Notes under the pieces: model-generated | The model's input: only the letters and a program-made list of their open reading frames with translations | The model's database searches: none | What the model was told of the DNA's origin: nothing | Program-made: the position numbers and the translations under genes | Part shown: piece by piece, positions 1-64,000 of the stretch | Layout: every line of letters starts with the position of its first letter | How positions within the stretch are numbered: the first letter of the stretch is position 1 | DNA from: Nitrosomonas mobilis | GTDB taxonomy: Bacteria > Pseudomonadota > Gammaproteobacteria > Burkholderiales > Nitrosomonadaceae | NCBI RefSeq assembly: GCF_900103035.1 | Contig: NZ_FMWO01000102.1 | Coordinates: forward strand, 1-64,000 | Length of the DNA: 64,000 nt | Direction: 5' to 3'

Positions 1-797
1 AACATGGATTCATCGCGCGTGGCGGTCAGATCATCGACGCCACGCTGGTGCCGGCGCCCAGGCAGCACAACAGCCGAGGCGAGAAAGGACTCATCAAGCA
101 AGGCGCGATGCCCGCCGACTGGAAGCCGGCGAAGCGGCGCCAGAAGGACACCGACGCGACCTGGACGAAGAAACACGGCAAGAGCCACTTCGGCTACAAG
201 CTGTCAATCAGTGTCGACAAGAAGCACAAGATCATCCGCCGGATTGAGACCGATACCGCCTCCACGCACGATAGCCAGCACTTTGACAACGTCTTTGACA
301 CGAGCAACACGAGTCGTGATGTCTATGCCGATCGAGGCTACCCGTCGGAGGAGCGCGAAGCCTGGCTCAAGGAGAACGGTTTCCGAAACCAGATTCAGCG
401 GAAGGGCAAGCGCAACAAGCTGCTGTCCGAGTGCCAGCAGCGACGCAACAAACGTATTGCCAAGACGCGCGCACGAGTCGAGCACGTGTTCGGCGCTATC
501 GAGCAGATGGGCGGCAAGTTGCTGCGCACTATCGGTCAGGCGCGGGCCAACTTTGCGATGACGATGGTGGCAGCCTGCTACAACCTGAAGCGACTGGTCT
601 ACTTCGAAGAGACAGGAATCAGGGCCTTGTGACACCCGAAATGGGCCTAATCGCCAATGTCCTGGGCGATTCGAGGTAAAAACGGCGCGACATCGCCAGG
701 AAAAGCGGCGATTTGTCATGGAAATCGAACCGAATTCGGCCGCGGTCATCATTTTGCGGCAGGATTTACTGAAAACCTCGGGTTATTCGAGGTGCCC
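1..797 (+). mobile_element. IS5-family insertion sequence, right part
   Basis: The element carries an IS5-type transposase and runs off the left edge, so its left end is not visible. The probable right terminal repeat, read inward on the other strand, is GGGCACCTCGAATAACC ending at about 797. Its first nine bases, GGGCACCTC, also begin the short mobile repeat found at 61215. The last coding triplets of the minus-strand gene at 766-1347 lie inside this end, so the element inserted into that gene. The exact end is inferred because the partner repeat cannot be compared. Confidence 0.75.
3..632 (+). CDS. IS5-family transposase, 5'-truncated by window edge
   Basis: This is the C-terminal part of a DDE (RNase H-fold) transposase of the IS5 group; the frame is open to the first bases of the window, so the start lies outside. 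Three catalytic acidic positions can be placed: the Asp in the reading GGQIIDATLVPAPRQ (about residue 12 of the visible part), the Asp in YADRGYPSEE, and the Glu in RARVEHVFGAIEQMGG near the C-terminus. The YADRGY and RVEHVFG motifs are typical of this family. The reading frame is intact up to its stop, so the visible part shows no decay. The protein would cut and join the element's terminal repeats, one of which is seen at about 797. Confidence 0.9.
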   Translation, partial: HGFIARGGQIIDATLVPAPRQHNSRGEKGLIKQGAMPADWKPAKRRQKDTDATWTKKHGKSHFGYKLSISVDKKHKIIRRIETDTASTHDSQHFDNVFDTSNTSRDVYADRGYPSEEREAWLKENGFRNQIQRKGKRNKLLSECQQRRNKRIAKTRARVEHVFGAIEQMGGKLLRTIGQARANFAMTMVAACYNLKRLVYFEETGIRAL

Positions 798-1347
798 TTT
801 CGTCATTTTCGTTGTATCGATCCAAGAAAATACCCTCATGCTTATGCATTTCATCAAGGTGCTCCTGAAATTCGTCAGGCTCCATTTTTACGTGGCCTTG
901 ACGTTGCCAATAATGCGTGGCTAGCATGTTTGCTGACGAGAAAATTGAATTGAGAGTTTTGTTTGTATCCTGAAAAATGGTTTCCGTTTCTGTTCCAAAT
1001 ACTGCCATGAACTTATACTTCATGGTATTAAACCGAACAAATATGTCCTTCTTCGATTCGTAGCGCTCGAATACGATATAGCCTCGATCAAGTAGCTGAG
1101 ATTCTGCCTCAGTTTCATGGGGTGCCCGTTTGCGCGTGCTGCCATCAGTACCGCTAGACCATGGATTTCTGATAAATGAGATTGCATCCTTGACTTCAAA
1201 GAATACGGCTAGCGTTTCCTCAGCCAGCTCGATCTTACGTTTACCAATGAATTCCCGTTTCCATGCTCCGACACCTGAAATAATTGCCCAGCATGCAATC
1301 ATGATGGCTATGGCTTGGGCAATTGTGACTAAATCGGTCATGCACAT
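766..1347 (-). CDS. hypothetical cassette protein with IS-derived C-terminus
   Basis: A 193-residue protein of unknown function. Residues 5-27 form one N-terminal membrane segment, followed by a soluble charged region rich in Glu, Lys and aromatic residues; no catalytic motif is recognised. The start ATG follows an AAGAAGG ribosome-binding sequence; a second ATG two codons later is equally possible. The gene sits directly behind a 39-bp repeat ending in a core-site-like GTTAGCC, which suggests it was acquired as an integron gene cassette. The IS5-family right end (about 797) falls inside the reading frame, so roughly the last ten residues are encoded by the insertion sequence and the native C-terminus and stop are lost. 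Function after this replacement is unknown. Confidence 0.6.
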   Translation of the reverse strand: MCMTDLVTIAQAIAIMIACWAIISGVGAWKREFIGKRKIELAEETLAVFFEVKDAISFIRNPWSSGTDGSTRKRAPHETEAESQLLDRGYIVFERYESKKDIFVRFNTMKYKFMAVFGTETETIFQDTNKTLNSIFSSANMLATHYWQRQGHVKMEPDEFQEHLDEMHKHEGIFLDRYNENDERAPRITRGFQ

Positions 1348-1358
1348 CCTTCTTTAAT

Positions 1359-1397
1359 GGCTAACGTAATATATATGACATTATTTGTCTTACAAAA
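1359..1397 (-). repeat. 39-bp cassette-boundary repeat, copy 1
   Basis: This sequence matches 3165-3203 at 36 of 39 positions by eye. Read on the minus strand it ends in GTTAGCC, close to the integron core-site consensus GTTRRRY, 11 bases before the start codon of the gene at 766-1347. The other copy lies at the same distance before another minus-strand gene. It is probably the recombination-site end between two gene cassettes, although the internal stems of a canonical attC are not evident here. Confidence 0.6.
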
Positions 1398-1550
1398 TAA
1401 AAAGGGGCCGCTACCCTATATTATTCTTTCTCTTCGGTTTCTTCGCTGCGTGATGTGATGCGGTATCCCGGTAAATACAGTTCTGCTTAGTCTTGGTATT
1501 TATGGGTTGTAACTGAATCCAATAAGAAAGTGTAGCGCCCTTTTTTTCTA

Positions 1551-2171
1551 TCACGCCTCGCCAAGAAAAGAACGAAGCGCCTCGGAGCCTGAGGGCGAAA
1601 ATAACCAGGCAAGGGCGCAGCAATTTAGAACGGTGGTGGCCCAAAACACAATTTGAAAAGACTGTTTCCTGGATTTGTGACGGAGCAGCCTTTGAGCAGC
1701 TAAGGCACCGGGCCAGCCGCCAATTAACGCGTAGAAGTGTAAGGTGCTTTCTGGAGTGCGCCGTTGGTCTTTTCTTGCGGCGGATTTATCAAATGCATAG
1801 GCAAGGAATGCAACGGCACTGCCAGCGAGATAGAGCCATAAGACAGCAAAGGGTAACTTGCCGACAAAGGCAGACGCTGTCACAAAAATGAGAAAAGTGG
1901 CGACCAAAACGAGTGGGGCATTGCGCCGCTCAGTTGAAATATTTGACGATGCACGCTCTCCGACGAATGCGACATTCATAGCTTGCGCTCGACCCTTGGT
2001 ATCGACCTTGAGTTCATAGGTCACGATTTCATCTCCGACCGGCCTTCTCTGCCGATTCGAAAACGACCTAATGTGAACGAAGACCTGATTTCCGCCCCCG
2101 TTTGGGTATATGAATCCAAAGCCCTTGTCATCTTTCCAGTTTGTTATTTTTCCTTGATAGCGCATATACAT
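1551..2171 (-). CDS. cold-shock-domain / DUF1294 membrane protein
   Basis: A 206-residue protein with two parts. Residues 4-70 are a cold-shock (CSD, OB-fold) nucleic-acid-binding domain; the RNP1-like KGFGFI and the RNP2-like VFVHI are visible. Residues about 88-200 form a DUF1294 membrane domain with hydrophobic segments and the family signatures YAFDKSAAR, RTPESTLH, LIGGWPGALAAQ and HKSRKQSFQ. This fusion is widespread in Proteobacteria; its biochemical role is not established. The gene is the middle member of three minus-strand genes separated by attC-like sites, and an attC-like site lies just upstream of its start. It reads intact and is a typical integron-cassette passenger by position. 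Confidence 0.88.
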   Translation of the reverse strand: MYMRYQGKITNWKDDKGFGFIYPNGGGNQVFVHIRSFSNRQRRPVGDEIVTYELKVDTKGRAQAMNVAFVGERASSNISTERRNAPLVLVATFLIFVTASAFVGKLPFAVLWLYLAGSAVAFLAYAFDKSAARKDQRRTPESTLHFYALIGGWPGALAAQRLLRHKSRKQSFQIVFWATTVLNCCALAWLFSPSGSEALRSFLGEA

Positions 2172-2181
2172 TTTCGTAAGA

Positions 2182-2238
2182 GCTAACGCTGGAGTTGAGC
2201 GGCGACGTAGCCGTCCACCTTGAACGAGATGTTCAGGT
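2182..2238 (-). other. integron attC-like recombination site
   Basis: A 57-bp element between two minus-strand genes. Read on the minus strand it runs from a degenerate ACCTGAAC to CTCCAGCGTTAGC, with GTTCAAGG and CGCTCAAC as imperfectly pairing inner arms around a short central GGCTACGTCGCC loop. This is the architecture and near-consensus sequence of short attC sites (59-base elements). The orientation fits cassette logic: it follows the stop of the upstream gene (2273) and precedes the start of the next gene (2171). Directly before it lies a perfect hairpin, AGGTCGTG/CACGACCT at 2235-2255. The outer core sites deviate from RYYYAAC/GTTRRRY, so the site may no longer be fully active. Confidence 0.75.
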
Positions 2239-2272
2239 CGTGGCTAGCACGACCTAACCTTACTCGTTAAGC

Positions 2273-3154
2273 TCAGAACTCCGCTTCAGACAAGCTATAG
2301 GTTTGCATGTTTCCATTCTGCACCTTGTACAGCGTCATCGTGATATTGCTGTATTGAACGCCGTCGTAAGTTTGGATTTCTTCGAGATTAAACGCCTCCG
2401 AGCGGGACAGGCCGCCATTGCCAAGGTCGCGGTAGCGAATGTCGTAGCTTCCTGCAGTAATTTTGTTCAAAGTGAAGCTGCCGAACGCAGGGATAAAGAA
2501 CTGACGGACTGGATAAGCCTGCGCACCGTCCAGAGAAACCAATTTAACAAAAACATCAGCATCGTTTCGGCTGTTATCTACCGTAACCGTTGAGAGACCA
2601 TCCGCGTACAAACGCTTGTAGCCTCCAACATAACCGGCGGAAACTGGCCAAGGCTGACCATTTGGCGCTGTGCTTAGCCTTACATATTCAGGGTGCACTG
2701 GCGCCGGATTTGCTTGATACGGTTTTGGTCCTGGCGGTGGCGTACTCGGCTTGTCGGTAGCCCAAATCCAAACAAAATAGGTAGCGATGCCGTATAGACG
2801 CCAATTTCTTAGGACATGCGCAATAACTCCACCAGCGCTTGCCTTTGGAAGTGGTGGCGGCTGTGTTGGGACTTGTCGTGGCGTCTGTTTCGGTTGATTG
2901 TTTGGCTTTGTCGTTTGCGCGGATGCTCGCTCTTGTTGTGCCACCCATAGGTCATGCTCTTGGCGCTTATCAGGGCCGGATAACACCTCGTATGAAGTAT
3001 TGATAATTGCCATGATTCGCGCAGCTTCTGCATTTCCGGGGTTTCGATCTGGGTGAAATTTTTGCGAGAGCGTTTTGTATGCCGCTCGGATGACTTCAGG
3101 CGGCGCGTTACGAGCCACCTTCAGATTATCGTAATGAGTGTGAATCTTCACCAT
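2273..3154 (-). CDS. membrane-anchored J-domain (DnaJ-like) protein
   Basis: A 293-residue protein. Residues 6-70 form a J domain with the diagnostic HPD tripeptide in KFHPDRNPGNAEAA, the motif that stimulates the ATPase of Hsp70/DnaK partners. A Pro/Gln-rich linker (about 77-105) leads to one hydrophobic segment (about 115-130), then a C-terminal soluble domain of about 140 residues with no motif I recognise. No zinc-finger or substrate-binding domain of true DnaJ is present, so this is a type-III J protein that probably recruits DnaK to a membrane-linked task. The gene is flanked by a 39-bp repeat upstream and an attC-like site downstream, suggesting it entered as a gene cassette. Confidence 0.85.
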   Translation of the reverse strand: MVKIHTHYDNLKVARNAPPEVIRAAYKTLSQKFHPDRNPGNAEAARIMAIINTSYEVLSGPDKRQEHDLWVAQQERASAQTTKPNNQPKQTPRQVPTQPPPLPKASAGGVIAHVLRNWRLYGIATYFVWIWATDKPSTPPPGPKPYQANPAPVHPEYVRLSTAPNGQPWPVSAGYVGGYKRLYADGLSTVTVDNSRNDADVFVKLVSLDGAQAYPVRQFFIPAFGSFTLNKITAGSYDIRYRDLGNGGLSRSEAFNLEEIQTYDGVQYSNITMTLYKVQNGNMQTYSLSEAEF

Positions 3155-3164
3155 GTGGTCAGGA

Positions 3165-3203
3165 GCCTAACGTAATATATACGACATTATTTGCCTTACA
3201 AAA
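3165..3203 (-). repeat. 39-bp cassette-boundary repeat, copy 2
   Basis: This is the partner of 1359-1397. Read on the minus strand it ends in GTTAGGC, a perfect match to the integron core site GTTRRRY, ten bases before the ATG of the J-domain gene. Three mismatches separate the copies, and both have the same orientation and gene-start spacing. It may be part of an attC site of a family different from the one at 2182-2238. Confidence 0.6.
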
Positions 3204-3601
3204 ATATCAACTTGTCTGATAGATATCATGCCGAATTCCAACTAACTGACATCATTGTGATTTTATGTTGGCAACAGTCATTCTCAAAGATAATGACGTC
3301 AACTATTTCAGAAACTTTATTTAAATCTGATGTGGAACGGCAACTTGAGGTTGTATTGTCCGGATTGAATGGTTTAGTAATCTGACCGCTGTACAATCGG
3401 TCCATGCAGTCAGTTTCCGCCTGGCTCAATCAGACTTACGTCCGTATTAAAATATATATGGATTCTTTTATGTCAATACGACGTCACAGTAATCACCTAT
3501 CAGCGCATCAGGAATTCATTGACAACAATGGCCTTGGGTGTATATTAAATCCACTCGACCAAACCGACACCAAGCTGTAAAAAATATTGGAGTTAAACAT
3601 C
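3204..3601. other. intergenic stretch between cassette region and copper locus
   Basis: About 400 bases of AT-rich sequence with short open frames that lack ribosome-binding sites and resemble no known protein. I see no tRNA, terminator or convincing promoter. It probably marks the edge of the accessory cassette region. Confidence 0.5.
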
Positions 3602-3703
3602 ATGAGGGTACATGCTGGTTTGTTAGCAACAATCATTCTGTGTTCACTGGTTTTCGGCGTACAGGCACAACTGATCCAACCCCACCCCACGAGATGGGTA
3701 TGA
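3602..3703 (+). pseudogene. remnant of a small secreted protein (signal peptide only)
   Basis: A 33-codon frame encodes a clear Sec signal peptide (MRVHAGLLATIILCSL, cleavage expected after VQA at residue 22) followed by only about ten residues and a stop. It has a fair ribosome-binding region (TTGGAGTTAA) upstream. A mature chain of about ten residues is unlikely to be a working protein, so it is probably the 5' remnant of an exported protein gene next to the copper efflux locus. A genuine short secreted peptide cannot be excluded. Confidence 0.4.
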
Positions 3704-3783
3704 CGCGACCTTCAAGCAATTTGCAACCGACTCAAAACTGATGACGCCATAAGTGGAATGGAGCTAACACTTCACTACCGACG

Positions 3784-4218
3784 ATGAGGTCTGCTTTCAT
3801 CCCTGCCGGTGCCAGTCGGCGATCATTTGGTACCCCGAAACAGATAATAAGCTGCATTTTGCTCTTCGCCCTGCTTGCTGTTCAGGTCAAGATCATGCTG
3901 GAAGCGTGTTTTGTCATGCCGCAGTTAGCCGCGCAGCAAGGCATGGCACAGATGGAAGGACCCTGCGCTGAACCCGCCGCACCTACTGCGCAACTCTGCC
4001 TGGAGTATTGCGAATATTCCGTAAGCAAATCCAGGCTTGCCGATGAGAACCCGTTATTCGATGTTATCCTGGGGTTACCTGCGATAATTCATGTAGCTAA
4101 TCTGAATTCCGGGTTTTTACCTGTCACTTCATATTCCGTCTTTGTGCCTGCCATCGGGCCGCCTTTGTATCTAATTTTTTCTCGTTTCTTCATTCCTTTC
4201 CGCTCCACTTATCTATAG
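3784..4218 (+). CDS. small membrane protein of the copper efflux locus
   Basis: A 144-residue protein of no recognised family. A hydrophobic segment at about residues 20-45 (an uncleaved signal or membrane anchor) is followed by a periplasmic stretch with several Cys and Met residues (CFVMPQLAAQQGMAQMEGPC, then CLEYCEY), and by a second hydrophobic region near the C-terminus. Cys/Met-rich periplasmic segments are common in copper-handling proteins, and the gene lies directly upstream of cusF and cusCBA, so a role in copper or silver tolerance is inferred. The chosen start lacks a strong ribosome-binding site; a later start near the first membrane segment is possible. Confidence 0.55.
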   Translation: MRSAFIPAGASRRSFGTPKQIISCILLFALLAVQVKIMLEACFVMPQLAAQQGMAQMEGPCAEPAAPTAQLCLEYCEYSVSKSRLADENPLFDVILGLPAIIHVANLNSGFLPVTSYSVFVPAIGPPLYLIFSRFFIPFRSTYL

Positions 4219-4413
4219 CCGAGAATTTTGCCTGTTTATTGATGCAGGCAAGAATCTTTTATTTCGGTAGACATCTTTGTCTAGTGATGCCCTCTAGCTG
4301 TTTCTCCGGGCGCATCATCAAGCGAAAAACATGCTGCATCCTGCCAATGGCTCGAATAGCATCCGTCTGCCTGAATCATCAGAATTATTTGTGCACGTAT
4401 CAGGAACAAAGAC

Positions 4414-4734
4414 ATGAAAAGAAATTTGCGGATTATTTTTATTAATATCTTTATGATTTTTTTGCTGGCTGGGGAAATCGCCATGCAGTCTGTCCATGCC
4501 AGTGCCGAATCTCATGAGGGAGTCGCAACGGTGCAGATGATCGACCTGGACAAGGGTATCGCGAGACTTGCCCATGCCCCGATTGATTCTCTCAACTGGT
4601 CTGCTATGACCATGAATTTCAGAGTCGGTGAACACGTGCGCTTACAGGGAATCAAGGCGAATGACAAGGTAATCTTCATCTTCATGCAAACGAGTGGAGA
4701 ATATGTCATCACGGCGATTCGACCTGCTCAATAG
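4414..4734 (+). CDS. cusF: CusF-like periplasmic copper/silver chaperone
   Basis: A 106-residue exported protein. Residues 1-30 are a signal peptide with a basic start and hydrophobic core, cut near VHAS. The mature part is a CusF domain. The metal site of Escherichia coli CusF (His-x7-Trp-x2-Met-x-Met) is reproduced exactly by His54, Trp62, Met65 and Met67 in HAPIDSLNWSAMTMNF; Trp caps the Cu(I)/Ag(I) ion by a cation-pi contact. CusF hands periplasmic Cu(I) to the CusCBA pump, whose genes follow immediately (cusC starts 34 bases downstream). The same domain recurs at the end of the CusB-like protein of this locus. Confidence 0.9.
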   Translation: MKRNLRIIFINIFMIFLLAGEIAMQSVHASAESHEGVATVQMIDLDKGIARLAHAPIDSLNWSAMTMNFRVGEHVRLQGIKANDKVIFIFMQTSGEYVITAIRPAQ

Positions 4735-4768
4735 ATAATGCAGACTATCCATAAAGAAGGTTCATAAA

Positions 4769-6154
4769 ATGGCGGCTCCATTCCAAAAATGCACCAGTAA
4801 TATATTTTCCATCATCCCGAAACGGTATGTCGCAGTATGGTTACTTGGGTTGCTCCTGCCGCTCGATCCGCAGCAGGCAAGCGCTGGAAACCATACGCAT
4901 TCACCCATATCGCAGCAAGAAAGCACCCTAGAGACGATCGGGCCAGTTACGCCGCTGGCTGACCTGATCGCCGAAGCACTGGAAAACAATCCGGAAATCC
5001 AGGCTGCATTACGAGAGCGTGAAGCAGCTCGGCAGAGGATATCGCCCGCAGAAGCCCTGGATGACCCTATGCTGGAGGCCGGCGTAATCAACGCGCCATT
5101 GACTTCCTCGCCGTTCAATCGCGAAGACATGACCATGAAAATGATCGGTCTGTCCCAGCGATTTCCTTTTCCCGGCAAGCGCGGGCTACGTAAGGCAGTT
5201 GCAAGCAAGGATGCGGAATCGACCGAATACGCCTGGCAGGAGACCGTAAACCGCGTGGTGCGTGATCTTAAGGTGGCTTATGCTGACCTGTGGCTGACAC
5301 TGGAAACGACGCGGCTGATCGAAAAAAACAAATTGACGCTGGAAGGGTTGCTGCATCTGGCCGAGCAACATTACGCCGTAGGCATAGGAAGTCAGGCCGA
5401 TGCGCTAAAAGCACAAACACAGGTCTCCAGAATGCAGAACGAGTTGCTCAAACTGGCGCGGGAACGTCCCGTGATCGAAGCCGAGCTGATTCGCACCCTG
5501 GGACAGAGTACTTACGCAGCGACGCTGAATCCTGCACCGCCATCCATACAGTCAACCGCCCTGAATCTGGAATCCCTGCGGGAAACAGCCCTGGCGCAAC
5601 GGCCCCAATTGCTTGCATTGCAGAGCCTCGCGGCACGCAACCAGAAAGCGCTGGAGCTGGCGCGCAAGGATTACTACCCGGACTTCGATGTGCGCTTGTC
5701 GTATGGTCAGCGCGACAGCATGCTCGACGGCAGCCGGCGTCCCGATATGGTTACGATGACAGTGGCAATCAATCTGCCGCTATGGCGTGCCGACAAAATT
5801 GAACCTCGTATCGCCGAATCCCTTGCGATGCACCATCAGGCATTGGATCTATATCAGGCACAAAGTAACGAAATTGCCGCCAATTTACGTCAGCAGGTGG
5901 CCACGGCCGAGCAGAATTTCAAGTCGATTCAATTATATCGAACGACCATACTGCCACAAGCTAGATTGACAGTCGAATCCGCGCTCGCTGCTTATCAGGT
6001 CGGGCAGGTCGATTTTCTCACCTTGCTCGATAGCCAGCTGGCCGTATTCGATTACGAGATCAACCTGGTGACGACAATGGCGAATCACGTCAAGGCGCTG
6101 GCGCAGATTGACCTGCTTACGGGTTCAGCACCCTATTCTTCGGGTCGCGAGTAA
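4769..6154 (+). CDS. cusC: CusC-like outer-membrane efflux channel (TolC family)
   Basis: A 461-residue outer-membrane factor. An N-terminal export signal ends near QQASAG (about residue 39). The rest shows the two tandem helical OEP repeats of the TolC family, with markers such as DDPMLEAGV, FPFPGKRGLRKAV, a long heptad-rich helix at about 150-230 and KDYYPDFDVRLSYGQRD in the second repeat. It would form the trimeric channel that exports Cu(I)/Ag(I) across the outer membrane together with CusB and CusA, encoded next. The length agrees with CusC/CzcC relatives. No lipobox Cys is obvious, unlike E. coli CusC, so it may be the non-lipidated subgroup. Confidence 0.87.
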   Translation: MAAPFQKCTSNIFSIIPKRYVAVWLLGLLLPLDPQQASAGNHTHSPISQQESTLETIGPVTPLADLIAEALENNPEIQAALREREAARQRISPAEALDDPMLEAGVINAPLTSSPFNREDMTMKMIGLSQRFPFPGKRGLRKAVASKDAESTEYAWQETVNRVVRDLKVAYADLWLTLETTRLIEKNKLTLEGLLHLAEQHYAVGIGSQADALKAQTQVSRMQNELLKLARERPVIEAELIRTLGQSTYAATLNPAPPSIQSTALNLESLRETALAQRPQLLALQSLAARNQKALELARKDYYPDFDVRLSYGQRDSMLDGSRRPDMVTMTVAINLPLWRADKIEPRIAESLAMHHQALDLYQAQSNEIAANLRQQVATAEQNFKSIQLYRTTILPQARLTVESALAAYQVGQVDFLTLLDSQLAVFDYEINLVTTMANHVKALAQIDLLTGSAPYSSGRE

Positions 6155-6277
6155 AAAATGTTGATTCTGCAAATAGTTTATATGTGAGGAAATGTTTTTC
6201 ATGAGTAGTGAGGTATGAATTTCCAAAAATACCTTTCATATTGATTACCTGAAATATAAGCAAACTGACGAGATTCT

Positions 6278-7873
6278 ATGCAAACATCTATTATCAGAAC
6301 CGTGTTCATCATTTTTCTGGTTACGGCTTCGCTGGCCGCCGGTTATTGGTGGGGCAGCAGCCGGTCGGACACAACTGCAAGCAGCGCGCCCAGCTCACCC
6401 GCACCTTCAGACAGGGAAATTCTCTACTACCGCAATCCGATGGGATTGCCGGATACCTCACTGACGCCCAAAAAAGATCCAATGGGCATGGATTATCTAC
6501 CTGTTTACGCAGGAGAAGCACCGTCTCCTGATGACGGTATCGTTAGAATCGATACCGAAAAAGTACAGAAACTGGGTGTGCGAACTGAAGCGGTAACATT
6601 GCGCCAACTGATTCGCACGGTCAGAGCGGTGGCGACTATTCAGCCGGATGAGCGCCGGTTATACACGTTGACTCCAAAATTCGAAGGCTGGATCCAGCGA
6701 CTACATGTCAATACCACTGGTCAAGCCGTCAAAAAAGGTGATCTATTGATGGAAGTTTATAGCCCCGCATTGATCACCGCGCAACATGAATACCTGCTCG
6801 CCAGAAAAGGGATGCACGGGGTCGCGAGCGGCGGGCTTGAAGCCCGTGCCGGTATGGAAAGGCTGGCAGAGAGTGCCTTGCAACGGTTGCGCAACTGGGA
6901 TATCGCGGAGACTGAATTGCAACGCTTGCAGCGGGAAGGCGAAATTTGGCAATACCTGCCTCTTCGATCCCGGGCGAGCGGTGTGGTACTGGAAAAACCT
7001 TCGATTGAAGGCAAACGCTTCGAATCGGGAGAAATACTCTACCAGATCGCAGATTTATCCAGTGTATGGGCGCTGGCGGATGTATTTGAACAGGACATCG
7101 GCCTGATCCATCCCGGTCAAACAGCAACCGTCCGGGTCGACGCCTATCCGGACATGGCGCTCAACGGAGAAGTGGATTTCATTTACCCCACAATCACCCC
7201 CGAGACCCGCACCGCCACTGTGCGCATCAAACTACCCAACACTGATGACCTGCTCAAACCTGCCATGTATGCACATGTTGAATTCGCTTCTTTCCACCGT
7301 GACAACAAGGTGCTGGCCGTGGCAGATTCAGCTGTGCTTGATACCGGTACGCGGCAGCTGGTACTGGTTGATCTGGGTGAGGGCCGGTTTGAACCACGCA
7401 CTGTGAAGCTCGGCGCGCGCGCCGATGGCTATGTCGAAGTATTGGGTGGACTGGAAGCGGAGGAAGCCGTAGTGATCAAGGCAAATTTCCTCATCGATGC
7501 GGAAAGTAATCTCAAAGCAGCGCTCAACGGTTTTGATCATGACGGCCATTCCATGTTGCCGGATGACAAATCCCACGCGCCACCTGCTACGGCCACCGGA
7601 TCGGAAACGGCAATACACCAGGGTGAAGGCAGTATCGAAGCTATCGATTTTGCGCATGCCACACTCACGCTGGCGCATGGGCCGATTGCCAGTTTGAACT
7701 GGCCTGCGATGCGAATGGATTTCCGGTTAACCGATTCGGACTGGCTGCGTTCGCTGCAACCCGGGCAGAAGGTGATATTCGATTTTATCGAGCAATCCGC
7801 TGGCGAGTATGTCATCGTTGCCATCCGGCCAGTCGATGACAATCCTGCCCTCAGCGGCCACAGAGGACACTGA
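6278..7873 (+). CDS. cusB: CusB-like efflux adaptor with fused CusF domain
   Basis: A 531-residue periplasmic adaptor (membrane-fusion protein) of a heavy-metal RND pump. An N-terminal anchor spans residues 5-25. Residues about 48-77 form the small heavy-metal-binding domain (YYRNPMGLPD ... KKDPMGMDYLPVY). The barrel-sandwich, beta-barrel and hairpin regions follow (about 95-410), with GWIQRLHVNTTGQAVKKGDL as the lipoyl-like half motif. The C-terminal 75 residues are a second CusF domain with the complete metal site His467, Trp475, Met478, Met480. The fusion tethers a metal chaperone to the pump while a free CusF is encoded upstream. cusA starts two bases after the stop codon, so translation is probably coupled. 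Confidence 0.93.
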   Translation: MQTSIIRTVFIIFLVTASLAAGYWWGSSRSDTTASSAPSSPAPSDREILYYRNPMGLPDTSLTPKKDPMGMDYLPVYAGEAPSPDDGIVRIDTEKVQKLGVRTEAVTLRQLIRTVRAVATIQPDERRLYTLTPKFEGWIQRLHVNTTGQAVKKGDLLMEVYSPALITAQHEYLLARKGMHGVASGGLEARAGMERLAESALQRLRNWDIAETELQRLQREGEIWQYLPLRSRASGVVLEKPSIEGKRFESGEILYQIADLSSVWALADVFEQDIGLIHPGQTATVRVDAYPDMALNGEVDFIYPTITPETRTATVRIKLPNTDDLLKPAMYAHVEFASFHRDNKVLAVADSAVLDTGTRQLVLVDLGEGRFEPRTVKLGARADGYVEVLGGLEAEEAVVIKANFLIDAESNLKAALNGFDHDGHSMLPDDKSHAPPATATGSETAIHQGEGSIEAIDFAHATLTLAHGPIASLNWPAMRMDFRLTDSDWLRSLQPGQKVIFDFIEQSAGEYVIVAIRPVDDNPALSGHRGH

Positions 7874-7874
7874 G

Positions 7875-10800
7875 ATGGTCGGCAAGGTCATCGAGTGGTC
7901 AATACGGCACGTTTTTCTGGTATTGCTGGCAACCGTTGCAATCATTATCTGGGGCGCATATGCCGTATGGAAAACGCCGGTTGATGCCATTCCGGATCTG
8001 TCTGATGTCCAGGTTATCATTTACACGGAATATCCTGGCCAGGCACCGCAGGTAGTCGAAGATCAGATCACCTATCCGCTCACGACGGCCATGCTGAGTG
8101 TGCCAAAATCAAAAGTTGTGCGCGGCTTATCGGTTTTTGGCGCGTCATTCATCTATGTCATATTCGAGGACGGCACCGATATCTACTGGGCACGCTCGCG
8201 TGTGCTGGAATATCTGAGTTTTGCCACCAATCAATTGCCGAAGGATGTCAAGCCGGCGCTCGGCCCGGATGCCACCGGTGTAGGCTGGGTGTATCAATAT
8301 GCCGTGACAGCCAAAGATCATTCGCTGGATGAACTGCGCAGTATCCAGGACTGGTTTCTGCGCTATCAATTAGCAGCAACAGAGGGTGTTTCAGAAGTCG
8401 CCAGTGTCGGCGGGTTCGAGAAAACCTACCAGATCACGCTTGATCCACAGCATTTGCAAGCCTTTGGCATCTCGCTCAAAACGGTGATCGATGTCGTCGC
8501 CCAGAGTAATCGCGACGTCGGCGGACGGGTGATCGAGCTGACCGAAACTGAATACATGGTACGCGGCAAAGGATACCTGCGTGGCATCAGCGATCTTGAG
8601 CATCTGGTGGTGAAGGCGCATGAAGGCATACCGGTATTGTTACGTGATGTCGCCCGGATCGAGCTGGCGCCGAATGAGCGTCGCGGCATTGCCGAACTCA
8701 ATGGTGAAGGGGAAGCGGTTTCAGGCATTGTCGTCGCACGCTATGGCGAGAACGCGCTCGATGTCATCCGCAATGTTGAAGCAAAGCTGGATGAGATGAA
8801 ACCAGGTCTGCCGGAAGGGATTGAAATACAGCCAGTTTATGACCGCTCCGGCTTGATCGAGCGTGCCATTGCCACGCTGAGCGAGGTGCTGGTCGAACAG
8901 GTCATCATCGTCGCACTGGTGAGTGCGATTTTCCTCATGCATGTGCGCAGCGCTCTGGTCGCGATCATCATGCTGCCGGTCGGCGTACTCGTTGCGTTCA
9001 TCGCCATGTTCCACTTGGGCATCAATTCCAACATCATGAGCCTGGCAGGTATTGCGCTCGCCATTGCAGAAATGACCGACGCGACCATTGTCATGATCGA
9101 GAATGCGCACAAACATCTCGCGAGACTCGGTGACCGCGCATCTACCGCAGCGCGCAGGCAAGCTATCATTGCCGCCTGTCGGGAGGTTGGTCCGGCGCTG
9201 TTCTTCAGCCTGCTGATTATTATTGTTTCATTTCTGCCGATATTCACGCTGCAGGACCAGGAGGGACGCTTATTCGAGCCGCTCGCCCTGACCAAGACAT
9301 TTGCCATGGCAGGCGCCGCGCTACTTTCCATTACGCTGGTGCCGGCACTGATGATGCTGTTACTGCGTGATCGTATTCCGCGCGAACAGGATCATCCGCT
9401 GGGTCGGCTGATGATCCTGTTATACCTGCCTATCATTGCCCGGGTTATTCAATGGAAAAAAACGATCCTCGTAGCAGCGTTCCTGGTGCTGGGATTAACC
9501 ATTTACCCGGCGCAAAGACTGGGCACCGAATTTATGCCACCGTTGAATGAAGGTACGCTGCTGTATATGCCCGTGACACTGCCGGGCATTTCGGTTACGA
9601 AAGCAGCAGAAACCCTGCAAACCCAGAACAAGATTATCAAAAGCTTTCCGGAGGTGGCATCGGTATTCGGCAAAGCCGGGCGTGCCAACACCGCAACCGA
9701 TCCGGCCCCGCTGGAAATGACCGAAACCATCATCAACCTGAAGCCCGAAAATGACTGGCGTCCCGGCATGACCCTCGACAAGCTGATCACGGAGCTGGAT
9801 CAGGCACTGCAACTTCCCGGCTTCAGCAACGCATGGACAATGCCGATCAAAAACCGCATCGACATGCTCACCACTGGCATCCGCACACCAGTCGGAATCA
9901 AAGTATTCGGTAATGATCTGATGGAGCTGGAAAAGCTAGGAAAACAGATCGAAGCGGCAGTCAAAACCGTGTCGGGCACCAGCAGCGCTTACGCAGAACG
10001 GACCACCGGCGGCTATTATCTCGATATTGAACCTGATCGCATGGCGTTGGCGCGCTATGGACTGGCAGTCGGCGATTTGCTGGATGTGATTACCGCTGCA
10101 CTGGGAGGAGAAACGATTACCACCACGGTGGAAGGCCGTGAACGCTATGCCGTCACGATGCGCTACCCACGTGAGCTGCGCAGCGATCCGCAAGCCATTG
10201 CCACGCAGGTGCTGGTGCCCGCCATGGGAGACGCAATGATTCCGCTCGGCCAGCTTGCCCGAGTCAGGCTGGTGCAGGGCGCGCCTGCTATCCGCACTGA
10301 AAATGCACTACTGGCCGCCTATATTTTTGTTGACATTCATGATCGCGATATCGGCAGCTATATTGCGGATGCGCAGCAGGCCGTACTTGATCAGGTGCAA
10401 TTTCCACCTGGCTACTATGCCGTCTGGAGTGGTCAGTTCGAGTATATGCAACGCGCTACCGAAAAATTGAAAATAGTGGTGCCATTTACGCTGCTGATTA
10501 TCTTTGTACTGATCTATTTGAACTTCAACCGTTTTACCGAAACTCTGATTGTCATGCTGTCAGTACCCTTTTCCGTGGTCGGCGGTATTTGGCTGATGGA
10601 CTGGCTTGGCTACAACCTGAGTATCGCGGCAGCAGTCGGCTTCATTGGTCTCATCGGGATTGCGGCAGAGACGGGCGTCGTCATGCTGACTTTTCTCGAT
10701 CAGGCGTTTGGAGCCATCCAGGCAAAGCGCCATGCCGCAGGTGAGATTGTCACGACCAGCGATCTTTATGCTGCAGTAACAGAAGGCGCGACGAGCCGGA

Positions 10801-11003
10801 TACGTCCGGTCATGATGACCATCGCGGGCAGTGTTTTAGGCCTGCTGCCAGTGATGCTGAGCACGGGTACTGGCTCCGAAGTGACACGACGCATCGCCGC
10901 ACCGATGGTTGGCGGCATGGTCTCGGCTACGGTACTGACGTTGATCATCCTGCCCGCGGTTTATGTACTGGCCAAGGAAATCTCGATCCAGTCAAAAAAG
11001 TGA
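7875..11003 (+). CDS. cusA: CusA-like heavy-metal RND transporter (Cu/Ag)
   Basis: A 1042-residue inner-membrane proton-driven pump of the HME-RND subfamily. The start at 7875 gives [14 protein letters not shown], the usual CusA beginning; a further upstream frame would overlap cusB and add residues not found in the family. Twelve membrane helices are expected; the proton-relay Asp lies in helix 4 ([21 protein letters not shown]). The periplasmic Met-rich region [23 protein letters not shown] is typical for Cu(I)/Ag(I) rather than Zn/Co pumps. It takes Cu(I)/Ag(I) from periplasm or cytoplasm and passes it to the CusBC exit path. It is the last gene of the efflux operon. Confidence 0.94.
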
Positions 11004-11106
11004 TTTCAAGGACAGTTTATTTGTTCTCTATACTGTAGTTGCAGCAGGACGTTTATTAAGTAATAATGCCTGGTTTAGAAAATCCGCCTTTATGAGGAAA
11101 ACACAA

Positions 11107-11331
11107 ATGAAAGCAGGGATTCATCCGGAATATAATGAAATAGCGGTAACTTGTAGTTGTGGCGAAACATTCGTTACCAGATCGACACTTAATAAGCCCT
11201 TACACATCGAGGTGTGCTCGGCCTGCCACCCCTTTTATACTGGCAAACAAAAAATTGTTGATACTGCGGGCAGGGTCGAAAAATTCAACCAGAAATATGG
11301 CAACCGCTTTCAGAATCAGAAGCAGCCGTAA
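11107..11331 (+). CDS. rpmE: 50S ribosomal protein L31 (zinc-binding type)
   Basis: A 74-residue ribosomal protein bL31 that binds at the intersubunit bridge. The start ATG follows a GAGGAAAA ribosome-binding sequence and gives [12 protein letters not shown], the usual beginning. Four zinc-ligand cysteines are present (Cys16, Cys18, Cys37, Cys40: CSC and CSAC), so this is the zinc-containing paralogue, which many bacteria replace under zinc shortage. It stands alone behind the copper pump genes and is followed by a hairpin that may be its terminator. Confidence 0.95.
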
Positions 11332-11377
11332 CACTCTTCTGCTATTGCCAGCAGGCCGCATTATTTGATTCTGAGTG

Positions 11378-11404
11378 TATCCCTGTCCGGAAAAAACAGG
11401 GATA
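11378..11404 (+). terminator. hairpin downstream of rpmE
   Basis: A perfect 9-bp stem, TATCCCTGT / ACAGGGATA, with a nine-base loop CCGGAAAAA, 46 bases after the rpmE stop. The following TTCTCT is only a weak U tract, so termination may be partial. Confidence 0.5.
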
Positions 11405-11545
11405 TTCTCTGCAGACCTGCTTTCTAGTAGCTTGTTTTACAGGATTTATTTGTATTACGCTTGCTGGTAAGCGCTTCATCTGCACTCCCCGGCAAGGGGT
11501 TCCTGGTTCTTCCATTCTTTGTTCCTCCAGTCAGCGTGCGCAACC

Positions 11546-12820
11546 ATGAAATTTACTACCAGGCTGTTGATCTGGATGATCGCAGGATTTGCCACTGGCA
11601 GTCTGATCAATATCTTTTTCATCCAGGTCAATCTGATTCAGGAATATCTGGTGGAAGGCTTGTTTCATATCGTTGGCGCCACTTTCATCAACCTCCTCAA
11701 ACTGCTGGTCGTGCCGATAGTAACTTGTTCGCTGATCAGTGGCATCTGTGCAGTTGGCGACATCCGCAAGCTTGGACGCGTCGGATTCAAGGCATTTTTA
11801 CTGTTTATTCTGACGACAGCCCTGGCTATTACGTTGGCACTGGGCATCTCACTAATACTGGAACCCGGTAAGGGAATTAACCTGGTCGCATCTAGTACTG
11901 TCGAACTTGATATTCAGGCTCCGCCATCACTGGTAACGACTCTGATCAATCTGGTGCCGACTAACCCGGTGGCCGCATTTGCCCAGGGCGAAATGTTACA
12001 GATCATTTTCTTCGTGGTTTTGTTCGCGACCGGCCTGATAGCTGTCGGTGAACGTGCCCGCCCCGTCGTTGTGCTATTCGATCAATTAAATGAAGTCATG
12101 ATGCAGATCGTCAAACTGGTGATGCATGTTGCACCCTACGGGGTGTTTGCACTGATGGCCAAAACTTTCTCGACGCACGGCCCCGGTTTGATTCTGCCAA
12201 TGATGGGGTATTTTGGCAGCGTGGTGGCGATACTCCTCCTGCATACAGTCGGCACCCTCATGTTGTTGCTGAAATTACTTGGGCGACTCGACCCTAAGCA
12301 ATTCATGCGTAAAATAAGGGGCTTGTTGATATTTGCCTTTAGTACCGCCAGCTCCAATGCTACCCTTCCAGTCACACTCAGTACTGCGGAAAAGCGCCTC
12401 GGTATCAATAATTCCATTGCCTCATTTGTCATTCCACTCGGTGCTACCATCAACATGGATGGTACTGCCATTATGCAGGGCGTGGCGACAGTATTCATTG
12501 CCAATGTTTACGGGATCGAACTAGGATTAGGCAGTTACCTGATGATCATCTTGATGACCGTTCTCGCCTCAATTGGTACCGCTGGTGTTCCCGGTGTGGG
12601 ACTGATAATGCTCGCAATGGTGTTTCAGCAGGTCGGATTACCCTTGGAAGGCATTGCATTGATCATGGGAATCGATCGCTTGCTGGACATGCTCAGAACC
12701 GCAGTTAATGTTACGGGTGATACTGTTGTTGCAGCTATTGTTGCACGCAGTGAAAATGAGTTTTCTATCACAATTTTTCAGAGTGATAATCAGGATTACC
12801 ATTCCGATGAACTGGTCTAA
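11546..12820 (+). CDS. dicarboxylate/amino acid:cation symporter (DAACS family)
   Basis: A 424-residue inner-membrane carrier of the GltP/DctA family, taking up C4-dicarboxylates or acidic amino acids with Na+ or H+. The start at 11546 gives MKFTTRLLIWMIAGFATGSL, matching family N-termini. Eight helices and two hairpin loops are expected; the serine-rich HP1 motif (FAFSTASSNATLPVTL), the NMDGTAIMQG signature of helix 7, and the HP2 plus helix 8 region ending in GIDRLLDMLRTAVNVTGD are all visible. That last motif binds substrate carboxylates through Arg and Asp. The gene stands alone; substrate specificity cannot be told from the sequence. Confidence 0.9.
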   Translation: MKFTTRLLIWMIAGFATGSLINIFFIQVNLIQEYLVEGLFHIVGATFINLLKLLVVPIVTCSLISGICAVGDIRKLGRVGFKAFLLFILTTALAITLALGISLILEPGKGINLVASSTVELDIQAPPSLVTTLINLVPTNPVAAFAQGEMLQIIFFVVLFATGLIAVGERARPVVVLFDQLNEVMMQIVKLVMHVAPYGVFALMAKTFSTHGPGLILPMMGYFGSVVAILLLHTVGTLMLLLKLLGRLDPKQFMRKIRGLLIFAFSTASSNATLPVTLSTAEKRLGINNSIASFVIPLGATINMDGTAIMQGVATVFIANVYGIELGLGSYLMIILMTVLASIGTAGVPGVGLIMLAMVFQQVGLPLEGIALIMGIDRLLDMLRTAVNVTGDTVVAAIVARSENEFSITIFQSDNQDYHSDELV

Positions 12821-12859
12821 TCAAAAAATATTCAGACACAGGCCATTAATTTTACTTTA

Positions 12860-13010
12860 AGGTGCCTCTAAAAATTTATATTTGCGAGCATCCCTTTCGA
12901 GGATTGCCTGCTTACCTCATCTCATCACAATACTTCATTGCTCACAAAAAATGTTCCCTAACATGCCAGTTATATGCTGCGTCAACATTTTTTACTCACG
13001 GCTTTTAGAA
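12860..13010. repeat. degraded copy of a short mobile repeat
   Basis: The gap between the symporter gene and ndk contains a sequence starting GGTGCCTCTAAAAATT that shares a long block with the repeat at the right end of the window (63645-63777): ACTTC(A/G)TTGCTCACAAAAAA, then TTATATGCTGCGTCAACA and TTTTTTACTC. The right terminal repeat is decayed. It is non-coding and resembles a MITE or an orphan IS end. Confidence 0.65.
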
Positions 13011-13181
13011 AGTATTGAATACGTAATCTGACGATATTTAAATAAATCCAATCCCTGGTATGTTGTTGCAACTCGCCAGGAAAACAATTTGTTCGTCATT
13101 CATTTTGTATAGTTGGCCAAATCCGGCAAGGAATTTTGTTAGAATACCTTTTTCCAACAAACTAATTTTATGAGGAATTTA

Positions 13182-13607
13182 ATGGCTGCCGAAAGGACTT
13201 TATCCATAATCAAACCGGATGCTGTGGCTAAAAATGTGATTGGTCAGATTTATGCCAGATTTGAAGCGGCTGGATTGAAAATCATTGCGGCGCGCATGAC
13301 TCATTTATCGAAAAATGAAGCGGAACAGTTTTATGCGGTCCACAAAGATCGGCCTTTTTTTAAGGATCTGGTCGATTTTATGGTTTCCGGGCCAGTCATG
13401 ATCCAAGTGCTGGAAGGGGAAAATGCTATTGCTAAAAATCGTGAGTTAATGGGAGCGACCGATCCGAAAAAAGCAGAAAAAGGAACTATTCGGGCGGATT
13501 TTGCCGACAGTATCGATGCCAATGCCGTCCATGGCTCTGATGCACCTGAAGCCGCCACGATTGAGATTGCCTGCTTTTTCCCTGCGTTGAGTATTTATTC
13601 GCGTTGA
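13182..13607 (+). CDS. ndk: nucleoside diphosphate kinase
   Basis: A 141-residue enzyme that transfers the gamma phosphate of ATP to nucleoside diphosphates through a phosphohistidine. The start at 13182 ([18 protein letters not shown]) follows GAGG at 13172-13175 and gives exactly the usual family length. The catalytic histidine lies in [12 protein letters not shown] near residue 117, and the KPD motif is at residues 11-13. A TAGAAT -10-like element lies about 35 bases upstream. It opens the conserved block ndk-rlmN-pilW-rodZ-ispG-hisS-yfgM-bamB-der. Confidence 0.97.
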
Positions 13608-13676
13608 TCGCGTATTGGCCGGATTTTACGGGTTGGTTTGACGTAATTTTGCCAAGTTGGCAAGAGAGTTCATTAG

Positions 13677-14762
13677 ATGCTTAATTTGCTGGATTTCAAT
13701 GAAGAAGGGCTTGTCGATTTCTGCCGGGAAATAGGAGAAAAACCCTATCGTGCCCGGCAGCTGCTGCGCTGGATTCATCAGTCCGGTAAAACAGAATTTG
13801 CCGAAATGAGCGATCTGGCTAAACAGTTACGGCAGAAACTGGCAGGAACGGCTGCGATTGAACCACCCAAAGTCGTTAGTGACCATGCCGCTTTCGATGG
13901 AACGCGCAAATGGCTGATTTCAACTGGCGAGAAGAATGCAGTTGAAACCGTGTTCATTCCGGAATCCAATCGCGGTACGCTCTGTGTGTCCAGTCAGGTC
14001 GGATGTGCGCTGGCCTGTAGTTTTTGTGCGACCGGCCGACAAGGGTTCAACCGTAATCTGACCGTTGCGGAGATCATTGGTCAGTTGTGGCTGGCAAATC
14101 GGTTGTTGAGCACCGATCAATCACTCAATTCCGAGCGAGCGGTCACGAACGTCGTAATGATGGGAATGGGTGAGCCACTGGCCAATTTTGAAAATCTGGT
14201 GCAGGCGCTGGATCTGATGCTGAGCGATTATGCTTATGGGTTGTCACGTCGGCGTGTTACCGTCAGTACTTCGGGACTGGTGCCCGCTATTGATCGATTG
14301 CGCGAGCGCTGCCCGGTTGCACTTGCAGTATCGCTGCATGCGCCCAACGACGCCTTACGTGATCAACTGGTGCCCATCAACAAAAAATATCCAATTAAGG
14401 AGTTGCTGGCTGCCTGCGAACGTTATCTTCCAGAGGCGCCACGGGATTTCGTGACGTTTGAGTACATTATGCTTGACGGTATCAACGACAGCATCGAGCA
14501 GGCGCGCGAACTGGTACAGCTGGTCAGAGTCATTCCGTGTAAACTGAATTTGATTCCGTTTAATACATTTGTCAATTCTGGCTATCAACGTTCGAGCACG
14601 GCTGCAATTGACCGTTTTCGTGAAGTACTGTCAGAGGCCGGTATTGTTAACACGGTACGTAAAACTCGTGGTGATGATATTGCGGCAGCTTGTGGTCAAC
14701 TTGCCGGACAAGTGCAGGATAAAACCCGCCGAACAGCTCTGAATTCAATTGTGGCGGGGTAA
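13677..14762 (+). CDS. rlmN: 23S rRNA (A2503-C2)/tRNA (A37-C2) methyltransferase
   Basis: A 361-residue radical-SAM enzyme that methylates C2 of A2503 in 23S rRNA and A37 of some tRNAs. The CxxxCxxC motif (Cys110, Cys114, Cys117 in [16 protein letters not shown]) binds the [4Fe-4S] cluster; [14 protein letters not shown] is the family's SAM-binding segment, and a C-terminal Cys in AACGQLAGQ is the resolving cysteine needed for the methyl-carrier mechanism. Length and start ([12 protein letters not shown]) agree with the family. It lies between ndk and pilW in the standard betaproteobacterial order. Confidence 0.97.
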
Positions 14763-14780
14763 ATTGGATATCCCTGAAAA

Positions 14781-15590
14781 ATGAAATCTCTAGATTTTAT
14801 GGCAAAAAAATTAGCTGCAGGATGGTTATTTTTCTGTCTGATTTACCTCACAGGCTGTGCACATACATCCATTGCTGATAAATCCACGCCGGAAGAGTTA
14901 AAACAGAAGGCATTACAGAGTGCGGTCGTGCATACTGAACTAGCGGGACAGTATTATCAGCGGGGCCAGTACCGGGTGGCAATCGAGGAAGCCGGTATTG
15001 CGCTCAAATCCAAACCGGATTATGCCCCCGCTTACAATATGCTGGGTTTGATTTATATGGACTTGCAGGAAGATACACGCGCAGAGGAGAATTTTGAACG
15101 CGCTCTTAAAATCGCAGGGAATGATCCTGATACTCACAACAATTATGGCTGGTTTCTTTGCCAGCGGAGAGAGAGCCGGATCGAACAGTCGGTCAGTCAT
15201 TTTATGCAGGCGATCAGCGATCCCCTATACGATGTTCCTGAAAAAAGTTATACAAATGCGGGTTTATGCATATTGAAATTACCCGATTACGATCGCGCAC
15301 GGACATTTTTTCGTGAAGCACTAATTATTCGCCCCGGCTATGCGCTTGCCCGGCTTGGATTGATTGAGCTCGATCTGAAAAGAGGCAACCTGGAAACAGC
15401 TGAGTCTGAAATCGCACGGCATTTAAAGACTTATCCCGCCACAGCTGAGAGTTTATGGCTGGCTGTTCGGATCGCCCAGGCAAGCAATGATATGAATGCG
15501 CGGGCAAATTATGCTTTTCAATTACAGAGACGCTTTCCTGATTCCAGGGAAGCAAGAGCACTGCGTGCAGGTAAGGTAAATCATGAGTGA
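14781..15590 (+). CDS. pilW: type IV pilus assembly lipoprotein PilW/PilF (TPR)
   Basis: A 269-residue outer-membrane lipoprotein. The signal peptide ends in the lipobox LTGC (Cys26 from the first ATG; a second ATG at 14799 would shorten the n-region by six residues). Six or so TPR units follow from about residue 48 to 250 (GLIYMDLQEDTRAEENFERAL is a clear one, in part). PilF/PilW is the pilotin that delivers the PilQ secretin to the outer membrane. Its stop overlaps the start of rodZ by eight bases, a link kept in many Proteobacteria. Confidence 0.9.
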   Translation: MKSLDFMAKKLAAGWLFFCLIYLTGCAHTSIADKSTPEELKQKALQSAVVHTELAGQYYQRGQYRVAIEEAGIALKSKPDYAPAYNMLGLIYMDLQEDTRAEENFERALKIAGNDPDTHNNYGWFLCQRRESRIEQSVSHFMQAISDPLYDVPEKSYTNAGLCILKLPDYDRARTFFREALIIRPGYALARLGLIELDLKRGNLETAESEIARHLKTYPATAESLWLAVRIAQASNDMNARANYAFQLQRRFPDSREARALRAGKVNHE

Positions 15591-16674
15591 AAATCAGAGG
15601 GACAACGAATCACAAATTCCGGCGGATGCAGAGATTGTTCAGGTACCACCTGACGATCTATCTAAGAACAAACCGCTATCAGATGATGAAGTCATGCTGG
15701 ATCTTCACCAGAATGGCGAGGAATTATCTGATTCTGCCAATCTTGCGTCCAGCGATCAGCCAGTCGAGAAGTCGACAGAAACAAACATAACGACTTCGCT
15801 GGGAGAGTTGTTGCGTGATGAAAGAATCCGGCAGGGGCTGAGTCTCAGTGAAGTGGCGCGCCGTCTGTGTTTATCGGAGCAGCAAGTTTCGGCAATTGAA
15901 TCACAGTCCTATGCTTCGCTACCTTCGCCTACCTCTACCTTCCTGAGAGGGTATGTGCGTAATTATGCACGGATACTGCGACTTACCAATGTGGATCAAT
16001 TGCTGCAGATGCTGCCACATAACCTGCCAGCACAAGTACATGCAGATGGCAGTCTGGTGCGAAGTATGCAGCCGATCAAACCACTTTCGAGTTATGGGCA
16101 TGATGGCGGAGGCGGGAAGTGGCTGTATTCGCTGCTGATAATAGGGGTATTGCTGGTGGGCTACCTTTTTTTTCAATCAGACAAGCTTGATCAAGAGTCA
16201 TCTGCTTTACTGGGTGATCTGGATTTGCCTTCCCTGCCCGGAAGTGACTTTACGGATGGGCAGGAAGCAATTGAACTACCTTTGCCGGCAACCTTGCCAT
16301 CTCTTTCTACGGGAACGCCTTTTGCTCTGCCGCCCGTTACGCAGCCCGATCAAGTGAAGGAGGCTTTAGCCGGAACAAAACCGCCCACTGATCAATCGAA
16401 TGAATCTGCTGCAGCAGAAGAACATGAAGCAGCTAAATCATTGCATTTTTCTTTTTCACGCGATTCCTGGGTCAAGGTGAAAGATAGCGAAGGTAAAGTC
16501 ATTCTGGAAAAAATTCATGCACGTGGTTCCGAACATACAATCAATGGGAAGCCGCCGTTGTATCTGGTGATTGGTAATGCAGCAGGAGTAACGCTTACTT
16601 ATGATGGACGCAAAGTGGATCTTGCTCCCTATACCCGCGGTAACGATGACGTTGCACGCTTTTCGCTAGAGTAA
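15583..16674 (+). CDS. rodZ: RodZ-like cytoskeletal membrane protein
   Basis: A 363-residue bitopic protein linking the MreB cytoskeleton to the cell-wall machinery. An acidic leader (1-68) precedes a Cro/CI-type helix-turn-helix domain (about 72-145: GELLRDERIRQGLSLSEVAR), which in RodZ binds MreB rather than DNA. One transmembrane helix is at 180-197, then a Pro-rich periplasmic linker and a C-terminal DUF4115 beta domain (about 285-363). The start overlaps the pilW stop. The long acidic leader is not found in E. coli RodZ. Confidence 0.88.
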   Translation: MSENQRDNESQIPADAEIVQVPPDDLSKNKPLSDDEVMLDLHQNGEELSDSANLASSDQPVEKSTETNITTSLGELLRDERIRQGLSLSEVARRLCLSEQQVSAIESQSYASLPSPTSTFLRGYVRNYARILRLTNVDQLLQMLPHNLPAQVHADGSLVRSMQPIKPLSSYGHDGGGGKWLYSLLIIGVLLVGYLFFQSDKLDQESSALLGDLDLPSLPGSDFTDGQEAIELPLPATLPSLSTGTPFALPPVTQPDQVKEALAGTKPPTDQSNESAAAEEHEAAKSLHFSFSRDSWVKVKDSEGKVILEKIHARGSEHTINGKPPLYLVIGNAAGVTLTYDGRKVDLAPYTRGNDDVARFSLE

Positions 16675-16732
16675 TCAATTACGATGAACAGGCTGTTTAA
16701 GTACCAAACTATTCAATTACTTATATAATCTC

Positions 16733-17977
16733 ATGTTAACAAATATATTTGTCAGTTCACGCAGAAAATGTGTTGGAGTTAAAGTGGGATCGGTCATCAT
16801 TGGTGGTGATGCGCCAGTCGTAGTGCAATCCATGACCAATACGGATACCGCTGATGAAATTTCCACGACTCAGCAAGTAGCGCAGCTGGCACGAGCTGGC
16901 TCGGAGTTGGTCAGAATTACCGTCAATAATGCAGAATCTGCTGCAGCAGTCGCCGGTATCCGTGCGAGACTGGATGCGATGGGTTGCGATGTGCCGTTGG
17001 TTGGAGATTTTCATTTCAATGGGCACAAGTTGTTGAGTACGTATCCAGAATGCGCACAGGCGCTGGCGAAATACCGCATCAATCCTGGAAATGTCGGGCA
17101 TGGCAAGAAACGTGATGAGCAATTTTCAACCTTGATCGAGATCGCTTGTAAATATGACAAGCCAGTACGGATCGGCGTCAATTGGGGTAGCCTCGATCCA
17201 GAAATGCTGGCACGCATCATGGATGAGAATGCCCGTTTGCCGCAACCACTGGATGCAGGACAAGTCATGCGTAAGGCATTGATTACCTCTGCGCTGGAAA
17301 GTGCTGCCAAGGCGGAAGAGCTCGGGCTGCCACGCGACCATATCGTACTGTCGTGCAAGGTGAGCGGTGTGCGGGATTTGATTGCGGTCTACAGCGAGCT
17401 TGCCAGGCAGTGTGATTATGCTTTGCATCTGGGGTTGACCGAAGCCGGCATGGGTTCCAAGGGGATCGTTGCTTCAACGGCGGCTCTGTCTACCCTGTTG
17501 TTCTCAGGTATTGGCGATACCATTCGTATTTCGCTAACGCCGGAACCGGGAGGAGACCGTACTCGTGAAGTGATCGTTGCACAGGAAATACTGCAGACCA
17601 TGGGATTGCGTGCCTTTGTGCCGTTGGTAGCTGCTTGCCCAGGTTGTGGCCGTACCACCAGCACGTATTTTCAGGAGCTGGCGGAAAGTATCCAGGCATA
17701 CGTTCGCGAGGAGATGGTTGACTGGCGGGATCAGTATGATGGTGTTGAAAACATGACACTGGCGGTGATGGGTTGTGTCGTCAATGGCCCGGGTGAGAGC
17801 AAACATGCCAACATCGGTATCAGCTTGCCCGGATCGGGCGAGAATCCGGTCGCGCCAGTATTTGTCGATGGGCAAAAAACCGTAACGCTCAAGGGCGACA
17901 ATATTGCCGGGGAGTTTCGTTCCATTGTTGACGAATACGTACGTGCTCGTTACCAGAAAAAAAGCGTTAATGTCTAG
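16733..17977 (+). CDS. ispG: 4-hydroxy-3-methylbut-2-enyl diphosphate synthase
   Basis: A 414-residue [4Fe-4S] enzyme of the MEP isoprenoid pathway that reductively converts methylerythritol cyclodiphosphate to HMBPP. The cluster cysteines lie in [15 protein letters not shown] and [16 protein letters not shown]; the N-terminal TIM-barrel begins with [20 protein letters not shown]. The length is that of the Gram-negative form with the extra insertion. Its stop overlaps the hisS start, so the two are translated from one message. Confidence 0.96.
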
Positions 17978-19247
17978 TGCAATTCGTGCCGTCCGCGGGA
18001 TGAATGATATCCTGCCGGGCGAGAGCGATAAGTGGGGCTATTTTGAAGATACGATTCGTACTTGGCTTGCTACTTATGGTTATCGTAATTTACGTACACC
18101 GGTGGTGGAACAGACTGACTTGTTTGTACGTTCGATTGGTAGTGTCACTGATATCGTCGAAAAAGAGATGTACACGTTTATCGATCATCTCAATGGTGAG
18201 CAGCTGACATTACGTCCGGAAGGGACAGCTTCCTGTGTGCGCGCGGTTATTGAACACAATTTGCTGTACACCGGGCCGCAGCGGCTGTATTACAGCGGGC
18301 CGATGTTCCGGCATGAACGTCCACAAAAAGGGCGCTATCGGCAGTTTCATCAAGTTGGTGTTGAAGCACTTGGCTTTGCAGGCCCCGATATTGATGCCGA
18401 ACACATTATTATGTGTGCCAGGTTATGGCGTCTATTAGACATCACGCCTGTTCGCCTGGAGATTGGCACGCTTGGCAATCTGGAGTCGCGCACAATTTAT
18501 CGTGCCAGATTGATTAATTATCTCGAAAGATTTACTGATCAGCTTGATGAAGATGCCCGCCGTCGCTTGCACAGTAATCCACTGCGTATTCTTGACAGCA
18601 AGAACCCTGCCGTGCAGGAGCTATTGAAAGATGCTCCCAGACTGTTTGATGACCTGGATGAGGAATCTCTGGCGCATTTCGAGTCTCTACAAACCATTCT
18701 GCGGAATCGTGGAGTAGATTTCACGATCAACCCGCGTCTTGTCAGAGGGCTGGATTACTATAATCGTACGGTATTCGAGTGGGTAAGCGATCGTCTTGGT
18801 GCGCAGGGCACCATTTGCGCGGGTGGTCGTTACGATGGGCTGATTGCGCAGGTAGGAGGGAAGCCGGCGCCTGCTTGTGGTTTCGCTATGGGAATTGAGC
18901 GAATCCTGGCGCTGATGGCTGATCTGAATGGAATATACACAGCGAACCGTCCTGATGTTTATGTGGTTCATCAGGGTGAAATGGCAACTGGTTTTGCATG
19001 GGAGGTTGCTGAATATTTGCGTGATCAGGGAGTAAAAGTGATTTTGCATAACGGCGCGGGGGCTTTCAAAGGACAAATGAAAAAAGCTGATGCCAGTGGC
19101 GCCCAGTTTGCGGCTATTATCGGAGATGATGAAGCGCAAGTCAGGAAAATCAGCCTTAAACCGTTACGTGAACCAGCCGAGCAGGTAAGTGTGGATATGG
19201 CAGAAATTAGCATACTAGTAAGAAAAATTAATCCGACAAAAAACTAA
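17970..19247 (+). CDS. hisS: histidyl-tRNA synthetase
   Basis: A 425-residue class II aminoacyl-tRNA synthetase. The start at 17970 gives [19 protein letters not shown], the family's beginning, and overlaps ispG by eight bases. Motif 2 ([21 protein letters not shown]), the histidine A motif [15 protein letters not shown] and motif 3 (GFAMGIERI) are all present, followed by the C-terminal anticodon-binding domain. The enzyme charges tRNA-His in the cytoplasm. Confidence 0.97.
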
Positions 19248-19269
19248 TCCGTCAGGAAGGAATAATACG

Positions 19270-19905
19270 ATGTCAGCACTTGATTTTGAGGAACAGGAAA
19301 AAATTGATCGGTTAAAAGCCTGGTGGGCTGCCAATGGCAATATTATTTTGCTGAGCTTGGCGATTCTGGTTGCCAGTGTCGCTGGTAACCGGTTATGGCA
19401 CCATTACAAAAGTCAGCAGGCGGAGCAAGCGGCTGATTTGTATGCAGTACTTCAACAACAGTTGGATAAGGGTGGTGAAGCTGCAAAAATCCGGGATGCG
19501 GCACTATTATTAACAGAAGGTTTTGCCAGTAGCGGCTACGCTTCGCGTGCAGCTTTGATTTCAGCTCAGGCAAGCTTCAAGGCTGGCGATATTCCCGCTG
19601 CCAAGACCATGTTGCAATGGGTTTTGGATAAATCCGAAGAGATGGAATTGAAGGATCTGGCACGCTTACGCCTGGCGGGAATCTTGCTGGATGAGCAACA
19701 GTTTGAGCAGGCGCTTTCCTTATTGAATGCAAAGCACGGATCTTCATTTGTGGGACTTTATGCAGATCTGCGTGGGGACGTGCTCGTTGCTTCCGGAAAT
19801 GTAAAAGAGGCACGTGCAGCCTATCAGCAAGCACTTGATCGTCTGGATGAACGGAGTTCCTACCAGAATATCGTGCAAATGAAAATGGATGCGTTAAGAG
19901 ATTAG
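19270..19905 (+). CDS. yfgM: YfgM-like TPR ancillary SecYEG protein
   Basis: A 211-residue protein with a short cytoplasmic N-terminus (EEQEKIDRLKAWWAANG, the family signature), one membrane helix (about 22-40) and a periplasmic TPR-like domain. YfgM associates with the Sec translocon and PpiD and helps outer-membrane protein biogenesis. It lies between hisS and bamB, as in most gamma- and betaproteobacteria. A GGAAGGAA ribosome-binding site stands 9 bases before the ATG. Confidence 0.9.
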   Translation: MSALDFEEQEKIDRLKAWWAANGNIILLSLAILVASVAGNRLWHHYKSQQAEQAADLYAVLQQQLDKGGEAAKIRDAALLLTEGFASSGYASRAALISAQASFKAGDIPAAKTMLQWVLDKSEEMELKDLARLRLAGILLDEQQFEQALSLLNAKHGSSFVGLYADLRGDVLVASGNVKEARAAYQQALDRLDERSSYQNIVQMKMDALRD

Positions 19906-19908
19906 TCG

Positions 19909-21132
19909 ATGACTATCAGCATGCGCTCATGCAGATTTTTTTCGGTTTTATTGCTGCGAAGTACGGGTATTGGCCTAATGCTGATCATGTTAAGTGGCTG
20001 TGAAAGTCTGGGTTTGGGTAGTCTGGGTGGAGGACATTTCACTGATCTTTTCAGTAAAGATACCGATGAAGTTGAGATAGATGAGGCGGAGATAGCTGCT
20101 CTTGCTGCCGCACCGAATATAGAACGTTTGTGGCAGGTAAAGCTGACAGAGAGTAAAACAGCGGTATTCTATCCTGTCTATGAGAATGGCGGACTGTACG
20201 TTGCGGATGAGGATGGGTCGCTGATCAGACTGGATGCGAGTTCAGGCGAAGAAGTTTGGCAGATTGATACCGGCAAACGTTTGTCTGGTGGCGTCGGTAT
20301 TGGTGAAGGCTTGATTCTGCTGGGAACCTACAAAGGCGAAGTTTTAGCTTTTGATGAGTCTGGCAGTTTATTATGGCAAGCTCAGGTGAGTAGCGAAATT
20401 CTTAGCCCTCCCCACGTAACTAGCGGAATTGTTGTGGTGCGTACTGGTGACGGCAGGCTCTTTGGACTAAATGCAGATGATGGTTCACGTATCTGGGTTT
20501 ATCAAGGCGCCACGCCACCCTTGACGGTACGAAGTTATGCCGGTGTATCCCTGTTTGCTGGCGCAGTTTTTGCTGGTTTTCCGGGAGGCAAGTTGATCGC
20601 GGTTAATCTGCAGGATGGCAATGTGGGTTGGGAGGCAACGGTTGCGCTACCTCGTGGGGTGACGGAACTTGAACGTATGACCGATATCAGTAGCCTGCCT
20701 GCTATCGATCAGAACAGCGTTTGTGCCGTAGCTTATCGTGGCCGTGTTGCCTGCTTTGAGCTTGCCAGTGGTAGCCAGATCTGGAGCAAGGAAGCCTCAA
20801 GTAACGCGGGACTGGTCATGGACAATCAGCGAGTTTATGTCAGTGAAGAGCGAGGAGTACTGGCGGCCTATGACAGGAGCAGTGGTGTCACTGACTGGAA
20901 ACAAAGTAAGCTTGGTGGCCGCAAGATTACATTACCGTTGATTGTGCGTGGTGCGCGCTTGGTCATTGGCGATGACGAGGGATATGTCATGATACTTAAC
21001 CGTAACGATGGCGCTTTACTGGCACGTGCTCCTACCGATGGCAGTCCAATCCTGTCTGTGCCGGAATTTCTCCCGGATGGATTTGTGGTGCATACTCAGA
21101 AAGGGGGAGTGTTTGCATTTTTTCTGCCATAG
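19909..21132 (+). CDS. bamB: outer-membrane assembly lipoprotein BamB
   Basis: A 407-residue beta-propeller lipoprotein of the BAM complex, which inserts beta-barrel proteins into the outer membrane. The signal peptide ends in the lipobox LSGC (MLIMLSGCESLGLGSLG). Repeated PQQ-like blades follow (for example GGLYVADEDGSLIRLDASSG, and GLILLGTYKGEVLAFDESG), giving the usual eight-bladed fold. It starts three bases after yfgM and is probably cotranscribed with it. Confidence 0.94.
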   Translation: MTISMRSCRFFSVLLLRSTGIGLMLIMLSGCESLGLGSLGGGHFTDLFSKDTDEVEIDEAEIAALAAAPNIERLWQVKLTESKTAVFYPVYENGGLYVADEDGSLIRLDASSGEEVWQIDTGKRLSGGVGIGEGLILLGTYKGEVLAFDESGSLLWQAQVSSEILSPPHVTSGIVVVRTGDGRLFGLNADDGSRIWVYQGATPPLTVRSYAGVSLFAGAVFAGFPGGKLIAVNLQDGNVGWEATVALPRGVTELERMTDISSLPAIDQNSVCAVAYRGRVACFELASGSQIWSKEASSNAGLVMDNQRVYVSEERGVLAAYDRSSGVTDWKQSKLGGRKITLPLIVRGARLVIGDDEGYVMILNRNDGALLARAPTDGSPILSVPEFLPDGFVVHTQKGGVFAFFLP

Positions 21133-21260
21133 TTTGCCTGGTAATAGAGGTTTTTCCCGGCGCTGTGCATTCCAAACCGTTGTTAATAGATTGGAAGTCC
21201 TCATTTTATCTGGTCATTAGCTGCAAATTTGCTTTTCCAACTGACCATTAACTGATCAAC

Positions 21261-22661
21261 ATGAAACCTGCACTCGTCCTGGTTGGACGTCCGAATGTCG
21301 GAAAATCCACATTATTCAATCGCCTTACTCGCAGCCGTGATGCTTTGGTAGCGGATATTCCAGGATTAACGCGTGATCGTCATTATGGACATGGGAAATT
21401 AGGAGATAAACCCTATCTGGTGGTGGACACCGGCGGGTTTGAACCTGTGGTGAAATCCGGTATTTTGCATGCCATGGCCAAGCAAACCTTGCTGGCGGTG
21501 GATGAAGGTGATGTCATCCTGTTTGTAGTGGATGGCCGGCAAGGGCTGTCACCACAAGATAAGATTGTCGCTGAGCAGTTACGCAAGCGAACCGATAAGA
21601 TTTTATTGGTAGTGAACAAGACTGAGGGCATGCGTTTATCGATCATGACCGCAGAGTTCCACGAGCTTGGTCTGGGTGAACCCTGTGCCGTTTCAGCGAT
21701 ACACGGCGACAATATTGGTGAATTAATCGATCTGGCGCTGACAGATTTTCCGCTGGAAGAAGAGACGGATCTATCAGCAGAGCAGCATCCCAAAATTGCC
21801 ATTGTCGGTCGTCCTAACGTTGGCAAATCTACATTGGTTAATGCCTTGCTTGGTGAGGAGCGCGTCATTGCCTTTGACCAACCTGGCACCACTCGTGACA
21901 GCATTTATATTGATTTTGAATATAATCAACGCCAATACACCTTAATTGATACTGCTGGTCTGCGCCGTCGTGGCAAGGTGCTGGAGACACTGGAAAAATT
22001 TTCGGTGATTAAGACGCTGCAGTCGATCGAGGCCGCCAATCTCGTCATCCTGGTGCTGGACGCGCATAATCATATTTCCGAGCAGGACGCCCACATTGCT
22101 AGCTTTATCGTTGAAACAGGCCGTGCGTTAGTGGTGGCGGTTAATAAATGGGATGGGCTGGATGAATATGCGCGCGAAACAATCAAGTACGAATTGGGGC
22201 GCAAGCTGGCATTTCTTGATTTTGCCAGCTTGCACTATATTTCAGCACTGCATGGGCATGGACTCAAGCGATTAATGCCATCGGTTGATGAAGCCTATGC
22301 GGCCGCAATGGCACACATTCCGACGCCTCGTCTGACGCGAACAATGCTGGCTGCTGTAGCTAAACAACCACCACCGCGCGGGGGTATGTCCCGGCCAAAA
22401 TTACGTTACGCGCACCAGGGCGGTTCCAACCCCCCGCTAATTATTATTCATGGTTCGATGCTGGAGCACGTGCCAGCAACCTATCGGCGTTATCTTGAAC
22501 ATACGCTCAGGAAAGCCTTTGACTTGAAGGGTACGCCTTTACGGGTAGAGTTCAGATCAGGAAAAAATCCTTACGCAGAAAAAAAAGCACCTCCTCCAAC
22601 CGAAAAAGAACTGCGGCAGGCCCACAGCCGCCGACGTCGCAACCGCAAAAAATATGGTTGA
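21261..22661 (+). CDS. der: ribosome-assembly GTPase Der (EngA)
   Basis: A 466-residue protein with two tandem GTPase domains and a C-terminal KH-like domain, acting late in 50S subunit maturation. The two P loops, [14 protein letters not shown] (residues 8-21) and [15 protein letters not shown] (about 183-197), their DTGG and DTAG switch II motifs, and both NKTE/NKWD specificity motifs are visible. The C-terminus is Lys/Arg rich. In many betaproteobacteria hfq and hflX follow der; here the next gene is the convergent hda. Confidence 0.97.
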
Positions 22662-22694
22662 AACAGCAAATTTCGGGTTTGTGCGTAGTGCCCG

Positions 22695-22715
22695 CCAGAA
22701 ACTCTTGTTTTCTGG
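22695..22715. terminator. possible bidirectional hairpin between der and hda
   Basis: A perfect 7-bp stem CCAGAAA / TTTCTGG with a seven-base loop lies between the two convergent genes. It lacks a long U tract on either side, so termination is only suggested by position. Confidence 0.35.
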
Positions 22716-22733
22716 TAAATACTGTTATCCAGG

Positions 22734-23441
22734 TCAAGAAGGGGTGTGAAGGGTTGGACAGTCGCCTTGCTGAGAGCGCAGCCATTGATAAAGCAAGCTG
22801 CGTGTAACCGGGCGCTGCCGCTGTAACGAATAGTGATCGAGACCGTCAATGAGCCCAATCAGCGATGACAGGTCGCGCGGTGCATATTTCAGCAGAAATT
22901 CACAAATCTCTTGTGATAACGCAAACCCACGCCGGGTGGCATGATGTTGCATGGCCTCAATTTTCTGGGTATCCGTCAAAGCGTGTACCTGATAAACTAG
23001 CCCCCATCCCAGGCGAGTGGTGAGGTCTTCGCGTAAACCCAGTTGCGCCGGTGGTTGGGTGCCGCTGGCCAGAAACAATCCCGCTCCATTCTCACGGATA
23101 TGATTGTAAAGATTGAATAAACGGATCTGGTTAATATCGTCGAGTTGTTCTACCTCATCGATTGCCACTTGATTCACGTCTGGATTAAAATCAGCTACAG
23201 AAATCCGCCTGCAGTCTACATAACGTGTTGGCAACTGCTTGTCGATCAATGCATGTATTGCTGCCTGCAGAAGGTGGCTTTTGCCACAGCCGCTCTCGCC
23301 CCATAAATAGATAAAACGTTCTTGCTTTTGCGTACCAGTCACATCTATCAGGGTACGTATCAACTCCTGATTGACGCCTACTACAAAATTCTCGAAAGTT
23401 GGCGGGCTAGCCCGCACAACTTCCAATAGCAATTGTTGCAT
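22734..23441 (-). CDS. hda: DnaA regulatory inactivator Hda
   Basis: A 235-residue AAA+ protein related to DnaA but without its DNA-binding domain. With the DNA-loaded sliding clamp it stimulates ATP hydrolysis by DnaA and so limits re-initiation. The start at 23441 gives MQQLLLEVVRASPPTFENFV; the near N-terminal QQLLLEV fits the clamp-binding pentapeptide pattern of Hda. Walker A is GESGCGKSHLL, Walker B is VAIDEVEQLDD, and the sensor region TRLGWGLVYQVHALTD follows. It is convergent with der. Confidence 0.92.
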   Translation of the reverse strand: MQQLLLEVVRASPPTFENFVVGVNQELIRTLIDVTGTQKQERFIYLWGESGCGKSHLLQAAIHALIDKQLPTRYVDCRRISVADFNPDVNQVAIDEVEQLDDINQIRLFNLYNHIRENGAGLFLASGTQPPAQLGLREDLTTRLGWGLVYQVHALTDTQKIEAMQHHATRRGFALSQEICEFLLKYAPRDLSSLIGLIDGLDHYSLQRQRPVTRSLLYQWLRSQQGDCPTLHTPS

Positions 23442-23465
23442 CAATGGTGGTCAGAAAAGACAACC

Positions 23466-23669
23466 TTAATCTTGCTTGTTCAATGCTTCACAGCCATCGA
23501 TAAATGCTTGGCGTTCTGATTCTGTTTCGCTTGAGAAGGCGCTTAATGCCGCTTCCATTCCTCTGCCCGAACAATTTGTCGCGCTGACTTCGGGAAGTGC
23601 TCCTCCGCCACAACCGGCAAGAACCGCGCCAAGACCCATTGCCACAATAATGCTACGTCCAATTTTCAT
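23466..23669 (-). CDS. small predicted lipoprotein
   Basis: A 67-residue protein with an N-terminal signal (MKIGRSIIVAMGLGAVLAGC) ending in the lipobox LAGC (Cys20), then a Gly stretch and a short mature part containing two more cysteines (NCSGRG and DGCEAL). A GGAGAT ribosome-binding sequence precedes the ATG on the minus strand. It is the first gene in front of hda on the same strand and may share its transcript. Its function is unknown. Confidence 0.72.
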   Translation of the reverse strand: MKIGRSIIVAMGLGAVLAGCGGGALPEVSATNCSGRGMEAALSAFSSETESERQAFIDGCEALNKQD

Positions 23670-24280
23670 GAAAATCTCCTATTACTATTAATGTGTTGGC
23701 TCATGCTAAGTTGAAATCCCTGCCTGATTGATTGGCATCTGATTTTACCGATCATATCAATCTGACCGAGTCATTTTACCTGAAACCACTCAACAGGCTT
23801 CTGTAGATTGTTATTATTTGCGGAAGATAATTAATGTAATTTCTATAATAATTATATATTATGTTGAATATATATAATAATTGATGTCGATTAGGAATGT
23901 GTCGGTTGATGAAGACAGGATACGAATAGAATCCCTGTTGTCGGGCCAATTTAGTGATTGCTGAGTGACAGGGAGAAATAACCTCTTGTTTCTGTTTTTC
24001 ATACTGCGGGTTTATCGTACAGGGTAATTCTGCTAGGCCGCGATTGATAAAAGAACATGCTTCGAAGTATGGTCGGGCGAACGCACTGATTGGGCAGACT
24101 CAAACCGACTATGTTTTAATCGATGAAAGCCATGACGGTGACGAGTTTAGCAACAGCACTGAAGCGCCAAGTGCAGTAACGGTTATTCCGCTTCGACAAA
24201 ACCGTATAATTCAGCGGGACTGTTGGCACTTTCCAGGAATACAAAAAATTGGATGACCAATACATTCTCGCATAAAGGAT
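23670..24280. other. AT-rich intergenic region
   Basis: About 610 bases between the small lipoprotein gene (leftward) and the YjgR-like ATPase gene (rightward), so it must hold two divergent promoters. It includes a very AT-rich imperfect palindrome at about 23840-23880. A 70-codon open frame from a TTG at 24044 has no ribosome-binding site and no recognisable similarity. Confidence 0.5.
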
Positions 24281-25807
24281 ATGATATATATGACGATGGG
24301 CCCTATGCCAATTGCGCAAAACTCTGACGTTACCTGCGAACTGTTACCGAACCTGGCCAATCGCCATGGTTTGATCACCGGAGCAACGGGCACCGGCAAG
24401 ACAGTGACATTGCAGGCTCTTGCGGAGCGGTTCTCTGCCATTGGTGTGCCGGTATTCATGGCGGATGTCAAGGGTGATCTGACTGGAATCAGTCAGTCCG
24501 GTAGCTTTTCCGGAAAAATCAGCGCAATTTTGCAAGAGCGCGGCATTGCAATACCTCAGCCGCAGGCATGCCCTGTTACCCTGTGGGATGTCTTCGGGGA
24601 ACAGGGACACCCCGTACGCGCAACTATCAGCGATATGGGGCCGCTGTTGCTGGCACGCATGCTCAGTCTCAATGATACTCAGACAGGTGTGTTGAACCTG
24701 GTGTTTAAGATTGCTGATGACAACGGCTTGCTGTTGCTTGATATGAAAGACCTCCGCGCCATGCTGCAATATATTGGGAATAACGCCAGACAATTCACCA
24801 CCGAATATGGCAATATCAGCGCAGCCAGTATCGGCGCCATCCAGCGCGGATTGATGCAGGTGGAGCAGCAGGGCGGTGATCGTTTTTTTGGCGAACCCAT
24901 GCTCGATATCAACGATCTGATGCAGACAATGGATGATAAGGGTGTGGTCAATATCCTGTCCGCCGACAAGCTGATGCACTCCCCGCGACTATATGCTGCT
25001 TTTCTACTGTGGATGCTTTCCGAATTGTTCGAGCAGTTACCCGAGATAGGTGATCCGGAAAAGCCAAAGCTGGTTTTATTTTTTGATGAAGCGCATCTGT
25101 TGTTCAGTGAGGCGCCTAAAGTGCTGGTGGAGCGTATCGAACTCGTCGTGAGACTGATTCGCTCCAAAGGAGTGGGTGTCTATTTTGTCACCCAAAACCC
25201 GCTGGATATTCCCGATAGCGTGTTAGGCCAACTAGGCAATCGCATCCAGCATGCGCTGCGCGCATTTACACCGCGTGACCAGAAAGCAGTTAAGGCAGCG
25301 GCACAAACCATGAGATCCAAAGCTGGTCTCAATCTTGAAACCGCCATTACTGAGCTGGCTGTCGGTGAAGCGTTGATCAGCCTTCTGGATAACAAAGGTC
25401 GACCATGTGAAACCGAGCGCGTTTACGTGCTGCCGCCTGGAAGTCAGCTTGGTCCGATCACTTCAGAAGAGCGTCAGCAATTGTTGCAGGATTCGCTGAT
25501 TGCTGGCGTATATGAGAACATGGTTGACCGTGAAAGCGCCTATGAAATGCTGCGGGCGCATGCAGCATCCGGATCAGGAAGCGCAACTGTCCGTGCAGAT
25601 ACAGCAAACCCGCAATCCTCTCGGACTCGAGGGGGATTGGGTGCTATCATCAACGAAACCCTGTTTGGCCGTACCGGTCCCCGTGGTGGGCAATACGATG
25701 GTTTGGTGCAAAGCATGGCAAAAACTGTCGTTCGTGGCATGGCAAGTGGCGTAGGCCGTCAGATTGTTCGCGGGATACTGGGAAGCATGCTGGGCGGGAA
25801 GCGGTAA
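24281..25807 (+). CDS. HerA/YjgR-like ATPase (DUF853)
   Basis: A 508-residue P-loop ATPase of the HerA-FtsK superfamily, DUF853 (YjgR) branch. Walker A is [12 protein letters not shown] (about residues 34-45), Walker B is [12 protein letters not shown] (about 267-278), and the downstream [10 protein letters not shown] plus [13 protein letters not shown] match the conserved Gln and arginine-finger regions. The Gly-rich C-terminus is typical of this group. The precise role is unknown; DNA translocation is inferred from HerA relatives. Either ATG 24281 or 24290 may be the start; the AAAGGA sequence fits 24290 better. Confidence 0.87.
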
Positions 25808-26186
25808 TCTGCTCTTTGAGTAAATTACTGCCTGATAAACGTGGCTTGCTTGTCTGCCCACATTGCTACCAGAACGTCACAGATTCTCGGTATGTTATGA
25901 AACATTAGTGTTGGTTTTTGACGATAGCATGTAGGGTGTGAGGTACGAGCCGTATCTTTTCGGTTGGCCGTTGACATATATTTTAATCTGTGTTCTGCAA
26001 GGTGGTCTGGCGCCGTTCCGTAAATTCACTTCCGAGTTTATCGGTACCGGTTTATTGTTTTGGTTGTTCATTCCTTGCTGGACAAATCTGTTGCAGATTT
26101 GATTCCAAAACCCTGAAGCATTATTTTATCGGTGGTAAGCTTTTTTGATGTTGTACAACAATATGATGGATTGTGGTTGTTATAAA
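25808..26186. other. intergenic region with a decayed coding trace
   Basis: About 380 bases between two convergent genes. The only coding-like stretch is 26001-26102, described separately. A TTGACA at about 25971 could be a leftover promoter element. No clear terminator or RNA gene is seen. Confidence 0.4.
26001..26102 (+). pseudogene. possible N-terminal remnant of a channel protein
   Basis: A 33-codon frame without a start codon reads RKFTSEFIGTGLLFWLFI and ends at a stop. The pattern (basic residues, then EFIGT and a hydrophobic run) resembles the first helix of aquaporin/MIP-family channels, but the stretch is too short to be sure. It is probably gene debris. Confidence 0.25.
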
Positions 26187-26864
26187 TTACTGTAAAATCT
26201 TAGCTAACCACTTGGAAATGTCAGTTAACTCTTGATCACATACAGAATGTGCCATGGGATATTGATGCCATTCCACGGCATAATGCCCAGCGCGAAGATG
26301 CTGGCGTGAAGCAATGGCCAGATCAATCGGAACGATGGGATCAAGTTCGCCATGAGCCATAAAGATGGGGGTTTCCCGGTTAGCAAAATGTGCCTCCTGC
26401 AGGGCGGTATTTGCCAGAGGCAAATAGGCCGAAAGCACTATCATGCCTGCGAGTTTTTCCGGATAGCGCAGACTGGTTTGTAGAACCATTGCGCCACCTT
26501 GGGAAAAGCCGGCTAGTACGATTTTCTTGGAAGCAATTCCACGCTGGTTTTCCTGTTCGATTAATGTGGCAATGGCTTGTTCAGATGCTCTCAGGCCACT
26601 TTCATCCTCACCTTTATCCAGATTTGTATATTTGATGTCATACCAGGCACGCATGCGTAATCCACCGTTAATGCTGACCGCTCGTAGTGGGGCGTGTGGA
26701 AAGACAAAGCGCAATGGAATACCAGTCGGTAAATCAAGCATTTGCGCAATTGGCACGAAATCATGGCCGTCGGCACCCAAACCGTGCATCCATATTACAG
26801 AGTGGGTGGGATTGATACCGGTTGTGATTTCAATGGCGGTCAGAGTGTTGGAATATGGTGCCAT
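26187..26864 (-). CDS. carboxylesterase / acyl-protein-thioesterase-like hydrolase
   Basis: A 225-residue alpha/beta hydrolase of the phospholipase/carboxylesterase family (YpfH, EstB-type). The nucleophile elbow is GFSQGG with Ser121; the other triad members are Asp175 (GELDPIVP) and His206 (PMAHSV); the oxyanion-hole region is MHGLGADGHDFVP. No signal peptide, so it is cytoplasmic and probably hydrolyses short acyl esters. The length is normal. It is divergent from the exported protein gene at 26949, sharing an 84-base promoter region. Confidence 0.9.
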   Translation of the reverse strand: MAPYSNTLTAIEITTGINPTHSVIWMHGLGADGHDFVPIAQMLDLPTGIPLRFVFPHAPLRAVSINGGLRMRAWYDIKYTNLDKGEDESGLRASEQAIATLIEQENQRGIASKKIVLAGFSQGGAMVLQTSLRYPEKLAGMIVLSAYLPLANTALQEAHFANRETPIFMAHGELDPIVPIDLAIASRQHLRAGHYAVEWHQYPMAHSVCDQELTDISKWLAKILQ

Positions 26865-26948
26865 GGTCCATTTAGGAATTGACTTGCTAGGGTGGGCGCG
26901 TTAAATTTCTCAAACTTGCATTTTATAGTAACGCACGTAAGGAATCGT

Positions 26949-28055
26949 ATGAAACGCAGAAATTTTGTCAAATTATTGGGAGCAGGCGCGGCGGGAGTTG
27001 CCCTGTGTCCCGTTGTGCCGTCTGTTGTTGCTCAATCCTTGCTGCCCGCAAAATGGCGAAGTTACCGGTTAACCTATGAAGTTAACCTGCCAACTGCCGG
27101 GAAAATCGCGCGGTTGTGGCTTCCTCTTCCCAATACAGATGATTCGAATTATCAGTTTACACAGGGCAGCAACTGGCTTGGTAATGCCAGTTCAGCTCAA
27201 TTCAGCACTATTCCTGGTACTAATTTTCCATTATTCTCAGCCAGTTGGCAGGGAGCTGGTGAGCGAACGGTAAAAGTCAGCAGCATCGTCAAGACTGCCG
27301 ATCGCGCGATTGATCTGCAGCATTATCGCGCGCCTGCTTCATCTGCGCTACCACGGGATGTCGGACGCTACCTGCAGCCGACCAAACAGATTCCGTTGGG
27401 TGGTATAGTCAAAAAAACTGCGTTGGATATTACTGCCAAAGCTAATGCTCGGGATCCGCTACAAAAGGCAAGAGCAATTTATGACTGGATAATCGCTAAT
27501 GTATCCTATGACAGTAAAGTGCGCGGGCAGGGCAGCGGAGATATCAGCAGCATGTTAATTAAAGAAAAGCTTGACGGTAAATCTGTAGATATTCATGCGC
27601 TATTCGTTGGTTTGGCGCGTGCAAGTGGTATTCCGGCACGGCAGCAATTTGGTATACGGATCAATGATTCAGTGCTGAATCAACATCTGGGTGGGTTTGG
27701 CGATGTCAGTATTTCTCAGCACTGCCGTGCTGAATTTTATCTGGCTGGATTTGGCTGGGTGCCGGTAGACCCGGCTGATGTTGCTCAAGTGATGGCGCTC
27801 GATATTTTGCCGTATGATCATGAGTTGATCAAGCAGCTGAAAGACAGATTGTTTGGTTCCTGGGAAATGAACTGGGTAGCATTTAATCAACTGGAAGGGG
27901 TAGACCTTGGTAAAACCAGTACCGCTGGCAGATTGCCATTTTTCATTTATCCTCATGCTGAAATTGAGGGTAAGCAGCAGGACAGCCTTGAGCCGCAGAC
28001 CTTCTCTTACAAGATTACATCAGCACTTCTGGTAGGAACAGGAGCAAAGTTATAG
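26949..28055 (+). CDS. exported transglutaminase-fold protein, nucleophile Cys replaced
   Basis: A 368-residue protein. The start at 26949 gives MKRRNFVKLLGAGAAGVALC, a twin-arginine (Tat) signal. The mature part holds a transglutaminase-like domain at about 170-300: the QKARAIYDWIIANVSYD entry helix, the nucleophile loop, GIPARQQFGIR, and the His and Asp sites in QHCRAEFYL and WVPVDPADV. Relatives read GKC at the nucleophile; here the codon is TCT and gives GKSVDIHALF (Ser212), one base from Cys. His and Asp are kept. The protein is therefore either a Ser-variant, a non-catalytic binding protein, or freshly mutated. It stands alone, convergent with cysB. Confidence 0.85.
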   Translation: MKRRNFVKLLGAGAAGVALCPVVPSVVAQSLLPAKWRSYRLTYEVNLPTAGKIARLWLPLPNTDDSNYQFTQGSNWLGNASSAQFSTIPGTNFPLFSASWQGAGERTVKVSSIVKTADRAIDLQHYRAPASSALPRDVGRYLQPTKQIPLGGIVKKTALDITAKANARDPLQKARAIYDWIIANVSYDSKVRGQGSGDISSMLIKEKLDGKSVDIHALFVGLARASGIPARQQFGIRINDSVLNQHLGGFGDVSISQHCRAEFYLAGFGWVPVDPADVAQVMALDILPYDHELIKQLKDRLFGSWEMNWVAFNQLEGVDLGKTSTAGRLPFFIYPHAEIEGKQQDSLEPQTFSYKITSALLVGTGAKL

Positions 28056-28070
28056 CCGGGCCGGGTATTT

Positions 28071-29012
28071 TCATCCGGCGTTCTCTCTCATTTTTGTAGA
28101 TAGTATCTGCTGAATAGTTTGTCTTGACAGATGAGGTGCAAACATCTCTATAAAATCATAGATATAATTGCGAATGTAGCAATTGCGGCTAATGCCAATA
28201 CGCGTAGTGCTTGGCTCAAACAAATGTGCGGCATTGATGGCGCGCAACCTATTGTCACGCTGAGGATCAAAAGCCATTGAGGCAAGAATACCGACACCCA
28301 GGCCGATCTCTACATAAGTCTTAATTACGTCGGCATCAATTGCGCTCAATACCACATTGGGTGTTAGTCCTTTTGCGGCAAAGGCCTGATTGATTTTGGA
28401 TCGACCAGTAAATGCAAAGTCGTAAGTCACGATGTTGTATTGCGCGATGGCTTCCAGTGTGAGTGTTTCATCTGTTAAAAGTGGGTGTCCTGGAGGTACG
28501 ACAATGGAGCGATTCCACTGATAGCATGGTAGCATGTTCAGTTCATCAAAAAGCTCAATGGCTTCCGTGGCAATAGCGATATCTGCTTCGCCTGCTGTTA
28601 CCCATGTTGCGATTTCCAGCGGACTACCCTGACGTAAAGTCAATTTTATTTTTGGGTAGCGTTCGATAAATCGTCTGATTACAACAGGAAGTGCATACCT
28701 CGCTTGAGTATGCGTGGTGGCGATGATCAGGCTGCCGCTTTCTTGGTCGCTAAATTCTTCACCTATTTTTTTCAGATTCTCGGCTTCCTGCAACATCTTC
28801 TCGGTAATGGTCAGAATGGTTTGTCCGGGTGGCGTGATACCGGTGAAGCGTTTGCCATGGCGAATAAAAATCTCTACACCCAGCTCTTTCTCCAGTAGCT
28901 GAATTTGCCGGCTAATGCCGGGTTGAGATGTGCTGAGTTTTTCCGCCGCTCTGGATAGGTTTAATCCTTGTCGGGCTACTTCATGCAGATAGCGTAGCTG
29001 TTGCAGTTTCAT
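28071..29012 (-). CDS. cysB: CysB-type LysR transcriptional regulator
   Basis: A 313-residue LysR-family regulator. Residues 1-60 are the winged helix-turn-helix (MKLQQLRYLHEVARQGLNLS, AAEKLSTSQPGISRQIQLLE); the rest is a periplasmic-binding-like effector domain. The N-terminus and length fit CysB/Cbl, which sense O-acetylserine or N-acetylserine and activate sulfate assimilation. It is divergent from the sulfite reductase gene with a 236-base control region between them, where it would bind. Confidence 0.88.
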   Translation of the reverse strand: MKLQQLRYLHEVARQGLNLSRAAEKLSTSQPGISRQIQLLEKELGVEIFIRHGKRFTGITPPGQTILTITEKMLQEAENLKKIGEEFSDQESGSLIIATTHTQARYALPVVIRRFIERYPKIKLTLRQGSPLEIATWVTAGEADIAIATEAIELFDELNMLPCYQWNRSIVVPPGHPLLTDETLTLEAIAQYNIVTYDFAFTGRSKINQAFAAKGLTPNVVLSAIDADVIKTYVEIGLGVGILASMAFDPQRDNRLRAINAAHLFEPSTTRIGISRNCYIRNYIYDFIEMFAPHLSRQTIQQILSTKMRENAG

Positions 29013-29206
29013 CTTTATGCTTTTAATTCATATGAAAATGATATATTAATATTTAATATTATAACTAAATTTTGCTATGCTACGCATCAACTCAACCGGA
29101 TCGGGATTTGCGAATGATGGCGTTACGTAAGAACTCGATATCGGATAAAATAACCGGTTTTAGCAGGCTGGCGCAATTAACGCAGCCTTTGACCAAAAAT
29201 ATTTCA

Positions 29207-29232
29207 TTTCATTGGCGCGAGCGCCAATGAAA
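29207..29232 (+). promoter_or_regulatory. perfect hairpin in the cysI leader
   Basis: Two 12-bp arms, TTTCATTGGCGC and GCGCCAATGAAA, are perfect inverted repeats with GA between them. As RNA this folds into a 10-bp stem closed by a GCGA (GNRA) tetraloop. It ends four bases before the AAGGAGAGG ribosome-binding sequence of the sulfite reductase gene. It may stabilise the leader, control translation, or be an operator; the 236-base divergent region with cysB also holds the promoters. Confidence 0.6.
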
Positions 29233-29248
29233 GCCAAGGAGAGGTGAA

Positions 29249-31354
29249 ATGAGTAACTTGGGTAATCTTGCCGACAATCATGAAATTGATGCTTATGAAC
29301 AGGCGTTACGGGGAATGCTTGATGGTCAGATTGATGCAGACCGGTTTATGGCGACACGTTTACAGATGGGGATTTATGGTCAGCGTCAGGAAGGAGTCAA
29401 CATGGTTCGCATCAAGATACCTGGGGGACACTTGACGGTTGTTCAGCTGGCAGCTATCGCGAACGTGTTGGAACGATATTCCCAGCATGATGAAGCACAT
29501 ATTACGACTCGTCAGGATATTCAGTTGCACTATGTGCCGCTGCAAGATACACCAGAAGTCATGCGTGAGTTGGCCAAAAGTGGCCTGACCACGCGCGAAG
29601 CCTGTGGTAATACAATTCGTAATATTACTGCCTGCCCGTTGGCGGGAGTGTGCTCCCGTGAGCATACCAATATTCGTGAGCATTTAAATGCTACGGTTAC
29701 ACATTTTTTACGTAAACCACTAAACCAGCTGATGCCGCGTAAATTCAAAATCAGTTTTTCCGGATGTGAATCGGACTGCGCGCAAGGTATGATCCATGAT
29801 CTTGGCGTCGTTGCAGTCAGGCATGAAGATGGTCGGTTCGGGTTCAAGATTCTCGCAGGTGGCGGACTGGGGCATAAACCACATGAAGCCATTGTGGTTG
29901 AATCGTTTGTTGAAGAAAAGGATCTCTTTTTGGTCATTGAGGCGGTACTGACCGTGCATAACAAATACTCAGACCGGGTCAAGCGTGCCAAATCACGTAT
30001 CAAATTTCTGGTGGATCGGTTTGGCGAAGCAGGCTTTATCGAAAAATATCAGGAGGAGCTGGCACGTATCAAAGTGGCGCTGAAGGACCAACCTTTCTAT
30101 CAGGGAAAATGGGTTGCTGGCAGGACAGATACGCCGATCCCAGGTCAAGGTGCGCCACGGAAACCCATTGAACAGAAGCAATCGGGTTTGCATGTCCTGC
30201 CAATCAGTGTTCGTCTGGGGCAATTAACGGTTGCGCAGTTGCGGGGATTGAAGGAGTTGCTGGATCGCTATGACTTGCCTGAAATCCGCACTACCCAGGA
30301 TCAGAATCTGCTCCTGACTCATGTTCCGCAATCCAGATTGACTGAAATAGTCCAGGCATTGACAGAGCTGGGTCTTGGGCTGCCCCAGGCAGGCGATGAT
30401 GTGGTTGCTTGTCCCGGAACATCGACCTGTCGGCTTGGAATTACATCGAGCCCGACGGTTGGTGGCAAGTTGTCGGGAGGCAAGCACGATTTACGCATTC
30501 GCGTATCGGGATGTCACAATGGTTGTGCTCAGCCAGAGGCTGGTGATATCGGTATTTACGGTGAGGGTAAACGTATGCACGGTAAATTAGTGCCGCATTA
30601 TCAAATGTATTTTGGTGGGAATGGCATGGCGGCTGGTGGATTGGCTTTCAAAGGACCTTCGGTGCCATCCGCCCGGATTGAGGCAGCAATTGAACGTGTC
30701 GAAAACGCTTTTGATACAGATCATAGTGAAGCAGAGTCCTTTTTCAACTGGACGCGGCGCAAAGGAAAAGAGTATTTCTCACAATTGCTGGTAGATTTGA
30801 TGGAAGTACAACCAGAGGATATGCATTCGGTTATTCGTGATCATGGCTTTAATAATGACTTTAAGGTATTGCAACTTGGTGGCGGGGAATGTGCCGGTGC
30901 CAAGCAGGTTCAGATTGGTACAGCCTTTTTTGATGCGGCCAATGAACGTAATTATCGGGATGCACTGAAATTTCAGCGCAAGTTCGAAGAGTCTCTGAAA
31001 TGTGCTGAAGCGATTACTTACCTGATTGGTCAGGGATTAACCCAGTTGGTCGGCGGACATCAACATGAAACTCTTGATGGATTGGCGGGGGAGCTGTTGA
31101 ATGTTTTGCCGACTAGGCCGGCACTAGCAAAATCATTGACCAGTTTCGCGCAATATTTTGCTGTACCTGCCAGCGAGTTAACCGATCAACAGTTATCTGA
31201 TTGGTATGCCCAGATAGATGAATGGACAAATCAGGTGGCAGATGTCTGTATGGAATTTGATCGGCAACTGGATTTGTATGGATCACTTCCTCAGTCTCGG
31301 CAGGGCACGGATCGTACGAAGCAGGCTTCACAACAACCTGCTTCGGTGGTTTGA
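29249..31354 (+). CDS. cysI: nitrite/sulfite reductase-type siroheme protein
   Basis: A 701-residue fused siroheme/[4Fe-4S] reductase, expected to reduce sulfite to sulfide by six electrons in the cytoplasm. It has two ferredoxin-type halves (about 1-310 and 315-600). In CysI and NirA only the second half carries the cluster cysteines. Here both do: Cys129/135/173/177 and Cys388/394/422/426, each as CP-x4-C plus GC-x3-C. A further 100-residue helical C-terminal segment follows. It heads cysI-cysH-cysD-cysN; no CysJ flavoprotein is nearby. The ribosome-binding site is strong (AAGGAGAGG). Nitrite reduction cannot be excluded, but the neighbours favour sulfite. Confidence 0.88.
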   Translation: MSNLGNLADNHEIDAYEQALRGMLDGQIDADRFMATRLQMGIYGQRQEGVNMVRIKIPGGHLTVVQLAAIANVLERYSQHDEAHITTRQDIQLHYVPLQDTPEVMRELAKSGLTTREACGNTIRNITACPLAGVCSREHTNIREHLNATVTHFLRKPLNQLMPRKFKISFSGCESDCAQGMIHDLGVVAVRHEDGRFGFKILAGGGLGHKPHEAIVVESFVEEKDLFLVIEAVLTVHNKYSDRVKRAKSRIKFLVDRFGEAGFIEKYQEELARIKVALKDQPFYQGKWVAGRTDTPIPGQGAPRKPIEQKQSGLHVLPISVRLGQLTVAQLRGLKELLDRYDLPEIRTTQDQNLLLTHVPQSRLTEIVQALTELGLGLPQAGDDVVACPGTSTCRLGITSSPTVGGKLSGGKHDLRIRVSGCHNGCAQPEAGDIGIYGEGKRMHGKLVPHYQMYFGGNGMAAGGLAFKGPSVPSARIEAAIERVENAFDTDHSEAESFFNWTRRKGKEYFSQLLVDLMEVQPEDMHSVIRDHGFNNDFKVLQLGGGECAGAKQVQIGTAFFDAANERNYRDALKFQRKFEESLKCAEAITYLIGQGLTQLVGGHQHETLDGLAGELLNVLPTRPALAKSLTSFAQYFAVPASELTDQQLSDWYAQIDEWTNQVADVCMEFDRQLDLYGSLPQSRQGTDRTKQASQQPASVV

Positions 31355-31380
31355 TTGACAAATTTTACCTTTTGTAATTG

Positions 31381-32103
31381 ATGCAAATGAATCCACCAGA
31401 GTGCCAACCTGATTTGCAGGCGCGTATCGATCAATTACGTGTATTGCTAGAGGATATACAGCAAAATCATCACCCCGCTGCCTTTGCTAATAGTCTGGGG
31501 ACGGAAGATATGGTGTTGACTGATCTGATTGCGCATCATTTCCCGGGTATTTCCATGTTTACGTTGGATACTGGTCGCTTGCCAGAGGAAACTTATGACC
31601 TGATGCAACGTATCAGACAGCGTTATGGTTTGACGATCCAGGTTTATTTTCCGGAGTCAGCAGCGGTTGAGCGGTATGTTGCGCAACATGGTCCGAATGC
31701 ATTCTATGAAAGTGTCGAGTTGCGTAAAAGCTGTTGTTATATTCGTAAAGTTGAACCACTCAAGCGTGCCTTGCAGGGAAAAAAAGCGTGGATAACTGGA
31801 TTGCGTCGTGAGCAGGCATTAACTCGTGATAGCTTGGAACTGTCCTCATTTGACGAGGTGCATGGTTTACAGAAATTCAATCCGCTGTGCGACTGGACAA
31901 CCCAGGAGGTATGGCAATATCTTAAACAGCAGGATGTCCCTTATAATGCGTTGCACGACAAATTTTACCCTAGCATTGGCTGTGCCCCATGCAGCCGGGC
32001 GGTGACGCCCGGCGAAGATATTCGTTCCGGGCGCTGGTGGTGGGAGAGTGCGGAAGCCAAGGAATGCGGGTTGCATGTCAAGAATACGCAGGCGTTACAT
32101 TAA
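31381..32103 (+). CDS. cysH: adenylylsulfate (APS) reductase CysH, Fe-S type
   Basis: A 240-residue thioredoxin-dependent reductase making sulfite from activated sulfate. The two cysteine pairs KSCCYIRKVEP and GCAPCSRAV bind a [4Fe-4S] cluster, the mark of enzymes that accept APS rather than PAPS. The PP-loop-like start of the nucleotide site is FANSLGTEDMVL. This agrees with the lack of an APS kinase domain in the CysN of this locus. Start chosen at the ATG 31381; 31387 is an alternative. Confidence 0.93.
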   Translation: MQMNPPECQPDLQARIDQLRVLLEDIQQNHHPAAFANSLGTEDMVLTDLIAHHFPGISMFTLDTGRLPEETYDLMQRIRQRYGLTIQVYFPESAAVERYVAQHGPNAFYESVELRKSCCYIRKVEPLKRALQGKKAWITGLRREQALTRDSLELSSFDEVHGLQKFNPLCDWTTQEVWQYLKQQDVPYNALHDKFYPSIGCAPCSRAVTPGEDIRSGRWWWESAEAKECGLHVKNTQALH

Positions 32104-32132
32104 TTAATAGTAAAGATAACCAAATTAATCGA

Positions 32133-33038
32133 ATGAATCATCGATCTTTTACACATCTGGATGTCTTGGAAAGTGAGGGCATCCATATTATGCGCGAAGT
32201 GGCAGCTGAGTGCGCTAATCCAGTTTTGCTATTTTCAGGTGGCAAGGATTCGGTGGTGTTACTGCGACTGGCAGAAAAGGCGTTTCGCCCTGGTCGTTTT
32301 CCTTTTCCGCTGATGCATATCGATACTGGCCATAATTTTCCTGAGGTGATCGAATTTCGAGATCATCGTGCAGCTGAACTAGGTGAGCGGTTGATTGTTC
32401 GCAGCATGGAAGACTCTATTCGGCAAGGGCATGTTGTTTTACGCTCCGATAATCAGAGTCGCAATCCGTTCCAGTCTATTACGCTTTTGCATGCCATTGC
32501 AGAGTTCAAGTTTGATGCCTGTATCGGTGGTGCGCGTCGTGATGAAGAAAAGGCGCGTGCCAAAGAGCGCATCTTTTCTTTCCGCGATGAATTCGGTCAG
32601 TGGGATCCGAAGAGTCAGCGTCCCGAGCTATGGAGTCTTTACAATGCCCGCACGCACCCCGGTGAAAACATTAGGGTGTTTCCCATCAGTAACTGGACCG
32701 AGCTGGATGTATGGGAGTACATCGGGCGGGAACAGCTGGAAGTTCCGTCAATTTATTATGCACATCAGCGCGATGTGATTCGCCGGGAAGGTGGGCTGAT
32801 GCCAATATCGCATCTGGTGCAGCCTAAACCGGGTGAGTCCTTGGAGAGTGTCATGGTGAGGTTTCGTACCGTCGGGGACATGAGCTGCACCTGTCCGGTG
32901 GCTTCCACGGCACGTAACATCGATGAAATCATTGCCGAGACCGCCATCACACGCATCACCGAGCGCGGAGCGACTCGTATGGACGACCAGACTTCCGATG
33001 CTTCGATGGAATTACGCAAAAAAGAAGGCTATTTTTAA
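32133..33038 (+). CDS. cysD: sulfate adenylyltransferase subunit 2
   Basis: A 301-residue ATP-sulfurylase catalytic subunit that joins sulfate and ATP to make APS. The PP-loop SGGKDSVVLL lies at about residues 35-44; the family signatures IDTGHNFPEVIEFRD and GGARRDEEKARAKER follow. The start at 32133 gives MNHRSFTHLDVLESEGIHIM, the standard beginning; longer frames would run into cysH. It works with CysN, encoded 76 bases downstream. Confidence 0.96.
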   Translation: MNHRSFTHLDVLESEGIHIMREVAAECANPVLLFSGGKDSVVLLRLAEKAFRPGRFPFPLMHIDTGHNFPEVIEFRDHRAAELGERLIVRSMEDSIRQGHVVLRSDNQSRNPFQSITLLHAIAEFKFDACIGGARRDEEKARAKERIFSFRDEFGQWDPKSQRPELWSLYNARTHPGENIRVFPISNWTELDVWEYIGREQLEVPSIYYAHQRDVIRREGGLMPISHLVQPKPGESLESVMVRFRTVGDMSCTCPVASTARNIDEIIAETAITRITERGATRMDDQTSDASMELRKKEGYF

Positions 33039-33114
33039 GCGATTGCATTGCAACACACCTTTACACACCGTGCAAGCGTACTTTTTTCAGACAAATATTA
33101 GTTAAGGCTGTTAA

Positions 33115-34392
33115 ATGTCAGTAATTGATTCAATTCGGCTCGAACATGAGCAGGCAAAATTATTACGTTTTATCGCGGCAGGTAGCGTAGATGATGGTAA
33201 AAGTACGCTGATTGGTCGCTTGTTACATGATTCAAAATCCATATTTGAGGATCAGTTAACATCCATTGAGCGCACCTCGAACAAGCGCGGTATGGAAAAG
33301 GTGGATCTGTCGCTGCTGACGGATGGTTTGCAAGCCGAGCGGGAGCAGGGTATTACTATTGATGTTGCTTATCGTTATTTCGCCACTCCTAAACGCAAAT
33401 TTATTATCGCGGATACTCCCGGTCACGAGCAATACACTCGCAACATGGTGACGGGTGCTTCCACCGCTAATCTCGCGATTGTGTTAATTGATGCACGCAA
33501 GGGCGTGTTGACCCAGTCACGTCGTCACGCTTATCTTGCCAGCCTGGTGGGTATTCCCCATTTGGTAGTGGCTGTCAATAAAATGGATCTAGTGGAATAT
33601 TCCCGGGATGTTTTCGAGCGGATCTGTGCGGATTTTTCTGCATTTTCCAAGGATTTACCCCTGCGGGGTATCGAGTATATTCCTCTATCCGCTCTGGCTG
33701 GTGATATGGTCGTTGAGCGCGGCGACAGGCTTGACTGGTATAAAGGCAAGACCTTACTCGATTTTCTGGAGAACGTGGATATTGATCATGACTGGAATAC
33801 AGATGATTTTCGTTTTCCGGTACAGTGGGTGTGTCGTCCGCAGACGGAAGAGATGCATGATTTTCGTGGCTATATGGGACGGGTCGAATCGGGCTCGATT
33901 CAGAAAGGCGATGCAGTGACGGTTTTACCGTCTGGTCTAACCTCGCGTATCAAGGAAATCCTGCTGCACCCCGATTCATTCAATGAAACTTCGGTACCGC
34001 AGTCTGTCACACTCACTATTGAGGATCATCTCGATATTTCACGAGGCGATATGTTGGTCAAGACCAGTGAACAACCCACAGTCGCTAAAGAATTTGCCGC
34101 GATGGTTTGCTGGCTTGCGGAACAACCGCTGGATCCAGCGCGCAAATATATCATCAAGCATACGACCAGAATGCTCAAGGGATTGATCAGCCAGATCGAT
34201 TATCGTGTCAATATCAACACTCTCGAACGTGAAGCAGCTGATACGCTTGCCATGAATGAAATCGCTCGGGTCTCAATAAAAACCCAGCAATTTATTGTGT
34301 TCGACAGTTATGCTCGTAACCGGATTACAGGCAGTTTTATCGTTATTGAAGAAGTCACGAACAATACAGTTGCTGCCGGCATGATCTGCTGA
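33115..34392 (+). CDS. cysN: sulfate adenylyltransferase subunit 1 (GTPase)
   Basis: A 425-residue EF-Tu-like GTPase that drives ATP-sulfurylase by GTP hydrolysis. G1 is AGSVDDGKSTLIGRLLHD (about residues 22-39), G3 is DTPGHEQYTRNM, G4 is NKMD, followed by two beta-barrel domains. There is no C-terminal APS-kinase (CysC) domain, so the pathway goes straight from APS to sulfite through the Fe-S CysH. It follows cysD in the same operon. Confidence 0.96.
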   Translation: MSVIDSIRLEHEQAKLLRFIAAGSVDDGKSTLIGRLLHDSKSIFEDQLTSIERTSNKRGMEKVDLSLLTDGLQAEREQGITIDVAYRYFATPKRKFIIADTPGHEQYTRNMVTGASTANLAIVLIDARKGVLTQSRRHAYLASLVGIPHLVVAVNKMDLVEYSRDVFERICADFSAFSKDLPLRGIEYIPLSALAGDMVVERGDRLDWYKGKTLLDFLENVDIDHDWNTDDFRFPVQWVCRPQTEEMHDFRGYMGRVESGSIQKGDAVTVLPSGLTSRIKEILLHPDSFNETSVPQSVTLTIEDHLDISRGDMLVKTSEQPTVAKEFAAMVCWLAEQPLDPARKYIIKHTTRMLKGLISQIDYRVNINTLEREAADTLAMNEIARVSIKTQQFIVFDSYARNRITGSFIVIEEVTNNTVAAGMIC

Positions 34393-34459
34393 AAAATAGC
34401 TGGTCTCATATAATCAATTTCTTACTTGTATCGCTCTCTGTTTAAAAAATTATCGTATT

Positions 34460-37400
34460 ATGAATCCAACCGTATCAGCAAATGATCAGCGTGCTCCAGA
34501 AACCGGAATGTCTTTTACTCCTGGATTCGATCTTGATTTTGCGGATCTCTACAATCGCGAGGGATTGGTTAAACTGGATCAGATTTTCTGTGAATTTCTA
34601 CAGGTAGCAGATACTGATTTACATACCCGGCTGGTACGTGCGCGTCAATTTCCAGATGAGCTGGTGCCGAAGGATGAATCTGCCCTATTGATAGATTTGG
34701 CGCCGTGGCTTGAAGATTTTATTGCGAGGCTGTTTGGTATTGAGCGCGAAGTGCTTACGCTCGCGGAAAAGCATCATGTATTGGCGCCGCTCTATTTTTG
34801 TAAACGCCAGTTTGTACAGCGACGAGCCAGAGCCAAGGTCAACGAGGAACTGCTGGCTACCATTGATGGCATTGCTCTCGAAGAAAAACTGGAAACTCTC
34901 TTCGGCGAACCCTTCAGCGAACTGGTTTTTGCGCGCCATGTTGCGCAATGGATGGAAGATGAAGCAAATCATGCTGCCGGGCTTGAGGATGCGCTCCATT
35001 ATGCAGCTTGGGCGCTGCGTACTCCTGCTGGGCAGCTGCGTAACCAAAATGGCGTACTGTTCAAGTCGCCTGCTAAGCTCGATCCCTATCATCTGTTATC
35101 ACTAGTTACAGAAAATCGTGATGGCTATATCGTTCACAAACTGGATCACTTGCGGCATCGCGAAGGTTTCTCGCTATTGACTGATGCCGGTACCGATCTG
35201 GTCGGTGCCCTGGATGAAGCGAACTACTGTATCTGGTGCCATGAGCAAGGAAAGGATTCCTGCTCGAAGGGGCTGTTGCAAAAATCCAAAGAGGTGAATT
35301 CTCCGCCAGTTTTTAAAAAGAGTGAATTGGGTGCCTTGCTGGCAGGTTGCCCGTTGGAAGAGCGTATTTCTGAATTCCATAAACTGAAAACACAGGGTCT
35401 GGCAGTGGGTAGTCTGGCGATGATTGTGGTGGATAATCCCATGTGTGCTGGAACCGGACATAGAATCTGTAATGATTGTATGAAGTCCTGCATCTATCAG
35501 AAACAGGAACCCGTTGATATTCCCCAGGCAGAAACCCGCACACTCAAGGATGTGCTCGAATTACCGTGGGGTTATGAAATCTATAGTCTGCTGACACGCT
35601 GGAATCCGCTGAATCTGCGCAGACCTTACCCCAAGGCGACTACTGGTAAAAAGGTACTGGTCGTTGGCATGGGGCCTGCTGGCTATACGCTTGCACATCA
35701 TTTGATGAATGAAGGCCATGCGGTAGTTGGAGTGGATGGTCTGAAGATAGAACCTTTGTCGCCCGAAATTTCCGGTGTGGATGCAACCGGTGCGCGTACT
35801 GCTTTTGTACCGATTCATAATGTTGAAACGTTGCGGGAAAATCTGGATGAGCGTCTGCCGTCCGGGTTTGGTGGTGTTGCTGAATACGGAATCACGATAC
35901 GCTGGGATAAAAATTTCCTCAAACAGATTCGCTTGCTGTTGGAACGGCGGGCCGAATTTGCACTGTTTGGTGGAGTGCGTTTTGGCGGTACGCTGACGGC
36001 AGATGATGCGATGGCGTTGGGATTTGATCATATCGCGCTGGCTGCTGGTGCTGGACGCCCCACTGTATTGAATTTGCCAAATGGTCTTGCCAGAGGGGTA
36101 CGCGCGGCTTCTGACTTTTTGATGGGTCTGCAGCTGACCGGGGCCGCACAAACTGACTCACTGGCCAATATGCAATTACGCCTGCCAGTGATAGTGATTG
36201 GCGGCGGGCTGACTGCGATTGATACGGCAACTGAAGCACTGGCTTACTATCCAGTACAAGTTGAAAAATTTCTGCATCGTTATGACGTGTTGGTGGCTGA
36301 GCAAGGTGAGGAAACTGTCCGTGCCGGATGGGACGAAGAAGAACGCACGATTGCCGAGGAGTTTTTGGCGCATGCTCGCGCGCTTCAGGCTGAACGCGTG
36401 CAGGCAGCAAGCGAAAATCGCACGCCACGTATTGCCGAGCTGTTGCAATCATGGGGGGGCGCAACGGTTGCCTATCGCAAGCGACTGATTGATAGCCCCT
36501 CTTATACACTCAATCACGAGGAAGTCGAAAAAGCCCTCGAAGAGGGTATTTGGTTTGCAGAAGAACTTTCCCCGGCGCGTATTGAAGTGGATCGGTGGGG
36601 GCATGCCGAGTCAATTGTCTTTGCCAGCACTACCATGGATGAATCCGGGCAATGGAACGCTTCACAGGAGACCCGTCTGCCTGCTCGAGCCATTCTGGTA
36701 GCGGCCGGAACGCAACCTAATACAGTACTTGCCCGCGAAGACGAGAAAAATTTTAAACTTCATGGACGTTATTTTGCTGCCTGTGATGAACAAGGTCAGC
36801 CGTTGGAAGTGCACCAGGGGAATCCCAAACCGGTAACTGCTGCGGTGTTATTGCATCGTTTTGACGATAACCGTTTTATCAGTTTCTTTGGTGATCTGCA
36901 TCCCAGTTATTCCGGCAATGTGGTCAAGGCCATGGCGAGCGCTAAACAGGGTTATCCAGCGGTGAGCAAGGTGCTGGAAAGTATTACGCCTGCTTCAGCT
37001 CAAACAATACACCAGTTTTTCAGTGATTTGAGCCGTCAATTGCGTGCTACGGTACATGAAGTCATCAGATTAACCGCCAATATTATTGAAGTCGTCGTGC
37101 ATGCACCGCTGGCTGCTCAGCATTTCCGTCCAGGCCAATTTTATCGTTTTCAGAATTTTGCGACATTATCGCCCAAGGTTGACAATACACGTTTGGCCAT
37201 GGAGGGTATCGCACTGACTGGAGCATCAGTTGATACCACGAGAGGGTTGATTTCATTGGTTGTGCTGGAGATGGGCGGGTCAGCTGATCTATGCAGGCTG
37301 CTCAAACCGGGAGAGCCGGTAGTGCTCATGGGGCCAACGGGAGAACCGACAGAAATTCGGAACGATGAAACGGTCGTTCTGGTCGGAGGCGGGCTTGGCA

Positions 37401-38014
37401 ATGCCGTATTATTTTCGATTGGTGCGGCGGCGCGAGCTGCCAACTGCAAAGTGTTATATTTTGCTGGTTATAAAAAACTGGCGGATCGCTATAAAGTTGC
37501 CGAAATTGAGGCAGCCGCGGACACCATCGTATGGTGCTGCGATGAAGCGCCAGGATTCGAAGCAACCCGGCCGGGGGATAAGAGCTTCGTTGGCAACATC
37601 GTTCAGGCAATGGTTGCTTATGCAGATGGCGCACTTGGCCAACAAGCCATATCATTGCAGGCAACCGATCGACTGATCGCAATCGGCTCTGACCGAATGA
37701 TGGCAGCGGTAGCAGCCGCACGCCATCATCAGCTAGCGCCTTATCTGAAGAAAAGTCATTTCGCGATTGGCTCGATCAACTCGCCCATGCAATGCATGAT
37801 GAAGGAAATCTGTGCACAGTGTTTACAGCCGCAGAAGGATCCACAGACTGGGGAAATTACGTATGTCTTTTCTTGCTTTAATCAGGATCAGTCGCTGGAT
37901 CGCGTCGATTTCAATGGTTTGGCAGCGCGTCTTCGCCAGAATAGTCTTCAGGAAAAACTGACCAATCGCTGGATCGCACGTTGCTTGCATCATCATGATG
38001 CCGTTGTTGACTGA
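34460..38014 (+). CDS. large FAD/NAD(P)/Fe-S oxidoreductase, probable redox partner of the siroheme reductase
   Basis: An 1184-residue protein. Residues 1-390 are an N-terminal region with Fe-S type cysteine groups (CIWCHEQGKDSC near 257-268; CAGTGHRICNDCMKSC near 329-345), reminiscent of the N-terminus of glutamate synthase small subunits. Residues about 397-830 are a pyridine-nucleotide-disulfide oxidoreductase fold with two dinucleotide sites (VLVVGMGPAGYTLA, VIVIGGGLTAIDTA). Residues about 860-1100 are a ferredoxin-reductase/PyrK-like domain (FRPGQFYRFQ, VLVGGGLGNAVLF), ending in a CMMKEICAQC ... C group that could hold a [2Fe-2S] cluster. It lies 67 bases behind cysN. Feeding NAD(P)H electrons to sulfite reductase in place of CysJ is inferred. 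Confidence 0.8.
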   Translation: MNPTVSANDQRAPETGMSFTPGFDLDFADLYNREGLVKLDQIFCEFLQVADTDLHTRLVRARQFPDELVPKDESALLIDLAPWLEDFIARLFGIEREVLTLAEKHHVLAPLYFCKRQFVQRRARAKVNEELLATIDGIALEEKLETLFGEPFSELVFARHVAQWMEDEANHAAGLEDALHYAAWALRTPAGQLRNQNGVLFKSPAKLDPYHLLSLVTENRDGYIVHKLDHLRHREGFSLLTDAGTDLVGALDEANYCIWCHEQGKDSCSKGLLQKSKEVNSPPVFKKSELGALLAGCPLEERISEFHKLKTQGLAVGSLAMIVVDNPMCAGTGHRICNDCMKSCIYQKQEPVDIPQAETRTLKDVLELPWGYEIYSLLTRWNPLNLRRPYPKATTGKKVLVVGMGPAGYTLAHHLMNEGHAVVGVDGLKIEPLSPEISGVDATGARTAFVPIHNVETLRENLDERLPSGFGGVAEYGITIRWDKNFLKQIRLLLERRAEFALFGGVRFGGTLTADDAMALGFDHIALAAGAGRPTVLNLPNGLARGVRAASDFLMGLQLTGAAQTDSLANMQLRLPVIVIGGGLTAIDTATEALAYYPVQVEKFLHRYDVLVAEQGEETVRAGWDEEERTIAEEFLAHARALQAERVQAASENRTPRIAELLQSWGGATVAYRKRLIDSPSYTLNHEEVEKALEEGIWFAEELSPARIEVDRWGHAESIVFASTTMDESGQWNASQETRLPARAILVAAGTQPNTVLAREDEKNFKLHGRYFAACDEQGQPLEVHQGNPKPVTAAVLLHRFDDNRFISFFGDLHPSYSGNVVKAMASAKQGYPAVSKVLESITPASAQTIHQFFSDLSRQLRATVHEVIRLTANIIEVVVHAPLAAQHFRPGQFYRFQNFATLSPKVDNTRLAMEGIALTGASVDTTRGLISLVVLEMGGSADLCRLLKPGEPVVLMGPTGEPTEIRNDETVVLVGGGLGNAVLFSIGAAARAANCKVLYFAGYKKLADRYKVAEIEAAADTIVWCCDEAPGFEATRPGDKSFVGNIVQAMVAYADGALGQQAISLQATDRLIAIGSDRMMAAVAAARHHQLAPYLKKSHFAIGSINSPMQCMMKEICAQCLQPQKDPQTGEITYVFSCFNQDQSLDRVDFNGLAARLRQNSLQEKLTNRWIARCLHHHDAVVD

Positions 38015-38176
38015 TTTATACGATAGCTGATGCTGACCGGGCGAATCCGGGTGCTGTCAGATTGGTTATGATTTATAATCAGCGCCTATCGGAAAAGAAG
38101 CACGGGTGTTATCGACGGTTGTGACAACACTCAACAATTTTTAACTAAACTAGCAGAGTAGAAAGGGAGAGTATTC

Positions 38177-39298
38177 ATGGAGATAGGCATACCTGCCGAA
38201 ACGCGTGCGGGGGAAACGCGTGTGGCGGCCACGCCCGAAACCGTCAAAAAAATCACCACAAAAGGCTTGCACCGAGTTTTCGTGCAGGCAGGTGCGGGCG
38301 CAGGCGCCAGTATTCCAGACGAAGCCTATCAGGAAGCTGGCGCAACTATTCTGACCGACGTAACCCAACTATATTCGCAATCCCAAATTATTCTCAAGGT
38401 CCGCGGCCCGCAACCCGAAGAACTTACTCAGATTCGCAAGGATGCAGTATTGATCGGACTGCTGTCGCCGCATGATGCCGATAGAATCAGTGCCTTGGTT
38501 AATCATGGGTTGACTGCATTCGCTATGGAGCGACTACCCCGTATTTCACGTGCTCAAAATATGGATGTTTTATCTTCACAGGCGAATATAGGTGGTTACA
38601 AGGCAGTAATAATTGCAGCCAATATCTACCAAAAATTCTTTCCGATGCTGATGACGGCTGCCGGGACGGTTAAAGCAGCGCGAGTACTGGTACTGGGAGC
38701 TGGTGTGGCCGGGTTACAGGCCATTGCAACGGCCAAACGGCTAGGTGCGGTCATTGAAGCCTTTGATGTGCGCCCGGCCGTGAAGGAGCAAGTTGAAAGC
38801 CTTGGGGCAAAATTTGTAGAAGTCACGCTGACTGAGGAAGAAAAAGCCAAGGCTGAAACTGCGGGTGGTTATGCAACCGAAATGTCGGAAGATTACAAGC
38901 GACGCCAGGGGGAGTTGATTCACGAGCGAGCTACTGCCGCCGACATAATTATTTCTACGGCGTTGATTCCTGGACGATCTGCACCGGTTTTGATCAAAGA
39001 AGAAACGGTCAAAGCGATGAAACCCGGCTCGGTCATAGTTGATATGGCTGCAGAGGCTGGTGGAAACTGCCCGTTAACCGAACTCGATCAGATTGTGGTC
39101 AAGCATGGCGTGCACCTGGTTGGCATTGCCAATCTTCCGGGATTGGTAGCGGCTGATGCCAGCGCATTGTATGCTCGCAATCTACTGAATTTCCTGAGCT
39201 TGCTTTTAGATCCGGAAAGTGGCGAGCTGCGCATCGACCGGCAGGATGAAATTATCGCTGGCAGTTTGGTCTGCGTAAATGGCGAAATTCCAAAGTAA
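38177..39298 (+). CDS. pntAA: NAD(P) transhydrogenase subunit alpha, part 1
   Basis: A 373-residue NAD(H)-binding domain I of proton-translocating transhydrogenase, related to alanine dehydrogenase. MEIGIPAETRAGETRVAATP is the family start; the dinucleotide fold VLVLGAGVAGLQAIATAKRLGA is at about residues 174-195; the mobile-loop region is GGYATEMSEDYKRRQ. A GAAAGGGAGAG ribosome-binding region precedes it. The alpha subunit is split into two genes, as in Rhodospirillum-type enzymes. Confidence 0.95.
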   Translation: MEIGIPAETRAGETRVAATPETVKKITTKGLHRVFVQAGAGAGASIPDEAYQEAGATILTDVTQLYSQSQIILKVRGPQPEELTQIRKDAVLIGLLSPHDADRISALVNHGLTAFAMERLPRISRAQNMDVLSSQANIGGYKAVIIAANIYQKFFPMLMTAAGTVKAARVLVLGAGVAGLQAIATAKRLGAVIEAFDVRPAVKEQVESLGAKFVEVTLTEEEKAKAETAGGYATEMSEDYKRRQGELIHERATAADIIISTALIPGRSAPVLIKEETVKAMKPGSVIVDMAAEAGGNCPLTELDQIVVKHGVHLVGIANLPGLVAADASALYARNLLNFLSLLLDPESGELRIDRQDEIIAGSLVCVNGEIPK

Positions 39299-39351
39299 TG
39301 CTTTGGCTGAATCAGTAATTTTGAATTAATTTATGTATAAAAGGAAAGCGC

Positions 39352-39660
39352 ATGATTGGCGAAATTGATCCTACGATCATTCATCTTACTGTGTTCGTGT
39401 TAGCAGTTTTTGTTGGCTACCACGTCGTATGGAATGTCACCCCAGCACTACACACTCCGTTGATGTCAGTAACCAATGCCATCTCCAGTATTATCCTGGT
39501 TGGCGCCATGTTGGCAGCAGGTTCTGCCGAATCGGACTGGGGAGTATGGCTGGGTGCCGCAGCGGTAGTATTGGCTTCTGTCAATGTGTTCGGTGGTTTT
39601 CTGGTAACGCAGCGAATGCTGGAAATGTTTAAGAAAAAAGACAAAAAAGGAAACGCCTAA
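39352..39660 (+). CDS. pntAB: NAD(P) transhydrogenase subunit alpha, part 2
   Basis: A 102-residue membrane protein with three or four helices that supplies part of the proton channel (domain II). [20 protein letters not shown] and [16 protein letters not shown] match the family, as does the [16 protein letters not shown] end. Its stop codon directly abuts the start of pntB. Confidence 0.94.
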
Positions 39661-41040
39661 ATGTCTGCTAATTTCATTGCACTGGCTTATCTGGTTGCCG
39701 CTGTATTTTTTATTCTCGCCCTCAAGGGATTAAGTTCACCGCTATACGCCCGACGTGGTAATTTTTTCGGAATGGTGGGTATGGCAATTGCCGTGGTCAC
39801 AACGCTAACCATTACCGCAAACTGGATGTTGATCGTGGGATGTATCGCTATTGGTGGCTTGATCGGATCAGTTGTTGCTAAACGTGTTCAAATGACTGCC
39901 ATGCCGGAACTGGTTGCTTTCATGCATTCTCTGGTGGGGCTTGCGGCGGTATTTATTGCAATCGCTGCGGTTAATAATCCTGTCTCGCTTGGGTTACCGG
40001 AGGTTCTGCCAACCGGAAGCAAGCTGGAATTGTTTCTGGGTACATTTATTGGCGCCATGACCTGGTCTGGTTCCGTGATTGCCTTCTTGAAACTGTCTGG
40101 TCGCATGAGTGGCGCACCGATTGTATTCAGTGGCCAGCATATGGTAAATCTATTACTGGCAGTCGTGATGGTCGGATTTGGATTGTGGTTCTTCTTCAGT
40201 GAAGCAACCAACTGGACAGCCTTTGCTGCCATGACAGCGATTGCCTTTTTACTGGGTTTCCTGATTATCGTGCCGATTGGCGGCGCGGATATGCCGGTCG
40301 TAATTTCCATGCTGAATTCCTATTCCGGGTGGGCTGCAGCGGGTATCGGCTTCTCGCTTGGTAATCCCATGCTGATCATTGCAGGATCACTGGTTGGTAG
40401 CTCGGGCGCGATTCTTTCCTACATCATGTGTAAAGCAATGAACCGTCCATTTTTATCCGTTATTCTGGGAGGTTTTGGTGGTGAAACAGCAGATCAGTCA
40501 GCTGCTGCTGGCGTTCAAAAAACCTACCGCAGCGGTAGCGCAGATGATGCGGCTTTTCTGCTGGGTAATGCGGACAGCGTGATTATTGTTCCGGGTTATG
40601 GACTGGCCGTTGCCCGCGCGCAGCACTCAGTGAAAGAATTGGCAGAAGCACTACACAAAAAAGGAGTTAATGTACGCTTTGCGATCCACCCGGTTGCCGG
40701 TCGGATGCCAGGTCATATGAATGTCTTGCTTGCCGAAGCAGAAATCCCCTATGAACAGGTGTTGGAAATGGATGAAATCAACAGTGACTTTTCAACTACT
40801 GATGTAGTACTGGTATTGGGGGCAAATGATGTGGTCAATCCAGCAGCAAACGTGCCGGGTAGTCCTATCTACGGTATGCCTATTCTGGAAGCACATAAAG
40901 CGCGCACAGTCATGGTGGTCAAACGAAGTATGGCAGCTGGCTATGCCGGACTGGATAACGATCTGTTCTACATGGACAAAACCATGATGGTATTTGGAGA
41001 TGCCAAAAAAGTAGTAGAGGGTATGGTCAAAGCACTGTGA
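39661..41040 (+). CDS. pntB: NAD(P) transhydrogenase subunit beta
   Basis: A 459-residue protein: nine or so membrane helices of the proton channel (about 1-265) and the soluble NADP(H)-binding domain III (about 285-459). GYGLAVARAQHSVKELAEAL, RFAIHPVAGRMPGHMNVLLA and LGANDVVNPAA are diagnostic. The complex uses proton-motive force to reduce NADP+ with NADH. This suits an autotroph with high NADPH demand and could support the neighbouring sulfate reduction genes. Confidence 0.96.
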   Translation: MSANFIALAYLVAAVFFILALKGLSSPLYARRGNFFGMVGMAIAVVTTLTITANWMLIVGCIAIGGLIGSVVAKRVQMTAMPELVAFMHSLVGLAAVFIAIAAVNNPVSLGLPEVLPTGSKLELFLGTFIGAMTWSGSVIAFLKLSGRMSGAPIVFSGQHMVNLLLAVVMVGFGLWFFFSEATNWTAFAAMTAIAFLLGFLIIVPIGGADMPVVISMLNSYSGWAAAGIGFSLGNPMLIIAGSLVGSSGAILSYIMCKAMNRPFLSVILGGFGGETADQSAAAGVQKTYRSGSADDAAFLLGNADSVIIVPGYGLAVARAQHSVKELAEALHKKGVNVRFAIHPVAGRMPGHMNVLLAEAEIPYEQVLEMDEINSDFSTTDVVLVLGANDVVNPAANVPGSPIYGMPILEAHKARTVMVVKRSMAAGYAGLDNDLFYMDKTMMVFGDAKKVVEGMVKAL

Positions 41041-41070
41041 GGCCTGTAGTAGGCATAGGCATGGGATGTG

Positions 41071-41174
41071 CCGAATACAGTGGTTGCTTTAGTTCCGAAG
41101 TATAAATAATGATTCGTGTTTCATAGTATTTTTCGGAATTTATAGTGCAATATCCGTGCTGGCGCTGTATTCGG
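41071..41174. repeat. 10-bp inverted repeats 84 bp apart
   Basis: CCGAATACAG at 41071-41080 and CTGTATTCGG at 41165-41174 are perfect inverted repeats flanking non-coding DNA between pntB and a pseudogene. They could be ends of a very small mobile element or the stem of a long-looped structure. Confidence 0.3.
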
Positions 41175-41285
41175 TCGAGTCAGAGTAGATTTCAGACAGT
41201 AGAGTAGATTACCATAGGAAATCGGAGCACCTTATTCTGCCCTCGAGCATTAAATTCTTTTTATTCTGCGACTATACATTGTTGT

Positions 41286-42538
41286 TTATCCGAACCGTTT
41301 TTTCATCACGTTGTACATATACTGCAGTCGGTGGGTCATGATGTGGGATTGATGGATGATGGCGGCCCCTTTCTGGGAGATTCGGGCACGGATTTCTGCA
41401 TGGGACAAATAGAATTTCGCTTTCGAGGCAGCTTCATCAAGAGAGGTATAAAATGCCATGCTCTCACCATCGATAAATACACTTAGCGCGTCTTCCTGGG
41501 TATCAGTGAGTAGGAACCCACCTACGGCAGGAACATCCCAAACCCTCTGGTTAACGGCAGTGGGCATGTGTTCGGCAGTAACATTCAGATTTACGTTACT
41601 GCCTACGAATAATGCAGGAAGCTCGGCATGATAGTCGAGATAGGGAGATACCTTTACGCCGGGGCTGACCTTCTCCCAGTATTTGTCGCCAAATAGTTTC
41701 ACGTTCAGCTTGCTAAAACGATCAATGAATTGTTTTCGAGTATCCATGGATGCCTCGGCTAGCGCTACCTGAGCGGCAGCAAACAGCTTCCTGTCTCCAT
41801 TCTCAAGCAACTTCTCACATGATTCGACAAGAGTAAGACGAGTAATCTTTTGCTTGTGCCAAAGCTCTTTTGCGGCCTTGCGCACCTGCTTCGATGGCTC
41901 AACTCGGGCCTTTAGCCACCAGGAATTTCCCGCAAATGAAAGAGGAAAGCGAAACTTCGTAATCTGTGCCGGATTAATTTTTCCTATATTAAAGAATCGA
42001 CCATTTGCCCCGGTTGGCAAAAAGACCGGATTGCCATAACCATTTTTACTAAGCCATGAGAATGCGGTGCGCTCGAAGCAGAACAGCTGTAAATTTGAGG
42101 CTGCATTTTTGTTGGCTCCCCCAAGATAGGCATGGGGTGATCCACAAACCACGATGCTGTTGGAATGGCATATCATTCCAACAATGATGCAAGAACACCT
42201 GCTTCATCAAATCTCATATCATTGATTGTGAGCATAAAATCAGGTTGTTGTGTCACAAGTGTCGTTAGTAACTCGGCGGTAAACTGATTATTGCCACTGC
42301 CTCTTTTCTGAGCGGGCAACCGTGCTACTTTCCATCCCAAATCTTCAGCGGCATCAAGCGCATCTCCAACCACCAGATACCTGTACCAAAAATGAGAACC
42401 TGTGGTTCCCGCTTAAACTTTAAATAGCCAAGCGCCGCTCTTAATCTCGCATCGTCGATAATTCATCCAGGTATTCATCGTATTATCGAGCTGCAGCTCG
42501 TAGAAATTACATGCGGGTACCTCTGAATTTGCTGCCAT
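41286..42538 (-). pseudogene. decayed CgeB-like (DUF3880) glycosyltransferase
   Basis: The minus strand holds one glycosyltransferase of the CgeB/DUF3880 type in several pieces. It begins MAANSEVPACNFYELQLDNT (42538). After a frame change comes ARLRAALGYLKFKREPQVLI, then another change into YLVVGDALDAAEDLGWKV. A TGA follows LASLLE (42175-42173), where the frame goes on as YAIPTASWFVD; then one missing base at about 42138 shifts to SPHAYLGGANKNAASNLQLF, which runs intact to 41286. The last part is a group-1 glycosyltransferase C-terminus. At least three frameshifts and one nonsense change make a functional product unlikely. Such proteins are often found in protein or surface glycosylation clusters. 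Confidence 0.85.
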
Positions 42539-42561
42539 CGTAGTAACTCTTTCCTGCTTGT

Positions 42562-44169
42562 TTAATACCCAGGCTCGTACATCTGTGCTTGCAGGTTGCC
42601 GGGTAATTCGATCGTACTGAGTGCTTCACTCTGTGCGATTTGACAGACACTAACTGCAATCGCTTGGGAGACCATGCGGACACGAGTAAGATCGGGATAG
42701 ATCGAGCCGTATGCCAGTTCTTCAGGCAAAACTGTTTGTGCCAATGTATTTGCAGCAGTCAGAAACATGCGCTCCGTAATATGGCTAGCGCCGCTTGCCA
42801 ATATTCCCAGGCCTATTCCCGGGAAAATGTAGGCATTGTTGCCCTGCGCCGGATGAAAGTGCTGTTCGTTAATGGCCGTTGGCGGGAAAGGGCTGCCGCT
42901 TGCGAAAATTGCACGTCCTTCACTCCAGCGGTAAGCCTGTTCCGCAGTACATTCGGTATGCGAAGTAGGGTTGGAGAGTGCGATGATGACCGGGTGCTTC
43001 TGATGCTGAGCCATTGTGCGGATGACTGCCTCACTGAATGCGCCTGCCGTACCGGTTGCACCGATGAGAACATCCGGCCGAATGCGGGCAATTGCTTCTA
43101 CGAAACTCGCTGGTGGCTGAGGTTGCGCAAATGGCTGGATACGAGGCTTGAGCTGTTCGCCGTAAGTAGTCACGAGTCCTTTGCGGTCAACGAATGCCAA
43201 CTTCGATCTCGCCGTCTCAGCTGGCATGCCGCTGTCGATCAGGGCGAACAGGATCAGTTCGGCAGTGCCGGTTGCCGCAGAGCCCGTTCCCAGCAGCATG
43301 ATTTTCTGTTCGGTGAAGGGCTTGTTCGTGATACGGCTGGCAGCGAGAATGCCAGCAAGGGTGACAGCGGCAGTGCCCTGAATATCGTCATTGAAACATC
43401 GGTACTGCTCGTGATAGCGGTCAAGTAGCATAAACGCATGATCGCTGCTGAAATCTTCAAACTGCACTAGGGCCAATGGATATTTTTGCTGAACTGCGGC
43501 AATGAATTCATCCACTAACGACAAGTAGGCCTCGCCAGTCAGGCGGGGATGAGGATATCCCAGGTATAGGGGGTCTTCGCGTAGCAGCTGGTTATTTGTG
43601 CCAACATCGAGCATCACTGGCAGACAGTAACGGGGATCAATACCGGCGCAGGCCACATACAAGGCAATCTTGCCAATAGCAATGCCCATGCCATTGGCGC
43701 CTAAATCACCGAGTCCAAGGATACGTTCGCCATCGGTCACGACAATTACGCGCACATCGTCTTCTGGCCAGTTATCCAGGATAGTAGCGATTTTTCCCCG
43801 ATCATCCGGGGTGATGTAGAATCCCTGTGGTTTCCTGAAAATATGGGCAAATTCGCGGCATGCCTCGCCTACTGTGGGCGTATACACAAGCGGCATTATT
43901 TCCTCGATATGATCGATCAGTGTTCGGTAAAACAGGCGCTGGTTGCGCTCCAGCAGGCTGTTTAGAAAAATGTATTTTTCGATGTTGCTGGGTTTTTTGC
44001 GTAGATTCTCGAGTACTCTTTGCTGTTGCAGTTTGATGTCTGCCACTTGATAGGGCAGCAGTCCACGTAATCCCAGCTGTTCACGTTCTTTGCGGGTAAA
44101 GGCGGTCGATTTGTTCAGAACAGGATCGTCCAAAAGTGCCTTTCCGTATTTTTGTAGAATTGGTTTCAT
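42562..44169 (-). CDS. maeA: NAD-dependent malic enzyme
   Basis: A 535-residue enzyme that oxidatively decarboxylates malate to pyruvate. The large-form signatures are present: LPYQVADIKLQQQRV, YTPTVGEACREFAHIFR with the active-site Tyr, VVTDGERILGLGDLGANGMG, the metal-binding FEDFSSDHAF-like segment, FNDDIQGTAAVTLAG, and the NAD fold LLGTGSAATGTAELI. Length is that of the NAD-type (SfcA) family. It heads a short minus-strand group with the L,D-transpeptidase and tadA genes lying upstream. Confidence 0.95.
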   Translation of the reverse strand: MKPILQKYGKALLDDPVLNKSTAFTRKEREQLGLRGLLPYQVADIKLQQQRVLENLRKKPSNIEKYIFLNSLLERNQRLFYRTLIDHIEEIMPLVYTPTVGEACREFAHIFRKPQGFYITPDDRGKIATILDNWPEDDVRVIVVTDGERILGLGDLGANGMGIAIGKIALYVACAGIDPRYCLPVMLDVGTNNQLLREDPLYLGYPHPRLTGEAYLSLVDEFIAAVQQKYPLALVQFEDFSSDHAFMLLDRYHEQYRCFNDDIQGTAAVTLAGILAASRITNKPFTEQKIMLLGTGSAATGTAELILFALIDSGMPAETARSKLAFVDRKGLVTTYGEQLKPRIQPFAQPQPPASFVEAIARIRPDVLIGATGTAGAFSEAVIRTMAQHQKHPVIIALSNPTSHTECTAEQAYRWSEGRAIFASGSPFPPTAINEQHFHPAQGNNAYIFPGIGLGILASGASHITERMFLTAANTLAQTVLPEELAYGSIYPDLTRVRMVSQAIAVSVCQIAQSEALSTIELPGNLQAQMYEPGY

Positions 44170-44195
44170 CGTATATATTTTTTGTATTGGTATCG

Positions 44196-46147
<1,952 letters not shown>

Positions 46148-46163
46148 GGCGATTGATAGTCAG

Positions 46164-46176
46164 TTTAGAGGTGCCC
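46164..46176. repeat. solitary mobile-element terminal sequence
   Basis: TTTAGAGGTGCCC is the exact reverse complement of the first 13 bases of the mobile repeat at 61215 (GGGCACCTCTAAA). It sits in the 29-base gap between prmB and rluB. It could be an excision scar or coincidence. Confidence 0.3.
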
Positions 46177-47019
46177 TTATGTCGATTGTGGTTTGGGTAA
46201 ATCAACCAGTTTCAATAGCCGTTCGACTTCGATATCGTCCAGTTCCAGTAACATACCGCGTTTCAGTCGCGGCGGTAAATCGATCGGACCAAATCTCACT
46301 CGCATCAGGCGGCTGACCGTCAATCCTATTACCTCGAACATGCGTCGTACCTCACGGTTTCTGCCTTCCTTCAACACGACTCGGTACCAGTGATTGGTGC
46401 CAATCCCGCCTTCATCCCGTAGTTGTTCAAATTTTGCGAGACCATCCGCCAACTCAACCCCATCCTTTAAACGGACTATTTGCTCAGGGGTAAGTTCGCC
46501 AACAATCCGGACCGCATATTCACGCGCCATCTCGAACCGGGGATGCATCAAACGATTGGCCAGTGTGCCGTCTGTCGTGAAGATCAGTAATCCACTGGTA
46601 TTGAAATCCAGTCGGCCAACGGCAATCCACTTGGAAGTTTTCATTTGCGGCAATTTGTCAAATACCGAGGGACGCCCTTCAGGATCATCAAGACTGACGA
46701 TTTCACCTTCGGGTTTGTGATAAAGCATGATGCGTGGCAAACGGTTGTGCTGCCTTAGCCGGATAATCTTGTTATCGATACGTACCACATCGCCAGGAGC
46801 AACTCGATCTCCCAGTTTCGCAATCATGCCATTGATACTGGTTCTGCCAGCAGCGATTATCGCTTCCATGTCGCGTCGCGAACCAATCCCGTGTTGTGCC
46901 AGCAATTTTTGTAGACGGATGCTCTCACCAGGCTCTGATGTAGGGGCGGAAGATTTTCGCCCAGGAGGAATTGCACGCTTGTGCCGAGTTTTTTGCCCAG
47001 ATAATCGATAATCCGGCAT
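46177..47019 (-). CDS. rluB: 23S rRNA pseudouridine synthase RluB-like
   Basis: A 280-residue RsuA/RluB-family pseudouridine synthase. An S4 RNA-binding domain (about residues 33-80: IRLQKLLAQHGIGSRRDMEA) precedes the catalytic domain with the active-site Asp in GRLDFNTSGLLIFTTDG and the family end motif RNREVRRMFEVIGL. The start at 47019 (MPDYRLSGQKTRHK) has a good AAGGA site; an upstream TTG would add eight residues. It is the third minus-strand gene after dnaX and ybaB, in the position where recR often stands. Confidence 0.92.
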   Translation of the reverse strand: MPDYRLSGQKTRHKRAIPPGRKSSAPTSEPGESIRLQKLLAQHGIGSRRDMEAIIAAGRTSINGMIAKLGDRVAPGDVVRIDNKIIRLRQHNRLPRIMLYHKPEGEIVSLDDPEGRPSVFDKLPQMKTSKWIAVGRLDFNTSGLLIFTTDGTLANRLMHPRFEMAREYAVRIVGELTPEQIVRLKDGVELADGLAKFEQLRDEGGIGTNHWYRVVLKEGRNREVRRMFEVIGLTVSRLMRVRFGPIDLPPRLKRGMLLELDDIEVERLLKLVDLPKPQST

Positions 47020-47055
47020 AGGTTGAATTCCTTGATTTAGCAATGGAGGTGGTTG

Positions 47056-47382
47056 TTAGAAAGGGAGCTTCATGCCAGGTGGCAAACCAAGTCCACCCGT
47101 CATGCTTGCCATATGCTCCTGTGTGGTTGATTCCACGCGGCGCACAGCATCGTTGACAGCCGCAGCAATCAAATCCTCCAGCATTTCCTTATCGTCACTT
47201 ATCAAGCTACTGTCAATACTGATACGCTTGACGTCGTGGCGACAGGTCATGATAACTTTTACCATCCCGGCGCCAGATTGCCCTTCCACTTCGATTGTTG
47301 CCAGTTTTTCCTGCATGGTTTTCATGTTTTCCTGCATTTGCTGGGCCTGTTTCATTAAATTGGCCAGATTTCCTTTCATCAT
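47056..47382 (-). CDS. ybaB: YbaB/EbfC nucleoid-associated protein
   Basis: A 108-residue DNA-binding protein that forms a homodimer shaped like tweezers. [20 protein letters not shown] and the end [16 protein letters not shown] are characteristic. It follows dnaX by 12 bases, the standard dnaX-ybaB pairing, and two adjacent ATG codons can serve as start behind a GGAG sequence. Confidence 0.95.
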
Positions 47383-47394
47383 GCTTAATCTCCA

Positions 47395-48981
47395 TTAAGG
47401 GTTTGGTTTTATTGAAGTCACATCCAAAGTGCCGTCAAACATCTCGATCAGTTCCTGCACAAAGGGCTCTGATTCTATGGCATTGGTTGCCTCAGCCTGT
47501 CTGGTACGCTTCTCATTTTCCTGGCGGGTCGCGAGAGTATCGCCGCTAATACTTGCCAATGAGATGGCCAGCTCAACGGAATTGCCAAAATGTGCTTCCA
47601 GCTGCCCCTTCAGCTTCTCCTGGTAGGTTTTCTCCAGCAGATGCCGGTGCTCCGGTGCAAGGCACAGCGTTATCTTGTCAGGTGAGAATGTACTGGCTTC
47701 GCAGTATTGTGCCAGCATTCGTGTCATGCCCGTCAATTTAAGTTGTTTGACAAGCGTCAACCAGGCTTCGTTGGGTGTAAGCGATATGGTCTGTGTGGTC
47801 TGTGGCTTACTGGGTATCTGCTGATCTGCACACAGCACGAGAGTTTTGCAATACTTGCCAGTATTTTCCGCTACTCGTTCAGTTTTTTCGCCCATATCGG
47901 GTAAAAAAGCCAGCATTCGCAACAACGTCATGCTGAAACCGCTGTATTCATCAGGTGCCAGGCCTAGATCCTGCCGACCATGCAGCGCGATCTGGTAAAA
48001 AAGCTGAACATCCTCGCGGCTAAACTGGCCCGCCAGTGCAAACAGCTGGTCGCATTGCGGAAGGGCTTCATCGATTGCCTGCGGCACGGTTTGTGCCAGC
48101 GCAATCTGATGCAACCAGGCAGCTAGATCCTGCAGTACAGAATCAAAGGATACGCCTGTAGCTTCGAGCTCATCGGTGATGGCAAGCAGCTTGATACCAT
48201 CTTTCTGAACCAATCCTTGCAGCAAAGCGAACAGATAATCCTGATTGACTACGCCCAGCATGGCTCGGGTACCGGCTTCTTCCACGCAATTATTGCAAAA
48301 GGCAATCGCCTGATCCAACAGACTTAAAGCATCACGCATACTGCCCTTGGCTGCGTGTGCCAGCAGTTTCAATGCTGTTTGATCTGCCCTGATCTGCTCA
48401 GCAGCCAGTATATCCGTCAATCGCGCAATGATCAGGGTAGTTGTAATTTGCTTGAGACAGAATTGCAGGCAACGGGATAGCACAGTCACAGGAATTTTTT
48501 GCGGATCAGTGGTCGCTAGAATAAATTTGACATGTGCGGGTGGTTCTTCCAGCGTTTTAAGCATGGCGTTGAAGGCTGATTTGGACAGCATGTGCACTTC
48601 ATCGATCAAATACACCTTGTAGCGCCCGTATACCGGTGAATATTGCAGATTGTCCATCAGGTCGCGCATGGCATCTACCTGTGTGTTGGAGGCGGCATCC
48701 AGTTCGATCAGGTCGGCAAAGTTACCGCTATCGATCGCCTGGCAGGCGGCGCAGTGCCCACAAGGAGTGGCAGTTACCCCATCAGCACAATTCAGCGCCT
48801 TAGCCAGAATGCGCGCGATAGTCGTTTTACCGACGCCACGAGTGCCCGTGAATAAATAGGCATGGTGCAACCGGTTCTGTGTCAAGGCGTTCGACAATGC
48901 GCGCACGACATGCGCTTGTCCAACGAGCTCAGTAAATGTTTTAGGACGCCATTTTCGGGCAAGAACGAGTGAATGAGCCAA
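47395..48981 (-). CDS. dnaX: DNA polymerase III gamma/tau subunit
   Basis: A 528-residue clamp-loader ATPase. Walker A is GTRGVGKTTIARILA (about 45-59), the zinc module is CADGVTATPCGHCAAC, Walker B/DEVH is YLIDEVHMLSKSAFNAML, and SRC is in TVLSRCLQF. The C-terminal region is shorter than in E. coli tau (643 residues). I do not see the A-AAA-AAG slippery site that makes gamma in E. coli. It lies directly downstream of the 4.5S RNA gene on the same strand. Confidence 0.95.
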   Translation of the reverse strand: MAHSLVLARKWRPKTFTELVGQAHVVRALSNALTQNRLHHAYLFTGTRGVGKTTIARILAKALNCADGVTATPCGHCAACQAIDSGNFADLIELDAASNTQVDAMRDLMDNLQYSPVYGRYKVYLIDEVHMLSKSAFNAMLKTLEEPPAHVKFILATTDPQKIPVTVLSRCLQFCLKQITTTLIIARLTDILAAEQIRADQTALKLLAHAAKGSMRDALSLLDQAIAFCNNCVEEAGTRAMLGVVNQDYLFALLQGLVQKDGIKLLAITDELEATGVSFDSVLQDLAAWLHQIALAQTVPQAIDEALPQCDQLFALAGQFSREDVQLFYQIALHGRQDLGLAPDEYSGFSMTLLRMLAFLPDMGEKTERVAENTGKYCKTLVLCADQQIPSKPQTTQTISLTPNEAWLTLVKQLKLTGMTRMLAQYCEASTFSPDKITLCLAPEHRHLLEKTYQEKLKGQLEAHFGNSVELAISLASISGDTLATRQENEKRTRQAEATNAIESEPFVQELIEMFDGTLDVTSIKPNP

Positions 48982-49064
48982 GGTTTTGTGTCGAGCTTAT
49001 CGGATACAGATAATGTTCCGGATGATAGTTACTTCGTGTCAGCAAGCAGGAGGGTTTTTAGCAT

Positions 49065-49099
49065 AAAAACAAAAGACTGTGGCTGCAAGTACGACAGTC
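49065..49099 (-). terminator. Rho-independent terminator of the 4.5S RNA
   Basis: On the minus strand GACTGT pairs with ACAGTC around a 13-base loop and is followed by TTTTGTTTTTA. It starts about 11 bases after the last paired base of the RNA. Confidence 0.65.
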
Positions 49100-49109
49100 A
49101 ACAATAAGT

Positions 49110-49204
49110 GGCGAGCCAAACCCCCGGCACTTGTAAAAATAGCTGTGGCTGCTTCCTTCCGGATCTGACCAGGTTCACTACCTTACAATGCGGGGAGGCC
49201 CGCC
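49110..49204 (-). ncRNA. ffs: signal recognition particle 4.5S RNA
   Basis: The minus strand carries the conserved SRP domain IV (GGTCAGATCCGGAAGGAAGC) with the GGAA tetraloop and the asymmetric AGCAGCC side. The ends pair perfectly: GGCGGGCC at the 5' end with GGCTCGCC at the 3' end, and CCCCGC with GCCGGGG further in. About 95 nt, the small bacterial type. A TAAAAT -10-like box lies about 6 bases upstream. It binds Ffh and directs membrane proteins to FtsY/SecYEG. Confidence 0.95.
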
Positions 49205-49429
49205 GAGCGCTATTTTACTCCATGTGACTGTTGATATGTCGGGTTATTGGCTTGGCGCACTGGAGACCTCGTTTTTCATAAAACATATGAGGTAGTCAAT
49301 TAGTCCGGTCAATCAAATTAAGCCTGCTTTATCCCTTTTATCAAGCAGTGCTTTAGCTATAAGTTTTTTAATAATAGTAAGGCGTGATATAGCCCGCATT
49401 TATTCATTGGATAACAAACAGGAATCGGC

Positions 49430-52400
49430 ATGATTATTACAGAGCAGGAACATTCGGATCAGCAAGAAAAAAACAGTCCTGCAGTATCACATGCCAAAAA
49501 ACCAGTGCAATCAAACAAAAAAAAGAATAGCCCAAATGCCGCAGCGCTCAAACAGCTCACCAATGACTTCAATCAAGGGTTATTGACGGAGGCAAAAGCA
49601 CTGGCAACCAATCTCACGCAAACCTTTCCCAAACACGGCATGGCCTGGAAAGTGCTGGGTGTTATTTATCATCACGAACAGCATATGGCGAAAGCGGGTG
49701 AAGCACTTAAAAAAGCGGTAACACTTATGCGAAAAGATGCCGAGGTGCACTATAACCTGGCCAATTTTTATTGTGATATCGATCACTTGGAAGCTGCGAA
49801 AGCCAGCTATCAAAAATCAATCAGGTTGGCGCCAGATTTGGCCAAGGCACATTTTAACCTGGCGTATGTATTGAAAGATCTGAAGCGGTTTGCGTCAGCA
49901 GAAGCAAGTTTCAAAAAAGGGCTGAAAATCGAACCGCGACACGCAAAGATCCATTTTCATTTGGGTCAGTGTCAGTATGCACAGAAACGATTCAAAGAGG
50001 GACTCAAGTCGTACCAAAAATCGCTTCAAATGGGTGTAAATGATGTGGATTTATATCTGCATCTGGCGCTAAGTCATAGAGCACTGGGCGATCTGGGGCA
50101 GGCTGAGCAATCTTGCCGTAAAGCGTTGGTAATCGATCCGCAGCATGCGGGTGCTTATAGCCACCTGGCCATCATATTAAGTGAGCAAGGCCATTTGCAG
50201 GAAGCGGAAGCTGCATGTTTAAGGGCCATAGAGCTGGACGCGGGCTATGTTGCAGCTCACAATAACCTGGGGCTGCTGTACAGGGATATGGAAAAGCCAA
50301 AAGAAGCAGAAGCCTGTTACAGGAAAGCACTCAGTATTCAGCCATCGAGCGTGGAAACCTTGAGCAGCATGGCTGCGTTGTTACTCAGTCAATATCGTTA
50401 TGTCGAAGCGGAAACCTATTGTAGACAGGCATTGGCACTGGATACCACCCGCAGTGACGTCTGGAATAATCTGGGCCTGATCTTGCAAGCCAGGAAGCTG
50501 GGTGAAGAATCACAGGAGGCTTTTGAAGAGGCTCTGGCTCTGCAACCTGATAATCCCGGCATGCTGTCAAATTATAGTGTGACGTTAAGGATGGTCGGTA
50601 AGTCAAGCGAGGCTGAAGCAGTCTTGAGAAAGGCAACCAAGCTGGATGATGGCCATGCCAATGCGTATTTGAATCTGGGTAACGTGTACCTTGATCAGGG
50701 GTTGGTTGAAAAGGCAATTGAAGCGGCCAAACAGGGCATGATGCTAGCTCCGGAGCGTCTGGGTGCCTATAGTAATTTATTATATTCAACCACCTGTTCT
50801 GAACAATATTGCCCAGAATTTCAGCTGAAATTTGCTCGCGAATTCGGATGCATTGTTTCACAAAAGGCAGATCAAAAATTTAACACCTGGCTGGTCAGTC
50901 CTAAAGATAAACGTTTACGTGTTGGCGTGGTTTCAGGTGATTTACGCCAGCACCCGGTTGCGTATTTTCTTAAAAATGTAATCCAACACATTAATTCCTC
51001 GAAAATTACGCTCGTTGCCTACTTGACGGATGGGCGTGTCGATTCTGTTAGCGGAGAATTAAGACCCTATTTTGCGGAATGGAAATCGCTGGCTGGACAG
51101 AATGACCAATCCACTGCGGAGATGATCCATGCCGATGGTATTCATGTTTTGCTGGATCTGTCTGGCCATACGGCCGGCAACAGATTGTCAATTTTTGCGT
51201 GGCAACCAGCGCCCGTGCAGGCCACCTGGCTCGGTTACTGGTCGACTACCGGCGTGGCAGAAATCGACTATTGTCTGACAGATGAAATAAGCTTACCCCC
51301 ATCATGCCAGACACAATTTACCGAAAAAATAAGATACCTGCCAAACACACGCCTGTGCTTCAGTGAGCCTGAGATTGCAGCTGAGGTCGCGCCATTGCCC
51401 GCGATGAGAAATGGATTTGTAACGTTCGGCTGCTATCAGCAGCTGGCCAAGGTGGGCGATACGGTGATGCAATTGTGGGGCCGGGTGATGCAGGCAATCC
51501 CCAATGCACGATTGCGCTGGCAATGTAAATCGTTCATCGATGAAGCCATTATTGCCGAAGTAAAAAGGCGCCTGCAGAAAAATGGTGTTGAAATCGAACG
51601 CATCAGACTGCTGGGGCAGGCATCGCGCGAGGCTTACTTTGTTTCCTATGCAGAAGTCGACATGAACCTGGACAGTTTTCCGTTTACCGGTGGCACGACC
51701 ACGTGTGATGCATTATGGATGGGCGTGCCGACCCTGACCCTGATTGGCAACACCATGATCGCAAGACAGGGCGCAAGCCTGATGACGGCAGCTGGCTTGC
51801 CCGACTGGGTTGCCATGAACCAGGCGGAATATGTAGAAAAAGCGATCTCGCTCAGTACAGATTTGACTGGACTTGCCGCATTGAGATCTGACTTAAGAGC
51901 GCGTCTAAAAACATCACCTTTATTCGATGGTGCGAGATTTGCCCGTCATTTTGAGACTGCTTTGCAGGAAATGTGGCAGGAAAAATGTACGATTCTTGCA
52001 AAAAAATTTGTTAAGGATACGCAATCCTCCACGGATGCACAAAACCCTGCCCAAAATGGAAATCAGCGAAACGTAGCAACGGCTATTGAAATCGTGAGCG
52101 CTACGCGCATGAGCGAACAAGATTTCTGGCAGCAGTCGGCATTGGGGCAGTCCCTTGCCCGTCATCTGACACAAGGCGCAAAATTCAAAATTAATGTGGC
52201 ATATGAAAACACGCTTGGTTTATCCGAAGTGTTCAATGCCGCCATTGCACAGGCAGAAGACGATGCCGTTCTGGTATTCGTGCATGATGACGTTTGGCTG
52301 GATGAGGCGGATATAGCCCAGGCAATTTTAAATGGCCTGGATAAATTCGATGTTATCGGTGTAGCTGGTAATAAACGCAGACTGCCCAGACAGCCTGCAT

Positions 52401-54493
52401 GGTGTTTTCTCGATACTCAGTTTACTTGTGATACGCATGACAATTTGAGCGGTAAAGTTGCGCATGGCCAATCTGCTTACGGAAAAGTCTCCGAATATGG
52501 TGACGTGCCAGCAGAGTGCGAACTGATAGATGGCTTGTTCCTGGCAGCCAGGAAACAAACCTTGATTGCCAGGCAAGTCACCTTTGATCCACAGTTCGAT
52601 TTCCATTTTTACGACCTTGATTTTTGCAGAACCGCCAGAAATGCTGGTTTGAGATTGGGCACCTGGCCTATTCAGTTAACCCATCAAAGTGGTGGCGCAT
52701 TTGGTACTCCTGCCTGGCAGAAAAAATACCAACAATATCTCGAGAAATGGGATGAAGCAGACGATTTCGATGCAATGTATGAGCAAGCACATGCGTATGA
52801 ACAGCAAGGCGAGATCGTCGCGGCAGCGCGCTTATACCACGTTATCTTGGAACATCGGCCTCGGCACCCGGAAGTGAATCATAGACTGGGTTTCATAGAG
52901 GCCCATACCTTGGGTGCTGAAACTGCATTGCCACGTTTCGAAGTGGCGGTGATGGCAAAACCGGGTGTTGAACAGTTCTGGGTGAGCTATATCGATGCCT
53001 TGATGATGGCGGGCAGAATTGATGAAGGACATTCTGCAATTAAACGCGGATTACAGAGTGGGCTGACAGCTGAGACCGCTGAAAAGCTCACAGCAGAATT
53101 TACGAAAAAAGAGCAAGCATTGAATGTGGCGGATATTCGGTATTCTGAGTCTAACAATGAACTTGCTCGCGCTTTTGAGCAAATGCTCAAGTGTAATATG
53201 GACGATATTCAGATGAGTATACAAACTGGCCAACCGATCTCGCCACATGTAGATGCAGCGTCGTTTGAAGGGATAATTTCAAAATTTGAGTGTGCGGGTC
53301 TTAAGGATGAAATATTGGCACTGATTTTTAAAGTCACTGCCAGTATCAAATTAATGTCAGATTTTGTTGGGCATAAAATTTACATACCGTATTTTGATCA
53401 GATTTTACAGGAGCTTGATCTGGAGATAAAAGATATCGTGCCACGCTCTAACAAATCCGCCAATGTAGTTATTGCAACCGAGATGTATGACTTTGGGGGT
53501 CACACTAAAGTTATTAAAGAAATTGTTGAGACGGTTGAAAATCCGATTGTAATTATCACGGATATCTATAATCGCTTTGCACGAAACAATATGTTTACCA
53601 AAGTAGCATCACAGTTCAGCCAATGCCCAATATTCATTTTACCGACAGATAACTATATTAATAATGCGCTCAGAATAGCCAAACTGATCAATAGTTATGC
53701 GAAGAACGTATTTTTACTGTCACATCATGATGATAGCGTGGCGATAGCTGCCTGCCAGAAAAACTTGGATGTGAACTATTATTTCATACACCATGCAGAC
53801 CATAATCCCGCTTTGGGCAGTCATATAAAGCATTTACGGCACGTTGATTTATTTGAGGAAAGGGCAAAACTTTGTTATGAGGATCTACAAGTCGATACGC
53901 AACTTCTGCCAACAACTGCGACAGATCAAGGTCAGAAATTATTCGAATATCCGGTCCAAGGTTACTCGACAGTCACGGCAGGTTCTTTTGGAAAGTTTTC
54001 AATGACTGGCCCGTTGAGTTTGCCGGACATCATTATTGAGTCCCTCAAAGTAACTGATGGTCGGCATTATCATTTCGGTGATATTCCTGATGAGCAATTA
54101 GCACATATTTCTCAGGCAATAGAGAGTGCTGGCTGTAATCCACATCAATTTATTTATAAAGGTAACGTTGCTTCCTTATGGCAAGCATTGTTGGAAATAG
54201 ATGCACATATTTACATCGGATCAGCGCCAATAATTGGTGCTAAATCTGCTATTGAGGCGCAAGGTGTTGGCTATGCGTTGTTAGCTTACAACCAGGAGAA
54301 TAGACCGCGGCACCTGAATATAGGTGGTCATAATTCTGATACGGTGTATTGGTCGAATATCGAGTCCCTTCGTGAAGGGTTATGGAAGGTGATGGTGAAT
54401 CATGCATATTATTCAAATGCAGCCAAAGCATTTTATGCCTCAAATTGTACAGTTAAAAAATTGCAAGAAACATTGCGTGTACTCGGTCAATAA
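49430..54493 (+). CDS. giant TPR / SPINDLY O-glycosyltransferase with two further glycosyltransferase-like domains
   Basis: A 1687-residue protein. Residues 1-38 are charged and probably disordered; 40-450 hold about twelve TPR units; 492-855 form a GT41 (O-GlcNAc transferase, SPINDLY) domain with RVGVVSGDLRQHPVAYF, LLDLSGHTAGNRLSIFA, QATWLGYWSTTG and GGTTTCDALWMGVPTLT. Residues 885-1105 resemble a GT2-type glycosyltransferase with an acidic HDDVW motif (952-956) and YDLDFCRTAR. Residues 1112-1230 hold more TPR-like helices, and 1344-1687 look like a GT-B fold (IATEMYDFGGHTKVIKEI). No signal peptide, so it is cytoplasmic. Stepwise addition of several sugars to a protein is inferred. It heads a seven-gene operon; the next gene starts 23 bases on. 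Confidence 0.85.
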   Translation: MIITEQEHSDQQEKNSPAVSHAKKPVQSNKKKNSPNAAALKQLTNDFNQGLLTEAKALATNLTQTFPKHGMAWKVLGVIYHHEQHMAKAGEALKKAVTLMRKDAEVHYNLANFYCDIDHLEAAKASYQKSIRLAPDLAKAHFNLAYVLKDLKRFASAEASFKKGLKIEPRHAKIHFHLGQCQYAQKRFKEGLKSYQKSLQMGVNDVDLYLHLALSHRALGDLGQAEQSCRKALVIDPQHAGAYSHLAIILSEQGHLQEAEAACLRAIELDAGYVAAHNNLGLLYRDMEKPKEAEACYRKALSIQPSSVETLSSMAALLLSQYRYVEAETYCRQALALDTTRSDVWNNLGLILQARKLGEESQEAFEEALALQPDNPGMLSNYSVTLRMVGKSSEAEAVLRKATKLDDGHANAYLNLGNVYLDQGLVEKAIEAAKQGMMLAPERLGAYSNLLYSTTCSEQYCPEFQLKFAREFGCIVSQKADQKFNTWLVSPKDKRLRVGVVSGDLRQHPVAYFLKNVIQHINSSKITLVAYLTDGRVDSVSGELRPYFAEWKSLAGQNDQSTAEMIHADGIHVLLDLSGHTAGNRLSIFAWQPAPVQATWLGYWSTTGVAEIDYCLTDEISLPPSCQTQFTEKIRYLPNTRLCFSEPEIAAEVAPLPAMRNGFVTFGCYQQLAKVGDTVMQLWGRVMQAIPNARLRWQCKSFIDEAIIAEVKRRLQKNGVEIERIRLLGQASREAYFVSYAEVDMNLDSFPFTGGTTTCDALWMGVPTLTLIGNTMIARQGASLMTAAGLPDWVAMNQAEYVEKAISLSTDLTGLAALRSDLRARLKTSPLFDGARFARHFETALQEMWQEKCTILAKKFVKDTQSSTDAQNPAQNGNQRNVATAIEIVSATRMSEQDFWQQSALGQSLARHLTQGAKFKINVAYENTLGLSEVFNAAIAQAEDDAVLVFVHDDVWLDEADIAQAILNGLDKFDVIGVAGNKRRLPRQPAWCFLDTQFTCDTHDNLSGKVAHGQSAYGKVSEYGDVPAECELIDGLFLAARKQTLIARQVTFDPQFDFHFYDLDFCRTARNAGLRLGTWPIQLTHQSGGAFGTPAWQKKYQQYLEKWDEADDFDAMYEQAHAYEQQGEIVAAARLYHVILEHRPRHPEVNHRLGFIEAHTLGAETALPRFEVAVMAKPGVEQFWVSYIDALMMAGRIDEGHSAIKRGLQSGLTAETAEKLTAEFTKKEQALNVADIRYSESNNELARAFEQMLKCNMDDIQMSIQTGQPISPHVDAASFEGIISKFECAGLKDEILALIFKVTASIKLMSDFVGHKIYIPYFDQILQELDLEIKDIVPRSNKSANVVIATEMYDFGGHTKVIKEIVETVENPIVIITDIYNRFARNNMFTKVASQFSQCPIFILPTDNYINNALRIAKLINSYAKNVFLLSHHDDSVAIAACQKNLDVNYYFIHHADHNPALGSHIKHLRHVDLFEERAKLCYEDLQVDTQLLPTTATDQGQKLFEYPVQGYSTVTAGSFGKFSMTGPLSLPDIIIESLKVTDGRHYHFGDIPDEQLAHISQAIESAGCNPHQFIYKGNVASLWQALLEIDAHIYIGSAPIIGAKSAIEAQGVGYALLAYNQENRPRHLNIGGHNSDTVYWSNIESLREGLWKVMVNHAYYSNAAKAFYASNCTVKKLQETLRVLGQ

Positions 54494-54516
54494 GGACGGA
54501 TGATGCAATCAGGTAT

Positions 54517-55446
54517 ATGAAAATTGTTCCTTATCAACAACAGAGAATGCTGTGGAACAACATGGTTGCGGTTAGTAGAAATGGAACATTTTTGCTGAAC
54601 CGATGTTACATGGATTATCACGCAAACCGTTTCAGTGACTGTTCCCTGATGATAGAAAAAAACGGTCGACTGGTTGCAGTGCTACCAGCCAATCGTGATG
54701 GTAATGCTGTCGTATCCCATGCTGGATTGACATTTGGTGGCTTGATACTTGCCGATAAAACAGGTGCTGCGGATGTCAAGATCATCTTTGAGCAGCTCAG
54801 AGATTGGTTGGTATCTTCCGGGGTCCGCAAACTAATCTACAAACCCATCCCTCATATTTATCATCGCATTTTCTGTGAAGAAGATTTGTATGCGTTGTAT
54901 TGCCTGGGGGCGAAAACGATTCGCGTAGATGTATCCACCACGATAAGACAAGCAACACGCTTACCGCTTGCAAAGGGCAGAAAGTATGCTACTGGCAGAG
55001 CCAGGAAGGCAGGGGTCAGTGTGCAAAAAAGTGATGATTACGTCAGTTTCTGGAAAATACTGACACAAAACTTGGCCGACAAGTATGCAGCTAAACCTAC
55101 GCACAGTCTGGAAGAGATGCAATTTCTGGCATCACGTTTTCCGCAAATTCAATTATATCTTGCATATCTTGCAAAACGACCCGTTGCTGGTGTCGTGGTT
55201 TATGACTATGACCAGGTGGCACACACCCAATATATTGGGCTAAATGATGATGCGCGTGAAACAGGTGCGCTCGATATGTTATTAGAGCACCTGATTTCAG
55301 AAGTATTTGTGCATAAACCTTATTTCAATTTTGGTGCTTCAACCTACAACCACGGTTTATCACTCAACGAAGGACTGGCTGCACAAAAAGAGATGTTCGG
55401 TGGCAGAACCACCATTTTGCAATGGCTGGAACTGGAGTTTGCGTGA
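54517..55446 (+). CDS. GNAT/FemAB-like acyltransferase
   Basis: A 309-residue protein of the acetyltransferase group related to FemAB (two GNAT folds). The central KGRKYATGRARKAGVSV and the later RPVAGVVVYDYDQVAHTQYIG, TGALDMLLEHLI and YFNFGAS segments are typical of this family in sugar-modification clusters. Judged by its neighbours, it may acylate the amino group of a 3-amino-3,6-dideoxyhexose. It could instead transfer an amino acid. The next gene begins at its stop codon, so it is part of the operon. Confidence 0.75.
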   Translation: MKIVPYQQQRMLWNNMVAVSRNGTFLLNRCYMDYHANRFSDCSLMIEKNGRLVAVLPANRDGNAVVSHAGLTFGGLILADKTGAADVKIIFEQLRDWLVSSGVRKLIYKPIPHIYHRIFCEEDLYALYCLGAKTIRVDVSTTIRQATRLPLAKGRKYATGRARKAGVSVQKSDDYVSFWKILTQNLADKYAAKPTHSLEEMQFLASRFPQIQLYLAYLAKRPVAGVVVYDYDQVAHTQYIGLNDDARETGALDMLLEHLISEVFVHKPYFNFGASTYNHGLSLNEGLAAQKEMFGGRTTILQWLELEFA

Positions 55447-55448
55447 GT

Positions 55449-56213
55449 ATGAGTAATCCGACGACAAGACAGCAGGAAATTGAAGCGTATCAGAGTGCGT
55501 ACTCTGCCAGTAGTTTTGAGGAGATGCAGGCCCGGTATCGCAAACGTTTGTTGCTGGAATTATTGGAACAGCGTCAACCCAAACGTATTCTGGAAGTTGG
55601 CTGTGGCTGGGACACCATCGCCAATGCCTGGCAGGGGTTCGAGCACCTATGTATTGTCGAGCCGGGCAGTAAATTTGCCGAAAAAGCTAAAAATGATGTG
55701 GCTCACAATAGCAATGTAAAGGTGGTGCGGGAATTTTTAGAAAATGCCATAGACGTATTGAAAGATAATTACGACCTGATTTTGTTGAGTAGTTTGTTGC
55801 ATGAAGTACCCGATGCTGAAGCTTTGTTATTAAGTGCTAGAGCCCTTTGTTCTGACCATACGTTGATTCATGTGAATGTGCCTAACGCAAAATCCCTACA
55901 TCGCTTATTGGCGTTAGAAATGGGTTTGATCAATAGTCTATGTGTCCCGTCAGGATTACAAAAAACCTTTAAACAGCCACGTATTTTTGATTTGCAAAGC
56001 TTAAAAGCTTTAGCCGTATTAACAGGTTTTGATGTCATGTCGGAAGGCTCTTTTTTTGTGAAGCCTTTCAGTCACGCACAAATGCACACACTGATGCAAA
56101 CAGGGTTTGCCACGCAAGCCATGCTGGATGGTTTATGGTCTTTGACTAAGCACTTCCCTGAACATGGATCAGAAATCTACATTAATCTTCAACGAAAGGA
56201 GTTTTTACCATGA
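55449..56213 (+). CDS. class I SAM-dependent methyltransferase
   Basis: A 254-residue protein with a Rossmann-type SAM site: motif I RILEVGCGWDTIANAW, then HLCIVEPGSKFAEKA and the post-motif LILLSSLLHEVPDAEALL. The target is unknown; methylation of the sugar made by this operon is a reasonable guess. Start at the ATG 55449; a GTG at 55443 is possible and would overlap the previous stop. Its stop overlaps the next start in ATGA form, so translation is coupled. Confidence 0.82.
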   Translation: MSNPTTRQQEIEAYQSAYSASSFEEMQARYRKRLLLELLEQRQPKRILEVGCGWDTIANAWQGFEHLCIVEPGSKFAEKAKNDVAHNSNVKVVREFLENAIDVLKDNYDLILLSSLLHEVPDAEALLLSARALCSDHTLIHVNVPNAKSLHRLLALEMGLINSLCVPSGLQKTFKQPRIFDLQSLKALAVLTGFDVMSEGSFFVKPFSHAQMHTLMQTGFATQAMLDGLWSLTKHFPEHGSEIYINLQRKEFLP

Positions 56214-57670
56214 CTACACACCACACTGTTATTGTAGGGAATGCATTGGCTGGCATGATTGCCGCATTGGAACTGGCAAAGCAGGGCAAACAAGTCACGC
56301 TGATAAACCCCGGAGGTCCATTGGGAGGTTATTTCGCAGGTTTGCAGATTGATGGTGTGATGTTTGACGCTGGCCTAGTGAAGTTTGAGTTGGATGGGTA
56401 TTTGAACCAAGCCAAGTGGTCTGAGCTTGCAAGCTATGACCCAACATTGCGCAATGATGTTGGTCGATTCTTGAAAATCGTACATGAATGGGTACAGAAA
56501 TATACCCCATTACACCAGATTGAGATGCCCAAGATGATGGTGGATGACGCGGTTTATGACGATGTGTTGCTCAGTAACGCCTACCATAGTTTTGGTCAGT
56601 TACCATTTGCACGGGATTGTATTGCGGAGTTGCAACAATTCCAAGCTAATGCTGCCACCCATGCAAGGCAGAAAGCGAAAGGAGACGCTTATGAAATCAT
56701 GGATTACGCCACTGCTTCCGTCGCTAACCACGGCAAAACCATGCATGAAAGACTGATAGCCTCTTATTTGCTGAAATCACAGGGTGTGAGCGCGGACCGT
56801 ATACTGGCGCGCTACCATCGTGTGGCGTGGTTACCGTTGTTTTATCCAGAAACCTTATTGGAAAGCTATCAAGGTAAACCTTGTCGTTTATCGCCCACCG
56901 TATTTCATTATCCAAAACGAGGTGGCGTGGGATCATTGGTCGGCAAGGTAAAAACAGAAATACTGGTGCATCCTAATATTCGTTATGTGACACAAGCGGT
57001 GCAACAAGTCAAAAAAACAGAAGAGGGGTGGCAAGTATGCTGTACCGAATCTAAATTACTTGCGACTGATCTGGTGTGGACGTATCAACCAATGCAATTG
57101 CTCAAATGTCTTGGGCTACAACCGATAACGGTACAGGAAACCAAATCGGCCATTGCGATTGCTTTCTTCCGTATCAGAAAGTCGGATATCCGTCATGTAT
57201 ATACTTTCCTGAATATCGTGGATTTGAATTACAGTTTGTACCGCATTACCAATCAATCCGCATGTGCTGATGATCGTGGTGATTTTATGAATATTGCTGC
57301 CGAGTTTAATGCTGATTACTTTCGTCGCTTGTACGGTGACTCTACGGATGACAAGTTCATTATCGAAAAGTTATTGGTTGAATTAGCGCAGATGCGACTC
57401 ATCACCGCAGATGCAGTTCCTGAGATTGCGCAAATCAAACGCGTTCCGGGCGGCTTCCTGGTGCCGGATAAGCAAGCGCGTGATGCTTGGGAGCAAAACC
57501 ATCGTACCATCATTCAGCATTATCCAGATGTTGCTTTATTGGCAATGTCAAGTGGTTTTTTTGCAACTTCGTTGAATGACCAGGTAGTACAAGGCTTGCA
57601 CTATGCTGCTACCCAGCAACATGTATTGCCGGTAGATTTTACTGACGAAGCTTTTGCGGCGACAGCATAA
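56210..57670 (+). CDS. FAD-dependent oxidoreductase (amine-oxidase/UGM-like)
   Basis: A 486-residue protein with an N-terminal dinucleotide fold (HHTVIVGNALAGMIAALELA) whose usual GxGxxG reads GNALAG, followed by GGPLGGYFAGLQIDG, the second flavin-contact region of protoporphyrinogen-oxidase and UDP-galactopyranose-mutase-like enzymes. The C-terminus ends in VALLAMSSGFFATSLNDQVVQGL, a flavin-binding closing motif. The substrate is unknown; a sugar nucleotide oxidoreduction or ring-form change is suggested by context. It overlaps the methyltransferase gene by four bases. Confidence 0.7.
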   Translation: MTTHHTVIVGNALAGMIAALELAKQGKQVTLINPGGPLGGYFAGLQIDGVMFDAGLVKFELDGYLNQAKWSELASYDPTLRNDVGRFLKIVHEWVQKYTPLHQIEMPKMMVDDAVYDDVLLSNAYHSFGQLPFARDCIAELQQFQANAATHARQKAKGDAYEIMDYATASVANHGKTMHERLIASYLLKSQGVSADRILARYHRVAWLPLFYPETLLESYQGKPCRLSPTVFHYPKRGGVGSLVGKVKTEILVHPNIRYVTQAVQQVKKTEEGWQVCCTESKLLATDLVWTYQPMQLLKCLGLQPITVQETKSAIAIAFFRIRKSDIRHVYTFLNIVDLNYSLYRITNQSACADDRGDFMNIAAEFNADYFRRLYGDSTDDKFIIEKLLVELAQMRLITADAVPEIAQIKRVPGGFLVPDKQARDAWEQNHRTIIQHYPDVALLAMSSGFFATSLNDQVVQGLHYAATQQHVLPVDFTDEAFAATA

Positions 57671-57809
57671 GAGTAAAAGCCGGATTTGGCAGGTGAAATC
57701 TATTTTCATCGGAGAAAACGTGCAATCTGGCATATGGGACGATGCAAAAGTGAAATGCTTTTACGTTAACCAAAGTCAATCGAGCAAAGCAAAATCAGAC
57801 GGAGCGTTT

Positions 57810-58223
57810 ATGCCATTAGAAGATTGTAAACTGATTGAGTTGCCTAAAATCAATGACCCACAGGGCAATTTAACCTTTGTGGAAAACAATTCGCAAATTC
57901 CCTTTGAAATTCAGCGCGTGTACTACGTGTACGACGTTCCGGGTGGAGCGGAGCGGGGAGGTCACGCACACAAAGGCTTGCACCAGTTTATTGTGGCGAT
58001 GTCCGGCAGTTTTGATATTACCCTGGATGATGGCCAGAACAAGCGCAAGTTTCATTTGGCGCGCTCATACTATGGCCTATATGTTTGTCCGATGATCTGG
58101 CGCGAAATTGATAATTTTTCCTCGGGTTCTGTGCTGATGTGTCTGGCCTCCAATAAGTACAGTGAAGAAGATTATTATCGCAAGTATGAGGATTTCATGC
58201 GTGCGCGCTGGGCGGCAGCCTAG
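57810..58223 (+). CDS. dTDP-4-oxo-6-deoxyglucose 3,4-ketoisomerase (FdtA/QdtA type)
   Basis: A 137-residue cupin that moves the keto group of dTDP-4-keto-6-deoxyglucose from C4 to C3. The two active-site histidines are His52 and His54 (ERGGHAHKGLHQF), with the characteristic end segments YGLYVCPMIWREIDNFSSGS and LASNKYSEEDYYRKYEDF. FdtA gives the galacto and QdtA the gluco epimer; I cannot tell which. The start 57810 follows a GGAGCG sequence and gives the normal length; the frame is open upstream to 57654 but that part has no family match. The next gene is the aminotransferase of the same pathway, 12 bases on. Confidence 0.9.
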   Translation: MPLEDCKLIELPKINDPQGNLTFVENNSQIPFEIQRVYYVYDVPGGAERGGHAHKGLHQFIVAMSGSFDITLDDGQNKRKFHLARSYYGLYVCPMIWREIDNFSSGSVLMCLASNKYSEEDYYRKYEDFMRARWAAA

Positions 58224-58235
58224 GCAGGTCAGTTT

Positions 58236-59333
58236 ATGATTCCATTTTTAGATCTGAAAGCAGCCTATCATGTGCTGGCCAGTGAGCTGGACGAGGCGGT
58301 ATTGCGCGCCAGCCGATCTGGTCAGTATATTGGTGGTGCAGAGGTAAAAAATTTTGAAGCGCTTTATGCAAGCTATGTTGGGGCAAAAAATTGTGTTGGT
58401 GCAGGCAATGGCCTTGATGCGTTGATTCTGGCCTTACGAGCGTTAGATATCGGAACAAACGATGAGGTAATTGTGCCTTCGCATACTTATATTGCCACTT
58501 GGCTGGCAGTCAGTGCGGTTGGCGCAACACTGGTACCTGTCGAGCCAGCTTCAGGGCGTTATGTGCTCGATTCCTTTGACATTGCACCCCATATCACAAG
58601 CCGTACTAGAGCCATCATGCCCGTCCATTTATACGGGATACCTGTCGATATCGAAGGAATCTGTTCGCTTGCCAGGCAACATAATTTATATGTGATTGAA
58701 GATGCGGCACAGGTCCATGGCGCAACCGTCAATGGCCGAAAGATCGGCTCACACGGTGACGCCGTTGTGTGGAGTTTCTATCCTGGAAAAAACCTGGGTG
58801 CTTTGGGTGACGGCGGTGCTGTCACTACAAATAATGATGACTTGGCGCAACGCATCCGTATGCTGGCCAATTATGGTTCCGAGGTGAAATACTACAATCT
58901 GGAGCGAGGTATCAACAGTCGCCTCGATCCGATACAGGCCGCTGTGCTGTCGGTGAAACTGAAATACCTGGATCAATGGAATATGCGGCGTCAGGAAATC
59001 GCACAGCGGTATCAAGCCGCTTTTGCAGGTTTACCTTTGGATTTGATCGATGTACCTCAGCATGTGTCTGCCGTCTGGCATCAGTATGTCGTGAGAACCC
59101 CGAAACGCGATGATTTACAGACGAAGTTGACAAGGGCGGGTATCGAAACCTTGATTCATTATCCCGTCCCCCCCCATTTGCAGCAGGCCTATGCTGATTT
59201 GAATGTTCGTATTGCTTTACCAGTGGCAACACGCTATGCAAAAGAAGTTCTCAGCTTGCCCATTAGCCCGCATCTGGCGACAGACAGCGTTGAAAAGATC
59301 ATAACCGCAGTACGTCGGTATTTCGGTGGCTAA
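58236..59333 (+). CDS. dTDP-3-amino-3,6-dideoxyhexose aminotransferase (FdtB/QdtB type)
   Basis: A 365-residue PLP enzyme of the DegT/DnrJ/EryC1/StrS family. Lys185 in [18 protein letters not shown] forms the Schiff base; [20 protein letters not shown] and [16 protein letters not shown] are family landmarks. It aminates the 3-keto sugar made by the preceding isomerase, giving a dTDP-3-amino-3,6-dideoxyhexose. It starts PFLDLKAAY, as do FdtB-type enzymes. Its last eight bases overlap the next gene. RmlA/RmlB, needed to make the precursor, are not in the window. Confidence 0.92.
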
Positions 59334-61038
59334 GGCTTCACAGGACTTCATGGTGATGGCTCCACCTGCTGATCAGCAGGTGGAAGCGCTCATTCAATTG
59401 TTTATGTCAAAACAATATCATGAACTTGAGACGCAATTACATGCCCTGCTAAACTATTTCCCAGACTGGCTCATTGGCTGGAAAATCTTGAGTGACACCT
59501 ATATGGTGCAGAAAAAGGATGCACGGGAAGCTGCCTATCGAGCCTTGCAATTGAATATGCAGGACCCGAAAGAGCATTGCTATTATGGTCTGGTGCTCAA
59601 ATCTCAGAGCGATCTGCATGGTGCTGCAGAGGCGTTCGAGCAGGCTATTCGGCTAAAACCGGATTATGTTGCCGCAATCAATAATCTTGGAATCGTCAGA
59701 AAAGATCTCGGTGATGTACAGCAAGGGATTGCTTATTTTACACGGGTATTACAGCTTGACCCATCTTACGCGAGCTGCTTCAGTAATTTGTTGTTCTGTT
59801 TAAGCCACAATGACACAGCAGATGGCGATACCTTATGGGATATGCACCGCAAGTTTGCCGAGTTTTATGAAGCCCCGGTTAAATCGCGTTGGAAAAAACA
59901 TGCCAATTCACGAGTGCCAGGGCGAGCGTTGAATATAGGTTTTGTCTCTGCAGCGTTCAGAGAGCATTCACTGAGTAACTTCTTTGAACCAGTGCTTCCC
60001 TTTCTGGCGCAATCAGCAGAGCTCAGTTTGCATGCCTATGCCGCATCAACAATAGAGGACGACACCACGGCAAGATTGAAAACTCATTTCAAATGCTGGC
60101 GGACAATCGACCGGTTAAACGATCTGGAGCTGGCAGATATCATCCGGCAGGATCAAATAGACATCCTGCTGGATCTGGATGGACACACCTCCGGTAATCG
60201 CCTAACCATGTTCGCACTCAAGCCTGCTCCCATCCAGGTAAGCTGGCTTGGATATCTGGCCACCACCGGTTTGACTGCCATGGACTATTACATCGGCGAC
60301 GTCTATCTGAACCCTCCTGATTTTTTGGATAACCAATTCAGCGAAAAATTGATACGGCTTCCGGTGAATGCCCCGTTTCTGCCGGAAGATAATGCGCCAG
60401 ATGTGAATACGCTGCCTGCGCTCAACAATGGACACATAATGTTTGCCTGTTTTAACCGCATCAATAAAATCACACAAAGTACGGTCTGCTTGTGGAGCGC
60501 CATTCTAAAACAGATACCAACGGCCAAACTGTTACTGATTGGGGATTTGCAAAGCAACAATCACCGCATTATATTTGACTGGTTTAAACAGCAAGGCATC
60601 AATATGGATCGTTTCATCATGATGCCCAAGGCTTCTTTGCAAGACTACCTGGCATTGCATCATCGCGTCGATATCTGTCTGGATACCATGCCAGCCAGTG
60701 GCGTGACGACCACCTGTCATGCAGCATGGATGGGGGTGCCGACATTATGTATAGCGGGCGATCGCATGATCAGCCGGGGAGCGGCAGCGATCATGCGGCA
60801 TGTGGCTCTGGGTGATTTTGTGGTGAATGATGCCGAGTCCTATGTCAGACAGGCATGTTATTTCACAAAACATTTGATTTTGTTGAACGATGTAAGGCAG
60901 CAGCTCAGACAACGCTTCAAAGCTTCATTACTAACGCAGTCAGCACAAAGTGCTGGCGCTTTAAAATCCGCATTCAGAATCATATGGAAGCGCTGGTGTG
61001 CAGATAAGCAGGCTAAATCCGTCATGATCAATCATTAA
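59326..61038 (+). CDS. TPR-SPINDLY (GT41) protein O-glycosyltransferase
   Basis: A 570-residue protein. Residues about 20-155 form four TPR units ([19 protein letters not shown], then [18 protein letters not shown]). Residues 200-560 are a GT41 domain with [54 protein letters not shown] and [18 protein letters not shown]. The most probable start is the GTG at 59326, overlapping the aminotransferase gene by eight bases; ATG 59350 is an alternative. It is a smaller relative of the giant protein that begins the operon, so the locus encodes two GT41 enzymes. It probably glycosylates Ser/Thr of cytoplasmic proteins. Confidence 0.9.
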
Positions 61039-61223
61039 GTCTCACTCCCGGCCAATGCGGGGCAGTATGATTTCCTTGATATCACAACGTGAGTTGTAGC
61101 ATCTTTTTCAGCCGTGAGCGACCGCATTTAGTCAATGGTTGTTTGTTACCGGCAGGCTTCGAATTACAGCACAAAGCTGCTTAATGCTGTGCCCAAACGA
61201 GCGTTGACACATCAGGGCACCTC

Positions 61224-61231
61224 TAAAAATT
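61224..61231. repeat. IS66 target-site duplication, left
   Basis: TAAAAATT directly before the left terminal repeat; an identical copy follows the right one at 63645. Confidence 0.9.
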
Positions 61232-61261
61232 GTAACCGTCCAGTGCTCCCATCTATCCTTC

Positions 61262-62854
61262 CTACTGTTTTAGTGATTGAATGAACGCTGGTGTTAACGG
61301 CAGTAGTTCATCGATGCGGTTATTGGGCCAGGTAGGGAGTTTGGTGAGGGTATCTGCAAGCCATGCGGCGGGGTCCAGGCCGTTGAGTTGTGCGGTGCCG
61401 AACAGAGTTTGAATGACGGCGGCGCGTTGACCGGCGCGCTCTGATCCGGTAAACAGCCAGTTCTTTTTGCCGATTGCGATCGGGCGAATAGTATTTTCCA
61501 CCGGATTGTTGTCGATTGGCAGATGGCCGGTTTGCGCGTAGCGGATGAGCGCTGGCCAGCGTCTGAGAATGTAGTCCAGTGCCTTGGCGGAGCCACCGCC
61601 GTTTGCGGTTTGGCTGCGGGTTTGCATCAACCAGTCATGCAATGCATGGAGTGCGGGCAGGCTTTTATCTGCGCGCAGCTGCTGGCGGTCTTCGATGCTC
61701 AGGTGTTTGCCTTCTGCTTCGATGGCGTATAAGGCGCTGATGCGCTGCAGTGCTTCCCATGCCATTCCACTGGCATTGGCCTGATGCAGGTCGAAGAATT
61801 TACGCCGCGCATGCGCCCAGCACCCCAGTTCGATGCAGGGAGAAGCGGCTGCGGAAAACAGGGCTTTGTACCCGGCATAGTCGTCGACCAGCAGATGTCC
61901 TTGCCAGTTTTGCAGAAAGTGCTGTGCATGCCGGCCACTGCGACCGGCTTGATAGTCGAAGACGATGATGCGCGGTCCGGGCTCAAGATCATTGCTGCGA
62001 TAGGCCCACAGGTAAGCTTTGCGGGTTTTGCCTCCACCCGGATCGAGTTGTGCCACCGGCGTTTCATCCACATGCAGCGTGCTGCCCTGCAACAAGTGCC
62101 AGGCCAGACGATCCGCCAGCGGTTGCAGGGCAAAACCGATGCGGCCTACCCATTCGGCTAGGGTGGAACGGGACAAGGTTACCTGTTCGCGGGCGGCAAT
62201 CTGTTCCAGGCGGTAGAGCGGCAGGTGATTCAGGTATTTGTTTGTTATCACCCAGGCAAGCAGGCCGGGGGCGGCCATGCCGCCATCGATGACTGCCGGC
62301 GGTACGGGTTCTGCGATGACGGTCTCGCAGGATTGGCAGGCGTATTGAGGGCGGATGTGACGGTGAACGAAGAATCTGGCAGGCTCCACGTCGAGCTGCT
62401 CGGTGATGTCTTCGCGGATTTTGACCAGATCACGACCACATTGACCGCATTGACAGGAGGCGGGTTCATGCCGGTGCTCGATGCGCGGCAGGTGATCCGG
62501 CAGCGGTTGACGGCCGGCACGTGACCGCTGCGATTTAGCGGTATCCGCTTTGAGCGTGCTATCGAGCTGCTCGATTTCCACTTCGATGGCAGCGATATCG
62601 GGCAGCATGGATTCTTCAAACAGGCTGAGTTGGCTGGGGGATAGCGCCGATAATGCTTCGTTTTTCTTGCCAAAGCGGATGCGGCGCAGATGCGCCAGTT
62701 CCAGAGTGAGCGCCTGGATTTTGGTTTCCTGAAAATGAATCGTCTGCTGTGCTTGCTGCGACTGATTGAGTAGCAACGCCTGAACCAGATCGACCACCTG
62801 CAGTTTGGTGTCGGCATCGAGGTTCAGTTGATCCAGTTGCGTGAGCAAATTCAT
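61262..62854 (-). CDS. tnpC: IS66 transposase TnpC
   Basis: A 530-residue DDE transposase. A leucine-rich coiled coil (about 1-60, ending in LRRIRFGKKNEAL) precedes a zinc-finger-like domain (CQCGQCGRDL, later ACQSCETVI) and the catalytic core. Catalytic positions lie in LHVDETPVAQLDPG, LLVDDYAGYKALF and NNPVENTIRPIAIGKKNW. Full length and intact. It acts with TnpA and TnpB, encoded upstream. Confidence 0.96.
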   Translation of the reverse strand: MNLLTQLDQLNLDADTKLQVVDLVQALLLNQSQQAQQTIHFQETKIQALTLELAHLRRIRFGKKNEALSALSPSQLSLFEESMLPDIAAIEVEIEQLDSTLKADTAKSQRSRAGRQPLPDHLPRIEHRHEPASCQCGQCGRDLVKIREDITEQLDVEPARFFVHRHIRPQYACQSCETVIAEPVPPAVIDGGMAAPGLLAWVITNKYLNHLPLYRLEQIAAREQVTLSRSTLAEWVGRIGFALQPLADRLAWHLLQGSTLHVDETPVAQLDPGGGKTRKAYLWAYRSNDLEPGPRIIVFDYQAGRSGRHAQHFLQNWQGHLLVDDYAGYKALFSAAASPCIELGCWAHARRKFFDLHQANASGMAWEALQRISALYAIEAEGKHLSIEDRQQLRADKSLPALHALHDWLMQTRSQTANGGGSAKALDYILRRWPALIRYAQTGHLPIDNNPVENTIRPIAIGKKNWLFTGSERAGQRAAVIQTLFGTAQLNGLDPAAWLADTLTKLPTWPNNRIDELLPLTPAFIQSLKQ

Positions 62855-62916
62855 GGCACGGATTATACCGTGAATTTACGCATAACCAACTGTTAATCAA
62901 TTATTATTTGCTGTTC

Positions 62917-63267
62917 TTATACCCGAAAATGCGGTGGTGGCAAAACCGATAACCGCCGCCAGTCTACCCCGGCAATCAGCCATTCCCACTGCGATGGAGT
63001 CAACTCGACACACGCCTCCCCCTGCTTTGGCCAGACGAACCGCCCCTGATGCAAACGGCGCTGGCATAGCCACACCCCCGTACCATCCCACAGCAAAACC
63101 TTGATGCGATTCCCTGCACGGTTGCAAAATATGAAAGCTGAACCCGCACAGGGTGGATGCCCCAAACCCTGCTGCACGATCATCGACAAACCATCGATGC
63201 CACGACGCATGTCCACCGGATCGACCGCCAGCCAGATCTGTCCGGCATGCCCAATCAGTCCAGGCAT
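62917..63267 (-). CDS. tnpB: IS66 accessory protein TnpB
   Basis: A 116-residue protein of the IS66 Orf2 family, needed for transposition but of unknown activity. The family signature VDMRRGIDGLSMIVQQGL and IFCNRAGNRIKVLLWDGTGVWL is clear. Its start overlaps the end of tnpA by 13 bases, fitting translational coupling. Confidence 0.95.
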   Translation of the reverse strand: MPGLIGHAGQIWLAVDPVDMRRGIDGLSMIVQQGLGHPPCAGSAFIFCNRAGNRIKVLLWDGTGVWLCQRRLHQGRFVWPKQGEACVELTPSQWEWLIAGVDWRRLSVLPPPHFRV

Positions 63268-63563
63268 GATAATAACTTTCCGGGCCAACGCGGCGAAACA
63301 CTCATCGGCAATTCCAGCACATGAATGCCACGACAGCGTAGCTGCAACCTTTCCACGGACTCTACCAACCCAGCCGCCGGCTTGACCGTAACCGGAATCA
63401 ACGCGGGAGACTTGATAGCATGCTTTTCCCCACGCCGCTTTGCACGCAACCAATTGCCAAACGTCTTCGCATTCAACCCGTGCGCCCTGCAATAAGCAGC
63501 CTGCGACAAACCACTTGCCTGCCAGTCACAGATATGCTTTTGTTGATGATCTTGCAATGCCAT
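63255..63563 (-). CDS. tnpA: IS66 accessory protein TnpA
   Basis: A 102-residue IS66 Orf1 protein. MALQDHQQKHICDWQASGLS, then AYCRAHGLNAKTFGNWL, form the helix-turn-helix typical of TnpA, which probably binds the element's ends. The start at 63563 follows a GGAGGATATCC sequence. Upstream open frame to 63707 is outside the element and not part of the protein. Confidence 0.92.
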   Translation of the reverse strand: MALQDHQQKHICDWQASGLSQAAYCRAHGLNAKTFGNWLRAKRRGEKHAIKSPALIPVTVKPAAGLVESVERLQLRCRGIHVLELPMSVSPRWPGKLLSCLD

Positions 63564-63644
63564 TGGATATCCTCCAGTAAAGTAACGAAGAGGATGGTAA
63601 TGTGGAAAATCATGATTGCGTAGATGGAAGGGCTGGACGGTTAC

Positions 63645-63777
63645 TAAAAATTCATATTTCGTCGTAATACTTCGTTGCTCACAAAAAAATGTTTCCTTAC
63701 ATATCAATTATATGCTGCGTCAACATTTTTTACTCGCGCCTAGTCTTGCTTAGAACTCTGAATTTTTAGAGACGCTC
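63645..63777. repeat. short non-coding mobile repeat split by the IS66 element
   Basis: Removing the IS66 element and one target copy joins 61215-61231 (GGGCACCTCTAAAAATT) to this segment, giving a unit of about 142 bp. Its right end, CTGAATTTTTAGAGACGCTC, is an imperfect inverted repeat of the left end. It has no coding capacity. A diverged copy lies at about 12860-13010, and the first nine bases match the IS5-family end at 797. It looks like a MITE. Confidence 0.65.
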
Positions 63778-63778
63778 A

Positions 63779-64000
63779 TCAGTCATTAATCCAAGGCATT
63801 ACCTCGTCAAACGCCTTGTCTCCATCCTCACATGGAACGCCATGTGGTCTGAGGCTGGCAAAATCATAGCGTCGAGTATCTGCCAGGTGTGAAAGCTGGA
63901 TATTTTGTAACGCGGTAAACATGGTTTCCAGTCTGCCCGGGAATTTCTTATCCCATGTTTGCATCATTTCCTTGATTACCTGACGTTGCAGATTTGGCTG
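63779..64000 (-). CDS. unidentified protein, C-terminal part
   Basis: The frame is open to the window edge and ends two bases before the mobile repeat. The visible 73 residues include [19 protein letters not shown], then [15 protein letters not shown] and a final EVMPWIND. I do not recognise the family. The start lies outside the window. Because the mobile repeat abuts the stop codon, the C-terminus may or may not be native. Confidence 0.45.

Follow-up and report, generated by a model that had tools for sequence, protein, structure and literature searches.

A candidate protein O-glycosylation cassette combining SPINDLY-type glycosyltransferases and amino-sugar genes in Nitrosomonas mobilis

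The genome of Nitrosomonas mobilis encodes a seven-gene operon that probably represents a horizontally acquired protein O-glycosylation cassette, which would work like a flagellin glycosylation island and has flagellin as its likely target. Glycosyltransferase and sugar-biosynthesis genes are clustered in this operon, as they are in such islands, and both the ketoisomerase and the aminotransferase types of the dTDP-3-amino-3,6-dideoxyhexose pathway are present.

Gene content of the operon

The operon is located in the window, i.e. the first 64 kb (positions 1-64000) of the 118-kb contig C7 of a 3.08-Mb genome in 112 contigs. Its seven ORFs (49430-61038) are all intact, lie on the + strand and show operon spacing, as confirmed by rechecking starts and stops, which agrees with the cluster of small gaps and overlaps proposed in the preliminary description. 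The genes are arranged in the order GT1, ACY, MT, FAD, FdtA, FdtB and GT2:

49430-54493, + strand: GT1, 1687 aa, containing TPR, SPINDLY-type GT41, GT2-like, a further TPR stretch and a GT4-like GT-B domain
50864-51946, + strand: GT41 catalytic domain of GT1, best PDB relative SPINDLY
52205-52660, + strand: GT2-like domain of GT1 (Pfam Glyco_tranf_2_5, residues 926-1077)
53447-54490, + strand: C-terminal GT-B domain of GT1, without Pfam match, with a homologue by sugar genes in 16 of 36 homologous loci
54517-55446, + strand: ACY, GNAT/FemAB-like acyltransferase, 309 aa
55422-56213 (start 55422 or 55449), + strand: MT, SAM-dependent methyltransferase
56210-57670, + strand: FAD, flavoenzyme with a predicted UDP-galactopyranose-mutase-like fold, 486 aa
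57810-58223, + strand: FdtA/QdtA-type dTDP-sugar 3,4-ketoisomerase, 137 aa
58236-59333, + strand: FdtB/QdtB-type PLP aminotransferase, 365 aa
59326-61038, + strand: GT2, second TPR plus SPINDLY-type GT41 protein, 570 aa, GTG start
61262-63707, - strand: IS66-type transposon genes (named by reading), bounding the operon and outside the pathway

GT1 and ACY are separated by 23 bases, and MT either overlaps ACY (start 55422) or follows it after 2 bases (start 55449). MT and FAD overlap by 4 bases, FAD and FdtA are 139 bases apart, FdtA and FdtB 12 bases apart, and FdtB and GT2 overlap by 8 bases. The families previously assigned to these genes (two SPINDLY-type proteins, FdtA and FdtB types, an acyltransferase, a methyltransferase and a FAD enzyme) are mostly backed by Pfam, in some cases weakly.

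Both GT1 and GT2 contain TPR and GT41 domains scoring above the Pfam family cut-off. Arabidopsis SPINDLY (SPY) is the best solved-structure match of GT2 (E 2.1e-93) as well as of the GT41 part of GT1 (E 1.8e-91), and the GHT and NKI/AKV motifs of the two proteins align with GHT and AKI of SPY, which we take to be the His and Lys of the catalytic region. While this combination of TPR and a GT41 catalytic domain is shared with SPINDLY and bacterial OGT, the GT41 of GT1 differs in being fused to two extra glycosyltransferase domains, the GT2-like and the GT4-like GT-B domain, both absent from the preliminary description. A GT-B fold was found for the C-terminal domain despite the lack of a Pfam match.

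FdtA (191.8 bits) and the DegT aminotransferase FdtB (361.4 bits) were assigned by Pfam. The best structure matches include 5tpu, 7n67 and FdtA 2pa7 for the former and 2oga, 7b0d and QdtB 3frk for the latter, and the catalytic-site motifs of FdtA are retained in alignments. At the equivalents of positions 97 and 17, a comparison of two residues only, the N. mobilis enzyme contains Arg and Gln, where FdtA 2pa7 has His and Arg; these positions presumably matter for Qui3N versus Fuc3N stereochemistry, with Arg97 being present in QdtA. The precursor enzyme RmlB is encoded on contig C29, outside the operon. ACY shows a weak Pfam match to Acetyltransf_6 (29.4 bits, cut-off 22), and a search of solved structures with its profile gave no match up to an E-value of 0.1. 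MT is a methyltransferase by Pfam, and its best profile match among structures is the hypothetical protein 2p7h.

The preliminary description had found no flippase, polymerase or lipid-carrier transferase in the operon and proposed that a wzx/wzy set just outside the window would favour polysaccharide synthesis. Pfam identified no lipid-carrier enzyme in the operon, the flippase family PF01943 matched on contigs C12 and C61 of the genome only and not on C7, and no wzx or wzy was recognized among ORFs named by eye in the window (ORFs ≥90 and ≥150 aa) or in C7:63400-80000 (ORFs ≥130 aa), the polymerase being judged by eye alone. It is quite improbable that the amino sugar is destined for LPS, capsule or exopolysaccharide, with the GT41 proteins being passengers or separate. 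FdtA and FdtB also serve O-antigens, and the PF01943 flippase-family gene on C12 would agree with such a role, as would the function of both enzymes in the Aneurinibacillus S-layer glycan, according to the available text of PMC5109656. Contrastingly, the missing PF01943 match on C7, the presence within this operon of a single polypeptide that fuses GT41 to GT2-like and GT-B domains, and the linkage of the core genes to flagellin in relatives argue against this alternative.

Relatives of the locus and proximity to flagellin

The FAD enzyme was identified in one of 85 genomes of the genus and in six of 399 genomes of the order, including N. mobilis itself, and a scan of genome contigs with this enzyme yielded 36 homologous loci. 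The closest homologues (78-79% identity) occur in two Methylophilus/Methylophilaceae genomes and a betaproteobacterial MAG, and more distant ones (26-45% identity) in other Methylophilaceae, Burkholderiales, Pseudomonas, Halopseudomonas, Blastococcus, a Frankiales MAG, Conexibacter and three Bacteroidota MAGs. Three genomes, including two labelled Methylophilus/Methylophilaceae, keep the order ACY-MT-FAD-FdtA-FdtB at 67-93% identity, and the core of MT, FAD, FdtA and FdtB recurs in beta- and gammaproteobacteria and in actinobacteria. As gene order is conserved far from N. mobilis, chance clustering is implausible. MT is present in 34 of the 36 loci, FdtA in 30, FdtB in 28, ACY in 17, the GT-B domain in 16 and GT41 in 12 (incomplete in L037); since 17 loci comprise less than 20 kb, the missing genes partly reflect missing DNA. 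Locus L050, from Halopseudomonas oceani, contains rmlBACD (named by eye) and a FemAB-like acyltransferase ahead of MT-FAD, with genes for a 1440-aa GT2 protein and for flagellin behind it.

The presence in one of 85 genus genomes, together with ~79% identity to Methylophilaceae, indicates that the locus was probably acquired horizontally; its GC contrast is weak, which counts against this explanation. When the dnaX regions of nine genus mates were searched with eight island-flanking proteins, dnaX was the sole match, so that no empty insertion site could be defined. The rarity of the locus within the genus and the IS66-type genes directly downstream would also fit an island that has decayed or fallen silent and travels with the adjacent element, yet all seven reading frames are intact and the catalytic-site motifs of FdtA and GT41 are kept, making this highly improbable in comparison with a functional glycosylation cassette.

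Flagellin is encoded in the fetched stretch of 14 of the 36 loci, and in six of these flagellin and the core are separated by a GT41 gene, which supports cytoplasmic flagellin glycosylation. Assuming two flagellin clusters per 3.6 Mb, a simple model predicts 0.35 loci by chance, a figure that overstates the significance because the loci are partly near-duplicates (e.g. L031/L032, L045/L046 and L036/L042) and from which an exact probability would be meaningless. In a Lautropia MAG (L040), the core is located between flhD and flhB, as deduced from the eye-named ORFs of L023, which represents the same locus. Furthermore, flagellin is encoded by 32 of 35 carrier genomes (L049 left out) versus 136 of 200 genomes of the order. 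The cytoplasmic O-glycosylation with a 3-amino-3,6-dideoxyhexose, possibly of flagellin, that was put forward in the preliminary description fits this comparative evidence, but the locus itself is not next to flagellin in N. mobilis. Here, Flagellin_N matches are confined to contigs C36 and C34, with none on C7, and the copy on C36 is accompanied by genes interpreted as fliD and fliS. Likewise, no flagellin is present in the 21-kb stretches of the three closest relatives (L026-L028); in L027 (Methylophilaceae bacterium 11), flagellin is found ~1 Mb from the locus if the contig numbering matches. In view of this distance in N. mobilis and its closest relatives, flagellin can be named only as an inferred target, and the locus is described as working like a flagellin glycosylation island rather than classed as one.

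Flagellin proximity is not specific to loci with the FAD enzyme. Among 18 control loci, selected by FdtA identity of at least 53% from genomes of the order with no match to the FAD enzyme (five loci <17 kb; less similar loci left out), four contain flagellin, one of them also GT41 (L098), and the fetched stretches of the remaining 14 contain none. The FAD enzyme is thus not needed for the flagellin link, and FdtA/FdtB beside flagellin constitute a wider pattern, which argues against the FAD enzyme as a flagellin marker. Within the genus, GT41 is encoded by 22 of 85 genomes, and flagellin is near one of 13 GT41 loci (from 12 genomes), the one of a genus mate with two GT41 genes beside flagellin (L112).

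We consider it unlikely that O-glycosylation is instead aimed mainly at a pilin, at a secreted or outer-membrane protein, or at a number of cytoplasmic proteins. SPINDLY and OGT, the relatives of the GT41 proteins, modify many proteins in eukaryotes, and no flagellin was matched in three Bacteroidota-labelled genomes with relatives of the FAD enzyme (L035, L043 and L051); together with the position of the locus away from flagellin in N. mobilis and L026-L028, these observations would favour another target. Against this stand the flagellin-associated loci and the arrangement in L112, which are in better agreement with flagellin.

Comparison with described glycosylation systems

In the available text on flagellin islands of Enterobacteriaceae (De Maayer and Cowan 2016, PMC4875605), SPINDLY-type GT41 is reported for 198 of 307 island-bearing strains and aminotransferases of DegT types, one of them named FdtB, for 242 of 307, so that at least 133 strains must contain both in one island; FdtB itself was not seen paired with GT41 in the text covered. 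Those islands resemble the N. mobilis locus in their SPINDLY-domain GT41, DegT/FdtB aminotransferases, AdoMet methyltransferases and horizontal transfer, and one island type includes galactofuranose genes. They differ in being located between fliC and fliA, whereas the N. mobilis locus is away from flagellin, and in having one glycosyltransferase family per strain instead of fused GT41, GT2-like and GT-B domains. A UGM-fold FAD enzyme and a FemAB-like acyltransferase were not found in the text of PMC4875605, the main text of which does not contain the term 'FAD'.

As described in the accessible part of PMC5207245, the type B flagellin glycan of C. difficile RT027 is O-linked from GlcNAc and ends in N-acylated Fuc3N, as determined by NMR. 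It thereby shares an acylated 3-amino-3,6-dideoxyhexose with the product proposed here, and its locus shares an FdtB homologue and an acyltransferase, but it differs in lacking FdtA and in its peptidyl-taurine cap, and no FAD enzyme was found in that text. The flagellin island of Geobacillus sp. PSS1 contains, like the N. mobilis operon, FdtA and FdtB without FdtC, and a UDP-galactopyranose mutase (Glf) is encoded in a different Geobacillus island (PMC5109656, available text). Contrastingly, this host is Gram-positive, and 'SPINDLY', 'TPR' and 'oxidoreductase' do not occur in the main text of the article.

Since flagellin islands with SPINDLY-type GT41 or with FdtA/FdtB, and Fuc3N on flagellin, have been published (as far as the accessible texts go), the kind of system is known, and the pairing of such an amino sugar with GT41 is less novel than previously claimed. 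Searches of the open-licence literature for this cassette, for flagellin glycosylation in Nitrosomonas or for a furanose 3-amino sugar on flagellin returned no title or abstract opening that describes the MT-FAD-FdtA-FdtB core. Within this literature, we found no account of the family of UGM-fold FAD enzymes, the unnamed GT-B transferases, the fused GT1 or the combination of ACY, MT and FAD.

The FAD enzyme and the proposed pathway

The FAD enzyme is not well covered by any Pfam family and shows weak matches to FAD/NAD-binding families. In its predicted model, the fold appears to resemble UDP-galactopyranose mutase (UGM) most, a likeness absent from the preliminary description. Aligned with E. 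coli Glf alone, its profile matched poorly (probability 19, N-terminal part only), whereas a profile comparison restricted to UGMs, six in number, gave a full-length alignment at 16% identity. In this 16% identity alignment, R278 is the only one of six arginines invariant in those UGMs that faces an invariant residue of the FAD enzyme (R345), and Trp and Phe align with R170 and R174. Further differences from Glf are a distinct set of invariant or near-invariant histidines (H174, H179 and H203) and the lack of a Glf match (presumably PF03275) among the eight Pfam families matching any of the 36 FAD proteins (E 0.01).

Most likely, judging from the predicted fold, the FAD enzyme acts on a nucleotide sugar, with ring contraction to the furanose as the leading idea. 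However, instead of contracting the ring as a mutase, it may well oxidize or dehydrogenate the amino sugar or its acyl group, with chemistry like that of protoporphyrinogen oxidase (PPO) or amine oxidases. Foldseek E-values of PPO and UGM are almost tied, with a PPO model ranking first, PPO and phytoene desaturase types are among the weak NCBIfam matches, and a single UGM arginine is matched. This alternative concerns one step and is compatible with the O-glycosylation cassette proposed above.

In the proposed pathway, RmlB would provide dTDP-4-keto-6-deoxyglucose, FdtA would shift the keto group to C3 and FdtB would aminate C3 to yield dTDP-3-amino-3,6-dideoxyhexose (Qui3N or Fuc3N). ACY might then acylate the amine and MT methylate the sugar, and the FAD enzyme could convert the nucleotide sugar, possibly to the furanose. 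The SPINDLY-type GT41 domains would link a first sugar to Ser/Thr residues of a TPR-bound cytoplasmic protein, to which the GT2-like and GT-B domains of GT1 may then add the amino sugar. Once modified, this acceptor, most likely flagellin, would leave via its own secretion system, in which case no lipid carrier, flippase or polymerase would be needed. Gene content, families, predicted folds, the conserved order and the proximity to flagellin in relatives were observed directly, while the substrates, the order of these steps, the ring form and the target are inferred from them. Our confidence in the ring form and the order of steps is lower than in O-glycosylation as such.

Rather doubtfully, these ideas might be combined into a bolder hypothesis, in which the FAD proteins form a new family of mutases that interconvert the pyranose and furanose forms of dTDP-amino sugars, the cassette makes an acylated and methylated 3-amino-3,6-dideoxyhexofuranose as a novel flagellin sugar, and the 1687-residue GT1, with its GT41, GT2-like and GT-B domains, both starts and finishes the glycan on a TPR-held acceptor in assembly-line fashion. 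Such a fusion would be a compact tool for placing a whole oligosaccharide onto a protein within the cytoplasm. A mutase activity of the FAD enzyme, if real, would extend known nucleotide-sugar ring contraction to 3-amino sugars and predict furanose amino sugars on flagella. The conserved, movable module, distributed from actinobacteria to proteobacteria, makes two uncharacterised families, the UGM-fold FAD enzyme and the unnamed GT-B transferase, accessible to in vitro tests.

Operon boundary and domain architecture of GT1 homologues

Transposase genes occur at two places in the window, and those at the second directly adjoin the operon and form its boundary:

3-632, + strand, transposase gene, read as IS5-like
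61262-63707, - strand, transposase genes, read as IS66-like

The GT-B domain of GT1, the large SPINDLY-type glycosyltransferase of the operon, is absent from the homologues in the three closest relatives (loci L026 to L028), and the L026 homologue contains a GT61 and an additional GT2 domain in its place; transferase modules are thus exchanged within a single polypeptide. The homologues in L026 and L027 comprise 1980 and 1989 aa, and that of L028 is split into two ORFs.

FAD-enzyme relatives in Bacteroidota

Relatives of the FAD enzyme were identified on three Bacteroidota-labelled contigs (L035, L043 and L051), two of which also contain homologues of the methyltransferase MT. As none of these three genomes yielded a flagellin match, the module may act on another acceptor there.

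Flagellins and GT41 genes within the genus

N. mobilis encodes a short flagellin of 272 aa (L008:9837-10655, on contig C36 of genome G000), whereas the open frames holding the best flagellin matches in five listed genus mates (G006, G036, G141, G180 and G217) span 399-596 aa, and its variable middle region therefore looks reduced. In the genus mate G450, locus L112 contains two GT41 genes at a distance of approximately 7 kb or less from fliC-fliD-fliS, with no FdtA or FdtB match in the 18 kb searched, which suggests that a simpler GT41-based flagellin system exists in the genus.
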